Positions 1-64,000 of a stretch of 64,000 nucleotides of DNA are shown one piece after another. Positions within the stretch are counted from its first letter, which is position 1. Each line of letters begins with the position of its first letter. The notes beneath the pieces were generated by a model. The model was not told the origin of the DNA and searched no databases. It saw only the letters and a list, made by a program, of their open reading frames with translations. The stretch spans positions 248,001 through 312,000 of the forward strand of contig JAUIHT010000003.1 in NCBI GenBank assembly GCA_030432235.1, given 5' to 3'. Made by a program: the position numbers and the translations under genes. This DNA is from Verrucomicrobiia bacterium (GTDB lineage: Bacteria > Verrucomicrobiota > Verrucomicrobiia > Opitutales > Cerasicoccaceae).

Positions 1-1
1 C

Positions 2-1435
2 GCCTATCTGGGGTCGCTTCTGCTGCTGGGTGTCCTTGGACGCCTGGCGCGCAAAAGCAATTCGCTGGGCGACTTCTTCCTGGCGGGCCGCGGGCTCGGC
101 TTCTTTGTCCTTCTGCTGACGCTGTACGCCACCCAGTACAGTGGCAACACGCTGATCGGCTTCTCCGCTTCGGGCTATCGTAACGGCTTCATGTTCCTCG
201 CCAGCGTGGGCTTCATGATGGGCATCGTGGGCGTCTACCTGAGCTTTGCGCCGCGCCTGCGAAAGCTCTCGGCGGAAGAAGGATTCGTCACGCTGGGCGA
301 TTACATCCAGTCGCGCTTCGGCAGCCGTCTGCTGACCGTCTGCATCAGCGTCTCCGGGATTATCGCACTGTGCAATTTCCTCATCACTAATTTGAAGGCC
401 ATGGGCGAAGTCACCGCCGAGGTCACCGGTGGTGCGGTCAGCCCGGCAATGGGTATCGGCGTGCTGGCCGTCATCATTATCATCTATGAAACCCTCGGCG
501 GGCTGCGCAGTGTGGCCTGGACCGATGTCATCCAGGGGCTGATGCTCTTCTTCGGCTGCGCCGTCATCTTCGCGGCCGTCATCGCGTCCTTTGGCGGGTT
601 GGAAACCCTCGCGGAGCGCCTGCACGAGGTCCGGCCGGAATTCTGGAAAACGCCTCCCACGGGCAAACTCGTAACCTGGACCAGCACACTGCTGATCGTC
701 GCCATCGGCATCGCCCTCTATCCCCAGGCCATCCAGCGGATTTACGCGGCCAGCAGCGGGCAATCCCTGCGTCGGGCGCTGACCATCATGGTGTTCATGC
801 CGCTGTTCACCACACTGCCGATGGTACTGCTGGGCATCCTCGCCAACGTCCCCTTCCCCGGGCTCGACAACGACGGCAGCGAGCGCGCCACCGTCCTCAT
901 GCTGGAGCAGGTTGCGCACGCCTACCCCGGAGTGAAATGGATCGTGGTGCTCTTCGTCGGCGCGGTCCTGGCCGCCATCATGTCGACGGCAGACTCCGCG
1001 CTCCTGTCCATTTCCTCTTCTGTCACCAAGGACCTCATCCAGCCATTGAATCCCAGCCTGCCCGAAAGCAAACTGACCCTCCTCGGCAAAATTCTGTCCT
1101 GGCTGGTCATGGGCATCGCCGCGCTGCTGGCGGTGATTCTGCCACAGAGCATCTGGGTCTTGATAGAAATCAAGCTGGAGCTACTGGTGCAAACGGCGCC
1201 GGCCCTGCTGCTGGGCATTCACTGGAAAGCGATCACGGCCCGCGCCGCGCTGGCGGGATTTGCCGCAGGCACAGCGCTTACCTTGCTCTTCCTGCTCGGT
1301 AATGCCTGGGGTGAGCACTTGCCTAAAAGGCCGCTGGGGGTCCATGCCGGGCTTTGGGGCTTCCTCCTCAACGTCGCCGTCATCCTGGTAATGAGCCGCT
1401 TTCGCCCAGCCAGTGCTGCTCACGCCGGTAAGTAG
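2..1435 (+). CDS. Sodium:solute symporter (SSS family), 5' truncated
   Basis: A multi-pass inner-membrane protein of the sodium/solute symporter family, which couples Na+ entry to uptake of a sugar, polyol, vitamin or amino acid. The reading frame is open from the first bases of the window, so the gene starts upstream and the internal ATG at 191 is not the true start. The early segment reads SNSLGDFFLAGRGLGF and then TLYATQYSGNTLIGF, which is typical of SSS transmembrane helices 1 and 2. The later ADSALLSISSSVTKDL motif is the family signature near TM8. About ten further hydrophobic segments follow. The substrate cannot be read from sequence. The neighbouring sugar dehydrogenase and isomerase genes make a sugar or inositol-like compound plausible. 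The 3' end overlaps the converging AraC gene by 56 bp. Confidence 0.9.
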   Translation, partial: AYLGSLLLLGVLGRLARKSNSLGDFFLAGRGLGFFVLLLTLYATQYSGNTLIGFSASGYRNGFMFLASVGFMMGIVGVYLSFAPRLRKLSAEEGFVTLGDYIQSRFGSRLLTVCISVSGIIALCNFLITNLKAMGEVTAEVTGGAVSPAMGIGVLAVIIIIYETLGGLRSVAWTDVIQGLMLFFGCAVIFAAVIASFGGLETLAERLHEVRPEFWKTPPTGKLVTWTSTLLIVAIGIALYPQAIQRIYAASSGQSLRRALTIMVFMPLFTTLPMVLLGILANVPFPGLDNDGSERATVLMLEQVAHAYPGVKWIVVLFVGAVLAAIMSTADSALLSISSSVTKDLIQPLNPSLPESKLTLLGKILSWLVMGIAALLAVILPQSIWVLIEIKLELLVQTAPALLLGIHWKAITARAALAGFAAGTALTLLFLLGNAWGEHLPKRPLGVHAGLWGFLLNVAVILVMSRFRPASAAHAGK

Positions 1436-2216
1436 CCGGGGTGCGACCGGCATGACGCCTGAAGGCCGCACAAAACGCCGCCGCGCTGGAAAACCCGCAC
1501 TCGACCGCGATTTGTTTGATGGGTGCGTTGGACGACGACAGGCGCTCCTTGGCCGCCCGCAAACGCCGCTCGATCAGGTACTGATGGGGCGAAAGGCGCA
1601 AGTGCTGACGGAACACCGCATGCAGGTGCGGCTCGGACCAGCCCGCCAGCTCACTCAACTCCACCAAGGGCAAGGGCTCGGCATAATCGTACTCCATACG
1701 ATGCAACACCCGGCGCAAAGGCGCAGGCAGGCGCTCATCGCGCCGATGGAAGTGAAAGAGGCGCGCCTGAAAAACCAGCCGGCTAAATAGATATTCCCCC
1801 AGGTGCTGGTTGTCGAAACGCTCATCGACATAAAGCGCCACGGCCTCCTGCGTAAAGCGCTTCACCTCGTCGCGCTCCGCCCAGTGGGAAAGGCGCGGCA
1901 CATCAAGCCACCCCTCCGTATCCCGCGTGAATCTCACGGCGAGGCAGCTGTAGGGATTCTCGAAATCGCTCCGGCCAATCGTATAATGACCCGCCTGATG
2001 ACATATCAAATCACCCGGCTTAACCTCCACCCACTGGTCATCCGACAGCACCCAGCCCCTGCCGCCAGTCAGCAACTCGATGCAAACCGAATGCGCTGAC
2101 AAAGCAAGGGGATGGGGGTGCATCCCGTGGCGCTGGTGGTAATGGTTCACATTCTCCAGCTTCAATCGTAACGGCGCTTTCCTCCGGTCCAACGTCTTAG
2201 GCATACCGTCTGGCAT
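1380..2216 (-). CDS. AraC family transcriptional regulator with cupin-like sensor domain
   Basis: A probable ligand-responsive activator of 278 residues if translation starts at the ATG at 2216. A second ATG lies at 2204, and a longer frame reaching 2363 would run into the divergent dehydrogenase gene and is unlikely. The N-terminal half resembles the AraC arm/cupin domain, with the segment HYHQRHGMHPHPLALSAHS and a GDLICHQAGHY turn. The last 100 residues hold two helix-turn-helix motifs ending in the typical IAVECGFSSAAAFCAAFRRH recognition segment. It is divergent from the Gfo/Idh/MocA dehydrogenase and converges on the symporter, so it probably controls both. The regulated sugar is unknown. 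Confidence 0.88.
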   Translation of the reverse strand: MPDGMPKTLDRRKAPLRLKLENVNHYHQRHGMHPHPLALSAHSVCIELLTGGRGWVLSDDQWVEVKPGDLICHQAGHYTIGRSDFENPYSCLAVRFTRDTEGWLDVPRLSHWAERDEVKRFTQEAVALYVDERFDNQHLGEYLFSRLVFQARLFHFHRRDERLPAPLRRVLHRMEYDYAEPLPLVELSELAGWSEPHLHAVFRQHLRLSPHQYLIERRLRAAKERLSSSNAPIKQIAVECGFSSAAAFCAAFRRHAGRTPATYRREQHWLGESGSLPG

Positions 2217-2337
2217 GCCTGACACAAAAAAAGATTTCAACAAGAAATCATAGATATTTGATATTAAATTAGCTCGGTTTCTTGGAATCAAGCCCCTAGC
2301 GTGCTGTGTTTTCCAAGTTTTTAATAACAGAAACCCC
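2217..2337. promoter_or_regulatory. Divergent AraC / dehydrogenase intergenic promoter region
   Basis: This AT-rich 121-bp gap is the only place for promoters of the divergent AraC regulator and dehydrogenase operon. It contains a direct repeat GATATTTGATATTA near 2253 and an inverted repeat CTTGGAA (2281-2287) / TTCCAAG (2311-2317). AraC proteins usually bind direct half-sites. These are only candidate operator elements and no convincing -35/-10 pair stands out. Confidence 0.4.
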
Positions 2338-3390
2338 ATGGCAAAAGTTAAATTCGGACTCATCGGCGCCGGGCAAATCGCCTACTCGGCTGCGGATCAA
2401 ATCAACAAGCATGACGACGCTGAAGTAGTCGCGGCCACCGACCTGAGCGCGCCGCGCCTGGCAAAGCTGTGCGAGGACAAAGGCATCCCGAACGCGCATT
2501 CCACTGCGGAGGCCCTACTGGCCGATTCGTCCGTGGACGCCGTCTACGTGGCCGTGCCCAACAAGTTCCACGCGCCGCTTGCCATCCAAGCTCTGGAGGC
2601 GGGCAAGCACGTCATTCTGGAAAAGCCCTTTGCCATGAATACGGCCGAGGCCGAGGCCGTCATCGCCGCAGCCGAAAAAGCAGGCAAGGTTTTCACTGTG
2701 GGCATGAACCAACGGTTCGTCGAGAACCACCAGAAAATCAAAGCCCTGGTCGAAGCAGGTAAGCTCGGAGAAATCTATCACGCCAAGGCCTTCTGGTATC
2801 GCCGTAGCGGTATCCCCACCCTCGGCACCTGGTTTGGCAACAAGGCACTCGCCGGAGGCGGCTGCCTCAACGACATCGGCGTGCACTACCTGGACCTGTG
2901 CCTCTACGCCCTCGATGCCTTCGACCCGGTATCGGTCAGCGGCACGACCTACACCAAGTTCGGCAACCGCGGCCTCGGCGGTGGCAAGTGGGGCATCTCC
3001 GACAAGACCGAATCGGTCTTTGACGTGGAAGATTTCGCCACCGCGCTCATCCGGTTCAAGAGCGGGCTGACCGTGTGTCTGGATGCCACCTGGGCCTGCC
3101 ATATGGAAGACGCCAACCGCCAGGGCGTGCTGCTCTACGGGACCGAGGCCGGAGCCGATGTGGCCACTGGAAAACTTTTCGAACAGGATCCTATCCGCGA
3201 GGGCTACAGCATCATCGACGATGTCAGCGTGGGAATCAAATACCCGGCGCACTGCCGTTTTGCCAACTTCATCGAGGCCATCCTCGGCCGCGAGGAATTA
3301 TGCGTCAAACCGGAGCAGGCGCTCGCCGTGCAGAAAATTTTGGACGCCGTGCAGGAGTCCAGCCGCACCGGCAAAGAAGTTATCCTTTAA
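2338..3390 (+). CDS. Gfo/Idh/MocA family oxidoreductase
   Basis: A cytoplasmic NAD(P)-dependent sugar or polyol dehydrogenase of 350 residues, normal for the family. The N-terminal Rossmann fold shows LIGAGQIA near residue 8. The hallmark EKP triplet is at residues 95-97, with the catalytic lysine at 96. The C-terminal alpha/beta domain carries GGGCLNDIGVHYLD, giving Asp179 and His183 of the usual active site. The next gene, a TIM-barrel sugar isomerase, begins 19 bp downstream in the same direction, so the two probably form a catabolic operon under the adjacent AraC regulator. The exact substrate (inositol, glucose or another sugar) cannot be assigned from sequence. Confidence 0.92.
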   Translation: MAKVKFGLIGAGQIAYSAADQINKHDDAEVVAATDLSAPRLAKLCEDKGIPNAHSTAEALLADSSVDAVYVAVPNKFHAPLAIQALEAGKHVILEKPFAMNTAEAEAVIAAAEKAGKVFTVGMNQRFVENHQKIKALVEAGKLGEIYHAKAFWYRRSGIPTLGTWFGNKALAGGGCLNDIGVHYLDLCLYALDAFDPVSVSGTTYTKFGNRGLGGGKWGISDKTESVFDVEDFATALIRFKSGLTVCLDATWACHMEDANRQGVLLYGTEAGADVATGKLFEQDPIREGYSIIDDVSVGIKYPAHCRFANFIEAILGREELCVKPEQALAVQKILDAVQESSRTGKEVIL

Positions 3391-3409
3391 CTCCTAAAAA
3401 ACACCCACC

Positions 3410-4156
3410 ATGTCACACGCCAAACAATTCGGGGTGCAGTCGTACTGCTTCCGCAATACCAAAGACAACGCAGAGCTGGCCGCCAAAGTGAAGGAGATCG
3501 GTCTCGACTCCATCGAGCTTTGCGGCATCCATGCCAACCTCGACAGCCTGGAAGAAAGCCAGCCCGTCATCGACACTTACAAGCAGGCTGGAATAAGCAT
3601 TCTCTCGCTCGGCGTCCAGACCTTCACCGGCTGCGACAAGGAACGCGTCTGGTTCGAGGTCGCCCAGGCCGCCGGTGCCAAACACATCTCCTGCCACTTC
3701 CAGATCGGCAGCTTCCTCACCGCCATCCCCAAGGTCCGCAAGTGGTCCCAGGAGTTCGGCATCCGCGTGGGCATCCACTGCCACGGCGGTTATATGTTCG
3801 GCGGCTCCCCCGACGAGCTGGAGTACCTCATCGGCCTCGGCGGGCCCGAAATCGGCGTCTGTATCGACACCGCCTGGTGCATGCAAATCGGACCGCACGT
3901 TGGCAAGCCCCTCGAGTGGGCGAAGCGATTCGCCGGCAAGATTTACGGCATCCACTACAAGGACTTCGTCTTCGAAAAGAACGGCCAATGGGTCGACACC
4001 GTGGTCGGCACCGGCAACCTGGACCTGCCCGCCTTCGTTAAGGCGCTGGAGAACGGCGGCTTCGACGGCATGGCCGTGATCGAATACGAGGGCGATCCGG
4101 AAAATCCCGTTCCCGCGCTCAAAGGCTGCGTCGAAAAAATGCGTTCTCTGGTATAA
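3410..4156 (+). CDS. Sugar phosphate isomerase/epimerase, TIM barrel (AP endonuclease 2 fold)
   Basis: A 248-residue xylose-isomerase-like TIM-barrel protein of the IolE/IolH/hydroxypyruvate isomerase superfamily. These enzymes bind a divalent metal and isomerise or epimerise keto-sugars. Candidate metal ligands are in HISCHFQIG, GIHCHGGYMFGG, DTAWCMQ, GIHYKDF and the C-terminal VIEYEGD glutamate. It follows the Gfo/Idh/MocA gene with a 19-bp gap, the common pairing for sugar or inositol breakdown. The superfamily call is firm. The reaction is not determined. Confidence 0.88.
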   Translation: MSHAKQFGVQSYCFRNTKDNAELAAKVKEIGLDSIELCGIHANLDSLEESQPVIDTYKQAGISILSLGVQTFTGCDKERVWFEVAQAAGAKHISCHFQIGSFLTAIPKVRKWSQEFGIRVGIHCHGGYMFGGSPDELEYLIGLGGPEIGVCIDTAWCMQIGPHVGKPLEWAKRFAGKIYGIHYKDFVFEKNGQWVDTVVGTGNLDLPAFVKALENGGFDGMAVIEYEGDPENPVPALKGCVEKMRSLV

Positions 4157-4204
4157 AAAGCATTTTTACGAATCCAATATTCATGAGGCTGCGTATAAAG
4201 ATAT

Positions 4205-4930
4205 ATGCAGCCTTATTGTTTACCCAACCCGTCACGTTCACGCGCCCTTGCGGCACTTATGCTTGCGGCAGTTTCCCTGCCCCTCCCGGCTCAGGAAGAG
4301 CTGCGCGTGGCAGCCCCCACCGAAACGGCCATGCTGCTCCACAGTGGTTCGGGCTGCGCGCCCTTCCATACGCTCTCGGCTTACCAGGTAGACTCCGAGA
4401 TATGGGTCACCACCGTGGTGGAGGAATTCCCCGGCGGATGCTTTGAAGCCATCGTACACAAAACCCGGCCCATGGAAATCATCGGGCCGGCCATCCTGGC
4501 GCGCAACGTCGGAGACCTCGCGGAGAATCCTGAGCTCCGCGACATACGCAACGCGGCCTTCGAAAGCGACAACTACCAGCTCATGGCCCGCTACGACGAA
4601 ATACGTGTTCCCTACGACTCGTCACTGGGCAGCGGCTGGGCCGAGACCAACAGCATCGGCTGGGTCTACACCCGCCAGCTTCCGTATCTTTACAGCCGTT
4701 ACCTGGGCTGGGTCTACTACATGGCCGGCCCCGTTGTCCTCCGCGAAGACCTGAACCCCGAAAATGGCGCTGACGCTTTCGATAAAGCCGAAGCAACTCT
4801 CTTTTACCTCTGGTCGGAAGATTGGGGCTGGCTCATGACGTACAGCAACTCCGATGGCGCCTTTTACGACATCGACGACGACACCTGGTGGAACATCCGC
4901 GACCTGGAAGTCACCGCCCAAGCCGACTAG
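4205..4930 (+). CDS. Secreted W/Y-rich protein of unknown function
   Basis: Not a family I can name. The 241-residue product starts with a signal peptide (residues about 1-30, ending in LPLPAQ). The middle has no recognised motif. The C-terminal third is rich in Trp, Tyr and Asp, with short units such as SIGWVYTRQLPYLYSR, YLGWVYYMAG and EDWGWLMTYSN, then a DIDDDTWWNI stretch. The same style of aromatic unit appears in the secreted proteins at 34159 and 60547. This suggests a shared extracellular module, perhaps for carbohydrate or surface binding, but that is inference. The next gene converges tail to tail with no gap. Confidence 0.7.
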   Translation: MQPYCLPNPSRSRALAALMLAAVSLPLPAQEELRVAAPTETAMLLHSGSGCAPFHTLSAYQVDSEIWVTTVVEEFPGGCFEAIVHKTRPMEIIGPAILARNVGDLAENPELRDIRNAAFESDNYQLMARYDEIRVPYDSSLGSGWAETNSIGWVYTRQLPYLYSRYLGWVYYMAGPVVLREDLNPENGADAFDKAEATLFYLWSEDWGWLMTYSNSDGAFYDIDDDTWWNIRDLEVTAQAD

Positions 4931-6049
4931 CTACTCCGTAGTCACGCCGGCTACCGGCCCACTGACAACGACCGTCCCCGTCGGCGTGGCGCTCCCGCCC
5001 GCAGGTTCCAGCGTGATGAACGCATTGGCGATATCCGCGCCCGAGTCTTCCAGGTTAAAGACCGCCTGCCCTGCCCCGCCGGAGAAGTCCGGCAACAAAC
5101 CCGCGCTCTCCGGAGCGATATCGGAATCGGCAGGCTGTACCCACATCTGGTAAGTGCTGCCCTCGGGAGCGTCAGGCAGGCCGCTGATGGAAAGCACGCC
5201 CTCCTGATTGGTCACATCCCACAAGACCAGCGCCGAGGCCTCGCTGAAATCCGTCGGAGCCGAATCACCACCTGCGGCATTCGGCGAAAGGCCATCCGCG
5301 GAAGCGCTGGTAAAGCCGTTCGTGCTGCCCGTTCGAGCACCTTCGGTATCGGTTGCCGCAACGTAATTCAGGCGATTGGACAGCGTCGTCGGGGCGCTCA
5401 CCTGCCCATTGCTCAGGCTAAGAACGGACCAGCGGGCGATGCCGGTATCCTTGCTGTAGAATTGAGACCAACGAGCTGCCTGCACCCGCAATTCCCGCTC
5501 CAGTGCCTCCCGGTCGGCCTGATAGCGCACGATCAAATCACGCAGGGCTCCATTGTCCTCCGCCAGACTCAAAATCGCCTGCTCTTGCTCGGCCAATCGT
5601 GCCTTCATGGTTGAGCCATCCCCCACGGCGTCACCGGGAGCGTCCGTCGGCGCAGCCCCCTCCGCATTCGCATCGGGCGCCACGTCGCCCGCTACGGTGA
5701 CTTCAACCGCCGAGGCACCATCGCCCCCCGGCACGTCCTGCGACGAGGTCAACCACATGAAGGCCAAACCGGCAGCAAGGCCGCCCAGGGCATAAATCAT
5801 GGGCATCCAACTGCTCCCGTGGCCATCCTCGGGCAATCGCTCGAGTACGCCATTAAAAGCCCCCGGAGGAGGCTCCTGCCCCGGCGACAACATAGCCAGC
5901 GATGCCCAGGCGTCCTCGGTTTCAGCAAACTCCTCCGCGTCTCCCGGATGCGCCCGCAACTGCTCTTCGAAAGCGCGTACGGCGGCCTCGTCCAACTCAT
6001 CCAGGAGGTAAGACTGCGGGTCCGGTTTTGCGTTCGGGTCAGAGCTCAT
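4931..6049 (-). CDS. Anti-sigma factor, RskA-like
   Basis: A 372-residue single-pass membrane anti-sigma factor, probably holding the adjacent ECF sigma factor inactive. The cytoplasmic N-terminus (residues 1-80, with SYLLDELDEAAVRAFEEQL) resembles a zinc-less anti-sigma domain. A membrane helix is near residues 84-102 (ALGGLAAGLAFMW). A coiled-coil stretch (about 145-190) leads into an RskA C-terminal domain with LVLWDVTNQEGVLSISGLP and YQMWVQ. The start codon lies inside the sigma gene's 3' end (11-bp overlap), which indicates translational coupling. It is larger than mycobacterial RskA because of an Ala/Asp/Gly-rich linker. Confidence 0.85.
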   Translation of the reverse strand: MSSDPNAKPDPQSYLLDELDEAAVRAFEEQLRAHPGDAEEFAETEDAWASLAMLSPGQEPPPGAFNGVLERLPEDGHGSSWMPMIYALGGLAAGLAFMWLTSSQDVPGGDGASAVEVTVAGDVAPDANAEGAAPTDAPGDAVGDGSTMKARLAEQEQAILSLAEDNGALRDLIVRYQADREALERELRVQAARWSQFYSKDTGIARWSVLSLSNGQVSAPTTLSNRLNYVAATDTEGARTGSTNGFTSASADGLSPNAAGGDSAPTDFSEASALVLWDVTNQEGVLSISGLPDAPEGSTYQMWVQPADSDIAPESAGLLPDFSGGAGQAVFNLEDSGADIANAFITLEPAGGSATPTGTVVVSGPVAGVTTE

Positions 6050-6686
6050 AGCGGGGAAAGGTTTCGCGAAGTTTCAACAGGCCGCGGCGGATACGACTCT
6101 TTACCGTGCCAAGGGGGAGCTGCAAGCGCTCGGCGATTTCGCTTTGGCTCAGCCCCTCGAAAAAAGCCAGTTCCAGGCAGCGGCGGATATCCGGCTCCAG
6201 CGCCAGCACAGCGTGCCGCACCTGCCGGCGCTCGTCGTCATACAGGCGGGTGATGCCGGAAGCGGGCACCGCATGCTCATCGAGCAACGGGGCCGGGGCG
6301 GGGCGGCGCTTCAAGGCCCGGAGGCGGTCCAGACAGAGGTTGCGGGTAATGCGCAGCAGCCACGTGCGCACCGAAGCCTTCCCAGCATCAAAGCGCCCTG
6401 CATGCTTCCATAAGCGGACAAAGCTATCCTGGAGAATCTCCTCGGCCAGGTTTGCATCGGAAGTCATTTGCATGGCTAAACTATAGACCAGCCCGCCGTA
6501 ACGCTCATAAAGAAGGGCAAGCGCGGCGCGGTCCTCCCTCGCAACCCGCCGCACAAGCACCGCATCCGGGGACGCACGTGCGGCCCCGGTATTGGCATCC
6601 GGGATGAGTTGTTCGGAGAGCGACAAGAGAACTGGGTGAATATCCTTTTCACCTATTATACGCCCACTGACGACTTGTGGATTCAA
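6039..6686 (-). CDS. ECF RNA polymerase sigma factor (sigK-like)
   Basis: A group-4 sigma factor. Region 2 reads LLYERYGGLVYSLAMQM followed by AEEILQDSFVRLWKH. Region 4 ends with the helix-turn-helix LSQSEIAERLQLPLGTVKSR. No anti-sigma or signalling domain is fused. The 648-nt frame opens with a TTG codon at 6686, and a TATAAT-like sequence lies inside its first codons. The true start may therefore be a GTG or TTG about 20-45 codons downstream, which would shorten the odd N-terminal extension. The downstream overlapping gene encodes its probable RskA-type anti-sigma factor. The stimulus is unknown. Confidence 0.88.
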   Translation of the reverse strand: MNPQVVSGRIIGEKDIHPVLLSLSEQLIPDANTGAARASPDAVLVRRVAREDRAALALLYERYGGLVYSLAMQMTSDANLAEEILQDSFVRLWKHAGRFDAGKASVRTWLLRITRNLCLDRLRALKRRPAPAPLLDEHAVPASGITRLYDDERRQVRHAVLALEPDIRRCLELAFFEGLSQSEIAERLQLPLGTVKSRIRRGLLKLRETFPRYEL

Positions 6687-6772
6687 AAAAGTGGCCCCCG
6701 TCGCTATTTTTTCTCTGAAAGTGCAGGCGATTCCATCCTTGTCAGTCGCCTCGCATATGCTATGAAAATATA

Positions 6773-7489
6773 ATGCTTATAACTTCTCTTAAATCGACCT
6801 TCTCCCTTGCCACACTCGTAACGCTTTTGACGCTCCAGAGCGTTTCCGCCCAAACCACTACCCCCATAGCCCGTCGCGACTCTCCCCTCACCGCTGTCAC
6901 CGACGGCAACGAGGTCCTGACAAAGCTCATGCAGGGCAATCAGCGATACGTCTCAGGTGCGGCTATTGCGCCCGATCGCACCAGTGCCACAAAGGCAGCT
7001 ACCGCGGAAAGCCAGCGCCCCATGGCCATCATCTTGAGCTGTGCGGACTCCCGCGTGGCGCCGGAAATCTTTCTCGACCAAGGCGTCGGCGACCTCTTCG
7101 TCGTGCGTGTCGCGGGCAATATCCTGACGACCGAAGGCCAGGCCAGCATTGAGTACGCCGTGGCGGTACTGGGCGCGCCGTTAATCCTCGTGCTCGGCCA
7201 TGAAAACTGCGGCGCCGTCGATGCTGCCATCAAGGCATACGAAAAGGGAGCGACTTTCCCCGGCGAGATTGGCTCGCTGGTCGACCACATCGAGCCCGCC
7301 GTGGCCATTACCAGCGCGACCAAATCTCCCGTGCCCCTGCACGACGCCATCGAGACCAACGTCACCTACGTCATGGATCAGTGCAAAGTGGCCGGACAAA
7401 TCCTGCCCAAGGCCATCGCCGGAGGCAAACTCGTCGTCGCTGGCGGGGTCTACAATCTCAAGACCGGCAAAGTCGAGCTGCTCAAGTAA
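6773..7489 (+). CDS. Beta-class carbonic anhydrase, exported
   Basis: Interconverts CO2 and bicarbonate. The 238-residue protein has a clear signal peptide (residues 1-26, ending VSAQ), so it acts in the periplasm rather than the cytosol. The zinc ligands are Cys90, His143 and Cys146, in SCADSRVAPE and GHENCGAVDAA. The Asp92-Arg94 dyad typical of beta-type enzymes is present. It stands alone, divergent from the sigma/anti-sigma pair and convergent with fmt (8-bp gap). Exported beta carbonic anhydrases are found in many Gram-negative bacteria. Confidence 0.93.
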   Translation: MLITSLKSTFSLATLVTLLTLQSVSAQTTTPIARRDSPLTAVTDGNEVLTKLMQGNQRYVSGAAIAPDRTSATKAATAESQRPMAIILSCADSRVAPEIFLDQGVGDLFVVRVAGNILTTEGQASIEYAVAVLGAPLILVLGHENCGAVDAAIKAYEKGATFPGEIGSLVDHIEPAVAITSATKSPVPLHDAIETNVTYVMDQCKVAGQILPKAIAGGKLVVAGGVYNLKTGKVELLK

Positions 7490-7497
7490 TCGGAGCC

Positions 7498-8475
7498 TCA
7501 GCCCGCTACCAACAAGTCACTCATCGGCGCGCTTGATAGCACACTGCCGGGAGACAACTCGTAGCCGCGGAGAAATTCCCGCGCGGGCAACATCTTGCCG
7601 CCCGGACGTTGCAACTGCCGCACACAGAGAGTCCCCTCACCGGTGGCGATGCGCACGGAGTCTTCGGTGGTTTCCAAAACGGAACCCGGAGCACCGGAAG
7701 GCGACGGCGCGACATCCGCGGTGGCCTGGCGCAGCTTCAGGCGGGTTTCGCCGTGATCGGTGAAGCAGCCCGGCCAGGGATCGAGGCCGTTGATGCGCGC
7801 GGCGAGGACAGAGGCAGGCGCGGAGAAATCCAAAGCGCCGTCGGCCTTCTCCAGTTTGCGGCAATAGGTGGCAGCGGCGTGGTCTTGCTCAGCAAATTTT
7901 GCCGTCCCGTCCAGCAGCGCGGCCAGATTTCGCGCTAAAAGGGCCGGACAGGCCGCAGCCAGTTTTTCACGCATGGACGCCCCGGTATCCGTCGACTCAA
8001 TGCCGACGCGCTCGGCATCGCAGGCGGGCCCCTCGTCCATCGGCGGGGTGATTTGCATGAGCGTGACCCCCGTTTCGGCCTCTCCGCTGGCCACTGCGGT
8101 CTCGACCGGAGACGCCCCTCGGAACTTCGGCAGGAGCGACGCGTGAAAATTGACAAACCCGCGCGGAGGCACTGCCAGCAGGCTTTTCCTCAAAATATGT
8201 CCGTAAGCCATGACCAGCACCAGCGCGACGCCCTCCTCGCGCAGCCGTTGAGCGTCCTCACCGGAGGGCTTTTCAGGCCGATAGAGAGGTACGTTGTGCT
8301 CCAGAGCCCAGGCGGACACAGGATTGGGCTGGAGCTTCTTGCCACGCCCCTTGGGCCTGTCCGGCTGGCTGTAGACGGCTGTCAGCTCCGCTCCGTGGGC
8401 TGACGCCTCCGCGCGCAGCCATTCCAACAACGGCAACGCGATGGCATCCGAGCCCATGAAGACGATTTTCTGCAT
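7498..8475 (-). CDS. fmt: Methionyl-tRNA formyltransferase
   Basis: Formylates initiator Met-tRNA with 10-formyl-THF as donor. The product is 325 residues from the ATG at 8475. An upstream in-frame TTG is less likely because the family begins MxKIVFMGS. The N-terminal formyltransferase fold carries the catalytic segment NFHASLLPKFRGASP and the following TLMQITPPMDEGP motif. A C-terminal OB-like domain follows from about residue 205. It lies downstream of fabD on the same strand, separated by a 118-bp AG-rich inverted-repeat region. No peptide deformylase gene is adjacent. Confidence 0.95.
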   Translation of the reverse strand: MQKIVFMGSDAIALPLLEWLRAEASAHGAELTAVYSQPDRPKGRGKKLQPNPVSAWALEHNVPLYRPEKPSGEDAQRLREEGVALVLVMAYGHILRKSLLAVPPRGFVNFHASLLPKFRGASPVETAVASGEAETGVTLMQITPPMDEGPACDAERVGIESTDTGASMREKLAAACPALLARNLAALLDGTAKFAEQDHAAATYCRKLEKADGALDFSAPASVLAARINGLDPWPGCFTDHGETRLKLRQATADVAPSPSGAPGSVLETTEDSVRIATGEGTLCVRQLQRPGGKMLPAREFLRGYELSPGSVLSSAPMSDLLVAG

Positions 8476-8483
8476 GCAGCTAG

Positions 8484-8592
8484 ACAAAAGTCGAAAGTCG
8501 AAAGACGAAAGCCCAAAGCGATTGAAACGCAGGAGGACTTTTGAGAACGAAATCCGTTGCTTTTGACTTTAGGCCTTCAGCTTTTGACTTCT
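8484..8592. repeat. Imperfect inverted-repeat element between fabD and fmt
   Basis: The left arm is a chain of AAAGTCGAAAGTCGAAAGAC units near 8487-8506. The right arm is the complement-like CTTTAGGCCTTCAGCTTTTG near 8569-8588. The arms would fold into a long imperfect stem. It is one of several unrelated short inverted repeats in intergenic DNA here. Confidence 0.5.
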
Positions 8593-8593
8593 G

Positions 8594-9490
8594 TTACGCT
8601 TCCCACTCGCCCTTGGTGACCACAGAGGCCTCCCGGTCGATGCGGCGGGCCAGCCCGGCCAGGGTGTTGCCCGGACCGCACTCGTAGAACTCCTTGACGC
8701 CCATCGCGATCATCCCGCTGAAACAAGCCGACCAGAGTACGGTCGACGTAACTTGGGCGACCAACGCGGCCTTGATGCCATCCGGGTCACGAATGACTTC
8801 CCCCGTGGTGTTGGTGAAAACCGGAATGACCGGCTCCTTGAAATCCAAAACGCGGATGAACTCCTCGAAGGCATCGCGGGCGGGCTTCATCAAACGGCTG
8901 TGGTAGGCACCGGCAACCTTGAGCGGTACGGCCATCTTGAAGCCCGCTTCCTTGGCCTCGGCCACCGCGGCGGCGATGCCATCCTTGCTGCCGGAAAGCA
9001 CGATCTGGCCGGGGCAGTTGACGTTGCCGACATCCACGTCGTGCTTTTGTGCCAGTGCCTCGGCGGCCTCCGGCGTACCGCCGATGAGGCTGGCCATGGC
9101 CCCGGCAGTGGCATCGCAGGCTTCCTGCATGAGGCGGCCACGCTCGGCCACCAGCTTGAGCCCGGTGGCGAAATCGTAAGTCCCGGCGATGGCATGCGCG
9201 GTCAGCTCGCCCAGGGAGAGCCCGGCGGCGCAGCTAATCTGCGGCAGCTTGCCCGCCTCCTTCATGGCCGCCACGGCGGCGCATCCATGTACGTAGAGCG
9301 CCGGCTGGCACACGCGCGTTTCCGTCAGTTTTTCCTCCGGGCCCTCAAAGCAGGCCTCGGTCAGCGACCAGCCCAGAACCGCGTCGGCCTGCTCGAAGAG
9401 CTCACGCGCCTGCGCGGAATTTTCGTATAACGAGCGCCCCATGCCAACGGCCTGCGCGCCCTGTCCGGAAAAGATAAGTCCAACAGACAT
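8594..9490 (-). CDS. fabD: Malonyl-CoA:ACP transacylase
   Basis: Transfers malonyl groups from CoA to acyl carrier protein for fatty acid synthesis. It is 298 residues from the ATG at 9490, where the usual GLIFSGQGAQ start sequence begins. The frame could extend six codons to a TTG but this is unlikely. The nucleophile Ser92 lies in AGLSLGE; a Leu replaces the more common His before the serine, as also seen in other bacterial FabD proteins. The VAGAYHSRLM segment supplies the catalytic His. No other fab gene is adjacent; the upstream gene is a pseudopilin. Confidence 0.94.
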   Translation of the reverse strand: MSVGLIFSGQGAQAVGMGRSLYENSAQARELFEQADAVLGWSLTEACFEGPEEKLTETRVCQPALYVHGCAAVAAMKEAGKLPQISCAAGLSLGELTAHAIAGTYDFATGLKLVAERGRLMQEACDATAGAMASLIGGTPEAAEALAQKHDVDVGNVNCPGQIVLSGSKDGIAAAVAEAKEAGFKMAVPLKVAGAYHSRLMKPARDAFEEFIRVLDFKEPVIPVFTNTTGEVIRDPDGIKAALVAQVTSTVLWSACFSGMIAMGVKEFYECGPGNTLAGLARRIDREASVVTKGEWEA

Positions 9491-9540
9491 CCCGCTAGGC
9501 AAAGGCAAAATGCAGCCGAGGAAAAGCGAAAAGCGGTTAC

Positions 9541-10254
9541 TTAGTGCGCGTTCAGATTTTGAGGGTCATTAATAGCATAATACATCTGATCAGCGTTGAG
9601 ACTGTCAGTATGGCCGTCAAAAAAGACCACTGGGGCTTTATCACCGCCAAAACGATCGAAATCGGGAAAACTCGTAGCCCTACCGCCCCCGACCTGCCAC
9701 TCGTCCGACACGCAAAACAACATGCGTTTATCAGAATGGGTTATCTGTTCAGCTCGAAAATCCGTGGTCCAACCATCTGGTTTGCCACTGCGCTGCACCC
9801 AAATGCGGTTACTCGACCGAATCGAGTCCTGACTATCCAGCCCTGGCTGATCGTTAATACCGTAGCCCACTGGCGCCCAACGACCACCACCCGGGTTTTC
9901 ATAGGCAGGGCAAACCATAGCTTTCTCAAGTTCCTGTCTCTTCTCGTAGCCCATATAGGAACACAGTATCCCTGAAAACCAGTGCCCATTTGGAAGGTTA
10001 CCCGATCTATCGTTAATTTCGCCCGGGACCAAACGACCACCGTTTTCTATTCTGAACAAATCCGCGCCCAAGTAATATTGTCTCAAATTCGACGTGCTCT
10101 TGGTCATCAGCGAGCGCATGCGAATATCCCCGACGACAGGAATCAGGATCACGGCCAGAATCGCGACGACGGCAATCACGGTCAGCAATTCGACCAAGGT
10201 AAAGCCCTTGCCGTCACCGACACATGATTGGCGATTGGTTACACTGAGGGGCAT
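9541..10254 (-). CDS. Type II secretion / type IV pilin-like pseudopilin
   Basis: A 237-residue protein with a prepilin leader. The KG|FTLVELLTVIAVVAIL motif is cut between Gly17 and Phe18, and the following hydrophobic helix anchors it in the inner membrane. The rest is a soluble domain with CPAYENPGGGRWAPVGYGIN and the C-terminal PVVFFDGHTDSLNADQ, the H-x-G-type ending common in the many prepilin-like proteins of Verrucomicrobiota and Planctomycetota. Such proteins are often encoded singly, away from pilus operons, as here. Base composition is somewhat lower in GC than its neighbours. Its specific role is unknown. Confidence 0.85.
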   Translation of the reverse strand: MPLSVTNRQSCVGDGKGFTLVELLTVIAVVAILAVILIPVVGDIRMRSLMTKSTSNLRQYYLGADLFRIENGGRLVPGEINDRSGNLPNGHWFSGILCSYMGYEKRQELEKAMVCPAYENPGGGRWAPVGYGINDQPGLDSQDSIRSSNRIWVQRSGKPDGWTTDFRAEQITHSDKRMLFCVSDEWQVGGGRATSFPDFDRFGGDKAPVVFFDGHTDSLNADQMYYAINDPQNLNAH

Positions 10255-10509
10255 AGCAACAAGTGAATCGACTAAAGTAAATTAGAGTTAATGATACATT
10301 GTGGGTGCAACGCTGTCAATGACTGCAGCCATCCGAATCCTTATACGTTGTTTGCCAGTAAACCAAGTCCGGGCGACCCAAAATAGTTATTCCTCAAGCG
10401 TGCCCATACCGCCTCCTGTAATAACTCGCATTACCTGATCTGGAGATGTTGAATACGATTTGCGAAATCGAGCGAGTTGGCTAGTCTCTTGGCTTTTCAT
10501 TTCTCAACC
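10255..10509. other. Intergenic region between pseudopilin and ene-reductase
   Basis: This 255-bp divergent gap must carry promoters for both flanking genes. It is less GC-rich than the coding DNA. I see no open reading frame, strong hairpin or clear repeat in it. Confidence 0.4.
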
Positions 10510-11571
10510 ATGCCAACACTCTTCGATCCTGTCAAAATGGGCGCTTGGGACTTGCCCAATCGCATCCTGATGGCGCCGCTCACCCGCTGCCGTGCCAGCG
10601 AAGGCCGCGTCCCGAACGCCCTCATGGCCGAGTATTACCGTCAACGCGCCGGCGCCGGGCTCATTATCTCGGAGGCCACCTCGGTGGATCCGATGGGCGT
10701 GGGCTACCCGGACACGCCCGGCATCTGGTCCACGGAGCAAGTCGAAGGCTGGAAAGGTGTCACAAAGGCGGTGCACGAAGCTGGCGGGCGCATCCTGCTA
10801 CAGCTCTGGCACGTCGGGCGCATCTCCGACCCGATTTACCTGAACGGCGAGCTGCCCGTCGCCCCAAGCGCCATTCAGCCCGACGGCCACCCCAGCCTGG
10901 TCCGCCCCATCAAGCCCTTCGTTACGCCGCGTGCGCTGGACAGCGACGAAATACCCGGCATCGTCGCGGCCTACCGCAAAGGCGCGGAAAACGCCCAGGC
11001 CGCAGGCTTCGACGGGGTGGAGATTCACGGGGCCAACGGCTACCTGCTCGACCAGTTCCTTCAGGACAGCACCAACCAGCGCACGGACGCCTACGGAGGT
11101 TCCATCGAAAACCGCGCCCGGCTCATGCTGGAAGTCGTCGACGCTTGCTGCGATACCTGGGGCGCGGATCGCGTCGGCCTGCACCTGGCCCCGCGCTGTG
11201 ACGCCCACGACATGGGCGACTCCGACCCGGCGGCCACCTTTGGCTACGTGGCCGCGGAGTGTGGCAAACGCGGCATCGCCTTCCTTTTTGCCCGTGAGGG
11301 CATGCCTGAGCCGCGCCAGGCTCCTGCGATGAAGAAGGCCTTTGGAGGACCTTTTATCGCCAACCAGCAACTGAGCCTGGAAGACGCCCAGCGTCTGCTC
11401 GACCAGGGCGAGGCTGACGCCGTGGCCTGGGGGCAGCTCTTCATCGCCAACCCCGATCTGCCCGAACGACTCCGCACCGACGCGCCGCTTAACGAGCCCA
11501 AGCCGGATACTTTTTACGCCTCCGGCCCGGATGGTTACATCGATTATCCGTTTTTGGAAAAAAACGCGTAA
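10510..11571 (+). CDS. Old Yellow Enzyme family alkene reductase
   Basis: An FMN-dependent NAD(P)H oxidoreductase of the NemA/OYE group, which reduces activated C=C bonds in electrophiles. It is 353 residues from the ATG at 10510; the frame extends to a TTG eleven codons earlier. Typical blocks are the N-terminal NRILMAPLTRCRA, the active-site GVEIHGANGYLLDQFLQDS with the conserved HGAN pair, the TDAYGGSIENRAR segment, and GGPFIANQQLS near the FMN phosphate site. It is followed by a terminator and then the ArsR-persulfide operon. A role in electrophile or quinone detoxification is likely but the substrate is not known. Confidence 0.92.
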   Translation: MPTLFDPVKMGAWDLPNRILMAPLTRCRASEGRVPNALMAEYYRQRAGAGLIISEATSVDPMGVGYPDTPGIWSTEQVEGWKGVTKAVHEAGGRILLQLWHVGRISDPIYLNGELPVAPSAIQPDGHPSLVRPIKPFVTPRALDSDEIPGIVAAYRKGAENAQAAGFDGVEIHGANGYLLDQFLQDSTNQRTDAYGGSIENRARLMLEVVDACCDTWGADRVGLHLAPRCDAHDMGDSDPAATFGYVAAECGKRGIAFLFAREGMPEPRQAPAMKKAFGGPFIANQQLSLEDAQRLLDQGEADAVAWGQLFIANPDLPERLRTDAPLNEPKPDTFYASGPDGYIDYPFLEKNA

Positions 11572-11599
11572 GGTTCTCCAAAGGACTCCGACTACAAAG

Positions 11600-11626
11600 G
11601 TGAAGCCACTTGGTTTCACTTTTTTC
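11600..11626 (+). terminator. Rho-independent terminator after the ene-reductase
   Basis: Stem GTGAAGCC (11600-11607) pairs with GGTTTCAC (11612-11619) around an ACTT loop and is followed by a run of six T. Confidence 0.7.
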
Positions 11627-11636
11627 TTGCTCTTTT

Positions 11637-11661
11637 AATCGTTAATCTACGATATACGATT
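11637..11661. promoter_or_regulatory. Probable ArsR operator overlapping the arsR-like start
   Basis: A perfect inverted repeat ATCGT-6-ACGAT (11638-11653) is followed by a further ATACGATT copy that abuts the ATG at 11662. ArsR repressors bind such imperfect dyads in their own promoters, so autoregulation is likely. No Shine-Dalgarno sequence is visible in the same space. Confidence 0.55.
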
Positions 11662-11985
11662 ATGGCCTTTCAAAAACTCGATATCTTCACACCTGAACAG
11701 GTAGCCCTGGCGGAATTCGCCCGATCCCTGGCCCATCCCGCGCGCATCGCCATCGTGACCTTTCTGCAGCAGCGCGGGGACGCCTCCTGCGGTGAAATCG
11801 TGGGCGCGCTGCCACTGGCCCAGGCCACGATATCCCAGCACCTGAAAGCCCTGCGTGAGGCCGGGCTGCTCAACGCGGAGACGCGCGGCACCAGTGTGCG
11901 TTATTCCCTGAACTGCGAGAACATCAAAAATTTCTGCCACAGTTTCCAGTGCACCCTCGGCACCGCCGCGGAGCCCCAGGCCTAA
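11662..11985 (+). CDS. ArsR family winged-helix repressor
   Basis: A 107-residue dimeric repressor. The recognition helix region reads ASCGEIVGALPLAQATISQH and the wing reads RGTSVRYSLN. Four cysteines are present, at residues 43, 85, 92 and 97. The gene is 22 bp upstream of a persulfide-handling enzyme. Known sulfide or persulfide sensors of this family (BigR, SqrR) use a cysteine pair, so this protein may sense sulfane sulfur rather than metal. The cysteine positions have not been aligned to those proteins. Confidence 0.88.
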   Translation: MAFQKLDIFTPEQVALAEFARSLAHPARIAIVTFLQQRGDASCGEIVGALPLAQATISQHLKALREAGLLNAETRGTSVRYSLNCENIKNFCHSFQCTLGTAAEPQA

Positions 11986-12007
11986 AACTTTTAACCACCT
12001 ACCCATT

Positions 12008-14506
12008 ATGTCCGACCAGACTTCAACAACCCGCATCGTAATCGTCGGTGGCGTCGCTGGAGGCGCCTCCGCTGCCGCCCGCGCGCGTCGTCTCAGCGAG
12101 GACGCTGAAATCATCGTGCTGGAGCGCGGTCCCGATGTCTCTTTCGCCAACTGCGGCCTGCCCTACCACATCGGCGGGGAAATCCAGGACCGCTCCAAGC
12201 TCGCCGTGCAGACGCCCGAGTCGCTCAAGTCCATGCTGAAGCTGGACGTGCGCAACCGCACCGAGGCCGTCGCGATTAACCGCGCGGACAAAACCATCTG
12301 CGTGCGCGACCTGACCAACGATGAGGTGCAGGACATCCCTTATGACAAACTGATCCTCTCGCCCGGGGCCTCCCCGCTCAAGCCGCCGTTGCCCGGCATC
12401 GACCTGCCGCAAATCCTCACCCTGCGCAACCTGCAGGACATGGACCGCATCGAGACCGCCGCCAAGGATGCCCAAAGCGTCGCCATCATCGGCGCGGGCT
12501 TTATCGGCCTGGAAATGGCCGAGCAACTTGTCCACCTCGGCAAAAAGGTCAGCCTCGTCGAGCTCGTCGATCAGGTGCTTCCGCAAATGGACAAGGATAT
12601 GGTTCAGGCCGCGCAGGAAGAACTCCGCGAAAACGGCGTCGAGCTCATCCTCGGCGACGGCATCAAGGGCTTCGAGCCAAACGGCAGCGGCATCAAGGCG
12701 CAGTTGAACTCCGGCAAGGAACTCGCCGCTGACCTCGTCATCCTGTCCATCGGCGTGCGCCCGGAAAGTGGCCTGGCCAAGGAAGCCAGCCTGGAGCTGG
12801 GCAAGCGCGGGCACATCGTCACCAACGGCCACATGCAGACCTCCGACCCGGACATCTACGCCATCGGAGACGTCTCCGAGACGGTCGACCCGATTCTTGG
12901 CGGCCCCGTGGCCATCGCATTGGGCGGCCCGGCCAACCGCCAGGGGCGCGTCGCCGCCGACCACATTTTTAATCCGGAGGCAGCCCGGCCTTATCCAGGA
13001 TCTATCGGGACCGCCATCGTGCGCGTCTTCGATATCGCCGCAGGCGTGACCGGCTATACTGAACGCCGCCTGCAGATGGCCAAGGTCGACTACGGCAAGA
13101 CCATCGTGACCGACTACAACCACGCCAGCTATTACCCCGGCGCCACCCACCTGACCCTCAAGTTCCTCTGGGACAAGGCCGACGGCCGCATCCTCGGTGG
13201 GCAGGCCTTCGGCTACGAGGGCGTGGACAAGCGCCTCGACGTCATCGCCACCGCCATCAAGGGCCGCCTCAAGATCGAAGACCTCGAGCACCTTGAGCTG
13301 GCCTACGCGCCGCCCTTTGGCTCGGCCAAAGACCCGATCAACATCGCGGCCTTCTCCGCGCTCAACCAGAGCGACGGCTTCGTCAAGCCCATCTACGCGC
13401 TGGCCGAAGCCCCCGAAGGCGCGCAGCTCGTGGACGTACGCCCGCCCGAAATGGTCGCGCTCAAGCCCATTCCCGGCTCCATCAACATCCCCTATCCGCA
13501 GATGCGCTCACGCCTCGTGGAGCTGGACAAAGCCAAGCCCGTCGTGACCGTCTGTGCGCTCGGCAAGACCAGCTACTTCGCCGCCCGCATCCTCGCGCAA
13601 AACGGCTTCGACACCTACGCCCACGTCGGCGGCGCCAAGGCCGAGCCCTCCATGACCACCACTTCCACACCTGCACCCATGCCAGAAAACACCACCTCCA
13701 CTTCATGCGGCGGCGGCACTGCGACCGCTTGCACGACACCCACAGCCGACGGCGAAGTCGTCAAGCTCGACGCCACCGGGCTGGCCTGCCCCGGGCCCAT
13801 CCTGCGTGTCAAGGACGCCGCCAGCGCGCTCAAGCCCGGCCAGATTTTGGAAGTCTCCGCCTCTGACGCCGGGTTCAAGAACGACCTGCCCGCCTTCTGC
13901 AAGGCCAACGGCTACGAGTTCCTCGGAGCGGAGAAAAGCAAGGGCATCATCGTGGGTAAACTGAAAGCCGGTGGGGGTTCAGAGCTCCCCGCGACGACGG
14001 GCTCCACCACCCTCGCCTCGGCCAGCGGCGCACGCAACGGCGCGACCATCGTGGTCTTCTCCGGCGCGCTCGACAAGGCCATGGCAGCGTTCATCATCGC
14101 CAACGGCGCGGTCGCCATGGGCGGCAAAGCCACGCTCTTCTTTACCTTCTGGGGGCTGAACGTCCTGCGCAAAGATACGGCACCTGTCATTCCGGAGAAA
14201 ACGCTGATGGATAAACTGTTTGGCTGGATGCTGCCACGCGGCGCACACAAGCTGCCGCTCTCGCAGATGCACATGGCCGGCATGGGCACCGCCATGATGA
14301 AGGACCGCATGAAGTCCAAGGAGCTGCCCAACCTGCCCGGCCTCATGGACGCGGCCAAGCAAGCCGGCATCCGCCTGGTCGCCTGCACGATGTCGATGGA
14401 CGCCATGGGCATCCGCGAGGAAGAGCTCATCGAAGGCGTGGAGCTCGGCGGCGTGGCCGAATACCTCGGCGCCTCCTCCGAAACCGGCACCAACCTGTTT
14501 ATCTAA
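12008..14506 (+). CDS. CoA-disulfide reductase / rhodanese / TusA / DsrE fusion protein
   Basis: A four-part sulfur-transfer enzyme of 832 residues. Residues 1-445 form a pyridine nucleotide-disulfide oxidoreductase with IVGGVAGGASAAARARR and the redox Cys49 in FANCGLPYHIGG, as in CoA-disulfide/persulfide reductases. A rhodanese domain follows (about 455-545, putative persulfide Cys516 in TVCALGKTS). Then come a low-complexity Thr/Pro linker, a TusA domain (about 575-650, Cys594 in LACPGPIL) and a DsrE2-type domain (about 672-832, Cys793 in VACTMSMDAMG). The chain of cysteines could pass sulfane sulfur within one polypeptide. It sits behind an ArsR regulator, and a strong hairpin and terminator follow. 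The protein is cytoplasmic. Confidence 0.92.
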   Translation: MSDQTSTTRIVIVGGVAGGASAAARARRLSEDAEIIVLERGPDVSFANCGLPYHIGGEIQDRSKLAVQTPESLKSMLKLDVRNRTEAVAINRADKTICVRDLTNDEVQDIPYDKLILSPGASPLKPPLPGIDLPQILTLRNLQDMDRIETAAKDAQSVAIIGAGFIGLEMAEQLVHLGKKVSLVELVDQVLPQMDKDMVQAAQEELRENGVELILGDGIKGFEPNGSGIKAQLNSGKELAADLVILSIGVRPESGLAKEASLELGKRGHIVTNGHMQTSDPDIYAIGDVSETVDPILGGPVAIALGGPANRQGRVAADHIFNPEAARPYPGSIGTAIVRVFDIAAGVTGYTERRLQMAKVDYGKTIVTDYNHASYYPGATHLTLKFLWDKADGRILGGQAFGYEGVDKRLDVIATAIKGRLKIEDLEHLELAYAPPFGSAKDPINIAAFSALNQSDGFVKPIYALAEAPEGAQLVDVRPPEMVALKPIPGSINIPYPQMRSRLVELDKAKPVVTVCALGKTSYFAARILAQNGFDTYAHVGGAKAEPSMTTTSTPAPMPENTTSTSCGGGTATACTTPTADGEVVKLDATGLACPGPILRVKDAASALKPGQILEVSASDAGFKNDLPAFCKANGYEFLGAEKSKGIIVGKLKAGGGSELPATTGSTTLASASGARNGATIVVFSGALDKAMAAFIIANGAVAMGGKATLFFTFWGLNVLRKDTAPVIPEKTLMDKLFGWMLPRGAHKLPLSQMHMAGMGTAMMKDRMKSKELPNLPGLMDAAKQAGIRLVACTMSMDAMGIREEELIEGVELGGVAEYLGASSETGTNLFI

Positions 14507-14525
14507 AGCCACTTTGAAGATAGAT

Positions 14526-14563
14526 GCGAGAAACCCTTTTGTGAACAAAAGAGGGGTTCTCGC
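14526..14563. repeat. Long hairpin after the sulfur-transfer gene
   Basis: GCGAGAAACCC pairs with GGGGTTCTCGC with one mismatch, and an inner TTTTGT/ACAAAA stem continues it. It starts 19 bp after the stop codon. No T-run follows directly, so it may stabilise mRNA ends rather than terminate. Confidence 0.55.
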
Positions 14564-14624
14564 GCTCTTCCCAAAAAACTTTGATATTTCTTGGGCGCCT
14601 TTGTGGCAAAACATTAGGGCCAGC

Positions 14625-14665
14625 GGCCTGAAGGCAGCACGTTTGCCTTCGGGCCTTTTGTTTTG
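14625..14665 (+). terminator. Strong rho-independent terminator
   Basis: The 12-bp stem GGCCTGAAGGCA (14625-14636) pairs with TGCCTTCGGGCC (14644-14655, one G-T pair) around a 7-nt loop, followed by TTTTGTTTTG. It probably ends the ArsR/sulfur-transfer transcript. The phased 21-bp array begins 5 bp later. Confidence 0.8.
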
Positions 14666-14669
14666 TGCG

Positions 14670-15089
14670 CTGAACGCCTCTCGGAGAGCACCGAACGAGT
14701 CACATAGCCTGCCGAATAGCTCACATAGCCCACCGAACGACTCGCTTAGTTCACCGAATTGTTAACATAGCACGCCGAACGACCTACTGAGCGCACAGAA
14801 TGACTCGCAGAGCAGACCGAATTACTCACTGAGTGCGCCGAAAGGCTCGAACAGTGGACCGAATCGTTTACACAGTGACTAGATTCGCCTTTCAGGCCAA
14901 TGGAACAGGCTTTCGGACCAAAAGAATTGCGATTCAGACAGGTGTACAAGCCCTTCGGGTAAGAGGAACAACGCATCGGACGCGCAGATTGAGCCTTCGG
15001 CTATGTCGTTTGGGTATTCGGGCGCACAGATTGACTATTCGGGCCTGTGGATTGCCTGCCCGAGGTACTGCACGCACCGTCCGGGCAAA
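14670..15089. repeat. Degenerate 21-bp tandem array, 20 units
   Basis: Cutting the sequence every 21 bp from 14670 to 15089 gives 20 consecutive units with no insertion or deletion. Units 1-10 follow a pattern close to CCGAAYGACTCACAGAGCNCA. Units 11-20 form a second subfamily with GATTG near the start and TTCGGGC in the second half. Individual units differ at many positions while the phase is kept exactly. Because 21 is a multiple of three, every reading frame shows seven-residue periodicity, but no frame is open through the array (for example stops at 14763 and 14880 in the frame that reads PNDSxSx). I regard it as noncoding or a decayed heptad-coding region. Confidence 0.8.
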
Positions 15090-15225
15090 TAGTTCAGCCC
15101 CAACGGGGCGTGCCTAGGTAGCGATGGGTGCAACCCATCGTCGCCGTCGCGATGGATAAGCTTGCCCTGACAGGGCAATCCTCTGTCAGGGCGAAAACCA
15201 CCAATGGGCCTCGCCCATCGTTACC
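15090..15225. repeat. Cluster of REP-like palindromes
   Basis: Four perfect or near-perfect palindromes are packed here: GCCCCAACGGGGC (15097-15109), CGATGGGTGCAACCCATCG (15122-15140), TGCCCTGACAGGGCA (15163-15177) with a second arm CTGTCAGGGC (15183-15192), and AATGGGCCTCGCCCATCG (15203-15220). The first palindrome is identical to one in the repeats around the RAYT transposase near 33.2-34.0 kb. This suggests a dispersed REP/BIME family. Confidence 0.65.
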
Positions 15226-15262
15226 AAGAAATGTCTTTTCAAGGCACCAAATACTTGCCCGC

Positions 15263-17830
15263 CTACATCGAATCCAAATCGCGCAGAATCTCGCGCGGGC
15301 TGGAGCCGTTTTCGGGGCCGACGATGCCTTCGTCCTCGAGGATTTCCATGATGCGGGCGGCGCGATTGTAGCCTATCTTCAGGCGTCGCTGCAGCATGGA
15401 GGTGGAGGCGCGCTTGGTGGCGCGGAGCACGTCGATGGCCTGCGGGACCATCTCGTCGTCCCATTCGCCCTCGGCGGCGCCACCGCCCTCGCCGTCCTCC
15501 CCGGCAGCCTCGACCGCAGCCTGGATGGCGTCATCGAACTCGGGGTCGCCGTTGTTTTCGTTGATGAAGTCGACGATGTGGTTGATTTCGTCGTCGGAAA
15601 CGAAGGCACCCTGGGCGCGGACGAGGTTGGACGTCCCCGGCGGGATGAAAAGCATGTCCCCTTTGCCGATAAGCGCCTCGGCCCCACCGGTATCGAGAAT
15701 AGTGCGGCTGTCCACCTTGGAGGCCACCTTGAAGGAGATACGCGTGGGCAAGTTCGCCTTAATGACGCCGGTGATGACGTTGACGGAGGGGCGCTGGGTG
15801 GCGAGGATGAGGTGGATGCCGGCGGCACGGGCAAGCTGCGCCAGGCGGGCCACGCCGGTTTCGATGTCCTGCGGAGCCACCATCATGAGGTCGGCCAGCT
15901 CGTCGATAATGCAGACGATGTAGGGCAGCTTCTCGGTCGGCACATCCAGCTCGTCCAGCTCGCGCGGCACCTCGATGTTGGCGGCGGCGGCGCGTTCCTC
16001 GGGGGACATGGAGGAGCTGAGCTCCCTTTCCAGTTCCTCGGCCTCGGCGCGGGCCTTCTTTTCCTTGATCAGCTTGGAGTTGAAGCCTGCGATGTTGCGC
16101 ACGCCCACCTTGGCGAAAATCTGGTAGCGCCGCTCCATCTCGCGCAGGAGGTACTTGAGCGCGCCGGGGACCTTCTTGGGCTCGGTCACCACCGGGATGA
16201 GCATGTGCGGCAGCTTGTTGTAAATCTGCATTTCGACCACCTTCGGGTCGACCATGATGAAGCGCAGGTCTTCCGGGCCGCTATGGTACAGGAGGGAGGC
16301 AATGACCGCGTTGATGCAGACCGTCTTACCGGAACCGGTGGAACCGGCGATGAGCATGTGCGGCATCTTCGTCAGGTCCTCCACGATGGGTTTGCCGGTG
16401 ACGTCCTTGCCCAGCACGATGGGGATTTCCGCCTTGGACTCGCCCCAGGCCCGCGACTCGACGATCTCCTTCATGCGCACGGGCAGTGGCTTCTTGTTCG
16501 GCACCTCAATGCCCACCGTGCCCTTGCCTGGAACGGGTGCGAGGATACGCACGGCCAGCGCCTTCAGGCCCAGCGCGATGTTTTTGTCCAGGCTGGCAAT
16601 CTTCTCGACGCGCACGCCGGGCAGCGGCTTGACCTCGTAGCGGGTGATGACCGGGCCGGTCTGCACCTCGCTGGGCTCCACCTTGACGTTGAACTCGCCC
16701 AGCGTCTGGACCAGCACGTCCATGGTTTCCGAATAGTCCTCCTTGGGCTCGTTGGGGTCCACCGTGACCGGATCGGCCAACAGGTTGAGCTTGGGGAAGG
16801 TGTAGCTGCCGCGTTTGTCCGGCAGGGAGATAGCGGCACGCTCGGTTTTCTCGGCCTCGACGATGGTCAGCGAGCCTGGCTTGCGGGGCTTCTCCTTCGC
16901 CGCCGGAGCCGGCTGCGCCTCGGGGATCTCCTCCTTAGCGGGTTCCTCCTTCTTTTTACCAATGGCAAAACGGGTGCCCTTGGGCTTGACCGGTGGGGGC
17001 TTCGGGGCCTCCACCGCAGCGGGCTTGGGGGCATCTTCGAGCTCGGCCTCACCGGGGGTAAAGGTCGGCAGCGGCTCCTCCTTCGGTTTGGGTACGTTCC
17101 CAACCTTCTCCTTCTTGGAGGTCTTTTCAGGCAGGGCCGCGGCAGCCTTCTTTTTGGCCTCTTCGCGTTCCTTCTTCCGTCGCGCCCGGGCCTCATGCCA
17201 GCGCTCCACCGTCGCAGTAACATTGTCGGTGATGAGGAAAATCCCACCGACCAACAAGGCCACGATCAGCACAAGCGTCGTGCCGAAGGGGCCGATATTG
17301 CGGGTCATCCACTCGTTGTAGAGAATCTGGCCGACGAAGCCGCCCATACCGTTGAAAAAGTACTCCGACTGCTCCGGGGCTTCCGCGCCCGAGCGGATTT
17401 CCGGCGGGGCCTCCACCACCTCATGCACGCCGGACAGCTCCAGACGCGAATCGAGCAGGTTGGCGATGCCGGACAGAGCCGCGATGACCACCACAGCGGA
17501 CAGAAACAGGCGCAGCCCCACGCGATGGGCACGCTTGAAGACCAGCATGTAGCCGATCCAGAACAGCAGCGCGGGCATGAGCATCGCCACCAACCCGCAC
17601 ATCGATATCGACCACCCCGCCAGCTCCACACCGACCGCGCCCGCCAGATTGGTGGAGGGATCGGCCGGCTCTTTGATGTGGCTCCATTGATTCGGCTCAA
17701 AATCGAACAGCGCCACCGCGTAGAGCAGGCTCACCGCGATGGCAACAAACCCCCAAACCGGGTGAGATTGCGGCTTGCGTGGTGCAAAGGTCGATTTCTT
17801 GGCGGTCGCTTTCTTTGAAAAGAGGCCCAT
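15263..17830 (-). CDS. ftsK: DNA translocase FtsK/SpoIIIE
   Basis: A septal DNA pump that clears and aligns chromosome termini at division. It is 855 residues from the ATG at 17830 (MGLFSKK). An in-frame GTG 18 codons upstream is less likely. The N-terminus has four membrane helices within about the first 180 residues. A Lys/Glu/Pro-rich linker follows (about 195-330). The motor carries Walker A GSTGSGKT near residue 494 and Walker B YIVCIIDELADLM near 640. A C-terminal winged-helix gamma domain (MLQRRLKIGYNRAARIMEIL) reads orienting sequences. The linker is short compared with E. coli FtsK. The gene is divergent from tcdA. Confidence 0.95.
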   Translation of the reverse strand: MGLFSKKATAKKSTFAPRKPQSHPVWGFVAIAVSLLYAVALFDFEPNQWSHIKEPADPSTNLAGAVGVELAGWSISMCGLVAMLMPALLFWIGYMLVFKRAHRVGLRLFLSAVVVIAALSGIANLLDSRLELSGVHEVVEAPPEIRSGAEAPEQSEYFFNGMGGFVGQILYNEWMTRNIGPFGTTLVLIVALLVGGIFLITDNVTATVERWHEARARRKKEREEAKKKAAAALPEKTSKKEKVGNVPKPKEEPLPTFTPGEAELEDAPKPAAVEAPKPPPVKPKGTRFAIGKKKEEPAKEEIPEAQPAPAAKEKPRKPGSLTIVEAEKTERAAISLPDKRGSYTFPKLNLLADPVTVDPNEPKEDYSETMDVLVQTLGEFNVKVEPSEVQTGPVITRYEVKPLPGVRVEKIASLDKNIALGLKALAVRILAPVPGKGTVGIEVPNKKPLPVRMKEIVESRAWGESKAEIPIVLGKDVTGKPIVEDLTKMPHMLIAGSTGSGKTVCINAVIASLLYHSGPEDLRFIMVDPKVVEMQIYNKLPHMLIPVVTEPKKVPGALKYLLREMERRYQIFAKVGVRNIAGFNSKLIKEKKARAEAEELERELSSSMSPEERAAAANIEVPRELDELDVPTEKLPYIVCIIDELADLMMVAPQDIETGVARLAQLARAAGIHLILATQRPSVNVITGVIKANLPTRISFKVASKVDSRTILDTGGAEALIGKGDMLFIPPGTSNLVRAQGAFVSDDEINHIVDFINENNGDPEFDDAIQAAVEAAGEDGEGGGAAEGEWDDEMVPQAIDVLRATKRASTSMLQRRLKIGYNRAARIMEILEDEGIVGPENGSSPREILRDLDSM

Positions 17831-17932
17831 GTAATAAGTGACAAAGCCTAGAGCAGACCGATCACAAGACAAGTCATAAGCCACAAGACCCGTGCTTGAA
17901 TATCAAAGCGATTACCACCAAAACTTTTCCTC

Positions 17933-18724
17933 ATGAACGATGACTTCATGGAGCGCTTCTCCGGCGTGGGCAGGCTTTTTTCCGCCAAAGGGCTGGAAAG
18001 GCTGCGCGCATCCCGCGTATGCGTCATCGGCATCGGTGGCGTAGGCGTATGGGCGGCGGAAGCCCTGGCCCGCAGCGGCATCGGTACGCTGACCCTGGTC
18101 GATATGGACGACCTGTGCTACTCCAACACCAACCGCCAACTGCACGCCCTCGACGGCCATTACGGCCAGCTCAAGGTGGAAGCCATGGCCGAACGCATCC
18201 GTGCCATCAACCCCGCATGCCAGGTCGAGGCCCGCACGGAGTACTTCACGGCCTCCAGCATGGAAAGCATCCTCGGCGAAAAGCCGGACTGCATCGTCGA
18301 CGCCATCGACAGCCTCAAGAACAAGGCCCTCCTCCTGGCCGAGTGCCGAAAGCGCGGCCTGCGGATCGCGACCACCGCCGGCGCCGGTGGTCGCCGTGAC
18401 CCCACTCAAGTCCGCGTGGCCGACCTCACCGGGGTCTTCAACGACCCGCTGGCGGCACAGTTGCGCAAAAAACTCCGCCGCGAGTACGGCTTCCCCGGCG
18501 AACGCGAGGGCCCTTTCGGCATCCCCTGCGTCTTTTCCAAGGAGCGCGCCGTCTACCCGCGCGCCGACGGCACAGTCTGTGCTGAACGGGAGGCCGGGGC
18601 GGACTACCGGCTCAACTGCGATGTAGGCTTCGGCACGGCGGCCTTCGTCACGGGGGCATTCGGTTTGGCCGCCGCCGGATGGGCCGTGGATTCACTTTCC
18701 AAAGAAACTCCCGGCACCCCTTGA
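17933..18724 (+). CDS. tcdA: tRNA threonylcarbamoyladenosine dehydratase
   Basis: A ThiF/E1-like ATP-dependent enzyme that cyclises t6A to ct6A on tRNAs reading ANN codons. The 263-residue protein has the nucleotide-binding IGIGGVGVWAAEALARSGIG segment, the DLCYSNTNRQ motif typical of TcdA/YgdL rather than ThiF or MoeB, and ATTAGAGGRRDPTQVRVADL further on. It lacks the zinc-binding CxxC pairs of MoeB/ThiF, which also fits TcdA. It is divergent from ftsK, and a small conserved hypothetical gene follows 30 bp downstream. Confidence 0.9.
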   Translation: MNDDFMERFSGVGRLFSAKGLERLRASRVCVIGIGGVGVWAAEALARSGIGTLTLVDMDDLCYSNTNRQLHALDGHYGQLKVEAMAERIRAINPACQVEARTEYFTASSMESILGEKPDCIVDAIDSLKNKALLLAECRKRGLRIATTAGAGGRRDPTQVRVADLTGVFNDPLAAQLRKKLRREYGFPGEREGPFGIPCVFSKERAVYPRADGTVCAEREAGADYRLNCDVGFGTAAFVTGAFGLAAAGWAVDSLSKETPGTP

Positions 18725-18754
18725 AAAACAGTTCTCACTCGCTTACTATTCTCT

Positions 18755-19231
18755 ATGGCCAAAGCGAACTGGCGTCTCGTTCAAATTCTCCGCCTTACCG
18801 CGGATCGCATTGAGGACACCCGGGATTATCACTGGGCTCACGTGGGCAAGTGCAACTGCGGGCACCTCGCCCAGACCATCACCGGCTTGACATCCAGTGA
18901 CCTCTTCCAGCGCGCCAGTGAGGATGCCTTGTCGGAATGGACCGAGTACGCCAAGGATTATTGCCCACAGACAGGCCAGCCCCTGGAGGAGATTATATCC
19001 GCCATGCTCGAAGCCGGCTTGGAGCGGCGAGACCTGCATCGCCTCGAATACCTTTCGGATGCCCGCGTGCTGGCCGCACTCCCTGGCGGCATGCGCTATC
19101 TGCGCCGATATCGTCCGGCGGATGTGGCGCTTTACATGCGCACCTGGGCCAAACTGCTAGAGGAAGAGCTCGAGCCCAGCGACGACGAAAATGTCGTCCA
19201 CTTCCCGGACTTTTCAGCCAAGCAAGCCTGA
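18755..19231 (+). CDS. Conserved hypothetical protein with CNCGHLAQ motif
   Basis: I cannot assign a function. The 158-residue product has no signal peptide or membrane helix and looks soluble and alpha-helical. It begins with LVQILRLTADRI, followed by DYHWAHVGKCNCGHLAQTIT, a Cys/His cluster that could bind metal. An Arg-rich MRYLRRYRPADVALYMRTW segment follows. Similar CNCGHLAQ-type proteins occur in Bacteroidota and related groups as uncharacterised proteins (from memory). It is 30 bp downstream of tcdA and probably cotranscribed. Confidence 0.75.
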   Translation: MAKANWRLVQILRLTADRIEDTRDYHWAHVGKCNCGHLAQTITGLTSSDLFQRASEDALSEWTEYAKDYCPQTGQPLEEIISAMLEAGLERRDLHRLEYLSDARVLAALPGGMRYLRRYRPADVALYMRTWAKLLEEELEPSDDENVVHFPDFSAKQA

Positions 19232-19327
19232 GCAGCGCTGCTAACGCACAACCTGGGGCTGCGCCCCCCCAGACCCGCGGTGCGTGACCGCACGGGACCA
19301 TGAGGGCTCCGCCCGGGCAAGGCGCGG

Positions 19328-19771
19328 CTATTCTATATAGAAGCTGAGTACCTGCCAGGTCTCGGCACCGTCCGTGGCGGTGGGACCGGGAGTCATGACG
19401 AGGATTTCGTTGGCCGGCTCCTCACGCCCGGCAAAGACCGTGCGGAAGTTGACCACGACGAAGTCACCCTCGATGTTGCCGGGCAAAACACTGGTGGCGA
19501 AAAGCCGTTGGAGCTTGCGCTGATTAACCTCACCGAGGGGCGTGCGCACCATTTTGAGGCCGTCCACCCAAGCCTGCTTGGTGATCTCCTCCCGCAGCTC
19601 GGGAGCGGTTTTGACCAACGCCTCGGCGTACTTGCCCTCGTCAACGAAGACCAACCAGGTCTCGGCTGCCTGCTTGGCGACGAGCTCGCGATCGGCCACG
19701 CCATGGGCCAGCGGCGCGCCGAGAAAGCAAAGCGCCAGCAGCGGCGCATAAACGGTACGGAAAAGTCTCAT
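19328..19771 (-). CDS. DUF4019 domain protein, exported
   Basis: A 147-residue small protein with an N-terminal signal peptide ending near ALCFLGAPLAHG. A DUF4019-type body follows, recognised by AAETWLVFVDEGKYAEAL, a central VDGLKMVRTPLGEV and a C-terminal FVVVNFRTVFAG ... WQVLSFYIE. The family is exported and of unknown role; a fold related to NTF2-like domains is plausible. It lies 47 bp downstream of holA on the same strand. Confidence 0.8.
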   Translation of the reverse strand: MRLFRTVYAPLLALCFLGAPLAHGVADRELVAKQAAETWLVFVDEGKYAEALVKTAPELREEITKQAWVDGLKMVRTPLGEVNQRKLQRLFATSVLPGNIEGDFVVVNFRTVFAGREEPANEILVMTPGPTATDGAETWQVLSFYIE

Positions 19772-19818
19772 GAGAAAGGGAGCTACACTGCGGTTTCAGG
19801 AGCCGGTTGTCAACCTGC

Positions 19819-20916
19819 CTAGCCAAGGCACTTGATGGCCAAATCGCGCATGACCGATTCCTGGTCGTTGGGCTTGTCGAGCAGACCGGTGAAGGCCTCG
19901 GCCAGGCCCAGTTGGAAATCCACCAGCCGCTTGAGCGTGAGGGACTCCATGCCGGGCGCGATTTTGTTGCCCAGGTACCAGAGGTTTTGCGTGAAAACGT
20001 TGTAGGCGGATTTGTCGTCGAGCCCGCCGAAGTGCTTGGCATAGAGGCGCGCGGCGCGGTCGAAATCGCCCTTGGCAAATCCTCGCGGCCCCAGGCGCAG
20101 CTCGCCGCCATCCATCAGCACACGGAGCTGAATCATCAGCCGGTTGCGGTTCTGAAGCGTCGTAATAAGGCCGCGGGCGTCCTTGTGAATAAAGAAATGC
20201 CGGCGAATCGCATCCAGGGTCCATTTCAGGTCCAACGAGAAGAAGGCCTCGGCGACCTCGAAAAAGTCACCCTCCCCGAAAGGCGGAACCAGCTCCAGGA
20301 CAAGCTTTTCGGTAACCTCGCCGCCATCCGGGCCGAGGTAGGCGGCCAGCTTGCGCGCTTCTTCGAGGACAAGCCGGGTGTTGCCATTGACCCGCGCAAT
20401 GAGGGCCACGGCGGCGCGGTGGCCGATATCCACACCCAGCTTTTCGCACTCGGCCCGAAGCATGCCCGCGAGGGCTTCAGCGTCATCGGCTCCTTTGAGG
20501 TCCTGCAGCTCACCATTGTCCTTGAACCACTTAAATTCCTTGCGGCGGCGGTCCACCGGGCAGGCCGAAAGCAGCACGCCCACGCCCGCCGGATCCAGGC
20601 CTTGCAGCAACTCCTGCAAGTCCTCGACCTGCTTTTTGCTGCCCTCGGCACGCCCGGTAACACTGTCAGCGAGGAAAGAGATGTTTTTCAGCCACACCAC
20701 CTTGCGCTCGCCGAACATCGACAGCGTCTGCACGGAGGCACGGAAGCGGTTCACGGCCTCCTCGACCTCGCCGACGTTCTGCGCCGCACCGTCGAGGACC
20801 TCCTTGGAGAAGTCATCCTCAATGCCGTCGGAGAGCTTGTCCCACGCCGCCTGCGCCTCGCGGCTGACGAGATAGTCGTCATCCCCGCAGATGAAGGTGA
20901 AAGCCGGTGCCGCCAT
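19819..20916 (-). CDS. holA: DNA polymerase III subunit delta
   Basis: The clamp-loader subunit that opens the beta sliding clamp. It is 365 residues, usual for the family. It begins with FTFICGDDDYLVSREAQAAW, resembling the xLYGxexxLxxe start of HolA. The middle shows the LNGNTR-like RVNGNTRLVLEEARKLAAYL motif, with a C-terminal helical collar domain containing LIQLRVLMDGG-type helices. The gene is not in an obvious operon apart from the DUF4019 gene after it. Confidence 0.88.
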   Translation of the reverse strand: MAAPAFTFICGDDDYLVSREAQAAWDKLSDGIEDDFSKEVLDGAAQNVGEVEEAVNRFRASVQTLSMFGERKVVWLKNISFLADSVTGRAEGSKKQVEDLQELLQGLDPAGVGVLLSACPVDRRRKEFKWFKDNGELQDLKGADDAEALAGMLRAECEKLGVDIGHRAAVALIARVNGNTRLVLEEARKLAAYLGPDGGEVTEKLVLELVPPFGEGDFFEVAEAFFSLDLKWTLDAIRRHFFIHKDARGLITTLQNRNRLMIQLRVLMDGGELRLGPRGFAKGDFDRAARLYAKHFGGLDDKSAYNVFTQNLWYLGNKIAPGMESLTLKRLVDFQLGLAEAFTGLLDKPNDQESVMRDLAIKCLG

Positions 20917-20988
20917 AAGAGCCCACCAGTCAAGCCGACCGACGAAAGATGATCAAGGGGATTTGGCGCGGGCGGGTCGGTTCATTGA

Positions 20989-21399
20989 CTATTTTAGAGG
21001 TTTATCCGGGTGATTCTGATAATATTCACGAAGGCGCTCTGGGTTGGCTTCATAGAACATTGAATCATTAGTTCCAGACCGCCAAATCTCGGCCTCCGCA
21101 ACGACATCATTCGCTATTGTTAAGAGAACAGTGTAACGTTTGTTTTTGAAGATATACCGCTCAAACTTTGTAGTATCGGTCTCAAAGAATGTCGCCACGT
21201 AGGGTTTCAGATAGCCCATGGGAACACCGTCATCGTAGGACTTCCCAACTACAGAACCATTATTAAGTATCCACTTCGCCAATTCATCGGGCGAATATTG
21301 AGGCAAATCGTCGGCTACGTTTCGTATAAACATGGCAAGAGCGAAGCCTAATACAAAAGATACAACCCCGAATATCACCCAAAGGAAGAACCGTTTCAT
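20989..21399 (-). CDS. Small membrane-anchored hypothetical protein
   Basis: Unrecognised. The 136-residue product has one N-terminal membrane helix (about residues 5-27, LWVIFGVVSFVLGFALAMFI) and a soluble, charged remainder likely facing the periplasm. Its DNA is clearly AT-richer than surrounding genes, which suggests recent acquisition. It is divergent from a toxin-antitoxin remnant. No domain is visible. Confidence 0.6.
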   Translation of the reverse strand: MKRFFLWVIFGVVSFVLGFALAMFIRNVADDLPQYSPDELAKWILNNGSVVGKSYDDGVPMGYLKPYVATFFETDTTKFERYIFKNKRYTVLLTIANDVVAEAEIWRSGTNDSMFYEANPERLREYYQNHPDKPLK

Positions 21400-21503
21400 G
21401 AATTTATGATGCCCATACTCATTTATATCTTCAATTGGATTTTTATGCTCATGAAGACGCTTACCTTCTTGAACTAATTGATTCTTTGCTATTAGGTTTT
21501 GGC

Positions 21504-21701
21504 ATGACCATGCTTCAAATCCAGGAAGAGATTAAGCGGATGTCCTCGAGCGAGCAGGACCGGCTGGCTTCCTTTTTGAACGTGGTACGCAAGATGCGCG
21601 ACCCGGCTTACCAAAAAGAGCTGAAGCGGCTGCGCGATGATGCCACTCCAGAGGGCTGGGTGTCGCTGGAGGAAATGAAGAACCGGCTCGGCAAGGCCTA
21701 A
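21504..21701 (+). CDS. Putative antitoxin of a RelE/ParE-type module
   Basis: A 65-residue soluble, charged helical protein from the ATG at 21504 (MTMLQIQEEIKRMSSSEQDR). A second ATG is two codons in. The C-terminal DATPEGWVSLEEMKNRLG resembles the toxin-binding tails of small type II antitoxins. The stop codon TAA overlaps the ATG of the next gene by one base, the usual coupling. The downstream toxin gene is frameshifted, so this antitoxin may be an orphan. Confidence 0.6.
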   Translation: MTMLQIQEEIKRMSSSEQDRLASFLNVVRKMRDPAYQKELKRLRDDATPEGWVSLEEMKNRLGKA

Positions 21702-21962
21702 TGGACTATCGGCTCTTCGCGCGGGATTCGGTCTTTGCCACGCTTCAAGGTCTGGACGAAAGAGGCGCAGCGCGAGCTTTTGGCACTTTTCGATTTGCTT
21801 AAGGCTGACCCTTTCCAAGGAAATGATTACCACGATGAGGTCCAGTACGCTGGCCCGAATGCCGTGAAGCTCGTCGGCGCCTTTGCTGTGGTCTTCTACG
21901 TGGACCATGCCGTCAAAGAGGTAAAAATCCTCGATATCCTCTCCGCTGACGACATCGAGTAG
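21701..21962 (+). pseudogene. Frameshifted RelE/ParE-like toxin
   Basis: Translation from the ATG at 21701 gives MDYRLFARDSVFATLQGL and then goes off into a stop. The family-like remainder continues in the +1 frame as TKEAQRELLALFDLLKADPF, followed by the typical C-terminal AFAVVFYVDHAVKEVKILDI core. The 262-nt span is 87 codons plus one base, so a single extra base near 21755 (within CTGGACG) explains the break. The ancestral toxin would have been about 86 residues. A sequencing error is the alternative. The linked antitoxin is intact. Confidence 0.65.
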
Positions 21963-22058
21963 CCGCCTGATAGAGGGTGCAACTAATTCCGGCGAGTGAC
22001 GTTATACTCGCTAATGCTGACTCCGGCCGATGTTGTTAACCACTCACTCCTGTTTGTC

Positions 22059-22661
22059 ATGAGAATCTCTTCACTGCAAAATCCCCTCGCTGGCTGCTTT
22101 GCGCTGGCCACACTGCTCCTCATCGCATCGGATGTTCGAGCCGCAGACTCCCTTCCCGACGGCGTCCAGCGCGTACCCGTTACCCTTTCCGGTGGACATG
22201 AAACCGAAAAAGTGGACCACGGTCGGCCCGTGAAGCTCATCGCTGCTGCGCTGGGTGTGAAGGACCAGGTGTTTCGCGATGCTTTCAGTAATGTCCACCC
22301 TGCCCAACCGGGAAGCGGCGGCCCCACCGAGACGGAGGCACGCGCGAACAAGGCGGTCCTGATGAAGGCCCTGGCCCCCTACGGCATCACCAACGAACGC
22401 CTCGACGAAGTCTCGAACTACTACCGTTACCGGCCCGGCGGCAACCGGCTCTGGCGACATCAGGACGCCACCGCCGTCGCGCTGGTCAAGGACGGTAAGG
22501 TTATCGGTTACGAGGTCACCGATGGTGGCTCAGGCTACACCAGCCCTCCCACGGTCTCGGTGCCAGGCATCCAGAACACGCCTGCCAAAGTAGAGCTAGC
22601 CTACGGTAAGGATTTCAAAACCAACGGCTCCATCACCGCCATCACGTTGCCGAAGGACTGA
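22059..22661 (+). CDS. Exported protein of unknown function
   Basis: A 200-residue product from the ATG at 22059; an upstream in-frame GTG exists but the signal peptide fits the ATG (LAGCFALATLLLIASDVRAAD). The mature part contains SNYYRYRPGGNRLWRH and a VTDGGSGYTSPPTVSVPG segment. Similar GGSGYTSPP motifs recur in many exported Planctomycetota/Verrucomicrobiota and bacteriophage proteins (from memory) as a short beta-rich repeat. No catalytic motif is recognised. Confidence 0.7.
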   Translation: MRISSLQNPLAGCFALATLLLIASDVRAADSLPDGVQRVPVTLSGGHETEKVDHGRPVKLIAAALGVKDQVFRDAFSNVHPAQPGSGGPTETEARANKAVLMKALAPYGITNERLDEVSNYYRYRPGGNRLWRHQDATAVALVKDGKVIGYEVTDGGSGYTSPPTVSVPGIQNTPAKVELAYGKDFKTNGSITAITLPKD

Positions 22662-22768
22662 CCCCAGAAAAGCGATTAACGTAAAAAGCACAGGCCACCC
22701 AACCGAAAGGCATCCACACAATGCTTTATTCGGCGAGTGACCCGTGTCTTTTTGGCTAGTAGACGCTA

Positions 22769-25700
22769 CTACGGATTATCCCAGGCGCCGGTGATGTATA
22801 TCTGGTCCAGTTGCGTGCCGTCCTCACGATAGCCTACGCGCAGGGTATAGGTGCCAGCGGTTAGAATCTGCGTGTATATCCGATACCACTCCCAGGATGT
22901 GCTTTGAATGGCGCCATTCCAGACTTTCGAACTCTTTTCATCCCCGAGCAGATCCAGGATAAAGGAGTCGTTGTTGGGGACGGAGCTGCCGTCGTTGGCA
23001 GCCCGGGCACGCACCCAAATGTCGACGGTCATGTCCTCGGAAACGTCGAACTCATAGTCGGCGTAACCGGGATTGGGCATACTGGTTCCTGCCTGGGAGG
23101 TGCCGGGGGTCACCTGGATGAATTCCCCGTTGGAAGCGCCAGCATTGGTGCTGACGATGAGCGGTGAGAAGCCGGTGGTGTTGTCCTTATCCTCGGCCTC
23201 GACGTAAAGAGAGGAGCCGGCCGGATAGTTGCTGGACTTCGTACCTTCCCAAACGCGCACCCAGTCAACCTCCATCGTCTTGCCGTCGTCATAAGAGCCG
23301 CTGGAGTTTCCGGGGCCGCCGACCTGAAACGTCAGGAGCATGAAAGCGTCCGTGTCGAGAATGCGTGAGTTATCCCATTCCCCGGTTTTGACGCCATCGA
23401 TGAAGAACTCGAGATGATCCTGAGCCCAGTAAAGGCCGTAGGTGTGGAAGTCGTCAACGGAGGCCGGATAGATGATCGGTCCCCAAGTCTTGTTGGTACT
23501 TGGATAACCATTCCAGTGGGCAACGTGCTGGTTGATGTTCGAGCCCCAGCTCGAGAAGGACTCCATGATGTCGATCTCCATGCCGAGGCCATCATCCGTA
23601 GCAACGGCAGGGCCATAGCTTTCCTCTACGGGCAGATAGTCCCCGTCGCCGAAATTTGTGTCTGCGTTGGTGCCCCAAGCCAAGCGGGCGTCCTCATCTG
23701 CATAATAGGTGGTGGAGTTGACCACCAGACGCGGGCGGTAGGCCTGCGTCGCGTAATTGTTGCTGTAAAAACGAATGTTCTTACCCAACATGAAGGTATC
23801 GGCCAGGAGTATACTGACTTTTCCGTCGCCCGACACTTCAGCTTGCACGTAATCCGTCAGGTCGATGGACAAATCCGTATCCACGGATTGATTCACATTC
23901 CAAAGATGGTTAATCCAGATCGGGTCCTCCACCGGAGCGTTATTCCAGGTAACCTGGTCTTCTTCCCAATCGTCATTCTCAATTCCCATGACCAGCAAAC
24001 TATTCGGCGTCCCCTCAATGCTATTGATACGCAGCTTGAGAGTGGCGCTGGTAACCGTGCCGATGCTTTCGTTGCTAAGGTCGAATTTAAGAATCGAGCG
24101 CGTTGTGCCGTTTTCGTAGCCGTAGTCGCCGTTGTCCGGCATCAGCCAGAAAGCGGGCCACAGGCCACTGACGTCCATATCATAGCGAATGCGCGCCTCG
24201 TAATAGCCGAACTTCCGCTTATATTTTTTGTAGGTCGTGATTTCTCCGGTGGAGAAAGAATAGGTTGTGTTACCGTACTGCGTGCTGACTTGATCAACCG
24301 TGAACTTTAGGAGGCCATCCTCGATGGAAATTGCATCCGGACTGACGCCACCCGAACCGCCGATAGCAGTGACATGAGAACCGACTTTCCACTTGGTGCC
24401 GTCCAGCTTGCCATCCGGATCGTCGAAGTTGTCTTCGAAGACCATGGACCAGTTACCCGGCATGGGCGGTCCGCTGATCGGCGAGGTGGTGGAAGCGGGC
24501 GATGACAGATTGGTACCGGACGCATCGAAATAGATGTTATCCACTTCGAGGGCGTTGTCCGCGCCACTGCCATGCCGGAAAAGGAAAGCGCTCATTGTGC
24601 CCGTCGCGCCACCGTTGCGGAAATTGAAGGTGCTGTTCGTACCGGAGCCGGAAGTCAGTTGCGTCTGACTGCTGAAAGCCCCACCCTGAATGTAACCGCT
24701 CCAGGTCTCGTTATCATTATCGACGACCATCCAGAGCTTGTAGACGGTATCCACCGCCAGGGAGGACCCCTGGTCTATCTCGACACTGGGAGAGGAACCA
24801 CCCGCGGCCATAAAATCGCCACCGTTATTCAAGGCGATCTGCGGACCGTAGTCGTTAAAATCGTTCAGAGTCGTCGTGTCGGACAAACCAAAGGACTGAC
24901 CCACCGTCAACGAACCCGTCTGGAACTCGAAGTACAAGGTACCCGTCGAGCCACTCGGCAGCGAGTTAGGCAAGGCAACGGAAGCACCGGTCGACGCGCT
25001 GCCGTTTTCCAGCGCCTTGGAGGTGGAGCCACCGAACGAAACCGAGACCACATCAATGGTACTGCTTTCAGCGCTCCAGCCGCCCTGACCATTGACCGCG
25101 CCGACGGAGAGGCTTTCAAAATTGTCGACGAGGTCGAAGCCGCCTGCAGGCGATATCAGGTTCGAGCCGGCTGCGTCAAAGTAGACGTTGTCGATTTCGA
25201 GGGCATTGTCAGTCCCGCCGCCATGCCGGAAGAGAAAGGCACTCATCGTGCCCGAAGATCCGCCGGTACGGAAAGCAAAGCTGGTAACGGTACCCGAGCT
25301 CGAGGTCAGTTGTGTCTGGGAGGTGAAAGCGCCGCCCTGAATGTAGCCAGACCAGGTTTGCGTGTTATTATCGACGACCATCCAGATCTTATAGACCGTG
25401 CCGGTGGCAATGGATGCGCTCTGGTCAAATTGATGATTACCCGATGTCCCACCGGCAGCCACGAAGTTTCCCGAGCCGTTCAGCGCCATCTGCGGCCCAT
25501 AGTCGTCGAAGTCCGTCAGCGTCGTCGTGTCAGACAAACCGAAGGACTGCCCCGCGGTCAGCGAGCTCGTTTTGAACTCGAAGTAAAGCGTGCCGGTGGA
25601 ACCGGTCGTTAACGAGGTGGGCAAGGCAACGGAAGCACCGGTCGACGAGCTGCCATTTTCCAAGGCCTTGGTGGTGACTCCTCCGAAAGAGGTGGAAACC

Positions 25701-25870
25701 ACATCTATCGTACTGCTTTCGGCAGCCCAGCCATTCTGGCCATTGACTGCGCCGTTGGTCAGACTCTCGAAATTATCGACAACCTGAAAGGAAGCCACGG
25801 CGGTCTGTGTACACACAGACGATATGCCTACAATATAGAGTAAGCAAATTAGATATTTTTTAATATTCAT
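22769..25870 (-). CDS. Secreted multidomain glycoside hydrolase family 16 enzyme
   Basis: A probable beta-1,3- or beta-1,3/1,4-glucanase (or agarase/carrageenase relative) of 1033 residues. After a signal peptide (1-26) come two near-identical domains of about 215 residues (about 28-240 and 243-458), each starting DNFESL and ending DNVYFDA/DNIYFDA. The GH16 fold starts near 470 (FEDNFDDPDGKLDGTKW) and carries EIDIME with nucleophile Glu765 and acid/base Glu770. Between strands of this fold, about residues 588-755, sits an inserted DNRLRE-type domain (ILKFDLSNESIGTVTSATLK, then VTWNNAP). A carbohydrate-binding-like beta-sandwich closes the protein (about 885-1033). There is no PEP-CTERM tail. 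Confidence 0.88.
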   Translation of the reverse strand: MNIKKYLICLLYIVGISSVCTQTAVASFQVVDNFESLTNGAVNGQNGWAAESSTIDVVSTSFGGVTTKALENGSSSTGASVALPTSLTTGSTGTLYFEFKTSSLTAGQSFGLSDTTTLTDFDDYGPQMALNGSGNFVAAGGTSGNHQFDQSASIATGTVYKIWMVVDNNTQTWSGYIQGGAFTSQTQLTSSSGTVTSFAFRTGGSSGTMSAFLFRHGGGTDNALEIDNVYFDAAGSNLISPAGGFDLVDNFESLSVGAVNGQGGWSAESSTIDVVSVSFGGSTSKALENGSASTGASVALPNSLPSGSTGTLYFEFQTGSLTVGQSFGLSDTTTLNDFNDYGPQIALNNGGDFMAAGGSSPSVEIDQGSSLAVDTVYKLWMVVDNDNETWSGYIQGGAFSSQTQLTSGSGTNSTFNFRNGGATGTMSAFLFRHGSGADNALEVDNIYFDASGTNLSSPASTTSPISGPPMPGNWSMVFEDNFDDPDGKLDGTKWKVGSHVTAIGGSGGVSPDAISIEDGLLKFTVDQVSTQYGNTTYSFSTGEITTYKKYKRKFGYYEARIRYDMDVSGLWPAFWLMPDNGDYGYENGTTRSILKFDLSNESIGTVTSATLKLRINSIEGTPNSLLVMGIENDDWEEDQVTWNNAPVEDPIWINHLWNVNQSVDTDLSIDLTDYVQAEVSGDGKVSILLADTFMLGKNIRFYSNNYATQAYRPRLVVNSTTYYADEDARLAWGTNADTNFGDGDYLPVEESYGPAVATDDGLGMEIDIMESFSSWGSNINQHVAHWNGYPSTNKTWGPIIYPASVDDFHTYGLYWAQDHLEFFIDGVKTGEWDNSRILDTDAFMLLTFQVGGPGNSSGSYDDGKTMEVDWVRVWEGTKSSNYPAGSSLYVEAEDKDNTTGFSPLIVSTNAGASNGEFIQVTPGTSQAGTSMPNPGYADYEFDVSEDMTVDIWVRARAANDGSSVPNNDSFILDLLGDEKSSKVWNGAIQSTSWEWYRIYTQILTAGTYTLRVGYREDGTQLDQIYITGAWDNP
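24494..25795 (-). repeat. Intragenic tandem duplication in the GH16 gene
   Basis: Two direct repeats of about 650 bp encode the N-terminal domains. Long stretches are nearly identical, including SSTIDVV, KALENGS, STGASVALP, GTMSAFLFRHG and SGYIQGGAF. The high similarity suggests a recent duplication or ongoing gene conversion. Confidence 0.75.
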
Positions 25871-26268
25871 AGGGGTATGGATAACTGCATGGTTTTCGGG
25901 TTTCTGTTTGCTGGAGCAGACAGACAGTGAGTATGGGGCAACTGAGATAGGCTTGGATAGGACGTGGAAACTGATGTCCTAGCCGAAATGGAAGGCGACT
26001 TCCGTTAAGAGGGCAGATCGCATAACTTTGGGGGTCGTAGATTTTTTGAACAAGGGGCAATGTACACTTGGCGTAACCCCTGGATTCTAGCACAAACACA
26101 AAATGGGTGTTAGTCCGCTCCCGACAGAATTTATGTTTTTTGCCGATTCCGACGACGCCTCATCATTACTCGTCTGGAAGCGACTTCACCGGAAAAGCCC
26201 TCTCCGGCTAACGGCAACCAAGCGGCTGCAATCGCGCTCCACTTGGAGCGACAAATCATCGCCTCCCA
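25871..26268. other. Intergenic region upstream of the GH16 gene
   Basis: This 398-bp gap lies between the GH16 gene and cinA, both on the minus strand. It should contain the GH16 promoter in its lower-coordinate part. A CGCTCCACTTGGAGCG palindrome (26235-26250) lies 19 bp after the cinA stop without a T-run. No convincing gene is present. Confidence 0.4.
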
Positions 26269-27549
26269 CTACTCCACCGCTTCAGCCATCATGTTGGCGA
26301 GCGCGTCTTCCACCTTGTACTTGGCGAGCTTGCGGCGCATGACATCCAGTGCGCGATTGACGGCGCGCATCTTGACCGCAACGCGTTCGCCGGGATACTT
26401 CATGCGTACGCACCAGGTGCCGCAAGGGGCATGGTAGCCGATATAAATCGTGCCGACGGGATTCTCCGGCGTGCCGCCGCAGGGCCCCGCGAAGCCGGTC
26501 ACGGACAACGCGTAGTCGGAATTGAAGCGCTCGGCTGCACCGGTGGCCATGGCCACGGCAGTCTCCGCACTAACGGCCCCGTGCTGACAAAGAATATCCT
26601 CGGGGACGCCCAGCATCTCCATCTTGGCTTCGTTGTTATAGCAGACCACACCGCCGTTGAAGACCTTGGAGGCGCCAGGTATGTCGGTGAAGGCGTTGGC
26701 CAAAAGCCCTCCCGTGCAAGACTCCGCCACGGCCAAGGTACGTTCATCGGCGCGCAGGTGGTCAAAAATAATCTTAGCCAGGGGATCGTCGCCAAAGCAG
26801 GCGAAGTCCGGCCCGAGCTCTTCGCGGCAGGTATCCCCGATGTTCCGAATCTCGTCCGGGCAGAGGCCGCTCAGGCGCACGTCCACCATGCCCTGGTGGG
26901 CACAGTAAGCGACCTGCAGGCCGGGGTGCTTGTCAAAAATAGGCTGAAGCCGTGTCTCCAAGGCGCTTTCGCCCACGCCGATGGTGCGAATCTGCAGATA
27001 GGCCAGACAGTCGTTGCAAAAGCCCTGCGAACACAAGCGCGGCATGACCTGCTCGTGGACCATCGGCTGCAGCTCCGAACGCGGCCCCGGCAGCATGAAA
27101 AGGTGTTTGCCCTGGTGCTTCAGGTAAATGCCGGGCGCGGTTCCGTAGGGGTTGGGAATACGCTCGGCCCCCTTTGGCAAATAGCACTGCTTGAGGTTAT
27201 TCTCGCTCATGGTGCGGCCCAGCTTCTCGAAGCGCGACTGGATGTCGGCCTCGACTTGCGGGTCGAAAACCAGCTCCAGCCCCAGGCACTGTGCGATGAC
27301 CTCGCGGGTGTTGTCGTCACTGGTAGGCCCCAGCCCGCCGGTCGTGATGAGGATATCGGCGGTGGCCCAGGCGGCCTCAAAGGTATCCTGAATGTCTTCG
27401 GCGGTGTCGCGGCAGGTGACGTTGCGGCGCAGGCAAAGCCCATGACGGCCAAACACCTCTCCCAGATAGCGGAGGTGCCCGTTTTCGCGGATTCCGAGCA
27501 GAAGCTCGTCCCCGAGTGTAATGAGGTCTACCTTGTGTGTGTCAGACAT
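26269..27549 (-). CDS. cinA: CinA family protein (competence/damage-inducible; NMN amidohydrolase)
   Basis: Two fused domains in 426 residues. The N-terminal half is a MoaB/MogA-like fold (LITLGDELLLG, TTGGLGPTSDDNTREV), in other CinA proteins an ADP-ribose pyrophosphatase-like domain. The C-terminal half (about 260-415) is a PncC-type nicotinamide mononucleotide amidohydrolase with AVAESCTGGLLANAFTDIPG and VTGFAGPCGGTPENPVGT. It probably recycles pyridine nucleotides. No recA gene is adjacent, unlike in Gram-positive bacteria. Confidence 0.92.
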   Translation of the reverse strand: MSDTHKVDLITLGDELLLGIRENGHLRYLGEVFGRHGLCLRRNVTCRDTAEDIQDTFEAAWATADILITTGGLGPTSDDNTREVIAQCLGLELVFDPQVEADIQSRFEKLGRTMSENNLKQCYLPKGAERIPNPYGTAPGIYLKHQGKHLFMLPGPRSELQPMVHEQVMPRLCSQGFCNDCLAYLQIRTIGVGESALETRLQPIFDKHPGLQVAYCAHQGMVDVRLSGLCPDEIRNIGDTCREELGPDFACFGDDPLAKIIFDHLRADERTLAVAESCTGGLLANAFTDIPGASKVFNGGVVCYNNEAKMEMLGVPEDILCQHGAVSAETAVAMATGAAERFNSDYALSVTGFAGPCGGTPENPVGTIYIGYHAPCGTWCVRMKYPGERVAVKMRAVNRALDVMRRKLAKYKVEDALANMMAEAVE

Positions 27550-27635
27550 GGAACATACTAGCCTATCCCTAGGGAAAGCGATCTGAGCGAAAATGCAACC
27601 GCCGAAGTAAAATGGGTAACAAACTTAATATTAAG

Positions 27636-28670
27636 TTAATACCGGCGGCGTAGTTCCCAAATCGTGCGGGCATCGGCCATGATTTTACCCAGGACCTCGG
27701 GCGTGACGGACTGCTTCGGGTCATCCCCGATGCCCTTGCCCGGCTCGACGTGGGTTTCGACCACGAGACCGTCCGCGCCGTAGGCCATGGCGGCCAGGCA
27801 GGCCCCCGGCACGTAGTGCGCGCGGCCCACCGAATGCGAGGGGTCGACGCAGATCGCGGCCCAGGTCTTTTCCTTCAAAAGCTGCGTGATGCACTCGTCG
27901 GGATGATTGCGGTAGCCGTCCATGGAGGGCAAGGTGCCGCGCGGACAGAGGATGATATTCGGGTTCCCGGCGGCGGCGATGTACTCGGCGGCGGCCAGGA
28001 ACTCGTCCACCGGCGCCATGGCGCGCCCGCGCTTGAGCAGGACGGCGGTTTTGGTCCCGGCGGTGGCCTCGCCAATCTGCCGCAGCAGCGGGTAGTTGAC
28101 CGAGTTGCGCGCGCCGATCTGGATCATGTCGACCTGGTGCTCGATGACGATTCGGAGCTGCTCGGCGTCCATCACCTCGGTGTTGACGGGCAGCCCGGTA
28201 CGCTGACGGGCTTCCAAAAGGATATCCAGCGCGGCGGAATCGCCCTGGTAGGAGTACGGCATGGTGCGCGGCTTCCACACGCCGCCCCGGAGCATGTGCG
28301 CGCCGGCTTCCTTCAGCGCCGCGGCAGTCTCGAAAAACAGGTTGGGCTCCTTCGGGTCGATGGTGCAGTGGCCCGCCACAAAAAGCGGTGCCTCGCCCAG
28401 CGTGACCCCGGCGAGGGTCAGCTTGCCCGTGGCCAAGCTGGAACGCTTGTCCATCAGCTTGTACGGCGAGTCGATGTGGTCGAAGCGATCGACGTACTCC
28501 AGCCCGAGCAGGCGGTTGATCATGGTCTCGTGACGTTCGTCTCCGAGTACCGCGTAAATGCTGCGCTCCGCGCCGACGATCGGCTGTATGTGGCAGCCGA
28601 ACTCGGCCACGATGGCTTCGACTTCTTTGAGCTGCTCCGGCGTGAGCTTAGGTGCGACGGGGATGATCAT
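27636..28670 (-). CDS. aroF: 3-deoxy-7-phosphoheptulonate synthase (DAHP synthase)
   Basis: First step of the shikimate pathway, joining phosphoenolpyruvate and erythrose-4-phosphate. The 344-residue form has an N-terminal ferredoxin-like domain (about 1-70) as in the Thermotoga/Bacillus-type enzyme, which usually gives feedback control. The KDO8P/DAHP synthase barrel shows GHCTIDPKEPN, HMLRGGVWKPRTMPYSYQG, QIGARNSVNYPLL, LKRGRAM and DPSHSVGRAHYVPG motifs. It is monocistronic on the minus strand. Confidence 0.92.
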   Translation of the reverse strand: MIIPVAPKLTPEQLKEVEAIVAEFGCHIQPIVGAERSIYAVLGDERHETMINRLLGLEYVDRFDHIDSPYKLMDKRSSLATGKLTLAGVTLGEAPLFVAGHCTIDPKEPNLFFETAAALKEAGAHMLRGGVWKPRTMPYSYQGDSAALDILLEARQRTGLPVNTEVMDAEQLRIVIEHQVDMIQIGARNSVNYPLLRQIGEATAGTKTAVLLKRGRAMAPVDEFLAAAEYIAAAGNPNIILCPRGTLPSMDGYRNHPDECITQLLKEKTWAAICVDPSHSVGRAHYVPGACLAAMAYGADGLVVETHVEPGKGIGDDPKQSVTPEVLGKIMADARTIWELRRRY

Positions 28671-28802
28671 AAAGGGAAATGTAGAATGATGAATTCAGAA
28701 TGCAGAACGGTGCCAGGACAACGAAATTGTACTTTAGGTAAAGACACTCGACTGGGATGTGAATCTGCTCAATAAAGTAAGGTAAAATAATACGACACCC
28801 CA

Positions 28803-29345
28803 ATGATGTATTCGATAAACACCCTTATATGCGCACTGGGTCTGCTACTTTGCAACGCAGTGTCTGCAGAGTCCAGTGAGTCGAAAAAACACCCTGAGGC
28901 AGAGGAAGCGTTGGAGAGAACTGCTGTTCTTGCGAAGAATTACAATGGCCTTACGTTCGAGAATCGCTCCGTCTACACCACCACGGAGAATGAAAGCGCA
29001 CCTGGATTTCATGGTTTGGTTCACATGAGTTGGAAGGGAGAAACCAACAAATATGGGAGCGCTGTAGCAACGGTGATGTGGTTCGATAACGTGGAAGCTA
29101 TCGTTAGCTTCTTGCAGAAAAATTCCTCGACCAAGCATTTCCGGCTTGGTGAATACGACGGAGCCCCCATCTGGGAATTTTCCATAGCGGGCTATGCCTG
29201 GACGGATGGTGAGCACTATTTCGTTTCGCTGATGTGCTCTCCTACCCTGCCTGTTGAAATGCTTAACGATTGGCTGGAGGTAATCCCCAACCATGTCGCC
29301 AAGGTTAAAGAAGAAGTAGCGATCGAGGATTCGTCCACCCAATAG
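28803..29345 (+). CDS. Exported hypothetical protein
   Basis: Unrecognised. The 180-residue product has a signal peptide (1-22, ending NAVSA) and no membrane segment in the mature part. It contains AVATVMWFDNVEAIVSFL and YAWTDGEHYFVSLMCSP. GC content is lower than in the flanking housekeeping genes, suggesting acquisition or weak selection. It is divergent from the DAHP synthase gene. Confidence 0.6.
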   Translation: MMYSINTLICALGLLLCNAVSAESSESKKHPEAEEALERTAVLAKNYNGLTFENRSVYTTTENESAPGFHGLVHMSWKGETNKYGSAVATVMWFDNVEAIVSFLQKNSSTKHFRLGEYDGAPIWEFSIAGYAWTDGEHYFVSLMCSPTLPVEMLNDWLEVIPNHVAKVKEEVAIEDSSTQ

Positions 29346-29473
29346 GATAGCGACCAAAGCCAAGCCCATCCCTTGGATGATTAAGACGGGAATGAAGAGA
29401 AGGAGTAAGGAATCAGGAGAGAAGCATGAGTACGCTGCTTTTTAGCCACTGAATAGCATGGTTGAAACACAGA

Positions 29474-29508
29474 TTGACAAAGAGAGGCATTGTCCAATAT
29501 CCTGTACA
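29474..29508 (+). promoter_or_regulatory. yefM-yoeB promoter and TGTACA operator core
   Basis: A TTGACA box (29474-29479) and TATCCT (29498-29503) are 18 bp apart. The hexamer TGTACA (29503-29508) immediately precedes the start codon region. TGTACA is the palindromic core bound by YefM in characterised yefM-yoeB loci, so autorepression is likely. Confidence 0.5.
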
Positions 29509-29510
29509 TC

Positions 29511-29762
29511 ATGAACGCGATCACTTATTCAAGCGCTCGGGAGAATCTGGCGCAGACCATCAAACAGGTGTGCTCCGACCACAACCCGGTGATCATCACG
29601 CGCAAAAATACGGATGCGGTCGTCATGATGTCCCTGGAAGACTATGAGTCGATGGTAGAGACCAACTACCTGCTGCGCAGCCCGAAGAACGCCAAACGCC
29701 TTCTGGACTCCATCGAGCAACTCGACGCTGGCAAAGGCAAGGAGCGGGAGCTGGCCGAGTGA
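29511..29762 (+). CDS. yefM: YefM antitoxin (Phd/YefM family)
   Basis: An 83-residue antitoxin and autorepressor, from the ATG at 29511 rather than the upstream TTG. It begins with AITYSSARENLAQTIKQVC, the typical DNA-binding and dimerisation part. NPVIITRKNTDAVVMMSLED and YESMVETNYLLRSPKNAKRL follow, with an acidic C-terminal toxin-binding tail. The stop codon overlaps the yoeB GTG start by four bases. Its operator-like TGTACA lies just upstream. Confidence 0.93.
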   Translation: MNAITYSSARENLAQTIKQVCSDHNPVIITRKNTDAVVMMSLEDYESMVETNYLLRSPKNAKRLLDSIEQLDAGKGKERELAE

Positions 29763-30013
29763 AGAAAATCTTCTCAGACCAAGCGTGGGAGGACTACCTC
29801 TACTGGCAGAAGACCGACAAACGCATCCTGAAGAAAATCAACGAGCTCATCAAAGACGTCGACCGCAACGGCAACGAAGGCATCGGCAAACCCGAAGCAC
29901 TAAGACACTCATTGGCTGGCATGTGGTCCCGGCGCATCACCGAGGAACACCGCATGGTCTACCGCATCGTGGATGATAGTATTGAGATAGCTCAACTGCG
30001 GTATCATTATTGA
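29759..30013 (+). CDS. yoeB: YoeB toxin (Txe/YoeB family mRNA endonuclease)
   Basis: A ribosome-dependent mRNA interferase of 84 residues, the same length as E. coli YoeB. The active-site residues Glu46, Arg65, His83 and Tyr84 are at identical positions, the last two in the terminal LRYHY. The start is GTG, overlapping the yefM stop codon. This is the one toxin-antitoxin pair in the window that looks fully intact. Confidence 0.93.
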   Translation: MKKIFSDQAWEDYLYWQKTDKRILKKINELIKDVDRNGNEGIGKPEALRHSLAGMWSRRITEEHRMVYRIVDDSIEIAQLRYHY

Positions 30014-30049
30014 GCCATGGCATGAAACTAGCAAAAGGTTTTTTAAGGA

Positions 30050-30125
30050 CCGCAGATTGTCGCGGATGAAACGCAGATTTCAGAGGCTCATAGAATAATC
30101 TGCGCAAATCTGCGTTCATCTGCGG
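30050..30125. mobile_element. Short inverted-repeat (MITE-like) element
   Basis: A 76-bp element with arms CCGCAGATTGTCGCGG... and ...TTCATCTGCGG that pair over about 28 bp, with inner CGCAGATTT/AAATCTGCG copies. It carries no gene. Sequences of the type CGCAGATT...AATCTGCG are scattered in many bacterial phyla (from memory). It lies directly against a hicA fragment. Confidence 0.65.
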
Positions 30126-30127
30126 CA

Positions 30128-30202
30128 AAATTACCAAGTCTTGATATTCCGCCAGGAACTCTTAAAAGTATCCTGAAACAAGCCGGAATAGATCAGAAAT
30201 GA
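30128..30202 (+). pseudogene. hicA: Truncated hicA toxin, C-terminal fragment
   Basis: The frame ending at the TGA at 30200-30202 reads LPSLDIPPGTLKSILKQAGI, which matches the conserved C-terminus of HicA mRNA interferases (GTLxSILKQAG). Its stop overlaps the hicB start as ATGA, as in intact hicAB operons. The N-terminal dsRNA-binding part with the catalytic histidine is missing and replaced by the 76-bp inverted-repeat element. Confidence 0.65.
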
Positions 30203-30414
30203 AGTACGCAGTCGTCATTGAGAAAGGGGATAACTCCTACGGGGCCGATGTTCCCGACCTTCCGGGCTGCGTTGCTGTTGGTGAGACCCGCGACGAAGCC
30301 ATGTCACTCATCAAGGAAGCCATTGAGTTTCATCTCGAAGGTATGCGCGAAGACGGGGAAATCATTCCCAAGCCCCACACCGAGACTGAATACGTCGAGG
30401 TGTTGAGCGCTTAG
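30199..30414 (+). CDS. hicB: HicB family antitoxin, orphaned
   Basis: A 71-residue partial RNase-H-fold antitoxin. It has the family pattern YAVVIEKGDNSYGADVPDLPGCVAVGET, broken by no gap, then AIEFHLEGMREDGEIIPKP. It has no C-terminal DNA-binding domain, as in short HicB proteins. Only a fragment of the matching hicA toxin remains upstream, so the protein has probably lost its original partner. Confidence 0.88.
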   Translation: MKYAVVIEKGDNSYGADVPDLPGCVAVGETRDEAMSLIKEAIEFHLEGMREDGEIIPKPHTETEYVEVLSA

Positions 30415-30428
30415 CTTCCTTCTCCAAC

Positions 30429-30677
30429 ATGCAGCCCGTGAAAGAACACTCTGCCGTTATTAAACATAAGGCGCATATCTTCACGCTCCTATCAGTGTTC
30501 TGGCTATCTTTTTCAACCGTAGGTTATTACATGCTTCTAGAAGGTTATGATTGGCAACCTATCGTCATCTGGGGATTTCAGGGGACTTTCATCGCACTCG
30601 CCGTATATTTCTTTTTTACAGAAAAACGCAAGAAAGTAGAAATGTTCCAATCCAGTGGGAACATTTACTGGAGATAG
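30429..30677 (+). CDS. Small two-helix membrane protein
   Basis: An unrecognised 82-residue protein with two predicted membrane helices (about 17-36 and 46-63) and a charged C-terminal tail after FFFTEKRKK. It is 14 bp downstream of hicB, is low in GC, and is followed by a terminator. Function unknown. Confidence 0.5.
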   Translation: MQPVKEHSAVIKHKAHIFTLLSVFWLSFSTVGYYMLLEGYDWQPIVIWGFQGTFIALAVYFFFTEKRKKVEMFQSSGNIYWR

Positions 30678-30734
30678 AAAGAAGGAACACTCTCTCACTA
30701 GTCCCTCCCGCCCCACCTTCCCCCTTGCCAACTA

Positions 30735-30765
30735 CCCGCCGATGTGTCTCACTGGCGGGCTTTTT
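30735..30765 (+). terminator. Terminator immediately upstream of aspS
   Basis: CCCGCC (30735-30740) pairs with GGCGGG (30754-30759) and is followed by CTTTTTATT. It ends only 14 bp before the aspS ATG, which leaves little room for an independent aspS promoter. Confidence 0.65.
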
Positions 30766-30779
30766 ATTAGAGAAATTCC

Positions 30780-32585
<1,806 letters not shown>

Positions 32586-32632
32586 GAGGAGAAACGGAGA
32601 CAGGGCGACACGGAGCGCCCACTATTTACCAC

Positions 32633-32667
32633 AAAGGACGTCCAGCAATGGGCGTCCTTTTGTTTTG
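32633..32667 (+). terminator. Terminator after aspS
   Basis: AAAGGACG (32633-32640) pairs with CGTCCTTT (32653-32660), with inner CCA/TGG pairing, followed by TGTTTT. It ends the aspS transcript. Confidence 0.7.
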
Positions 32668-32681
32668 GTGAAATCGTAATA

Positions 32682-33029
32682 CTACTCGATTCGCTTAAAA
32701 ACAAAAACGTCTGGTTGCTCTTCCGTAATTGAATAGTCAACTTGCTCACCGTTGGGAGTGTAGACCGAGATTATTGGTTCTCCACGTTGAGAATCAATTA
32801 AGACATATATCTCACCGGATTTTGGATCGATTGCCGGTTTCTCAACAGCACCTCTTTGTGCTTCAACCGAGTAGGCTGCTATGACTTTCTGTAGCCACAT
32901 ATTGTGTTTAGCATGCTCGATTTTATCAGCCAGCAATCCGAGCACAAACGACACACCTAAAAAAACAAATAACCAAACGGCAAACTTTGGTCTAACACGT
33001 GGATGCTTCTTAGGAGCACTCTCATCCAT
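32682..33029 (-). CDS. Small membrane-anchored hypothetical protein
   Basis: Unrecognised, 115 residues. An N-terminal Lys/Pro-rich cytoplasmic stretch precedes one membrane helix (FAVWLFVFLGVSFVLGLLA, about residues 16-34). A soluble domain follows with IDPKSGEIYVLIDSQRGEPI. GC content is low. It resembles the 20989-21399 protein in layout (helix FVLGFALA versus FVLGLLA) but I cannot show homology. Confidence 0.55.
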   Translation of the reverse strand: MDESAPKKHPRVRPKFAVWLFVFLGVSFVLGLLADKIEHAKHNMWLQKVIAAYSVEAQRGAVEKPAIDPKSGEIYVLIDSQRGEPIISVYTPNGEQVDYSITEEQPDVFVFKRIE

Positions 33030-33148
33030 GATTTACATCAGGTTGCACTTATACCCCCGCCCCGTCAAAGCAGAAAACGGCCACGCCGCGCCCCGGCGGG
33101 AGGCGACGGGCAGATGCATAGGTGGGCATTCAGGTAGCGCGCATCCTA

Positions 33149-33212
33149 TGCCCCAACGGGGCTACGTATTTTAGCCCAGGGTTGGGCGAGCGCAGCGAGG
33201 CCTACCCTGGGT
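33149..33212 (-). repeat. RAYT-associated palindromic module, copy 1 (inverted)
   Basis: On the minus strand this reads as a CCCAGGGT/ACCCTGGG-type stem-loop, then CTAAAATACGT, then the palindrome GCCCCGTTGGGGC. It is the same module as the copies at 33322 and 33970 but in the opposite orientation. Confidence 0.7.
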
Positions 33213-33283
33213 CTCCGTACGGCAAATCCACCTACCCCGAAGGGGTTGTGGAAAAGGGCGTCACCGTAACCACGCAGTTTCCG

Positions 33284-33300
33284 AAACCCCGTTGGGGTTT
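33284..33300. repeat. AAACCCC-GTT-GGGGTTT palindrome
   Basis: A perfect 7-bp stem palindrome preceded by TTTCCG. It is one of the short REP-like units around the transposase gene. Confidence 0.65.
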
Positions 33301-33321
33301 TATTCAACACACCCACGGATA

Positions 33322-33379
33322 CCCCAGGTAGGTCGCAAGCTCCCAACCTGGGGCTAAATTCCCAAGCCCCGTTGGGGCA
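33322..33379 (+). repeat. RAYT-associated palindromic module, copy 2
   Basis: CCCCAGGTAGG ... CCAACCTGGGG forms the first stem-loop. CTAAATTCCCA follows and then the AGCCCCGTTGGGGC palindrome. It is a direct repeat of the copy at 33970-34025 on the other side of the transposase gene. Confidence 0.75.
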
Positions 33380-33398
33380 AACACATGAATTCCCACCT

Positions 33399-33418
33399 AC
33401 CCCAACGGGGTTTCGGAA
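33399..33418. repeat. Inward-facing REP unit, 3' side of the transposase
   Basis: ACCCCAACGGGGTTTCGGAA lies 46 bp beyond the transposase stop. It mirrors the GAAACCCCAACGGGGTTTC unit on the 5' side, so the gene is bracketed by inverted units. Confidence 0.7.
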
Positions 33419-33463
33419 AACAAACATCACCGTTGGTTTTGGTCTCACCAACCCGATTGCCGC

Positions 33464-33916
33464 TCAATCCCAAACGTATTGCTCATCCCATTCGATGCCA
33501 TGCTTGCGCAACAACGTGCGATACTCGTCCTGAAATGAACACTGCGCATGGTGTGCCTCCTGGTTTTCGATATACTCACGAACCGCCTGCATGTTCGATT
33601 CGCTGACCGAAAACACGCCATACCCGGCCTGCCACGCGAACGCCGCGCAATGCCCGGACTGCTTCGCCCAAATGCTGGACGCGCGTTTCAATTCCTTAAT
33701 CCAATCCGCCACCGTCATCGTCCGCCCGAGACCAGCCAGGATGTGGACATGATCTTCGACACCGCCTATACAGTGCGGCGGGCAATCCAGCGATTTCGAT
33801 ATCCCCGCCAGATAGGAATGCATATCTTTCCGAAACATCGGTTCGCGCAAGTACGGTTGGCGGCCTTTGGTGGAAAATACCGCGTGCAGACGGATGGCGC
33901 TTAACGATTGTGGCAT
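33464..33916 (-). CDS. REP-associated tyrosine transposase (RAYT, Y1/HUH, IS200-like)
   Basis: A single-strand DNA transposase of 150 residues. The HUH motif is His56-Val-His58 in GGVEDHVHILAGL. The catalytic tyrosine is probably Tyr115 in AVREYIENQ, with the conserved Asn/Gln after it. The FAWQAGYGVFSVSES segment is also typical of the COG1943 group. No TnpB partner is adjacent. The gene is bracketed by palindromic repeats in inverted orientation and flanked by longer modules, the signature of a RAYT with its cognate REP sequences rather than a classical IS. Confidence 0.88.
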   Translation of the reverse strand: MPQSLSAIRLHAVFSTKGRQPYLREPMFRKDMHSYLAGISKSLDCPPHCIGGVEDHVHILAGLGRTMTVADWIKELKRASSIWAKQSGHCAAFAWQAGYGVFSVSESNMQAVREYIENQEAHHAQCSFQDEYRTLLRKHGIEWDEQYVWD

Positions 33917-33929
33917 CTCCGTATTTTCC

Positions 33930-33948
33930 GAAACCCCAACGGGGTTTC
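33930..33948. repeat. Inward-facing REP unit, 5' side of the transposase
   Basis: The perfect palindrome GAAACCCCAACGGGGTTTC, preceded by TTTTCC, lies 13 bp upstream of the transposase start codon and could also affect its transcription or translation. Confidence 0.7.
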
Positions 33949-33969
33949 AATGGGAAAACGGTACGGATT

Positions 33970-34025
33970 CCCCAGGTAGGCCTACCGGCCAACCTGGGGC
34001 TAAAATACGAAGCCCCGTTGGGGCA
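33970..34025 (+). repeat. RAYT-associated palindromic module, copy 3
   Basis: CCCCAGGT...ACCTGGGG (33970-33999), CTAAAATACGA, then AGCCCCGTTGGGGC (34011-34024). It matches copy 2 in order, spacing and orientation. Confidence 0.75.
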
Positions 34026-34158
34026 ACTGTGGCAGCATCTCGGAAATAAACCCCGATTGGCTGCGCCCTACCCCCTGAGAGGCAACGGTGGGAATAATTT
34101 CGCTGGCTACTGGCTCTTATTAGGCCAGAATATAGGCAAAACCCAATTCCTACGACTT

Positions 34159-36711
34159 ATGAAAACTCTCCTGCTTTCCTTTATCGCGGCGCTGACGTTG
34201 GCGTCGCTTCCGCTTCACGGCCAGGCCCTTGATGCCGAGCAATACTTTGGCGACCTCGCCCCCGCCGGTGACGGCTGGTATTACGACGATGTCTTCGGCT
34301 ACATTTACCCGCTGGAGCAGCCATGGGTCTACGTCTACTCGCTCGGCAAGCCCATCGCCATCGTCGGCACGGACGCCCAGCTTGACCGGCACTACACTTA
34401 CGACAGCTTTTTCGGCTGGGGCTACATCAGCCTCGATACCTCGCCCTGGATGTACCTCTACGACACCGACGGCACCGTGGGCGACCTCGACTCCGTGGCA
34501 GAGGGCTGGTACTACTCCTACGGCCTGTCCACTGGCGGTGCGGCCCCCAACGCCTATTACGCGAGCTCCCTGGCGACCACGGTCAACTCCGCGCTGACCG
34601 TCGAGGTGGTCAACGGCACGGATGAAGCCGTCTCCGCGGCCAACGCGGTGCCCGACGCCAACATCTACGTGACGCTCTACAGCGGCAAGACCGGCACCTT
34701 CACCCCAGCCGCCGTGGGGCTCAACCAATCGATGACCTTCAATAGCCAGAAGAAAAAGAACGCCTTCACCTTCCAGACGACAGACTGGGAATCGGGCCGC
34801 ATGTTCATCTCCTACGACAATAAGGCGGCCTCTGGCGGCGGCTACACGCCCAACACCGGGAAGATGCCCGACTCCCAGTCCAAAATCGATTCGTTTTCCA
34901 AGACCCTTCCCCGCAACGACAAAATCGAAATCACCTACCAGTTCAAAGGTGGCGTGCCCACGGGCGCGTGCAATCTGACCGCGGTCGACTACTTCGGCGT
35001 GCCGCTTCAGCTCGAAACCCTCGACGCCGCCGGGAATGTTTTGCAGTCCTTCACCTTCTTCGACAACACCACCACGGTGACGAACGACGTCACCGCCATC
35101 AACAGCAACGTCGCCAGCAAGGCCCTGATCAAGGACGCCAACGGCAACTTCCTGCGCGTGCTCGCGCCCGTGGAGTGGTCCAGCCCCAACTCCAGCTCGC
35201 CGGACTACGAGGGCAACAACCCCTACCCGTCCATGTCCGCCTACGTCGCCAGCGTGAACGGCACGACGGTCACAATCGAAGGCTATTACAACGGCGTCGC
35301 CGGGCAGTACCCGCCCGCTTCCTACAGCTACAGCGGGCAAATCAGCAGCACCGGCCCGACCACGCTCACCGGCACGCTGTCCACAGACGGCGGCGCGCCC
35401 AGCGCCGGGCAGAATGTCGTCATCCAGGCGGCGGACCTCATCAGTGGCATTTATACGGCCAACCCACCCTACACCAAGGGCGGCGCCGCCGGCGCCATCG
35501 GCGACAACGACGTCTACTCCGCCATCATGCGTGACCTGCTCAGCGGGTTCAACGGCGGCTACATCGGCGGCACTTATGGCAGTTTACCCAGTGACCAGTG
35601 GTGGGACAAGCCCCCCTTCGTCGCGCAGGGCAACAACCAGTACTACAACCAGTACGCCAAGGCCATCCAGGACGACTCCCAGGCCTACGGCTTCCCCTTC
35701 AGCGACCGCCTGCGCAGCCAGCTCGCCTACTTCAACCAGGACACCGCCACACTGCGCATCACCATCCTGCCGGACGACCTGCTCAACGCGCCGCACGTCA
35801 CCGTGTCCGACATCACGGACACCTCCGTCAAGCTGGACTGGAGCGCCGTGCCCAACGCCACCGGCTACACCCTGGAGTACTACCCGCCGCTCACCGGCAC
35901 CACCGCAAGCCTCGGCAACGTTACCACGAAGACCGTTACCGGGCTGACCCCGGGCACGCCCTACACCTTCTACCTCCGCGCCACCGCCAACAGCGGGGCG
36001 GTCATGTCGCAGGACTTCCCGGTGCAGGCCACCACCACCGGCACGCGGCCCCTCGTCAAGGGCACGGCCCAGTGGCAGGCCTCGTTCACCTTCTACAAGC
36101 CGCTCATCCAGACCGGCGACACCGTGACCATTAACGGCCTCACCGCCACCATCGATCCGAGCACGACCAACCTCACCTTCCAGAACGGCACCATTCAAAA
36201 CTACACCAAAGTCAGCGGCGGCAACTATCCCTCGCTACAACCTGGGCCCGGACCCGCCGTCACGGTGACGGGCGACGGCTTCGGCGCGGCGGCGGTGTCC
36301 ACCGTCAGCGGCACGCACAGCGTGGACTTCGTCAATCCGTCCAAGATCGGCTTCGGCTACACCAACGCCACCGTCAGCATCCCCGGCGGCAGCCCGGACG
36401 CCAACTACACGGCGCAAATCACCACCACGCCGCAGATGACGCTGCCGGTCTCCTGCAAGCTCAACCAGCAGAACGCCTACGTGCTGACCTGGAAGCGCGC
36501 AAACGGCGACATCGTCTTCGAGACCATGCTCTACGCCGATGTGGCAGGCCTGGCCCCCGGCGGCAATGCCATGATGGACCTGGCCACGGTCAAACCCGGC
36601 TCCACCGCGACCTTCCTGGAGGGTAACACCTACCCGCCCATGATCGGCCAGTCCGGTGGCAACGACCCCTGGGTCGTCTTCCTCCTGGTCAAGCCCGACT
36701 TCGTCAAGTAG
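34159..36711 (+). CDS. Secreted GH64-like (beta-1,3-glucanase superfamily) protein with FN3 domain
   Basis: An 850-residue exported protein from the ATG at 34159 (MKTLLLSFIAALTLA); the frame runs further upstream through repeats. Residues about 25-125 are W/Y-rich units such as GDGWYYDDVFGYIYPLEQPW and FGWGYISLDTSPWMYLYD. Residues about 145-550 resemble the GH64/thaumatin-like glucanase fold (NIYVTLYSG, NLTAVDYFGVPLQLE, SAIMRDLLSGFNGGYIGG, AYGFPFSDRLRSQ). A fibronectin type III domain follows (about 550-635), then a beta-rich tail. The GH64 assignment rests on motif memory, and catalytic residues were not verified. With the GH16 enzyme it suggests beta-glucan use. Confidence 0.7.
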   Translation: MKTLLLSFIAALTLASLPLHGQALDAEQYFGDLAPAGDGWYYDDVFGYIYPLEQPWVYVYSLGKPIAIVGTDAQLDRHYTYDSFFGWGYISLDTSPWMYLYDTDGTVGDLDSVAEGWYYSYGLSTGGAAPNAYYASSLATTVNSALTVEVVNGTDEAVSAANAVPDANIYVTLYSGKTGTFTPAAVGLNQSMTFNSQKKKNAFTFQTTDWESGRMFISYDNKAASGGGYTPNTGKMPDSQSKIDSFSKTLPRNDKIEITYQFKGGVPTGACNLTAVDYFGVPLQLETLDAAGNVLQSFTFFDNTTTVTNDVTAINSNVASKALIKDANGNFLRVLAPVEWSSPNSSSPDYEGNNPYPSMSAYVASVNGTTVTIEGYYNGVAGQYPPASYSYSGQISSTGPTTLTGTLSTDGGAPSAGQNVVIQAADLISGIYTANPPYTKGGAAGAIGDNDVYSAIMRDLLSGFNGGYIGGTYGSLPSDQWWDKPPFVAQGNNQYYNQYAKAIQDDSQAYGFPFSDRLRSQLAYFNQDTATLRITILPDDLLNAPHVTVSDITDTSVKLDWSAVPNATGYTLEYYPPLTGTTASLGNVTTKTVTGLTPGTPYTFYLRATANSGAVMSQDFPVQATTTGTRPLVKGTAQWQASFTFYKPLIQTGDTVTINGLTATIDPSTTNLTFQNGTIQNYTKVSGGNYPSLQPGPGPAVTVTGDGFGAAAVSTVSGTHSVDFVNPSKIGFGYTNATVSIPGGSPDANYTAQITTTPQMTLPVSCKLNQQNAYVLTWKRANGDIVFETMLYADVAGLAPGGNAMMDLATVKPGSTATFLEGNTYPPMIGQSGGNDPWVVFLLVKPDFVK

Positions 36712-36734
36712 GCCGCCATTAAGCTTTACAACGC

Positions 36735-36770
36735 AAAGCCCGTCTTCATCCAAAGACGGGCTTTTTATTT
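36735..36770 (+). terminator. Terminator between the GH64-like gene and corA
   Basis: AAAGCCCGTCTT (36735-36746) pairs perfectly with AAGACGGGCTTT (36753-36764), followed by a T-rich tail. It lies between convergent genes. Confidence 0.85.
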
Positions 36771-36774
36771 TTAC

Positions 36775-37983
36775 TCAACCGCCGCCGATCCAGCCTTTGC
36801 GGCGGAAGAAGATGAAGAGCCCAGCGGTAATGCTGAGACACGCGCCCCAGAAGATATAATAACTGTACTCGAATCCCAGCTCGGGGATGTGCTCGAAGTT
36901 CATCCCGTAGACGCCCGCCACGAAGGTAATCGGTATAAAAAACGAGGCCATGATGGTCAGCACCTTCATGACTTCGTTCATCTTGTTGGCCACGGAGGTG
37001 TGGTAGAGGTCGTTCAGGCCGGAGGCGGTTTCGCGATAGGACTCGATGACCTCCAGGGCCTGCAGGCAGTGGTCGTAGACGTCGCGCAGGTAGGTCTTGA
37101 AGGCGGGGCCGATCAACTTGCTCTCGCCGCGCTCCAGGGCCAGGAGGAGCTCACGCGTGGGCCACACCTGGCGACGCAGTGCCGAGAGGTCGCGCTTCAT
37201 GGCAAAGAGCTGCTGCTGCTCGCTCGGTTGGGGATTGTTGGTAATCGCCTCCTCCAGCTCTTCCATGGCGCTGCCATAGCGTTCGCACAGGGGGAAGAGG
37301 TGGTCGACAATGCTGTCCAGCAAGGCGTAGAGCAGGTAGTCGGGCTTGCTCTGACGGAAGCGGCTGTTCTCACGGTCGAGACGTTCGCGCACTGGGTCGA
37401 AGACGTCGCCCGACATTTCCTGGAAGGTGATCAACGTATCCTCGAAAACGAACATGCTGATCTGCTCGTTAATGAGCTTGTTCTTGAGCAGCGTCATCTG
37501 GCGAGCGACGAGGAAGAGGTGGTTTTCGTACTCCTCGCACTTGGGCCGCTGGTAGACGTTGAGCACGTCCTCGGCGGCCAGCAGGTGAAAGCCGTAGTGC
37601 TTTTGCAGCTTGTCCACCACCGCGGCGCTGAGCCCGTCGATGTTCAGCCAGCGCACATGCACATGGCCGGCGCGCGGCGCGGCGAGGAACTCGTCGAGGT
37701 CGGTCACCTCCATGCGGTTGAGGTAGCTGGGGCCGTAATCGATACAGGTAATCTTGACCGGCGTCGGGCCATGCTCCTCCTCCTGCTCCAGGAAGGCCTC
37801 GATACCCGGCTTCTGACCGGGCTTGCTGAAGAACTTCGGGATCGGCTTCGTGGCCAGCTCTACCCCGTGCGAAAAGATGCCGCCGATGCCTGTGAGAGAC
37901 TTCTTCACCGTCCCGATAGGATCGGTGGCGGCGTGCAGGGCGCTCTTGAGCGACTCGGTGACTTGCTTGGGCTTTATAGGCAT
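36775..37983 (-). CDS. corA: CorA-type magnesium/cobalt transporter
   Basis: A homopentameric inner-membrane Mg2+ channel of 402 residues, longer than usual because of an N-terminal extension of about 60 residues. The C-terminus has the two membrane helices with the GMN signature (Gly360-Met-Asn362) in VAGVYGMNF between them, and a short basic tail. The cytoplasmic funnel contains RQMTLLKNKLINEQISMFV and a long stalk helix. It starts 2 bp after glpD and is clearly in the same operon. Confidence 0.93.
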   Translation of the reverse strand: MPIKPKQVTESLKSALHAATDPIGTVKKSLTGIGGIFSHGVELATKPIPKFFSKPGQKPGIEAFLEQEEEHGPTPVKITCIDYGPSYLNRMEVTDLDEFLAAPRAGHVHVRWLNIDGLSAAVVDKLQKHYGFHLLAAEDVLNVYQRPKCEEYENHLFLVARQMTLLKNKLINEQISMFVFEDTLITFQEMSGDVFDPVRERLDRENSRFRQSKPDYLLYALLDSIVDHLFPLCERYGSAMEELEEAITNNPQPSEQQQLFAMKRDLSALRRQVWPTRELLLALERGESKLIGPAFKTYLRDVYDHCLQALEVIESYRETASGLNDLYHTSVANKMNEVMKVLTIMASFFIPITFVAGVYGMNFEHIPELGFEYSYYIFWGACLSITAGLFIFFRRKGWIGGG

Positions 37984-37985
37984 CG

Positions 37986-39551
37986 TTAGCTTTTAACCAG
38001 ATAACCTTGAGCGTTCTCGATGAAATCTTCGGCCGTCTTCTGCGCCCAGACCGAGTCCTTGTGCAGTTCGCCTGCCAACAGCTCGGCGGCGGCGGGCGCG
38101 GCCTCGATGGCAGCCTTGGCGTCGAGCAAAAGGGCGCGGGTGCGGCGAGCCAGCAGGTCGTCCACGGTACGCGCCATCTCGTGGCGGGCAGACCAGAGCA
38201 GCTCGCCATAAGTATAGGGCAGACGCTGGTGGATGGGCCGGATCAATTCGTGGTCCTCATTCGCCAGCTTCATGATAGCAGGGGCATCGCTGCCATAGAG
38301 ACCGATGAGCGAAGGGCCGTCCACCTTTTGCGTGGTGCTGCCGTGGATGGGTAAGTGATGCGTGCGGCAGGGGCGGTGCTCAAAGCCCGCCAGCGGCTCG
38401 GCGTGGTCGATGGCATCCTCGGCCATCTTGCGGTAGGTGGTCCACTTGCCTCCGGTGATGGTCAGCAAGCCGCTTTCGGAAACGACGATGGTATGGTCTC
38501 GCGAAAGCGCCGCGGTGTTGCCGCCGTCACCGTGTTTGACCAGCGGACGCAGCCCTGCGTAGACACTAAGCACGTCGCGCCGATGGGGATCGTGATGCAT
38601 GTAGCGGCGGGCGTTGGTCAGGATAAAATCGATCTCCTCTTCCAGTGCGCGTGGCTCGAGGGAAATTTCGTCGCGGGGCGTATCGGTGGTGCCGACGATG
38701 ACGTAGTCGTGCCACGGCACGGCGAAGAGCACGCGGCCGTCGGTAGTGTGCGGCACCATGATGGCGGCGTCGCGGGGCACGAACGTTTTCGGCAAAACCA
38801 GGTGCACGCCCTGGCTGGCCGCGATCATCTTCGGTGCCTGGGGCGCGTCCATCTGGCGCAGGCCATCGGAGAAAACACCGCAAGCGTTGATCACGCACTT
38901 GGCCGGCAGGGTCAACTCGCGGCCCGACTCCAGGTCCGTCGCGGTGACGCCGCTGACGAAGCCGTCCTTCTTGGTCAGCCCGGTGACCTTGGCGTAGTTG
39001 AGCACCGTACCGCCGAGGTCCTCGACGGTCTGGGCGAGGTTGACCGCCAGCCGGGCATCGTCGAACTGGCCGTCGTAGTAAATGACGCCGCCGAGAAGGT
39101 CTTCTTGCTCCAACGTCGGAATCTGCTCGAGGGTCTGGCGCTTGGTCAGGGGCCGCGAGGGCTCCAGACCGAGCCGACCTGCAAGGGCATCGTAGACCTT
39201 CATGCCAACGCCGTAGAAAGGGCCCTCCCACCAGTTGTAAATCGGCACGATGAAGGACTGGTGCCGCGCTAGGTGCGGGGCGTTGCCGCAGAGCAGCCCA
39301 CGCTCCTTCAGCGCCTCCAGCACGAGCGAGACGTTGCCCTGCTTGAGATAGCGCACACCGCCGTGTACGAGCTTGGTGCTGCGGCTGGACGTGCCCTTGG
39401 CGAAGTCCGCCTGTTCCAGCAGCGCGACCTTGTAACCGCGCGCGGCGGCATCCACCGCACAGCCGAGGCCGGTCGCCCCACCGCCGACCACGACGATGTC
39501 CCAGGCTTCCTTGGCGTTATCGATTCGTTCGAGGGAGTCGTCGCGATTCAT
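37986..39551 (-). CDS. glpD: FAD-dependent glycerol-3-phosphate dehydrogenase
   Basis: Oxidises glycerol-3-phosphate to dihydroxyacetone phosphate and passes electrons to quinone at the inner membrane. It is 521 residues. The FAD motif VVVGGGATGLGCAVDAAARG is near residues 21-40. Typical downstream blocks are GTSSRSTKLVHGGVRYL, DGQFDDARLAVNLAQT, VPWHDYVIVGTTDTPRD and LLTITGGKWTTYRKMAEDA, with a C-terminal helical cap. It is followed by corA with a 2-bp gap. No glpF or glpK is nearby. Confidence 0.95.
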   Translation of the reverse strand: MNRDDSLERIDNAKEAWDIVVVGGGATGLGCAVDAAARGYKVALLEQADFAKGTSSRSTKLVHGGVRYLKQGNVSLVLEALKERGLLCGNAPHLARHQSFIVPIYNWWEGPFYGVGMKVYDALAGRLGLEPSRPLTKRQTLEQIPTLEQEDLLGGVIYYDGQFDDARLAVNLAQTVEDLGGTVLNYAKVTGLTKKDGFVSGVTATDLESGRELTLPAKCVINACGVFSDGLRQMDAPQAPKMIAASQGVHLVLPKTFVPRDAAIMVPHTTDGRVLFAVPWHDYVIVGTTDTPRDEISLEPRALEEEIDFILTNARRYMHHDPHRRDVLSVYAGLRPLVKHGDGGNTAALSRDHTIVVSESGLLTITGGKWTTYRKMAEDAIDHAEPLAGFEHRPCRTHHLPIHGSTTQKVDGPSLIGLYGSDAPAIMKLANEDHELIRPIHQRLPYTYGELLWSARHEMARTVDDLLARRTRALLLDAKAAIEAAPAAAELLAGELHKDSVWAQKTAEDFIENAQGYLVKS

Positions 39552-39574
39552 GGGGCAAAAAAGTAATGACAGGC

Positions 39575-40036
39575 TCAGCCAATGATGGAAGCCATGTTTC
39601 GAGAATCCTCAGCGGGGGTTTTGCAGATCATTTCAAAACAGTTATCAAATTCCGTGTATTCGGCAAACCCGAGGCGTTCATAGAAACATTTGGCCGGATT
39701 ACCTTTCAAGACTTTTAACCGGACGTCGCGTCCTTCCCGATGAGCCCGTTCAATGATGGACTGCACAATCGAAGTGCCAATCCCCCTGCCCTGATAGTCT
39801 TCCCGTATCTGGATATCTTTGATAAAAGCCATATCGGATTCCCAATAAGTTTTCAGCATGCCGACATCTTCACCATCACATTGAATGATTAGTGTCACCT
39901 CCGGCTCAAAACTCTCCCGAAACAAGCTCTCGTCCCAGCTATGGGTCAACTCCACATAGGGCCGCATAACACGCTCATAAAAGGCCTCCAGCCAATCGAT
40001 GTCGTCCTGCTTTGCCTGGCGAAAGCTGAGTTTCAT
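39575..40036 (-). CDS. GNAT family N-acetyltransferase
   Basis: A 153-residue acetyltransferase with a complete GNAT fold. The acetyl-CoA loop reads REDYQGRGIGTSIVQSII (Q/RxxGxG/A). The C-terminal part has LKVLKGNPAKCFYERLGFAE, the common end of RimI-like proteins. The acceptor is unknown. It starts 9 bp after the GT4 glycosyltransferase gene and so is the last gene of the putative M20-gpgS-GT operon. Confidence 0.88.
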   Translation of the reverse strand: MKLSFRQAKQDDIDWLEAFYERVMRPYVELTHSWDESLFRESFEPEVTLIIQCDGEDVGMLKTYWESDMAFIKDIQIREDYQGRGIGTSIVQSIIERAHREGRDVRLKVLKGNPAKCFYERLGFAEYTEFDNCFEMICKTPAEDSRNMASIIG

Positions 40037-40045
40037 AAAGGTGCT

Positions 40046-41470
40046 TCAAGTCCGCAGCAGATAAAAGCGCTCGGGCTGCAAAAATTGGCGCAGGAGCAAA
40101 TCCCAGGGCAGCGAAGTAATCTCGCCGATGTCGCTACGCTTCATCTCGGCGTAGATGGCCGTCAGGCGGTCACCGTAGGCGGCGAGGGAGAAGTTCTCCT
40201 CGATGGCCTCGCGGTTGTGCTCGATAGCGCTGTCGCCGAGGAAGCCGGGACGATCCGTACGCACGGCATCTGCTGCGGCGGGGTCAGCCACCAATTTGGC
40301 GATAACGCTCTCCTGCATGGATTCATCGAGCCGCCCGAAATCAACGAAACCGTGACGGCAGGCCGCGCCCAGCGCGCGCTCGGCGGCGTCTTCCGGTATA
40401 GGTTCGCCGTAGGACTCGTAGGAAGCGCGAAGGGCCTCGTCGAGCGCGGCACGGAGGCGGTCGGCGCCGACCCAGTCCAGCGGCACGTCGAGGCGATTGT
40501 ATAGGCCGTTCAAATGAACACCTGCGTCACCGAACTCGGCGGTAATTTCGGGGAGGTTGCGGCCGCGCAGGGAGCGGTTGTAGAGCCAGGGCTCGAGGAA
40601 GGCCAAGCCGAAGCCCTCGGCCACGCTCGTGGTAACAATTTCCTTGGAGGCCGCGAGGATCTTCCCGAAGTCATGCGTCTCGCCCAAACCGAAGAGCACG
40701 GGAATATTTTGCTCCCGGGCGAATTCCACCCAACGGTCGTAGACGGGGCGAGCGGCAGGATTGGCCGGGCCGAGGGTCGAGCCATAGCGGACCTCATCAC
40801 CCCCGAGGACGGCCTGCAGGACGAACTCGCCCATGTTTTTGCGGCGAATACCGCGCGTGGGATAAACAATGAGCGGGCGGCCCACAGCCTCGGGAATAGG
40901 CTCGGCCTCGGTGGGAATCTCCGGCGCGGTGACGGCATTGGAAAGCAGGTGCAGGTTGCTCGCGGGCAGGCCGATTTCCTTGAGGGCACGGGCGTCGCGA
41001 CCGTTGATCGGCGCGTAGTGAATCTGCGAAGCCAGCGGATACAACCGGGACATGTCGGCGAGCTGCGAACGCAATAGCTCGTAGTTGGCCGGACGACCGT
41101 CCTCGGCGAAGTCGTGCATCTGCAGGAGCACGGGGCGTTCGATGGCGAGCTTGCCCGCGGCCTCGGGCACGGCGGCGTTCTTGCCCAGAGAGTGATTATG
41201 AATGTGCCAGATATCCGGCTCGCCGTTGAGGAACTTGCGCGCCGTGCGCTTCATCTCGAAGGCCAGCGCACCGCTATCCAATTTTTCATTCGGCAAGGTG
41301 TAGCGCAGCGCCGACACCAGCCCCACCTGATAATCCACCGGCCCTTCCGGCAAATCGCTGGAGAGCACCACCACATTGTGTCCCAAGGCCGTCAATGCCT
41401 TGGCCGCGTGCCCGATGACACGCGTAACCCCACCGGGTTTCAGGTGATAATGAACAATGGCGATATCCAT
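40046..41470 (-). CDS. GT-B glycosyltransferase (family 4-like)
   Basis: A 474-residue retaining GT-B enzyme from the ATG at 41470, which follows an AAGAG sequence; an ATG five codons upstream is possible. The N-terminal donor/acceptor fold shows HYHLKPGGVTRVIGHAAKAL and DIWHIHNHSLGKN. The C-terminal half shows IVYPTRGIRRKNMGEFV and TTSVAEGFGLAFLEPWLYN, the EGFGLxxLE motif of family 4. It is 34 bp downstream of a GpgS-like synthase, so it may extend or modify glucosyl-3-phosphoglycerate, for example to a mannosylglucosyl form. That role is inferred from context. Confidence 0.85.
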   Translation of the reverse strand: MDIAIVHYHLKPGGVTRVIGHAAKALTALGHNVVVLSSDLPEGPVDYQVGLVSALRYTLPNEKLDSGALAFEMKRTARKFLNGEPDIWHIHNHSLGKNAAVPEAAGKLAIERPVLLQMHDFAEDGRPANYELLRSQLADMSRLYPLASQIHYAPINGRDARALKEIGLPASNLHLLSNAVTAPEIPTEAEPIPEAVGRPLIVYPTRGIRRKNMGEFVLQAVLGGDEVRYGSTLGPANPAARPVYDRWVEFAREQNIPVLFGLGETHDFGKILAASKEIVTTSVAEGFGLAFLEPWLYNRSLRGRNLPEITAEFGDAGVHLNGLYNRLDVPLDWVGADRLRAALDEALRASYESYGEPIPEDAAERALGAACRHGFVDFGRLDESMQESVIAKLVADPAAADAVRTDRPGFLGDSAIEHNREAIEENFSLAAYGDRLTAIYAEMKRSDIGEITSLPWDLLLRQFLQPERFYLLRT

Positions 41471-41504
41471 GCGCTCTTGTATCATAGGTGTGATACAGAT
41501 GCGA

Positions 41505-42485
41505 TCAAGTGTCGTAGCCCATTTTTTGGCGATAGCCGGCGATGTCGATCATGGGCGGGCGCTCCTCCTCGACGATAGTGTGCAGAACCTGGCCGTACTG
41601 CTGGTCCTTGACCTGGAACTGACGCAGAATGTTGTGCATCTCGGGCAAGTGGCCGTCCATGCCCATCTTTTGCATGCGCCCAAGGAAGCTCTGCAGGATA
41701 CCAAAGCTCATCTTGCCCAGCGAGAGCGTTTCCTGGTTGCGGTGAACGCGCTGGTCGAGGTCGGTCTGCCCGAAGGCCTCCATCCCCCACTCCTTGTAAA
41801 CGTCGAGGATGTGAGCGGTTTCCACCCCGTAACCGATGGGGAACGGGATGCGCTCCAGCACATGGCGGCGCACGGCGTACTCACCGGAAAGCGGCTGGAT
41901 GAGGCCCGTCAGCTCCGGGTAGAAAAGCGAGAAGAGCGGCCGCACCAAAATCTCCGTCACGCGCCCGCCACCGCTGGGACGGATACCCTGACTGAAGGCG
42001 AGCGGGCGGTCGTAGAAGGCTTTGACGTAACTGATCTCCGGGCGGTACAACAGCGGCGCGACCAGCCCGTAGCAAAAGCGCGGGTGGATGTTTTTAATAT
42101 CCGCATCGACGTAGCAGATGATGTCGCCGCGCAGCTGATGGATGGCCTTCCAAAGATTTTCTCCCTTGCCACGCTTGTGGCCCTCCTCCGGCAGAATGTC
42201 CCCGGCGAAGTAGGTATCGGCCCCGAAGGAGGCAGCGACTTCGAGGGTTTTGTCAGTCGAGCCGGAGTCGATGACCGCGATCTCGTCGACCAACGGGTAG
42301 CGTTCCATCAGCTCGGAGCGCAGGATGACGATCTCCTTGCCGATGGTGACCTCCTCGTTGAGCGTGGGTATGCACAGCGAGATGGTCAGGCCCGTCTTTT
42401 CCTTCTGCTTCAGCAACTCGCGCTGGTCGAAGAACTGCGAGTGGTGAAAGGTGTTGCGCTGAATCCAGTTTTCAATCGTCGGCAT
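41505..42485 (-). CDS. gpgS: Glucosyl-3-phosphoglycerate synthase-like glycosyltransferase (GT81/GT2)
   Basis: Probably transfers glucose from a nucleotide sugar to 3-phosphoglycerate, the first step to glucosylglycerate-type compatible solutes. It is 326 residues from the ATG at 42485. The GT-A fold shows SLCIPTLNEEVTIG, VIDSGSTDKTLE, the metal motif CYVDADIKN and the GpgS-typical PLSGEYAVRRHVLERIPF followed by GYGVETAHILDVYKEWG. The start lies inside the end of the upstream M20 gene (14-bp overlap), indicating translational coupling. Donor and acceptor are inferred from family resemblance. Confidence 0.82.
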   Translation of the reverse strand: MPTIENWIQRNTFHHSQFFDQRELLKQKEKTGLTISLCIPTLNEEVTIGKEIVILRSELMERYPLVDEIAVIDSGSTDKTLEVAASFGADTYFAGDILPEEGHKRGKGENLWKAIHQLRGDIICYVDADIKNIHPRFCYGLVAPLLYRPEISYVKAFYDRPLAFSQGIRPSGGGRVTEILVRPLFSLFYPELTGLIQPLSGEYAVRRHVLERIPFPIGYGVETAHILDVYKEWGMEAFGQTDLDQRVHRNQETLSLGKMSFGILQSFLGRMQKMGMDGHLPEMHNILRQFQVKDQQYGQVLHTIVEEERPPMIDIAGYRQKMGYDT

Positions 42486-43647
42486 CGCAAAGTCCTCCGT
42501 CAATGGCTTGGAGCAGGGTGATGAACTGTGCCAGCCCGGTGAAGACCGGCTCAATCTCCACGCACTCGTTGTTCTGATGGCGAAACTCGCCCTTGGTCAG
42601 CCCCATGGTGATACCGGGGATGCCCTTCTCCTGAAGCGCGGCCAGCTCACCGGTGGAGGCGGCGGGCTTGGGCTTGATGTCCACGGCCTCGAAAATCTTA
42701 CGCGTGCCACGCACCAGCGGATGGTTGTAGCCGAGGCCGCCATTGTGTCGCCGGGCCACATGCTCCAGCTTGACCTCCACACGGGCGGTGGCACCGATTT
42801 CCTCGCAGATGTCCTGAATCTGGTCGGCGATTTCCCCGACCATGCCCTGCTGCTCGCTACGAATTTCGAAGCGCAGGTGGGCGATCTTGGCCATGGTGTT
42901 GTAACTGGTGCCTCCGTCGATGGCCCCGAGGATGATGCTGGTAGCGGGCTCGCGCGGAATAGGAATGCCGAGGATGCCCGAGATGATGCGATTGAGCACC
43001 GCGATGGCGCCCCCGGCGGCGAAGGCGGAAAAATCGTAGTTAGGCGGGAGCTTGACCGTGATGACCCCGCGCAGCATCCCCAGTGACGTGTAGCTGAGGC
43101 GTCCCAGCGTACCACCCTCCACGATGACCCCCGCGCGGATGGGCAGCGGATTGCCGTCGAGAAAGAAGCGCATGCCCTCGATGTCCCCACGGCCCATGCT
43201 GCGGGAGGTCCCGGCCAGGATGAGGTTGCTCTGCAGCTCGATGCCGAGCTTGTCCAGAATCGACGGCAGCGAGGCGATGGCGGCCAGCCCCAGGGAATTA
43301 TCCATGATGCCGGGGCCCTCGATATGGTCGGTGGATACCTTGGCGGTGTGGTCGACGGTGGCCTCGAAAGGCGTGTCGAGGTGAGCCGAGACCAGAATGT
43401 ACTGCTCCGAGCCAGGCGCGCCCTGATGAATGCCCACGGCGTTGCCCACCTCGTCCGTGGAGACGTTGACGCAGCCAGCCTCGGTCAGGCGATCGAGCAT
43501 AAAGCGCACGCGGCGGGACTCATCGAAGGTCGGCCCGGGAATCTCCGCGAACATGACGGCGTTGGCGAGCAGCATCTCCCGCAACGGCTGGATGCGGTCG
43601 CGCAGCATCGGGAGTTCGGCCAGTAGTTTTCCCCAAGTATCAGGCAT
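42472..43647 (-). CDS. M20 family metallopeptidase
   Basis: A 391-residue zinc-dependent aminoacyl peptidase or deacylase from the ATG at 43647; the open frame extends much further but upstream residues are not family-like. Metal-site motifs are VSAHLDTPF, GPGIMDNSLGLAAIASLP (the Asp of the bridging pair) and a late FRHQNNECVEIEP histidine. A dimerisation lid contains ILGAIDGGTSYNTMA. It overlaps gpgS by 14 bp and heads the gpgS-GT4-GNAT operon. Its link to solute synthesis is unclear; it may simply be cotranscribed. Confidence 0.85.
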   Translation of the reverse strand: MPDTWGKLLAELPMLRDRIQPLREMLLANAVMFAEIPGPTFDESRRVRFMLDRLTEAGCVNVSTDEVGNAVGIHQGAPGSEQYILVSAHLDTPFEATVDHTAKVSTDHIEGPGIMDNSLGLAAIASLPSILDKLGIELQSNLILAGTSRSMGRGDIEGMRFFLDGNPLPIRAGVIVEGGTLGRLSYTSLGMLRGVITVKLPPNYDFSAFAAGGAIAVLNRIISGILGIPIPREPATSIILGAIDGGTSYNTMAKIAHLRFEIRSEQQGMVGEIADQIQDICEEIGATARVEVKLEHVARRHNGGLGYNHPLVRGTRKIFEAVDIKPKPAASTGELAALQEKGIPGITMGLTKGEFRHQNNECVEIEPVFTGLAQFITLLQAIDGGLCDADD

Positions 43648-43704
43648 GGTCGGACAAGAGGCTACCGGCGCGGCAAAGCCCCTGCCAAACAAAAAGGTAG
43701 GTGA

Positions 43705-43791
43705 ACTAGAGACTTTTACAGATGGCGGGAAGACGAATGTCGAAAACGGCTTATCCGGCTCATCATTAATCCACGTCTCCCCGTCTCTAGT
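43705..43791. repeat. Inverted repeat between the M20 and rhomboid-like genes
   Basis: ACTAGAGAC (43705-43713) pairs with GTCTCTAGT (43783-43791), and AG-rich GGGAAGACG/CGTCTCCCC-type sequence lies inside. It occupies the shared upstream region of two divergent genes. Confidence 0.5.
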
Positions 43792-43846
43792 CTTCACTCC
43801 CGAAGTCACTTGTCTTTTCCACATTCCTGTTTCAGCTTCCCCGCCA

Positions 43847-44617
43847 ATGATTTGGCTCGATAAACTGGAAAAGCACTTTGGGCGCTTAGCCGTCCCCAAC
43901 CTGACCTTCTGGATCATCATGGGGCAGGTGCTTTTCTATGGCCTGGGCCTGTTCACCTCCTTCCCGGTGGAGGTGCTGACGTTGCGCCCGGCCGAGGTGC
44001 TCAACGGCCAGGTCTGGCGGCTGGTCACGTTTATCTTCGTGCCGGATACACGCGTCATCTCGGTGTGGATGATCTTCAAGTGGTACATGCTGTACCTCTA
44101 CGGCAGTGCTCTGGAAGGCTACTGGGGCGAGTTCCGCTTTAACCTGTTTGTCTGGATCGGCGTGGTCGCCACCGGCTGCATGGCTATTCTGGGCCTGTTC
44201 GTGGCCGGTTACAATTTCGAGGTGCCCAACACCATCCTGCTGGCCTCCCTGCTGCTGGCCTTCGCCGCGCTGAATCCCGAATTCGAAATCCTGCTGTTCT
44301 TCTTTCCCGTCAAAATGAAGTGGGTGGGCTGGTTTACCTGGGCCATGTTCGCCCTCACGCTCCTGACAGGACCCATCCCGCTAAAGCTCATCGTGGTCAG
44401 CGCGGTGGTGAACCTCGTGCTCTTCTTCGGCAAGGACGTCTTTGGCAGCTTCAAGGCACGGCAGCGGCGCAAATCCTACGAAAAGAAACGCGCCGCCGAG
44501 GAAGCCGAACCCTTCCACACCTGCGCCGTCTGCGGCCTGACCGACAAGGACGACCCCGACATGGACTTCGTCTACGAGGACGGCAAAGGCTATTGCTCCA
44601 AGCATGTTCCAGAATAG
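43847..44617 (+). CDS. Rhomboid-like membrane protein with C-terminal zinc-binding motif
   Basis: A 256-residue inner-membrane protein from the ATG at 43847; the longer open frame upstream is not protein-like. About five to six hydrophobic helices have rhomboid layout (GQVWRLVTFIFVP, like the GEWWRLxTxxFxH of rhomboids, then FKWYMLYLYGSALEGYWG). However, the GxSG serine motif and the catalytic histidine are absent, so it is probably an inactive rhomboid-fold protein of the derlin/TMEM115 type. The soluble tail has CAVCGLTD and YCSKH, a possible C2CH zinc site. Function unknown. Confidence 0.75.
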   Translation: MIWLDKLEKHFGRLAVPNLTFWIIMGQVLFYGLGLFTSFPVEVLTLRPAEVLNGQVWRLVTFIFVPDTRVISVWMIFKWYMLYLYGSALEGYWGEFRFNLFVWIGVVATGCMAILGLFVAGYNFEVPNTILLASLLLAFAALNPEFEILLFFFPVKMKWVGWFTWAMFALTLLTGPIPLKLIVVSAVVNLVLFFGKDVFGSFKARQRRKSYEKKRAAEEAEPFHTCAVCGLTDKDDPDMDFVYEDGKGYCSKHVPE

Positions 44618-44635
44618 GCTTGTGAGATAGATTTT

Positions 44636-44706
44636 GAACCACTGATAGACACCGATAAACACAGATAAGAAAAAAATCCGTGTGAATCAGTGTCCATCAG
44701 TGGTTC
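44636..44706. mobile_element. 71-bp inverted-repeat (MITE-like) element
   Basis: The left arm GAACCACTGATAGACACCGA pairs with the right arm ending TGTCCATCAGTGGTTC along about 31 bp with few mismatches. No gene is inside. It lies 6 bp before the longest exosortase ATG and is unrelated in sequence to the element at 30050. Confidence 0.65.
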
Positions 44707-44712
44707 TATTCA

Positions 44713-46428
44713 ATGCTTACCTGTAGGCGCATGACCGCTGAAAGAAACCTTTCCACTTACGCCCTGGCGGCGGTCGTCGCGCTGTGCGGGGTGGCGGTGT
44801 TTCAGTTCTTCGGCAACACCGTGCGCGGCTACATCGACACCGGCTCGCTCTTTGTCTGGTGGTTCAGCCAGTGGTTCAATCCGCAAAGCGAAACCGAGCA
44901 CGGGCCCATCATCGCGGCGGTCAGCCTGTGGTTACTCTGGCGCAATCTCCAGGCGGACAAAGACGCCGATGCCACGCCGCGCACCGGAATCGGGCTGGCC
45001 ATCATCACCGGCGCGCTCTTCCTGCACCTGCTGGGGGCCGCCATCGGGCAGGCGCGCGTCTCGGCGGTGGCCTTTCTGCTCTACCTGGAGGGCACGGCTT
45101 GGCTATTGGGCGGCAAACGCTGGGGCCGCGCAGCGGCCTTTCCCTGCGCCTTCATGCTGTTTTCGCTGCCGCTGGAGTTCCTTTTCGACGAATTCGGGTT
45201 CCACCTACGGCTGGCCGTAATCGACGCCGCCACCGCCATCGCACACGGGCTCGGTATCGACGTCATCCGTAATGGCACGCAGCTCCTGGCCCCGGACGGC
45301 TCCTTCGCCTACGATGTCGCTCCGGCCTGCTCGGGCATCCGCTCGCTGGTGGCGCTGACCGCGCTCTGCACGCTGCTGGGCTATCTGCATTTCAGGGCCT
45401 GGTGGCGGCGCGGGCTATTCTTCCTCGTCAGCTTCCCCTTCGCGTATGTGGGGAATGTCATCCGCATCCTCGCCATCATCGTGGCGGCGGAGTGGTTCGG
45501 GCAAAACGCCGGAGCCGTGGTGCATGACTGGTTCGGCTTCCTCGTCTTCGTGGTCGTGCTCGGGCTGGCCCTGGCGCTCAGCGCAGCCTTGAAGAAATGG
45601 CTGCCGGAAAGGATAGAAGAGACGGGGAGAAAGGGAGACGAGGAGAGGGAAGATAATAACAGCACCGAACACCAGTGCCTGTGCGGCACGCTCAATCTAA
45701 CGCCATGGCTCACTACCTCTTTGACTGCAGGAGTCGTTCTTCTCCTCTCCGCCCTCACCTGCTTTGGCGTTTACCGGCTGGAAAACAGTGCCCATGGCGG
45801 CGGCACGCTGGTCAAACTCACCGCCGAGGGCCAGCCCGCGCCCTTCCCCGCCTATCTCGGGCTAGACTGGGCAGGGCGCAACGCCCCGATCACCCCAGTC
45901 GAGCGCGAGGTACTGCCGCCGGACACCGGCTTCGCCCGCACCTACTACCAGTCGCTGGAAGACCCCCGCGTCGGCGTGCTGGTCTCCGTGGTGCTCAGCG
46001 GAGCGGACCGCGGCTCGATTCACCGCCCGGAGCTCTGCCTCGCGGGGCAGGGCTGGAGTGTCAAAGGGCGCTTTGAGCACAATTTCACCGTGCCGGGCTT
46101 CCCATTAGGCATCCCGGCAACCATCCTGCGCACCGAGCGGAAACTTCTCAACCCCGATGGCCAGGAGGTCACGGTGCCGGGCTTGTTCGCCTACTTTTTC
46201 ACCGGGGATGGCGTCATTCTGGCGACCAACAGCCAGCGCATGAGTCAGTCCGCCCTGGACCAAATACTGAGCCAGAAAACCCATCGCTGGGCCTATCTCT
46301 TCGCCCAAACGGACTGTCCCGACGGCGCGGAAGCCGGCCTGGCCCGCCTGGAGAACGTCATCTCACAGGCCATTCCCCCGGTTTTGGACCCTCCGCCCAT
46401 TAATAGCTTCGTCCCACCCGGTTTTTAG
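44713..46428 (+). CDS. Exosortase fused to an EpsI-like domain
   Basis: An inner-membrane transpeptidase-like enzyme that processes PEP-CTERM proteins. The 571-residue product has about eight membrane helices (residues about 15-295) with catalytic Cys206 in DVAPACSGIRSL, Arg251 in GNVIRILAI and His271 in GAVVHDWFGF. An alternative ATG lies at 44731. A charged AG-rich-encoded linker (about 298-325) leads to another membrane helix and an EpsI-like periplasmic domain (about 355-560) with GSIHRPELCLAGQGW. The linker DNA looks like a purine-rich intergenic element. A PEP-CTERM protein is encoded at 49986. No polysaccharide locus is adjacent. Confidence 0.92.
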   Translation: MLTCRRMTAERNLSTYALAAVVALCGVAVFQFFGNTVRGYIDTGSLFVWWFSQWFNPQSETEHGPIIAAVSLWLLWRNLQADKDADATPRTGIGLAIITGALFLHLLGAAIGQARVSAVAFLLYLEGTAWLLGGKRWGRAAAFPCAFMLFSLPLEFLFDEFGFHLRLAVIDAATAIAHGLGIDVIRNGTQLLAPDGSFAYDVAPACSGIRSLVALTALCTLLGYLHFRAWWRRGLFFLVSFPFAYVGNVIRILAIIVAAEWFGQNAGAVVHDWFGFLVFVVVLGLALALSAALKKWLPERIEETGRKGDEEREDNNSTEHQCLCGTLNLTPWLTTSLTAGVVLLLSALTCFGVYRLENSAHGGGTLVKLTAEGQPAPFPAYLGLDWAGRNAPITPVEREVLPPDTGFARTYYQSLEDPRVGVLVSVVLSGADRGSIHRPELCLAGQGWSVKGRFEHNFTVPGFPLGIPATILRTERKLLNPDGQEVTVPGLFAYFFTGDGVILATNSQRMSQSALDQILSQKTHRWAYLFAQTDCPDGAEAGLARLENVISQAIPPVLDPPPINSFVPPGF

Positions 46429-46431
46429 CAA

Positions 46432-46485
46432 CCCGCTTTTCTCTTGCGAAAGGGACTCTGATCCAGTTTAGTGGCGGGCTTTTTC
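46432..46485 (+). terminator. Possible terminator between exosortase and tig
   Basis: CCCGC (46432-46436) can pair with GCGGG (46474-46478) across a long loop, followed by CTTTTT. The loop is long, so this is a weak call. It ends 28 bp before the tig start. Confidence 0.35.
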
Positions 46486-46513
46486 ACCTAAAAACCCACA
46501 GCCACAAGACGCA

Positions 46514-47878
46514 GTGAACATCCAGTCCGAAGACATCAACGAAACGCGCAAGAAGATTACCGCCACCATCAGTGGCGAGGAAACCGCCGCCGCCGAGAAG
46601 GAAATTCTGGCGGAATTTGCCAAGAGCGCGAAAATCCAGGGCTTCCGCCCGGGCAAGGCCCCCCTCAACCTGATCAAGGGCCGCTACAAGAAGGAACTCG
46701 CCGACGAAATGGGACGCAAGCTCATGGGTGACGTCTACAAGGAAGCCATCAAGGACCTCCAGGTCATGTCCGTCGTGTCTGTCGAGGAAGCCGAATTCAA
46801 GGCCGGCGAAGAGGCCACCGTGACCTTCACCTTCGACATGCGCCCCGAATTCGAGCTGCCCGACTACAAGGGCCTGCCCGTCACCGTCCCCTCCACCGAG
46901 GCCAGCGACGAGGAGTTCCAGCGCACCAAGGACTACATTTTGAACCAGCGCGCCGAGTACAACGTGGCCGAAAAGGCCGCCGAAACCGGTGATTACGTCA
47001 AACTCGACTACAGCGGCACCGTCGACGGCCAGCCCGTCAGCGAGCTTATTCCCGATAATCCCATGTACGGTGACCAGACCAATACCTGGGAGGAAGCCGG
47101 CTCCGAGGATGCCCCCGGCGTGCGCTGCATCATCGACGGCCTTGTCGGCATGAAAGCCGGCGACGAAAAGGACGTCGAGCAGACCTTCGCGGACGACTTC
47201 CAGGTCGAGGCCCTGCGCGGCAAGACCGCCAAGTACCACGTCAAGGTCCACGAAGTGCGCGAAAAGAAGATGCCGGAAATCAACGCGGAGTTCCTCAAGG
47301 GCTTCAACGTCGAGACCGAGGAAGCCTTCGAGCAGAGCATCAAGGACGACATCAAGAGCCAGAAGGAGCACCAGGCCAACGGCCAGAAGCGCGAGCAGGT
47401 CATCCAGGCCCTCTCCGGCAAGATCGAGTTCCCGCTGCCTGAAAGCATCGTCGAGAACGAAACGCAGCACGTCCTGCGCGACTTTATGGCCCGCAACATG
47501 GCCCAGGGCGCCAAGGAAGAAGATTTCGAGGAGCGCAAGGACGAGCTTTTCGCCGGCGCCTCCAAAGCCGCCCGCGACCGCATCAAGGCCCAGCTCCTGC
47601 TCTCAGCCGTGGCCGAAAAGGAAGAAATAAAGGTGGAACAGGATGATATTCAACAGGCTATCATGCAGCAGGCCATGGCCAGCCGCCGCAAGCCCGAGGA
47701 AATTGTCAAGGAACTCCAGGCCGACCGCCAGCGCGTCGCCCAGTTTCAGCAGAATGTTCTTCATAACAAGGCGCTTGATTTCCTCGTTTCTCAGGCTACC
47801 GTTACGGAAGGTGAAGCGCCGCATGTTCACGACGAGCATTGCGACCATGACCACGAACATGAACATAGCCACGCCTAG
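46514..47878 (+). CDS. tig: Trigger factor chaperone
   Basis: A ribosome-bound chaperone and peptidyl-prolyl isomerase of 454 residues, starting with GTG at 46514. The ribosome-binding loop reads GFRPGKAP. The FKBP-type domain (about 155-245) has GDYVKLDYSGTVDGQ. A helical C-terminal domain follows. The last 18 residues contain eight histidines and one cysteine (HVHDEHCDHDHEHEHSHA), a likely metal-binding tail not found in E. coli trigger factor. It is first in a tig-clpP-clpX cluster, the classical order. Confidence 0.96.
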   Translation: MNIQSEDINETRKKITATISGEETAAAEKEILAEFAKSAKIQGFRPGKAPLNLIKGRYKKELADEMGRKLMGDVYKEAIKDLQVMSVVSVEEAEFKAGEEATVTFTFDMRPEFELPDYKGLPVTVPSTEASDEEFQRTKDYILNQRAEYNVAEKAAETGDYVKLDYSGTVDGQPVSELIPDNPMYGDQTNTWEEAGSEDAPGVRCIIDGLVGMKAGDEKDVEQTFADDFQVEALRGKTAKYHVKVHEVREKKMPEINAEFLKGFNVETEEAFEQSIKDDIKSQKEHQANGQKREQVIQALSGKIEFPLPESIVENETQHVLRDFMARNMAQGAKEEDFEERKDELFAGASKAARDRIKAQLLLSAVAEKEEIKVEQDDIQQAIMQQAMASRRKPEEIVKELQADRQRVAQFQQNVLHNKALDFLVSQATVTEGEAPHVHDEHCDHDHEHEHSHA

Positions 47879-47893
47879 CGTGTCACACTTTCC

Positions 47894-48523
47894 ATGAGCG
47901 AATACACTTCCAAGAACACCGTCAGCAGCTATCAACCGCTGCCTTACGTCTATGAGCGCGACGGCCGTGGCGAACGCGCCTGGGACATCTACAGCCGTCT
48001 GCTGAAGGACCGCATCGTCTTCATCGGCACGCCTATCGACGACTACGTGGCCAACGCCGTGGTAGCGCAGTTGCTCTTCCTCCAGATGGAGGACCCGAAG
48101 AAGGACATCCACATTTACATCAACTCCCCCGGCGGCAGCGTCACCGCGGGCATGGCCATCTACGACACCATCAACTTCCTGCACTGCGACGTGGTCACGT
48201 ACTGCGTCGGCATGGCTGCGAGCATGGGCACCGTCCTGCTGGCCGCCGGCACCGAAGGCAAGCGCTACGCCCTGCCCAACAGCCGCGTGATGATCCATCA
48301 GCCCACCGGCGGGGCCACTGGCCAAACCTCGGACATATCCATCGCCGCCAAGGAAATCCTGCGCTGGCGCCAGACCCTCAACGAGATCCTGGCCAAGCAC
48401 ACCAAGAAGGACGTTGAGAAAATCAACAAGGATTCAGATCGCGACTATTACATGACCGCCGCCGAAGCCAAGGACTACGGCATCGTGGACCGCGTCATCG
48501 AACACAAACCGAAAGAAGGCTGA
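47894..48523 (+). CDS. clpP: ATP-dependent Clp protease proteolytic subunit
   Basis: A self-compartmentalising serine protease of 209 residues that forms a double heptameric ring with ClpX. The catalytic triad is Ser110 in VGMAASMG, His135 in VMIHQPTGG and Asp184 in KDSDRDYYM, with spacing as in E. coli ClpP. The [19 protein letters not shown] segment is intact. It lies 15 bp downstream of tig and upstream of clpX, separated from clpX by a purine/pyrimidine inverted repeat. Confidence 0.97.
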
Positions 48524-48646
48524 ATAAACGAGGAAAGATGAAAGCAGAAAGATGAATTAAAACACATCTATGCCGATAATGTAGCAATTAGCCAAAGTCG
48601 ATAAACTCATCTTTCTTCTCTCTTATTTCATCTTTCATTTATTCCT
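48523..48646. repeat. Inverted repeat in the clpP-clpX gap
   Basis: The left arm near 48524-48556 (AATAAACGAGGAAAGATG and repeated GAAAGATG) is complementary to the right arm near 48607-48646 (CATCTTTC twice, ATTTATTCCT). The arms would fold a long stem just before the clpX start codon. Similar GAAAGATGAA sequences are often seen as dispersed intergenic elements. Confidence 0.55.
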
Positions 48647-49954
<1,308 letters not shown>

Positions 49955-49985
49955 GTTTTTCCGAAGACCTGCTAGTAGTAGTTGC

Positions 49986-50912
49986 ATGCTTTTGGCTTTT
50001 CCCCGCCTGTACGCTTTGTTGGCGTGCCTGGTTATTCTCCCTTTCTGCGCCTCCGGCATTGTCCGGCTCGATAGCTCTTTCGATGTAGACGACGCGGATT
50101 ACATCAATTTCGGAAACCAGTTCGAAGCGGTGGGGCAAGTCTCCGGTGGTGCGCTAGGCTCCGGCGTTCTGGTAGCGCCGACCTATGTGTTGACGGCACG
50201 CCATCTGAATCTGAATTCGGACACCTTTACCATCAATGGCCAGGACTACACGGTAGCAGAAATCATTCAGCCCGGAGGCTACAACAGCACGACCCGCGCA
50301 AACGATATCATGCTCCTGCGGCTCAACCAGGCCGTTGCCGGCGTCACCCCCATGAGCATCATCTCCCAGGGCGATACCAGCTATATCGGCCAGGAGGTCA
50401 TCTTTGCCGGAACCGGCCAGACCGGAACCGGGATCACGGGAGACGGTGGCGCTTATGGCACCCGGCGGGCGGGAACCAATGTCGCCGACGTGCTATCCAG
50501 TAACCCCACTGTGCAAACCTTTATTTCCAATTATAACGAAACTTCTTTCCTGGCGGACTTTGACAACAATACCTCCGGAGAAAATACCCTGAATAACGCC
50601 CCCTTCCTTTTTGGTTCCTCTCAAGTACCGACCTCGCTGGAAGGCAGCGTCGGCCAGGGTGACAGTGGTGGTGCGGCCATTTACGAGATATCCCCCGGCA
50701 ATTACACCATTGTCGGCATTGGCAGCACGGAGTTCATTCTTAGCGGCAACGATGGCGGCCAGTACGGCAACCTGAGCAGTTATACCCGCGTCGATCTCTT
50801 CTCCGACTGGATTGCGGCCAACATCCCCGAGCCCGGGCAAGTTCCACTCGGGCTGGGTGCAGCTGCTTTGGGGCTGACGTTGATTACCAGACGCCGTCTT
50901 CGCCTTTCTTGA
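49986..50912 (+). CDS. Trypsin-like serine protease with PEP-CTERM anchor
   Basis: An exported S1-fold protease of 308 residues from the ATG at 49986; the frame runs back into clpX but the signal peptide fixes the start (LYALLACLVILPFCASG). The catalytic triad is His73 in LTARHL, Asp107 in ANDIMLL and Ser227 in GQGDSGGAA. The C-terminus has Pro281-Glu-Pro283, then a hydrophobic helix and a RRRLRLS tail, a clear PEP-CTERM signal and so a candidate exosortase substrate. The stop overlaps the convergent M42 gene by 29 bp. Confidence 0.88.
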   Translation: MLLAFPRLYALLACLVILPFCASGIVRLDSSFDVDDADYINFGNQFEAVGQVSGGALGSGVLVAPTYVLTARHLNLNSDTFTINGQDYTVAEIIQPGGYNSTTRANDIMLLRLNQAVAGVTPMSIISQGDTSYIGQEVIFAGTGQTGTGITGDGGAYGTRRAGTNVADVLSSNPTVQTFISNYNETSFLADFDNNTSGENTLNNAPFLFGSSQVPTSLEGSVGQGDSGGAAIYEISPGNYTIVGIGSTEFILSGNDGGQYGNLSSYTRVDLFSDWIAANIPEPGQVPLGLGAAALGLTLITRRRLRLS

Positions 50913-51969
50913 GGCTGAGTGCGAACGCGGTAAGAAGCTGCACGCAGGATTCGACATCCTGCAGGTCGACAATCTCGCTAGGCGTGTGCATGTAGCGCAA
51001 CGGAATGGAGATGATGCACGCAGCCACACCCTGGCGAGCCATCTGGATGGCACGGGCATCGGTCGGCGTCGGGCCAGGCTCGGACTCCACTTGATAGGGA
51101 ATCTTCTTCTTTTCCGCCACCTCGACCAGGCGTTCAAAGATAAACGGGTTGATGTTCGGACCGCGCCCGATGATGGGGCCGCCGCCGAGTACCTGCTTGC
51201 CGTGCTTGCGCGGATCGCAGTCCGGGTGGTCGGTGGCGTGGCCGACATCCACCGCGATGCCAAGATGGGGGTTGACCGCGTAGCTGGACGTGATGGCGCC
51301 GCGGGTGCCGATCTCCTCCTGGGTGGTGGCGACGGCGGTCACCTTGGCCTTGAGCTTTTTCTTCTCCTTGGCCAAGCGGCGCAGGGTTTCGCACACGACA
51401 TAGCAGCCGGTCTTGTCGTCAAAGGCGCGCGCGGTGCCGACGGTGCCGTGCACCAACTCGAAGCCCATGTCGTAGACAGCCGGGTCGCCGATGCTGACGC
51501 GCTCCAACGCCTCCTCGGCGCTCTTGGCCCCGATGTCGATCCACATCTCGTGAAACTTGGGCACCTTCTTGCGATCCTCGGCGTCCATCAGATGGATGGC
51601 GCGCTTGCCGGTAACACCCTTGACCTCACCGTTCTTGGTCAGGATAACGACGCGACGACCGGAAATCATGATGGGGTCATGCCCGCCGAGGGTGTCAAAA
51701 TAAACGAAACCCTTGTCATCGACGTACTTCACCTGCAGCCCGAGCTCGTCCATGTGGCCAGCCAGCATGAGGCTGGGATCGCCCTTGGGGTTGAGCGTGG
51801 CGAGACGGTTGCCAAGGGCATCCTTGCGGTATTCGTCGGCGGCGGGCTTAAGGTACTTGTCGAGGACGGCCTGGGCCTCGAACTCGTGCCCGGTGGGTGA
51901 ACGCGCCTCCAACAAGGCGGTTAAAAACTCAGGCGGGGTGAAAGTGGCTTTCTTTTTCGGCATGGGCAT
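50884..51969 (-). CDS. M42 family metallo-aminopeptidase
   Basis: A cytoplasmic dinuclear aminopeptidase of 361 residues, usually a TET-shaped dodecamer, from the ATG at 51969 (a second ATG two codons later). The upstream open frame is not protein-like. Metal-ligand motifs are LAGHMDELGLQVKY, AFDDKTGCYVVCETL, TTQEEIGTRGAI with the catalytic Glu pair, and VDVGHATDHPD. GPNINPFIFERLVEVAE and RYMHTPSEIVDLQD near the end are also typical. It lies downstream of the pqi operon on the same strand. Confidence 0.92.
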   Translation of the reverse strand: MPMPKKKATFTPPEFLTALLEARSPTGHEFEAQAVLDKYLKPAADEYRKDALGNRLATLNPKGDPSLMLAGHMDELGLQVKYVDDKGFVYFDTLGGHDPIMISGRRVVILTKNGEVKGVTGKRAIHLMDAEDRKKVPKFHEMWIDIGAKSAEEALERVSIGDPAVYDMGFELVHGTVGTARAFDDKTGCYVVCETLRRLAKEKKKLKAKVTAVATTQEEIGTRGAITSSYAVNPHLGIAVDVGHATDHPDCDPRKHGKQVLGGGPIIGRGPNINPFIFERLVEVAEKKKIPYQVESEPGPTPTDARAIQMARQGVAACIISIPLRYMHTPSEIVDLQDVESCVQLLTAFALSLKKGEDGVW

Positions 51970-52012
51970 AGTGTTAGCCGATGCCGCCACGTGAAGGAAG
52001 AGAAAAACGCCT

Positions 52013-53077
52013 TTATCGATGATGCGAAGGCGGTCCGATAAGCGCATCATCAGGCTTGGACGTGCCCTTAACCGGAGCCGTGCCCGCCGGATCCTTGACC
52101 GTAGTATTGCCCGGATCGGTCTCAGCCACCGGAGGCTTTTCACCAGCCTGTGTTTCCGCTGCAAAGACCTGCGACTTGGCCACGGTGTCGGCGATTTGGA
52201 TGCTCGGGCTCCACTTGTCCCACTCATCCTTGGGCTCGCTGTAGAGTTCGAAGACGGTACCATCCGTGGCCTGAGCACCCATCTCATCGTTGGGCGGCGT
52301 GGCAAAGGCGATGCCACCGGTAAGAATCGACTGCAGCGATTCGGTCTTCACCTTGACCCCGAGCAGCCCCAAATTCATGCCGATGCCGGAGGCGTTCCAG
52401 AAGCGTGTGTTTTCATGCACCAGATTCTCGTAATCGGACTGGATATGGACGTGGACATGCACGGTCTGGGCATCGCTGGCGAGACTGACCTGATCGACCT
52501 CGCCGACCTTGAACTCGCGGTAATAAACCGGCGCGCCCACTTGCAGTGAGGCCAGCTTGTCGGCCTGGAGAAGAATGTTGAGACCCGGCTCATTGGGGCC
52601 GGCAGCCGGTTGCTCCGGCAAGCCGATGAAGTTGGCCTGCGCCGTCTTCCCGTCACCCGGCAGGATACCGATGTAAGGACCGCTCAGCAACGTGTCGAGC
52701 CCACGCACACCGGAAAGACCTATCTCGGGGCGCTCGACCCAGAAGGCCGCGCCCTGCGTTGCCAGACCAGCAGCGGATTTCTCGACCCGAGCCTCGACCA
52801 CAACTTTCTTGAGCGAATCGTCGAGGTGGACCTTGTTGACAATGCCAACCTGCACACCGCGAAACTGGAGCTCGGTTTTGCCAGCGGCCAGGCCCGAGCC
52901 ATCCTCGAAGGTGATGGTGATGTCCGTGCCGCGGTTGGCGTAGCTTTTGTACAATAGCCATCCGGCGACTCCCAAGGCGATGAGGGGCACGACCCAGATG
53001 ATGGAAAAACGGTGATGCCGCACCACGACGGCCTCCGGATACTCTTCGTTATTGCTGGCTGATTCCTGTTGGCTCAT
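52013..53077 (-). CDS. pqiB: MCE-domain lipid transport protein, PqiB-like
   Basis: A 354-residue periplasm-spanning lipid-transport protein, anchored by one N-terminal helix (about 29-47, FSIIWVVPLIALGVAGWLL). Two MCE domains are visible: one with DITITFEDGSGLAAGKTELQFRG (read as two adjoining parts, ITITFEDGSGL and KTELQFRGVQVG) and one with LASLQVGAPVYYREFKVG. E. coli PqiB has three, so this is a shorter tunnel. The C-terminus is a Pro/Thr-rich low-complexity tail. The start at 53077 overlaps the pqiA stop as ATGA. Confidence 0.86.
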   Translation of the reverse strand: MSQQESASNNEEYPEAVVVRHHRFSIIWVVPLIALGVAGWLLYKSYANRGTDITITFEDGSGLAAGKTELQFRGVQVGIVNKVHLDDSLKKVVVEARVEKSAAGLATQGAAFWVERPEIGLSGVRGLDTLLSGPYIGILPGDGKTAQANFIGLPEQPAAGPNEPGLNILLQADKLASLQVGAPVYYREFKVGEVDQVSLASDAQTVHVHVHIQSDYENLVHENTRFWNASGIGMNLGLLGVKVKTESLQSILTGGIAFATPPNDEMGAQATDGTVFELYSEPKDEWDKWSPSIQIADTVAKSQVFAAETQAGEKPPVAETDPGNTTVKDPAGTAPVKGTSKPDDALIGPPSHHR

Positions 53078-53721
53078 GAGGCTGTTTGGGTTGGCGCGCG
53101 ATCCCAGATCAGGCGCGGGTCGAATGTCTTGGCGGCGAACATGGTGATGATGACCACGCTGGCGAAGAAGACCATCCCGATCTCGGGATCGATGGTGGCA
53201 ACGCCGCCGAGGTTGACCACCGCCACGAGGATGGAAAGTAAAAATACGTCCAGCATCGACCAGCGTCCGATGAACTCGATGACGCGGTAAAGCCGGGTGC
53301 GGTCGCGCTTGCGCCAGTTCCAGCCGCACTGCACGGAAATAAGCAACACGGTAAGACCGACGAGCTTCATCAACGGTACCGTAATGCTGGCACAGAACAC
53401 CAGCAGGCCGATGGCCCACATACCGCTTTGGAAGAGCTCCACCACACCGCTGAAAATGGTTTCCTTCTCCGAATTACCAACCATCTCCATCGTCATGATG
53501 GGAAAGAGATTGGCCGGGATGTAAAGAATGTAACCGGTCAGCACCAGTGCCCAGGTGCGCGTGATCATATTGGCCTTGCGCGGCTCCAGGGTGGCGCGGC
53601 AGGCCGGGCAACGCACTGAGCTGCCTTCAGGTAATTTAGCCACGCGGGATATCTGACCGCACTCCAGGCAGGTCAGCAGACCCGCTTCCAACGCTCTGTG
53701 TTTATGGTTGGCGTTGCTCAT
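53074..53721 (-). CDS. pqiA: PqiA-domain membrane protein (second half-protein)
   Basis: An inner-membrane partner of MCE proteins, 215 residues from the ATG at 53721. Two CxxC pairs, LTCLECGQIS and VRCPACRAT, form a rubredoxin-like zinc knuckle. Four membrane helices follow, with the family motif LVLTGYILYIPANLFPIMTM and later GRWSMLDVFLLSILVAVVNL. In E. coli PqiA two such units are fused; here they are separate genes joined by ATGA overlaps. It lies between the first pqiA-like gene and pqiB. Confidence 0.88.
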   Translation of the reverse strand: MSNANHKHRALEAGLLTCLECGQISRVAKLPEGSSVRCPACRATLEPRKANMITRTWALVLTGYILYIPANLFPIMTMEMVGNSEKETIFSGVVELFQSGMWAIGLLVFCASITVPLMKLVGLTVLLISVQCGWNWRKRDRTRLYRVIEFIGRWSMLDVFLLSILVAVVNLGGVATIDPEIGMVFFASVVIITMFAAKTFDPRLIWDRAPTQTAS

Positions 53722-54389
53722 GACGCCTTTGGTTTCAGCAGGTTCCAACTGCCCGCCTTATCTGAGCGGGCGCCAAAGCGCCGCCAGAGCAAATCCGGGT
53801 CGAAGCCAAGACTGGCCAGCAGCGTACAGACCAGTACGCCACCCAGGCAGTACAGCCCTGGCCCCGGCAGGACAGTCGCGAGCTGACCGAGCTTGATAAA
53901 CGATATCAGGCAAGCCAACAGATAGACGTCAATCATGCCCCAGCGGTTGAGCCCCTGAGTCATACGCAGGGTCAGGGCGAAGTCGCCGGGATACTGCCGC
54001 AAGCGCGAACAGAGCAGCACGTAAGTCATACCCATCAGGTACAACGCCGGGAAGAGCACACTGGCGAGTAAGACCAGCAAGCCAACACCGGGGAAACCGC
54101 CTTCGGCCAACCGGTAGACCCCGGTCACCAGAACGTTGTCCGTCTTTACCCCGTGAAAGGAAAAGGTCACGATAGGATACAAGTTGGCCGGGATAAAAAG
54201 CACCAGTCCGGCCAGGGCAAAGGCCAACGGACGATCCAGCGGGTTTTCGGTGCGAGTAAACAAGGTGCGCCCGCAGTTCGCGCATTTGACATCATGGGGA
54301 GCCTTGACCGGCCCGCATTGATGCAAGGTGTCGCAATCCGGACAGGCAATCCATCCGCCACGTTTTTGCGCCATCGCATCCTTCGGCAT
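53718..54389 (-). CDS. pqiA: PqiA-domain membrane protein (first half-protein)
   Basis: A second PqiA unit of 223 residues, from the ATG at 54389 (another ATG at 54374). The N-terminal zinc knuckle has IACPDCDTL and KCANCGRT. The four-helix membrane core has LVLFIPANLYPIVTF and WGMIDVYLLACLISFIKLG. The gene is first in the pqiA-pqiA-pqiB operon, with four-base overlaps at both junctions. The system probably moves phospholipid between the membranes. The upstream gene encodes a hybrid histidine kinase on the same strand, separated by 117 bp. Confidence 0.88.
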   Translation of the reverse strand: MPKDAMAQKRGGWIACPDCDTLHQCGPVKAPHDVKCANCGRTLFTRTENPLDRPLAFALAGLVLFIPANLYPIVTFSFHGVKTDNVLVTGVYRLAEGGFPGVGLLVLLASVLFPALYLMGMTYVLLCSRLRQYPGDFALTLRMTQGLNRWGMIDVYLLACLISFIKLGQLATVLPGPGLYCLGGVLVCTLLASLGFDPDLLWRRFGARSDKAGSWNLLKPKAS

Positions 54390-54506
54390 GCTAATGGTTA
54401 TGCGGAGACTGTCAGTCTTCGGCAAGAAAAACGTGCATGACCGCACGGAACGATATTTCTCATCGAAAATAAGAACACCGTTTCGCGGATGCGAGACCCT
54501 GACCTG

Positions 54507-57500
54507 CTACGCCTTGCCAGCGGCCCGTTTCTCTGAGGCTTCAATAAGGAGGCGTTTGAGCTCCCCTGTATCGATGGGCTTGGGCAGGTAGTTGGAGGCA
54601 CCGGCCTCGAAGCACTTCTGTTGATCCTCGGCCAACGCGAACGCGGTCAGTGCCACTGTGTACAGATCGGGCGAGACTCCGGGAATATGCCCGGCGCGGA
54701 TCTGCCGGATAATTTCCAGCCCGCTCTTGCCCGGCAGCTGGATGTCCATCAGCACGATATCGTAGGCTTTGGCACTAAGCATCTCGACGGCCTTCGCGCC
54801 GTCTCCGGCAATATCGGGCGTGAAACCGAGGCGGCCCAGTAGCTCACGGTCAAGGTGTTGGTTAACCGGATCGTCTTCCACCACCAAGATGGACAGCGGA
54901 TGTTCCTGGGCGAACTCTTTGTAGAGACGTTCACCACCCGCACGATTGGGGCGCACGACCGCATCCGGGGCTTCGACTGCGATGATGTCGAAATGGAAAG
55001 TCGAGCCCTGGCCCTCCTCGGAACGGACACCAATATCGCCGCCCATTTTTTCCACCAGCCGCTTGCAGATAACCAGCCCCAGGCCCGTGCCGCCAAACTT
55101 GCGCGTGGTGGAAGAATCCGCCTGCGAGAAGGGCTGGAAGAGGCGGTGCAGTTTCTCCTCCGCGATGCCGATACCGGTATCAACGACTTCGAAGTAAATG
55201 CGATGCCGGTCGTTTTCGCGCTGCTTTTCGATGTGGACCTTGACCGTCACGCTGCCCTGTCGGGTAAACTTTATGGCGTTGTTAGCCAGGTTGAGAATGA
55301 TCTGCCTCAGTCGATGCGGGTCGCCGACAAAGGTGCGGGCGGGCTCTCCGGTGAAGTCGAGGTCTACCTTGAGTCCTTTTTCGCGCGCCTTGACCAAGAC
55401 CAGCTCGAGGACCTCCATGACGGTCGTCTCAAGATTGAAGGCGACCATCTCCAGCTCGATACCGCGGGATTCGATCTTGGAGTAGTCGAGGATGTTGTTG
55501 ATCAGCTCAAGCAATGCTTTGCCGCTGCGGCTGATAATATGAAGATGTTCCTTCTGCGACTGCTCCAGCTCGGTCTGTGCCAGCAAATCGGTAAAGCCCA
55601 GGATAGCATTCATCGGAGTGCGAATCTCATGGCTCATCATGGCGAGGAATTCTCCCTTGGCCGAGTTGGCGGCGTCGGCGCGCTCCTTGGCCCGGCGCAA
55701 GTCCCCCTCGGCATGTTTGGTGACGATAAAGTTGCCGATGCTGGCTGCCGCCACACGAAGGGCGGCTGTGTCGCTTTCTTCCCAGTGACGGGGCTTGTGA
55801 CAGTCATCGAAGCCGATCATGCCCCAGAGGTAGCGTTCCACCCAGATGGGCGCGAAGATGACCGACTGTGCGCCGCGCCCTTCCACACATGCGCGGATGC
55901 GCGGCGGCAACTCATGCGGCAGGCCTGCCAGAACTTCGTTTGCGGCCAGTTGCTTGTAGTGCTGCTCACCTTCTCCCCGCCAAGTCAGGGCGACGTCTCC
56001 GATCAACTTTGACGGGGAAACAACTCCTGGCCCGCTCCAAGTGTAGGCGACGAACGCACCCGGTTCCCCGCTCTCGGCATCATGACCATTCTTGTAAATT
56101 TGAACACGATCCACCTTCGCACGCTCTCCCAGGGTGGCAATGGCGGCCTCGATGCCCTCGTCGATATCACGCGCTCCCAGAAGAATGCGGTTGGCCTCGG
56201 CCACGCCGTCGAGCAGCTCGTCACGATGCTTCAGGGCCGCTTCGGCACGCTTGCGTTCGGTAATTTCGTAGGCCAGCCAGACAACGCGATCACAATGGCC
56301 CGCCTCGTCGGTCATGGGAGTGACGCGTCCTTCGAACCAGTACATCTCTCCCTGGAACTCAAGCGAGTATTCCAGATGCTGCAACTTGCCCCCACGAATG
56401 GTCTTATCGACCGCTGCCTGGAACTGCTCCGCTTGTTCCTGGGACCAGCATTCGAAAAAGCTGCGTCCCTTCAGACTGTCCGCATCCTCGTAGATCGCGC
56501 GCTTTTGCGGGGCGTATATCTCCAGGTAGCGCCCCTCCTCCGATATCACGTAGGCGATGTCCGGCAACGCATCGGTGAAAGCACGCAGGCGAGCCTCGTT
56601 TTGCGCGGTGCGCTCCTCGCGGCGGCGTACCTCTGTAATGATGGAGGCCAGAAAGTAGCCGGTGCCCGTAGCAACATCCACAAAGAGCCAGAGCAGCCAG
56701 GGGTCCTGCGTCAGCTCACGATCGGCTTCCAGAGGACGAACGATTTGCCAGACCGCCATAATGGTGATGATGACCACACCGGTGGTGGCGCCGCGCTGGC
56801 CGAAGCGAATAGCCCCCCAGGCTAAAATGGGGAAAAGGGCGAGTTCCAGCGGATAGCCGATGGTGTCCGTCGGCACCCAGTTGGAAAAGATGACCAGGCT
56901 GAGAAAAGTCAGCGCGATGAGCCAGGCGGCGACTTCGAAGGCCTGCCGGTTGCTCCAGTTGATTTTGGTCCGCGACGTCCAAACGAGAAAAAGGGGGGCG
57001 ATCAACAGCAGCCCGCTACCGACGCTGAACCACCAGCTCACCCAGACATGCTGGAAATCACTCGAACTGACCTCACCGCGCCATACCAGGGCCAACGAAC
57101 CCAGCATGGAAGAAATCAGTCCGGCCATCAAGGGGCCCGCCAGGACGAACAGAAAGATGTCGCGAATGTTTTCCAGGGCATAGCCGCGCAACAAAACCCG
57201 TCGCAGCAGGGAGGCACCGGCCAAGCCGCTAATGGAATACACCCCCGCCAGCACGCCTGCATAGGGCACATCGTAGCCTGCTGCCGTAACCGCCCAGACG
57301 AACGCACCACCCGCGATGGAAACGACGTACTTGTAGCCACCCCGAATCAACAGGGCCAAGGCAAAACCCGAAGCCGGCCATATCTGAAAAACATGATTGG
57401 CTGTGTCCGGCACGAAGAGCCAGGAGCCGATTTCAGCCAACACGACATAGGCGACGCCCCCCAGCAGAACCAGGCCCGCTTGAATAGCTGGATTGTCCAG

Positions 57501-57548
57501 GGTCTTGCCCACAACGGAAGAGCTGTCCTCACGCTTCGCCTGCTCCAT
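54507..57548 (-). CDS. MASE1-PAS-GAF hybrid sensor histidine kinase
   Basis: A 1013-residue membrane-bound hybrid kinase. MASE1-type membrane sensor: residues about 18-305, eight or so helices. PAS domain: about 318-435. GAF domain: about 445-612, with the ACVEGRGAQSVIFAPIWV segment. HisKA: phosphoacceptor His640 in MMSHEIRTPMN. HATPase: about 745-860, with N box NLANNAIKFT and G boxes VVDTGIGIAEEKL and GGTGLGLVICKRL. REC receiver: phosphoacceptor Asp935 in IVLMDIQLPGKSGLE. There is no output domain and no adjacent response regulator or HPt gene, so the phosphorelay partner is elsewhere. The ligand is unknown. Confidence 0.92.
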   Translation of the reverse strand: MEQAKREDSSSVVGKTLDNPAIQAGLVLLGGVAYVVLAEIGSWLFVPDTANHVFQIWPASGFALALLIRGGYKYVVSIAGGAFVWAVTAAGYDVPYAGVLAGVYSISGLAGASLLRRVLLRGYALENIRDIFLFVLAGPLMAGLISSMLGSLALVWRGEVSSSDFQHVWVSWWFSVGSGLLLIAPLFLVWTSRTKINWSNRQAFEVAAWLIALTFLSLVIFSNWVPTDTIGYPLELALFPILAWGAIRFGQRGATTGVVIITIMAVWQIVRPLEADRELTQDPWLLWLFVDVATGTGYFLASIITEVRRREERTAQNEARLRAFTDALPDIAYVISEEGRYLEIYAPQKRAIYEDADSLKGRSFFECWSQEQAEQFQAAVDKTIRGGKLQHLEYSLEFQGEMYWFEGRVTPMTDEAGHCDRVVWLAYEITERKRAEAALKHRDELLDGVAEANRILLGARDIDEGIEAAIATLGERAKVDRVQIYKNGHDAESGEPGAFVAYTWSGPGVVSPSKLIGDVALTWRGEGEQHYKQLAANEVLAGLPHELPPRIRACVEGRGAQSVIFAPIWVERYLWGMIGFDDCHKPRHWEESDTAALRVAAASIGNFIVTKHAEGDLRRAKERADAANSAKGEFLAMMSHEIRTPMNAILGFTDLLAQTELEQSQKEHLHIISRSGKALLELINNILDYSKIESRGIELEMVAFNLETTVMEVLELVLVKAREKGLKVDLDFTGEPARTFVGDPHRLRQIILNLANNAIKFTRQGSVTVKVHIEKQRENDRHRIYFEVVDTGIGIAEEKLHRLFQPFSQADSSTTRKFGGTGLGLVICKRLVEKMGGDIGVRSEEGQGSTFHFDIIAVEAPDAVVRPNRAGGERLYKEFAQEHPLSILVVEDDPVNQHLDRELLGRLGFTPDIAGDGAKAVEMLSAKAYDIVLMDIQLPGKSGLEIIRQIRAGHIPGVSPDLYTVALTAFALAEDQQKCFEAGASNYLPKPIDTGELKRLLIEASEKRAAGKA

Positions 57549-57609
57549 GTTCCGCCAAGCTTAGCAGGCGGCCCTCATGAGACAAGCGAAAGTAAGCCGG
57601 GCAATGACC

Positions 57610-58011
57610 TCACGACCACAGTCCCTTCGAGGCCAATTCCAGGCTGTGTCCTGCCGGATCACGGAAGTACAATGAGCGCCGTCCGTGCGGCCAAAGGTGG
57701 TCCAATTCAATCGCAACGCCGAGCCCTTCCAAATGGGTACGCCAAGCATCCAGTGCCTCTTCCTCGACGGCAAAAGCCACATGCTCCACGCCTGAGGCGC
57801 CGTGGTCAGGCAGGTCATGCGCGCCGCCCCTGCTGGCCTCGGGGTTGAAGATGAGCAGCATCCCCTCGCCCAACCGGTAAAAGACAAACTTGCCCGCCTC
57901 GCGGCTGAACTCTTCCAGCCCCAACACCTGACCGTAGAAATGCGCCGCCGCCTCGAGGTCGTCGACGTAAAGGCAGGTCTCCAGAACGGACTGGATTTTT
58001 AAGTGGGCCAC
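57610..58011 (-). CDS. VOC family (glyoxalase/dioxygenase-like) protein
   Basis: A 133-residue vicinal oxygen chelate protein, starting with GTG at 58011. The two beta-alpha-beta-beta-beta units are seen as SVLETCLYVDDLEAAAHFYG and GVEHVAFAVEEEALDAW. Probable metal ligands are His in EHVAF and Glu in SLYFRDPAGHSLELAS. The substrate is unknown. It stands between the sensor kinase and the sugar porter gene, next to an inverted repeat. Confidence 0.85.
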   Translation of the reverse strand: MAHLKIQSVLETCLYVDDLEAAAHFYGQVLGLEEFSREAGKFVFYRLGEGMLLIFNPEASRGGAHDLPDHGASGVEHVAFAVEEEALDAWRTHLEGLGVAIELDHLWPHGRRSLYFRDPAGHSLELASKGLWS

Positions 58012-58019
58012 GCAAAAAG

Positions 58020-58096
58020 TTAACAGGAAGATCGGGAAGGACGGAAAGAAGATTTTAACAAAAAGGACTTCCCGCTCTTCCCGGTCTTCCTGTTAA
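58020..58096. repeat. 77-bp inverted-repeat element
   Basis: TTAACAGGAAGATCGGGAAG (58020-58039) is complementary to CTTCCCGGTCTTCCTGTTAA at 58077-58096 with one mismatch, and the inner part continues the same AG-rich theme. It lies between the MFS stop and the VOC start and may end MFS transcription. Confidence 0.6.
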
Positions 58097-58104
58097 AAAA
58101 CCTC

Positions 58105-59781
58105 CTACTTGGGCTGGCCGATTTCGCGCAGGGGCTTGCCGGCGTAGATGTTCTCCTCGATTTTTTCCAGCGGCACGCCCTTGGTTTCGGGCAGGAACTT
58201 CACCGCCAGGGCCAAACCGACCGTGGTAAAGGCCGCATAGATAAGCGTGGTCACGGCCATACCGAGGTCCTGCTTCATCAGCGGGAAGAGCTGGCTGACA
58301 ATATAGTCCACGAGCCAGTTCGCCGCCACCGCCACGGACATGCCAATGCCGCGAAAGCGAATCGGGAACACCTCCGATATCATCAGCCAGCACAAGGGGC
58401 CCGCACTGATGGCGAAGCAAATGATATACAAAATGATGCTGCCGAAGATGAGGTAGGTCGTGGTCTTGGCGCCACTCGGGGCAGCCGCTTGCGAAACCGC
58501 GGAGGCCGCGTCCTTGGCGGTATCGGTGACGGTGGATGCATCGTCTTTGGGCTGGCCGAACTTATCCGCGTCAGTAGACCCCTCGTGAGTCACGGCCATC
58601 GCCACGTTAGGCAAGGTATGACGCTGCCCGGCAGCGTCTGTGGTGACAACGGGAACGGCATGTTTTTCCTGGTCAAACTTGTGGAAGAGGTACGCCTGTG
58701 CGCAGAGCATGACAATGATGCCGGTGAGGCCGATCATCATCAGTTTGCGACGCCCCAGCTTGTCCACCATGAAGATGGAGGCGATGGTCGCGACCAGATT
58801 GACCGCGCCCATGGCGACCTGTGCCCACATGCTGGCGGACTGGTCGAAGCCCCCCTCGCGGAAAATTTCCGGCCCGAAGTACATGTCGGCGTTGATCCCG
58901 GTAGACTGCTGAAAGAACTGCAGGAAGAAACCCAGCAGGATGACCGGGAAGATCAGCTTGCTGAAGATCGCCTTCACGCTGGTGTCGGTCTGCCGAACGG
59001 CTGCCTGATGGATTTCCGCAAAGGTATCACGTGCATCGTACTTGCCCATCATGCGCAAAAGCACCTCGTGGCCGCGCTTGAACATGTCGTTCTCGATCAG
59101 CCAGCGCGGGCTGTCCGGCATTTTGAGCATTCCGACGAGAAAGATGAAGGCAGGGACCAGGCCACAGCCTATCATCACACGCCAGGACAGGTCCACGTCC
59201 GTGATGAGGCTGTCGATAATCACCCCCACGATGAACGAGATCAGAATCCCGATGACGATGGAAAGCTGGTACATGAACAGTATCCGCCCGCGTGAATCCG
59301 GCGGCGCCACCTCCGCCATGTACATCGGGGTGATGACGGCGGAGTTGCCGATGGCCAGCCCCATGAGCAGGCGCGCCACAATGAAGAGCGCAAAGTTGGG
59401 AGTCAGAGCCGCCAGCAGGATGCCCGCAATGAACAGATAGGCATTGAGCAAAAGGCCTTTGCGACGCCCCAGCTTGTTCGAAACGATGCCACCCAGCAAC
59501 GCCCCGAAGAGCGCGCCCAGTGGCACACAACCGACCCACAGCCCCATCAGAAGCGGGTCCTTGGTGATGTCGAAAAAGCGATTCACCGCATCCCCGCAGG
59601 CCGCCGCAATGGACGCATCGAAACCGAAGAGCACACCGGACATCGCCGCCACCGTACCCACCATGAAACTACTGATAGGCTTGATCAGGTTGTTCTGGAG
59701 AGCCTCCTCGGCCTCGCTTAAAATCTGATGTATGTGATCGGGCAAGGATGCCCGGGCGCGGGAGGCGGGGTCTTTACTCAT
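58105..59781 (-). CDS. Sugar porter family MFS transporter
   Basis: A proton/sugar symporter-like protein of 558 residues from the ATG at 59781 with 12 membrane helices. Signatures are GVLFGFDASIAA in TM1, SNKLGRRKGLLLNAYLF, VAPPDSRGRILFMYQLSIVIG, the FQQSTGINADMYFGPEIF QQ(S/T)GIN motif that marks sugar binding, DKLGRRKLMMIG and the C-terminal LPETKGVPLEKIEENI. A 65-residue Asp/Thr/Ala-rich insertion around residues 385-450 enlarges one loop and is unusual. The sugar is not determined. It is not in an operon with a sugar enzyme. Confidence 0.92.
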   Translation of the reverse strand: MSKDPASRARASLPDHIHQILSEAEEALQNNLIKPISSFMVGTVAAMSGVLFGFDASIAAACGDAVNRFFDITKDPLLMGLWVGCVPLGALFGALLGGIVSNKLGRRKGLLLNAYLFIAGILLAALTPNFALFIVARLLMGLAIGNSAVITPMYMAEVAPPDSRGRILFMYQLSIVIGILISFIVGVIIDSLITDVDLSWRVMIGCGLVPAFIFLVGMLKMPDSPRWLIENDMFKRGHEVLLRMMGKYDARDTFAEIHQAAVRQTDTSVKAIFSKLIFPVILLGFFLQFFQQSTGINADMYFGPEIFREGGFDQSASMWAQVAMGAVNLVATIASIFMVDKLGRRKLMMIGLTGIIVMLCAQAYLFHKFDQEKHAVPVVTTDAAGQRHTLPNVAMAVTHEGSTDADKFGQPKDDASTVTDTAKDAASAVSQAAAPSGAKTTTYLIFGSIILYIICFAISAGPLCWLMISEVFPIRFRGIGMSVAVAANWLVDYIVSQLFPLMKQDLGMAVTTLIYAAFTTVGLALAVKFLPETKGVPLEKIEENIYAGKPLREIGQPK

Positions 59782-59943
59782 GACTGTAGCAACGGGGGTT
59801 TGCGTAACGGGCAAAGGGGTTTTGCGCTCGTGTCCTATAACCAATCACATCCACGAATCGCTTAAGGGTCAACGGCTTTCAGCCCAGCAAAAAGATTTTT
59901 TTGACGTCATCCTAATATTCGCCATGCTAATCCCTCCGCCATC

Positions 59944-60450
59944 ATGACCGCCACCGAGATTATTGAGCGACTACAGCTTGAGCCCCTACGTGACGAGGGC
60001 GGGTACTTCCGGCGTATTTTCACGCATCCGGTGCGGATCGAGGCCGAGGCGCTGCCCGAAGGGTTCAATTGGTCCCGCGAGATCATAACCGGTATCTACT
60101 ATCTGGTGACCAACGAACACTTTTCCGCCATGCACCGCCTGCATGCCACGGAGACCTTTCACTATCACGCCGGTGACTCCCTGGAGATGCTGCACCTCAC
60201 AGCAAACGGCGCCTGCGGCTGGAAGCGAATCGGCATGAGCCTGGACGAAGGGGATGAGCCCTTTGCGGTCGTCCCCGGCGATGTCTGGCAGGGCACCCGC
60301 CTGGCCCCCGGCGGCACGCACGGCTGGGCTTTGCTCAGCGTCATGGTCAGCCCCGGCTTCGACTGGGAAGACTTCCAGCTCGGCGACCGCGCGCTGCTCG
60401 TCGAGCAGTTTCCCGAGTGGAAAGACGCCATTACCGCGCTCACGCGCTAA
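59944..60450 (+). CDS. Cupin_5 (DUF985) family protein
   Basis: A 168-residue cupin of the DUF985/Cupin_5 group, with DEGGYFRRIFTHP, ITGIYYLVTNEHFSAMHRL, ETFHYHAGDSLEMLHL and PGDVWQGTRLAPGGTHGWAL. The His and Glu residues of the cupin metal site are present. Biochemical roles for the family are poorly known; some are thought to bind sugars. The gene is divergent from the sugar porter. Confidence 0.9.
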   Translation: MTATEIIERLQLEPLRDEGGYFRRIFTHPVRIEAEALPEGFNWSREIITGIYYLVTNEHFSAMHRLHATETFHYHAGDSLEMLHLTANGACGWKRIGMSLDEGDEPFAVVPGDVWQGTRLAPGGTHGWALLSVMVSPGFDWEDFQLGDRALLVEQFPEWKDAITALTR

Positions 60451-60546
60451 TGCGGCTGAAAACAGACGCTTTTATCTGCTGCTCCAGAGGAACCAGGCAT
60501 CGCTTTTGCCTATCTTTAAACATCCAACCGATACGGTTCATCAATC

Positions 60547-61053
60547 ATGAAAAAGCTCATACTTCTCTCTTCAGTCTTCATCGGCTTGTGCCTTGGCGCA
60601 CAGGCTCGTGCGGCGGACTGGCTCTGGGCCGGCGCATCACCGTGGGTATACAACAACGCCGACGGCCAATGGTACTTCATGCAGTCGAATAATTCCGCCG
60701 TCTGGATGTTTGGCGCCAACACCTTCGAACTGGCCCCGGCGGCGGGATTCTCACCAGCCAGCCTGGCTGGCCGCACCGTCACGGTGACGAACGCCTTCGG
60801 CAACACCACGCTGACTTTCACGGCCAATAACACCTACACCGAAGTCAGTCCGGATGGCACCTTCCACGGCGAATATCGCTACTCCAAGACCGGCAACAAT
60901 ATCGCCATCATCGTGTTGCTCGAAGATGGCGTGGACGGCACAATGACCGCAATCGAAGCCACCTTCAGCACCGCAAACAACGGAACGATTACCGGCCGCA
61001 GCACGTCTGTCGGCGACACCGAAGACATCACGGGCAACTTCACCATTCAGTAA
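60547..61053 (+). CDS. Small secreted protein with W/Y-rich N-terminal module
   Basis: Unrecognised, 168 residues, signal peptide 1-22 (GLCLGAQARAAD). The mature N-terminus WLWAGASPWVYNNADGQWYF closely resembles in style the aromatic units of the proteins at 4205 and 34159. The remainder is a beta-rich domain with TVTVTNAFGNTTLTFTANNT and YRYSKTGNNIAIIVLLEDG, like small extracellular beta-barrel lipocalin-like proteins. A terminator follows. The function is unknown; surface or carbohydrate association is a guess. Confidence 0.7.
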   Translation: MKKLILLSSVFIGLCLGAQARAADWLWAGASPWVYNNADGQWYFMQSNNSAVWMFGANTFELAPAAGFSPASLAGRTVTVTNAFGNTTLTFTANNTYTEVSPDGTFHGEYRYSKTGNNIAIIVLLEDGVDGTMTAIEATFSTANNGTITGRSTSVGDTEDITGNFTIQ

Positions 61054-61075
61054 GAAACCTCAAACATCCGTTTCA

Positions 61076-61101
61076 AAAGCCCGGCCAGACCGGGCTTTTT
61101 T
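61076..61101 (+). terminator. Terminator after the W/Y-rich secreted protein gene
   Basis: AAAGCCCGG (61076-61084) pairs with CCGGGCTTT (61090-61098) around a 5-nt loop, followed by a T-run. Confidence 0.8.
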
Positions 61102-61193
61102 GTGCCATTCTTTGACCAAGCCACTACCTCCAAAATGGTGGTTGAAGTCGGTTCACACCCTAACAAGCATGAGATGCGAAGCCCATCAATACC

Positions 61194-61865
61194 ATGCACA
61201 CAAGACTCAAGCTCTATCTACTTCCGTTTGTCTTCTGCCTGTTGCCGTTTGTCGCCTATGCCGGCGACATAAGCAAATCCGATTTTCGCAACTTTGCTGC
61301 GGATGCCGCTTTTGGATTTAAACATGCCGACGGTGCGGTGAAGCATTCCGGGGTCCCACTGCTCAGGCTTCATTGTAAAGACAAGGAACTGCAGGAAGTT
61401 TTTAACACCCGCTACAAGCAAGTACTAGCGGCATCGGGACTTAAAAAGCCATCCGAAGTCACCATCGATGTCTATTTGGGCGAGCACGAAGAGCTGGAGA
61501 AAATCTACGAAAAGGACTTGGACCTGCCAAAGGACTTCGACGTCCGGTGGACCTGGTGGGTCTGGTACGACGGAAAAATGCAAATAGAGCGGGCCGTTGT
61601 CTTTATTAGCACGGATACCTCGAAATCCGACCAGGTAACTGATATGATTACCGAATATATCTATAACGTATTCGGGCTTTCGGGCCACAGTGATAAAGCA
61701 GAAAACCTAAGCTGCCTTGCGGAAGGAAGGCCGCTCGCGCCAAGCTACACTCCTTTTGACCTGGAGTTCATGAAATTCTATTATGAGCGGGTTCCAGTCG
61801 GAGCCAAAAAGTCGGAAGTGAGAAAAATCGCGGATCAATATTGGAAGGAAACTCGGGGGAATTAG
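61194..61865 (+). CDS. Exported hypothetical protein
   Basis: Unrecognised. It is 223 residues with a strongly hydrophobic signal peptide (LYLLPFVFCLLPFVAYAG). The mature part is charged and helical, with VTIDVYLGEHEELEKIYEKD and a later FDVRWTWWVWYDGKMQIER. The terminal KKSEVRKIADQYWKET is basic. GC content is lower than in neighbours. No domain or operon partner is apparent. Confidence 0.65.
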   Translation: MHTRLKLYLLPFVFCLLPFVAYAGDISKSDFRNFAADAAFGFKHADGAVKHSGVPLLRLHCKDKELQEVFNTRYKQVLAASGLKKPSEVTIDVYLGEHEELEKIYEKDLDLPKDFDVRWTWWVWYDGKMQIERAVVFISTDTSKSDQVTDMITEYIYNVFGLSGHSDKAENLSCLAEGRPLAPSYTPFDLEFMKFYYERVPVGAKKSEVRKIADQYWKETRGN

Positions 61866-61929
61866 AGAGCTAATTCTTGACCACGCACCCTCACAGCGAC
61901 CTTATCGGAGCGAGCCGACGTATTAAGCG

Positions 61930-62580
61930 ATGAGCGAATCCAACAGCAACCCCGCCGACCTGCGTCGCGAGTACAAGCTCGCCGACCTCGACGAGGCCTC
62001 CGTCGATCCCGATCCGGTGGCGCAGTTTCGTCTGTGGTTCGACCAGGCCTGCGCGGCGGAGCTCCTCGAGCCCAACGCCATGAGCCTAGCCACGGTTGAT
62101 GACGAGGGCTGCCCGGATATCCGTACGGTATTATTAAAGGCCTACGACGCACGCGGCTTTGTCTTTTACACCAACTACACCAGCGCCAAGGCCCGGCACA
62201 TAGGCAACCATCCCGAGGTTGCGCTGCTGCTGCCCTGGCTCCCTCTGGAGCGCCAGGTAAAAATCCTCGGGCGTGCGGAAAAAGTCAGTGCGGCAGATAG
62301 TTTAAAGTACTTTCTCAGCCGCCCCCTGGGCAGCCGGCTGGGCGCGTGGGTGTCCGACCAGAGCTCCGTCATCAGCGGGCGCAAGGTGCTGGAGATGAAA
62401 CTGGAGGAAATGAAGCGCAAGTTCGCCGACGGCAAGGTACCGCTGCCGGACCACTGGGGCGGCTTCCGCGTCGTCCCGCGCCTGTTCGAGTTCTGGCAGG
62501 GCCGCAGCAGCCGCCTGCACGACCGCATCCAGTATCGCCTGGAGAACGGCCAGTGGCTCATCGAGCGTCTGGCGCCGTAA
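61930..62580 (+). CDS. pdxH: Pyridoxamine 5'-phosphate oxidase
   Basis: An FMN-dependent enzyme that makes pyridoxal 5'-phosphate from PNP or PMP. It is 216 residues. Typical blocks are NAMSLATVDDEGCPDIRTVL, LKAYDARGFVFYTNYTSAK, ALLLPWLPLERQVKILGRAE, and the C-terminal GGFRVVPRLFEFWQGRSSRL with the conserved RLHDR. No other vitamin B6 gene is adjacent. The next gene starts 50 bp downstream after a weak hairpin. Confidence 0.95.
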   Translation: MSESNSNPADLRREYKLADLDEASVDPDPVAQFRLWFDQACAAELLEPNAMSLATVDDEGCPDIRTVLLKAYDARGFVFYTNYTSAKARHIGNHPEVALLLPWLPLERQVKILGRAEKVSAADSLKYFLSRPLGSRLGAWVSDQSSVISGRKVLEMKLEEMKRKFADGKVPLPDHWGGFRVVPRLFEFWQGRSSRLHDRIQYRLENGQWLIERLAP

Positions 62581-62601
62581 TTTCTCCCCCGCCGCAACCT
62601 T

Positions 62602-62620
62602 CCGCGTCCGGCGCGGTTTT
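62602..62620 (+). terminator. Weak terminator after pdxH
   Basis: CCGCG (62602-62606) pairs with CGCGG (62612-62616), followed by TTTT. The stem is short, so termination is likely partial. Confidence 0.4.
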
Positions 62621-62630
62621 ATCCGCTACT

Positions 62631-63113
62631 ATGAAGACCCTCCGGTTTCTAGCCCTGCTCCCCCTTGCCGCGGCCCTGACCGCGTTCCCCCTGTATGCCG
62701 GCAACGACGATACCGCCGCGTATTACAAAGCCCATTTTGATGAAAACGTCGGCAAGTCGATCGACGTCGATGTGGTAACCATGCGTGTGCTGCCCATTGA
62801 TATCGGCGAGGGCTTTTTCGCCTTTGCCGTCTGGACCTGGGACGACGACGCCAACAGCGGCGGCGGCGGAATCGCGGTGGTCGCTCCGGCGGACAAGAAG
62901 GAAAGCCTTCTGCGCAAGTACGGCACCTCGGTGGAATGGGACGGACGGCGCGATCCCGAAACCAAGAGTCTGCGCGGCACGCTCCAAAGCGTGCCCAATC
63001 CGCAAAACATCGGCGCCTATATCCCCTACATCGACCTGACAGACGGCGCCTTCGAGCCGAACGGAGACTTCGGGAACGTTGCCAACGTACCCAACCGCCC
63101 GGGACGCCGGTAA
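62631..63113 (+). CDS. Exported hypothetical protein
   Basis: Unrecognised, 160 residues from the ATG at 62631, where a good signal peptide begins (LALLPLAAALTAFPLYAG); the longer upstream frame overlaps pdxH and is not real. The mature domain contains VGKSIDVDVVTMRVLPIDIG and WTWDDDANSGGGGIAVVAP, and ends in NVPNRPGRR. No catalytic motif is seen. It converges on the lipoprotein gene with a 3-bp gap. Confidence 0.65.
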   Translation: MKTLRFLALLPLAAALTAFPLYAGNDDTAAYYKAHFDENVGKSIDVDVVTMRVLPIDIGEGFFAFAVWTWDDDANSGGGGIAVVAPADKKESLLRKYGTSVEWDGRRDPETKSLRGTLQSVPNPQNIGAYIPYIDLTDGAFEPNGDFGNVANVPNRPGRR

Positions 63114-63116
63114 AGA

Positions 63117-63644
63117 CTACTGCGCCGGTTCGTCCTTTTCGGTCGCGGCGGCCTTCATCTTGGCGAAGCCCTGCTCGACCTCATTCCAGGCGGCAACGAG
63201 GTTGGCCTTGGCGGCCTCCCAGTTGTCTTCGGAGGCATCGCCCATCTTGTCGAGGGTGGCGGAAAGCTTGGCCTTGCCTTCGTCGAACTCGGCCATGCCC
63301 TCGTTCCACTCCTGCTTGGCTTTGGCCGAAAAGTTCTTGGTTCCCTGCTTCCACTGGGCCACCTGCGCATCCATTTTCGCGGAGAGTTTGTCGCAGGACT
63401 CCGCCAGCTCGGCCTTTTGCTTGTAAGACCAGTTTTTAATGTCCGTGCCCATCCCCGCAAAGCTGTCCGCCACGGCGTCCGCGCCCTTGGAGACGGCATC
63501 CTTGGTGTCGGCCCAGCTTTCCTTCAGGGCCTGCTCGGTTTCGGAGGGCGGCTCGTTGGATTCGGCGGCGTTGTCCTTTTTGCTGCAAGCGGCCAGGACT
63601 GAGGCCAGGATGGTGATAAGAATGGCTTGGATGAGTTTATTCAT
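63117..63644 (-). CDS. Helical lipoprotein of unknown function
   Basis: A 175-residue probable outer-membrane lipoprotein. The N-terminus ILITILASVLAAC has a lipobox LAAC. The rest is a long amphipathic helix or coiled coil with repeated WADTKDAVSKGADAV-like and WNEGMAEFDEGKAKLSATL units, similar in style to apolipoprotein-like or LEA-like stress proteins. No family is assigned with confidence. The ATG at 63644 is preferred over a GTG two codons upstream. Confidence 0.7.
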   Translation of the reverse strand: MNKLIQAILITILASVLAACSKKDNAAESNEPPSETEQALKESWADTKDAVSKGADAVADSFAGMGTDIKNWSYKQKAELAESCDKLSAKMDAQVAQWKQGTKNFSAKAKQEWNEGMAEFDEGKAKLSATLDKMGDASEDNWEAAKANLVAAWNEVEQGFAKMKAAATEKDEPAQ

Positions 63645-63722
63645 AAGCACAGCGTAAGGGAAACTTTTGCCGCCCCCGAGGAAAAAATTGCAGCTTTATG
63701 CAACCTCGTCCTGAATGCCCGC

Positions 63723-64000
63723 ATGTCCCAGGATCCCACGCCACCCTTCACTCCGGAGCGCCTCGTCGCCCTGCGGGAGATCCCCTACGGCGAGCTGCCC
63801 TCGCCCTGCTTCGTGGTGCACTTGGGGAGGCTCGAGGACAACGCCCGCCTCCTCGCCTCGGTCAAAGAGCGCAGCGGCGCAAAGGTCATCCTGGCGCAAA
63901 AGGGCTTCGCCTGCTGGTCAACTTACCCATTGCTGGCCAAGTACCTCGACGGCACCACCGCCAGCGGCCTGCACGAAGCTCTGCTCGGCTACGAGAAGTT
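63723..64000 (+). CDS. nspC: Carboxynorspermidine decarboxylase, 3' truncated by window end
   Basis: A PLP-dependent decarboxylase of polyamine synthesis, the last step to norspermidine or spermidine through the carboxy route. The open frame from the ATG at 63723 runs off the window. The first 92 residues read through REIPYGELPSPCFVVHLGRL, then KVILAQKGFACWSTYPL, with the PLP-binding lysine at residue 60, and GTTASGLHEALLG. These match NspC/CASDC rather than diaminopimelate decarboxylase. The partner carboxynorspermidine dehydrogenase would be expected outside the window. Confidence 0.88.
   Translation, partial: MSQDPTPPFTPERLVALREIPYGELPSPCFVVHLGRLEDNARLLASVKERSGAKVILAQKGFACWSTYPLLAKYLDGTTASGLHEALLGYEK

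Follow-up and report, generated by a model that had tools for sequence, protein, structure and literature searches.

Mirrored three-hairpin ends accompany a TnpA gene of subclass 1.2 type and point to a REPIN-like family of mobile single-stranded-DNA elements

A transposase gene set among repeated palindromes raises two questions, namely which kind of HUH enzyme it encodes and whether the surrounding hairpins are the DNA on which that enzyme acts. The locus in question lies in a window of 64,000 nucleotides (G000:C42:248001-312000), which is part of a 42-contig, 5.72-Mb genome of a Verrucomicrobiia bacterium, hereafter referred to as the own genome (G000). In a first-pass annotation, the gene had been described as a RAYT nested in its REP/BIME substrates. 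The presence of an HUH transposase gene amid hairpin units was borne out with exact coordinates by Pfam (Y1_Tnp) and the repeat map, and the three modules described there, two direct copies flanking the gene and one inverted copy, were recovered by searching with the module model R1 at 33150-33211 (minus strand), 33322-33378 (plus strand), and 33970-34024 (plus strand). The pattern GGGCTAAAN{2,8}AGCCCN{3,10}GGGC was matched 3 times in the window, whereas 100 shuffles gave 0.00 matches on average, and no Rfam match was obtained at E ≤ 1 for positions 33000-34200. The locus comprises the following features.

33149..33379, no strand: complete gene-less element, REPIN/MITE-like (repeat map; layout shared with C42:4441-4662)
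33150..33162, minus: outer hairpin (hpOut), left end of the gene-less element (R1 match 33150-33211, 62.9 bits; sequence)
33163..33174, minus: linker of the left end, ending in the TAG foot tag (TACGTATTTTAG)
33175..33211, minus: main REP-like hairpin (HP1), left end (stem CCCAGGGT/ACCCTGGG)
33234..33246, no strand: inner hairpin (hpIn), left half of the gene-less element (direct-repeat family D3; half-match to R1 at 33234-33250)
33284..33300, no strand: hpIn, right half of the gene-less element (repeats I3 and I6; half-match to R1 at 33282-33298)
33322..33353, plus: HP1, right end of the gene-less element (R1 match 33322-33378, 51.1 bits)
33354..33365, plus: CT foot and linker, right end of the gene-less element (sequence)
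33366..33378, plus: hpOut, right end of the gene-less element (sequence; R1 match)
33399..33411, no strand: inner hairpin 3' of tnpA (repeats I3 and I5; half-match to R1 at 33399-33422)
33464..33916, minus: tnpA, 150 aa, HUH/Y1 transposase of subclass 1.2 type (Pfam, NCBIfam, invariant columns, AF2 model)
33931..33947, no strand: inner hairpin 5' of tnpA (repeats I5 and I6; half-match to R1 at 33933-33949)
33970..33999, plus: HP1, right end beyond tnpA (R1 match 33970-34024, 56.8 bits)
34000..34011, plus: CT foot and linker, right end beyond tnpA (sequence)
34012..34024, plus: hpOut, right end beyond tnpA (sequence; R1 match)

Two inner palindromes overlooked in the earlier reading (33234-33246 and 33284-33300) complete the gene-less element at 33149-33379, which runs from outer to main to inner hairpin, continues through 37 bp, and then returns through inner, main, and outer hairpin as a mirror image. 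As single-stranded DNA, it was predicted to fold into a single long hairpin at -69 kcal/mol (DNA parameters, raw value). REPINs are likewise said to fold as a single long hairpin. A second gene-less element of the same subfamily was located at C42:4441-4662, its central part appearing by eye to be reversed. The stem CCCAGGT/ACCTGGG, previously assigned to every module, did not apply to the left one, whose stem is CCCAGGGT/ACCCTGGG, and the supposedly identical units bracketing the gene were indeed present as hairpins at 33399-33420 and 33924-33945 with 86% complementarity, but the right one differs in its loop from the quoted ACCCCAACGGGGTTTCGG. On its left side, the window tnpA has no adjacent HP1 and hpOut in the correct orientation; what is found there is the gene-less unit's right end, in direct orientation. 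The arrangement at 33149-34025 is therefore either one unit with its inner part duplicated or the product of recombination between two units. Elsewhere in the window, two neighboring small ORFs of 90 and 84 aa were noted at 29490-30013, which by eye resemble what we take to be a YefM/YoeB toxin-antitoxin pair.

The encoded protein is a member of the HUH Y1 superfamily (Y1_Tnp). It was matched by Pfam Y1_Tnp at 3.5e-21 and by NCBIfam transpos_IS200 barely above the cutoff (55.5 bits versus 55), and it contains the HuH motif at residues 55 to 58 (DHVH), Tyr115 within Y---Q--HH at 115 to 123 (YIENQEAHH), and WQ. H56, H58, Y115, and Q119 were invariant across 33 sequences. Searching the PDB by sequence profile returned the TnpA proteins of ISDra2 and IS608 together with other IS200-type chains, with RAYT absent among the solved structures obtained. 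When the AF2 model (pLDDT 89.7) was searched with Foldseek, the same IS200-type proteins, IS608 TnpA among them, were placed first, and the RAYT structure 4er8 appeared at rank 30 (E 2.1e-5). Superposition of the predicted model on 4er8 gave a lower rmsd (3.1) than the IS200-type matches (about 5-13), which may reflect merely the packing of the tyrosine helix in a monomer model.

In Quentin et al. 2018 (PMC6006769), Y---NP is given as common to all class 2 proteins (RAYT/TnpAREP), and subclass 1.2 is characterized by Y---Q--HH, WQ, and a length of about 148 aa. By motif, WQ, and length, the window TnpA fits TnpA_Y1 subclass 1.2. Among 111 relatives picked by similarity, Y---Q--HH was found with a simple pattern in 109 (median length, 151), and the usual HuH was present in 106, the remainder being DHAH in three, EHVH in one, and a disrupted reading frame in L031. 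Membership in class 2 (RAYT/TnpAREP) was contradicted by YIENQ in place of Y---NP and by the foot tag [N]AG. The name RAYT, as first proposed, is thus a poor fit for the gene, given that YIENQEAHH lacks Y---NP, the hairpins have no GTAG foot, and the TnpA proteins of IS608 and ISDra2 are closest. Two further TnpA copies in the own genome were 48% and 43% identical to that of the window and therefore gave no sign of recent tnpA transposition; near-identical gene copies, a trait of IS200/IS605, were not found when the own genome was searched.

Each end of these elements has the hpIn beside the gene, then HP1 with its [N]AG foot, a linker of about 10 to 14 nt, and hpOut at the edge, and the two ends are mirrored. 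The plan was examined in an alignment (A2) of 44 modules, obtained from 161 detected modules by dropping 20 names (doubtful, odd, or redundant) and applying a length limit to reach 131, of which 90 were non-redundant and 44 were picked by hand, with outer-hairpin tails trimmed. The aligned order was CCCAGGGT-A...A-ACCCTGGG-CT-linker-outer hairpin. At the stem position after 8 bp, 27/44 modules had A.A, 3 had a Watson-Crick pair, and 3 had a gap. At many loci, a short HP1 without the A.A position was seen, and among 114 held-out modules this position was gapped on both sides in 60. The three letters past the 3' foot in the same 114 modules were CTG (53), CTA (45), CTT (9), CTC (6), and TTG (1); read from the opposite strand, CTG, CTA, CTT, and CTC give [N]AG at the 5' foot. 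The AG foot was also present in a hairpin table built without requiring any tag, while a GTAG (GT[AG]G) tag was found at the hairpin foot neither in that table nor among the three letters tabulated for the 114 held-out modules.

Because the detector required GCT and Watson-Crick pairing, covariation within A2 is partly circular. It was also assessed on held-out loci, using 121 matches from 57 of 74 loci as aligned by the model itself; the other 17 loci were dropped by eye, mostly for matches resembling training sequences. In this alignment, 97.0% of cells were paired and 313 cells had changed on both sides, a level reached by 0/500 shuffles, and pairing fell to 25 to 57% when the partner was slid. 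G.U pairs accounted for 17 of about 1480 paired cells (A4), as recovered by a model trained on nearly pure Watson-Crick pairs.

The architecture was then compared across 111 loci, made up of the own genome, the same order, and the best 80 of 436 relatives from a GTDB-wide scan of contigs; the record titles of those best 80 named Verrucomicrobia, Planctomycetes, Acidobacteria, and others, mostly the first two. In those flanks that were printed and read by eye, the plan was identical and the hairpin sequences were very different. With the structural detector, an outward-facing module was located within 400 bp upstream at 78/109 loci, downstream at 70/108, and on both sides at 53/106, compared with 10/545 and 11/540 in dinucleotide shuffles and 7/141 and 6/141 in flanks beyond 1.2 kb. 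Inward-facing modules numbered 32/109 upstream and 19/108 downstream, as would be expected if gene-less units adjoin the gene. The inverted similarity of left and right flanks had a median of 50.75 within a locus versus 18 between loci. The 99th percentile of cross pairs was exceeded at 42/106 loci, which leaves a good share of them without a clear call by this measure; the flanks of one locus also had raised direct similarity (median, 27). A small palindrome stood beside the gene at 80/111 loci upstream (shuffled, 0.23) and 92/109 downstream (shuffled, 0.31).

The association appeared to be specific to the subclass. At E ≤ 0.001, R1 matched anywhere in the fetched stretch at 63 of the 74 held-out subclass 1.2 loci, which had contributed no training sequence to the model. 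At E ≤ 0.1, it matched 0/26 other Y1 loci (by motif, 19 class 2, 5 subclass 1.1-like, and 2 unclassified), a comparison in which genome and subclass are partly confounded since only 6 of the 26 controls came from genomes with any module in the order scan, and in which 3/20 class 2 control stretches were shortened by contig ends. In PMC6006769, subclass 1.2 is tabulated as "no" for REP and as generally without IS200-type terminal structures, is concluded not to share IS properties, and is placed mostly in Cyanobacteria and Bacteroidetes. The "no REP" trait did not hold here, with modules at 63/74 held-out loci, and it is this published description that the modules contradict, not the class signature.

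For the phylum, the scan covered 383 genomes that were 90% or more complete (tnpA, E ≤ 1e-15; module, E ≤ 0.001); tnpA was detected in 96 genomes and the module in 113; 84 had both, 12 had tnpA only, 29 had the module only, and 258 had neither (odds ratio, 62; Fisher p 9e-46, with shared ancestry ignored). In the order, 177 genomes were scanned (tnpA, E ≤ 1e-20; module, E ≤ 0.01), with tnpA in 26, the module in 38, both in 22, tnpA only in 4, the module only in 16, and neither in 135 (Fisher p 3e-14, again ignoring shared ancestry). Both module scans used Infernal's stricter filters, and the R1 candidates scored per genome were 31 for the order, 14 for the phylum, and 150 for the own genome, so that module counts are lower bounds. 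The first-pass annotation had named two outcomes that would speak against it, a module confined to this locus and equal abundance in genomes without a RAYT homologue. Neither was observed: the own genome gave 37 matches at E ≤ 0.1, modules were present in 84/96 tnpA genomes of the phylum versus 29/287 others, and at least 5 modules (counts being lower bounds) were found in 60/96 versus 17/287. In genome G129, 6/7 units lay between ORFs (120 aa or longer).

The link to tnpA is nevertheless not strict. When the A1 profile was run at E ≤ 1e-5 against the 16 genomes of the order that had the module only, 15 had no tnpA and one had a fragment. At the same threshold, subclass 1.2 tnpA was not found in G129, G007, and G089, each with at least 29 to 30 modules; such module-rich genomes without detectable subclass 1.2 TnpA argue against strict dependence and could represent relics, assembly gaps, or the use of a different enzyme. 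Mobile replicons were also represented, with distant TnpA relatives on a phage and two plasmids. One of the plasmids carries modules; a complete element was found on a Bacteroidota megaplasmid. The other plasmid, NZ_CP147018.1 of Bernardetia (L325; TnpA motif YILNQPEHH), gave no R1 match; in place of the module, its inverted repeats are AT-rich and bear short AGCTGCGTAGCT-like hairpins, perhaps another end type.

Gene-less units were abundant in the own genome. Within its 5.7 Mb, of the 37 R1 matches, 33 were retained at E ≤ 0.001 (150 candidates scored), and two of the four weakest were the opposite strand of modules counted already. Eight outward-facing gene-less pairs of 212 to 371 bp were recognized, six with both perfect inner palindromes and two with one. 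By raw scores, the ends of the window unit, C42:4441, and C37:1468153 were most similar to those of TnpA1; C39:315342 resembled TnpA2, whose target was longer than the others; and C37:1470869 resembled TnpA3, with the inner hairpin GCATCCCTCCGGGATGC in common. C37:999102, C37:245559, and C39:238372 had mixed similarity that indicated no single tnpA, and a ninth place, C39:234790, with a single end scored, leaned to TnpA1 (raw scores in each case). Degenerate direct repeats with a 21-nt period were observed beside 7/20 own-genome element loci (L195, L196, L181, L194, L179, L186, and L190), against a background of 2/67 window stretches of 900 nt. The repeats were called where self-identity at lag 21 reached 45% or more over a 200-nt stretch, the own-genome element stretches being 801 to 1601 nt long; none were called at lags 19, 20, 22, and 23, either beside the own-genome elements or in the window stretches. 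Target preference, hitch-hiking, and coding repeats are candidate readings of these repeats.

The boundaries of the units were defined by comparing copies. In G129, 4/6 units aligned with L227 over their full length (236 to 247 columns) and 2/6 partially; the ends of the fully aligned units lay a few bases at most from the outer hairpin, and their flanks were unrelated. Units of five aligned loci in G091 also stopped at hpOut. A clean empty site was not found for three G129 units (L288, L292, and L293) in three genomes of its genus (G020, G054, and G039), all of which had no module in the order scan. In G020, the flanks of all three units were far apart. For L292, the distance between the outer flanks was 282 bp in G054 and 570 bp in G039, G129 having an extra whole gene plus the unit there; the flanks of L288 and L293 were on separate contigs in both genomes. 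Gene order relative to G020 was broken at 3/3 units, with the other junctions in the queries kept; repeat-mediated rearrangement at G129 units is possible, the sample being tiny. Short repeats were also seen near two units, one at L288:6444-6511 and one at L293:8113-8245; incomplete copies of the first were numerous in G020, G039, and G054, and those of the second in G039.

A different boundary was observed in G083 (L197-L212) and G117 (L234-L235), where similar units of 318 bp enclose many of the gene-less elements in whole. These units have CTAGGGCYAACGGACATTCA-like terminal inverted repeats and CTAG...CTAG ends, and 11 further fetched copies in G083 matched the L197 unit nearly over its full length with 89 to 96% identity. 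The hairpin element within them was probably captured by another transposase, and since the repeat has outer inverted repeats of its own, some of the copy number may stem from that enzyme.

Taken together, these observations are probably explained by a family of mobile single-stranded-DNA elements, REPIN/REPtron-like in organization, that is driven by subclass 1.2 TnpA, an HUH enzyme with one catalytic tyrosine. They would also be compatible in part with a domesticated, mostly immobile RAYT-like gene that has a cellular role, its hairpins being relics or terminators and mRNA-end signals. The few, diverged tnpA copies of the own genome (43-48% identity to that of the window), the many modules retained without tnpA in G129, G007, and G089, and the location of units mostly between ORFs (6/7 in G129) are in keeping with such a role, but mirrored copies on both strands and the rarity of G.U pairs fit selection at the DNA level better, and a general RNA role does not explain a link to one Y1 subclass only; we regard it as unlikely.

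The CTAGGGCYAACGGACATTCA-like inverted repeats bounding the 318-bp units of G083 and G117 would suit hairpin units that belong, as miniature elements, to another (DDE-type) transposase, with the Y1 gene as a passenger. This appears very unlikely, as the G129 units and the five aligned G091 loci end at hpOut without such repeats, the outer repeats were not seen at two of three G083 tnpA loci when these two were inspected by eye, and modules occurred at 63/74 held-out tnpA loci versus 0/26 other Y1 loci. Least credible is the initial proposal of a true class 2 RAYT with canonical GTAG REPs: although it could draw on the Y1 fold, the bracketing palindromes, the dispersed copies, the Foldseek match to 4er8 (E 2.1e-5), and the GTAG REPs that PMC3733652 attributes to the Verrucomicrobia member O. 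terrae, it is contradicted by Y---Q--HH in 109/111 relatives in place of Y---NP, by the 19 class 2 control loci without a nearby module, and by [N]AG instead of GTAG at the foot.

If a TnpA-driven element is accepted, its cycle could be pictured as follows, with binding, guide use, and cut positions modeled on the biochemistry of IS608/ISDra2 and RAYTs. The element, whose gene-less form is a REPIN-like unit (in the own genome, about 210 to 370 bp) capable of folding into one long hairpin, would become single stranded at the replication fork. TnpA would then bind HP1 through its stem, mismatch, and AG foot, and the foot may serve as the guide for a cut near the linker and hpOut. The ends would be joined, and the strand re-inserted at another place. 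TnpA would act in this way on its own copy and, in trans, on gene-less copies with matching ends.

Among known systems, IS200/IS605 (IS608 and ISDra2) supplied the solved structures nearest in both sequence and fold, and its members also have subterminal hairpins. The ends of IS608 are not known to be mirror images, whereas those described here form inverted repeats, with gene-less copies being common. In its DH[IV]H, WQ, Y---Q--HH, length of about 150 aa, and few diverged copies per genome, the protein resembles subclass 1.2 as described in PMC6006769; there the subclass has no REP, while here it has elaborate hairpin ends. With the REPtron/RAYT system, exemplified by E. coli TnpAREP in Corneloup et al. 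2021 (PMC8266576), it shares a single-strand HUH nuclease, a stem mismatch, a 5'-foot tag, inverted pairs dispersed between genes, and enzyme and hairpins that apparently co-evolve. According to that source, TnpAREP reads GTAG and a bulge in the E. coli REP, with cleavage commonly at CT. The present system departs from this in that its protein is of class 1, its foot is [N]AG in place of GTAG, each of its ends has three hairpins, and it forms a discrete unit with defined outer edges. The term REP/BIME substrates, used in the first reading, holds insofar as cognate hairpins and dispersed gene-less copies are present; the three-hairpin ends and copies in the tens make it an analogy only, REPs being stated in PMC2817692 usually to exceed 100 copies, compared with the tens counted here as lower bounds.

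TIRYT/TIRtron elements (Di Nocera et al. 2013, PMC3733652) also combine a Y1 gene with long inverted repeats, some self-complementary, and dispersed copies. Their common GGGGWSAS motif was not the rule here on an informal look, and 20/26 examples belong to subclass 2.1 with HTH domains, per Quentin 2018 (PMC6006769). The Thiomargarita MITEs of PMC4853749 are apparently different elements from the module.

On balance, we favor the further view that subclass 1.2 TnpA drives an unrecognized partnership of HUH-Y1 enzyme and hairpin, the third after IS200/IS605 and RAYT/REP, with mirrored three-hairpin ends, an autonomous form, abundant gene-less forms, and subfamilies matched to their own TnpA in Verrucomicrobiota, Planctomycetota, Acidobacteriota, and Bacteroidota, which would have been overlooked as searches sought GTAG-tagged single hairpins. 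Titles and abstract openings of the open-access literature yielded no recognized account of the module or of subclass 1.2 hairpin partners, and the claim of novelty rests on that literature and on the subclass 1.2 table published in PMC6006769. Several GTAG repeat families are reported in O. terrae by Di Nocera et al. 2013 (PMC3733652); if these were parts of the module, the novelty would be undone.

If the proposal is correct, a published gap would close, with subclass 1.2 gaining DNA substrates of its own, covarying hairpins, subfamilies, and gene-less copies. The family would provide a natural comparison set for HUH enzymes that read folded single-stranded DNA, and in evolutionary terms it would stand midway from insertion sequences to domesticated RAYTs.
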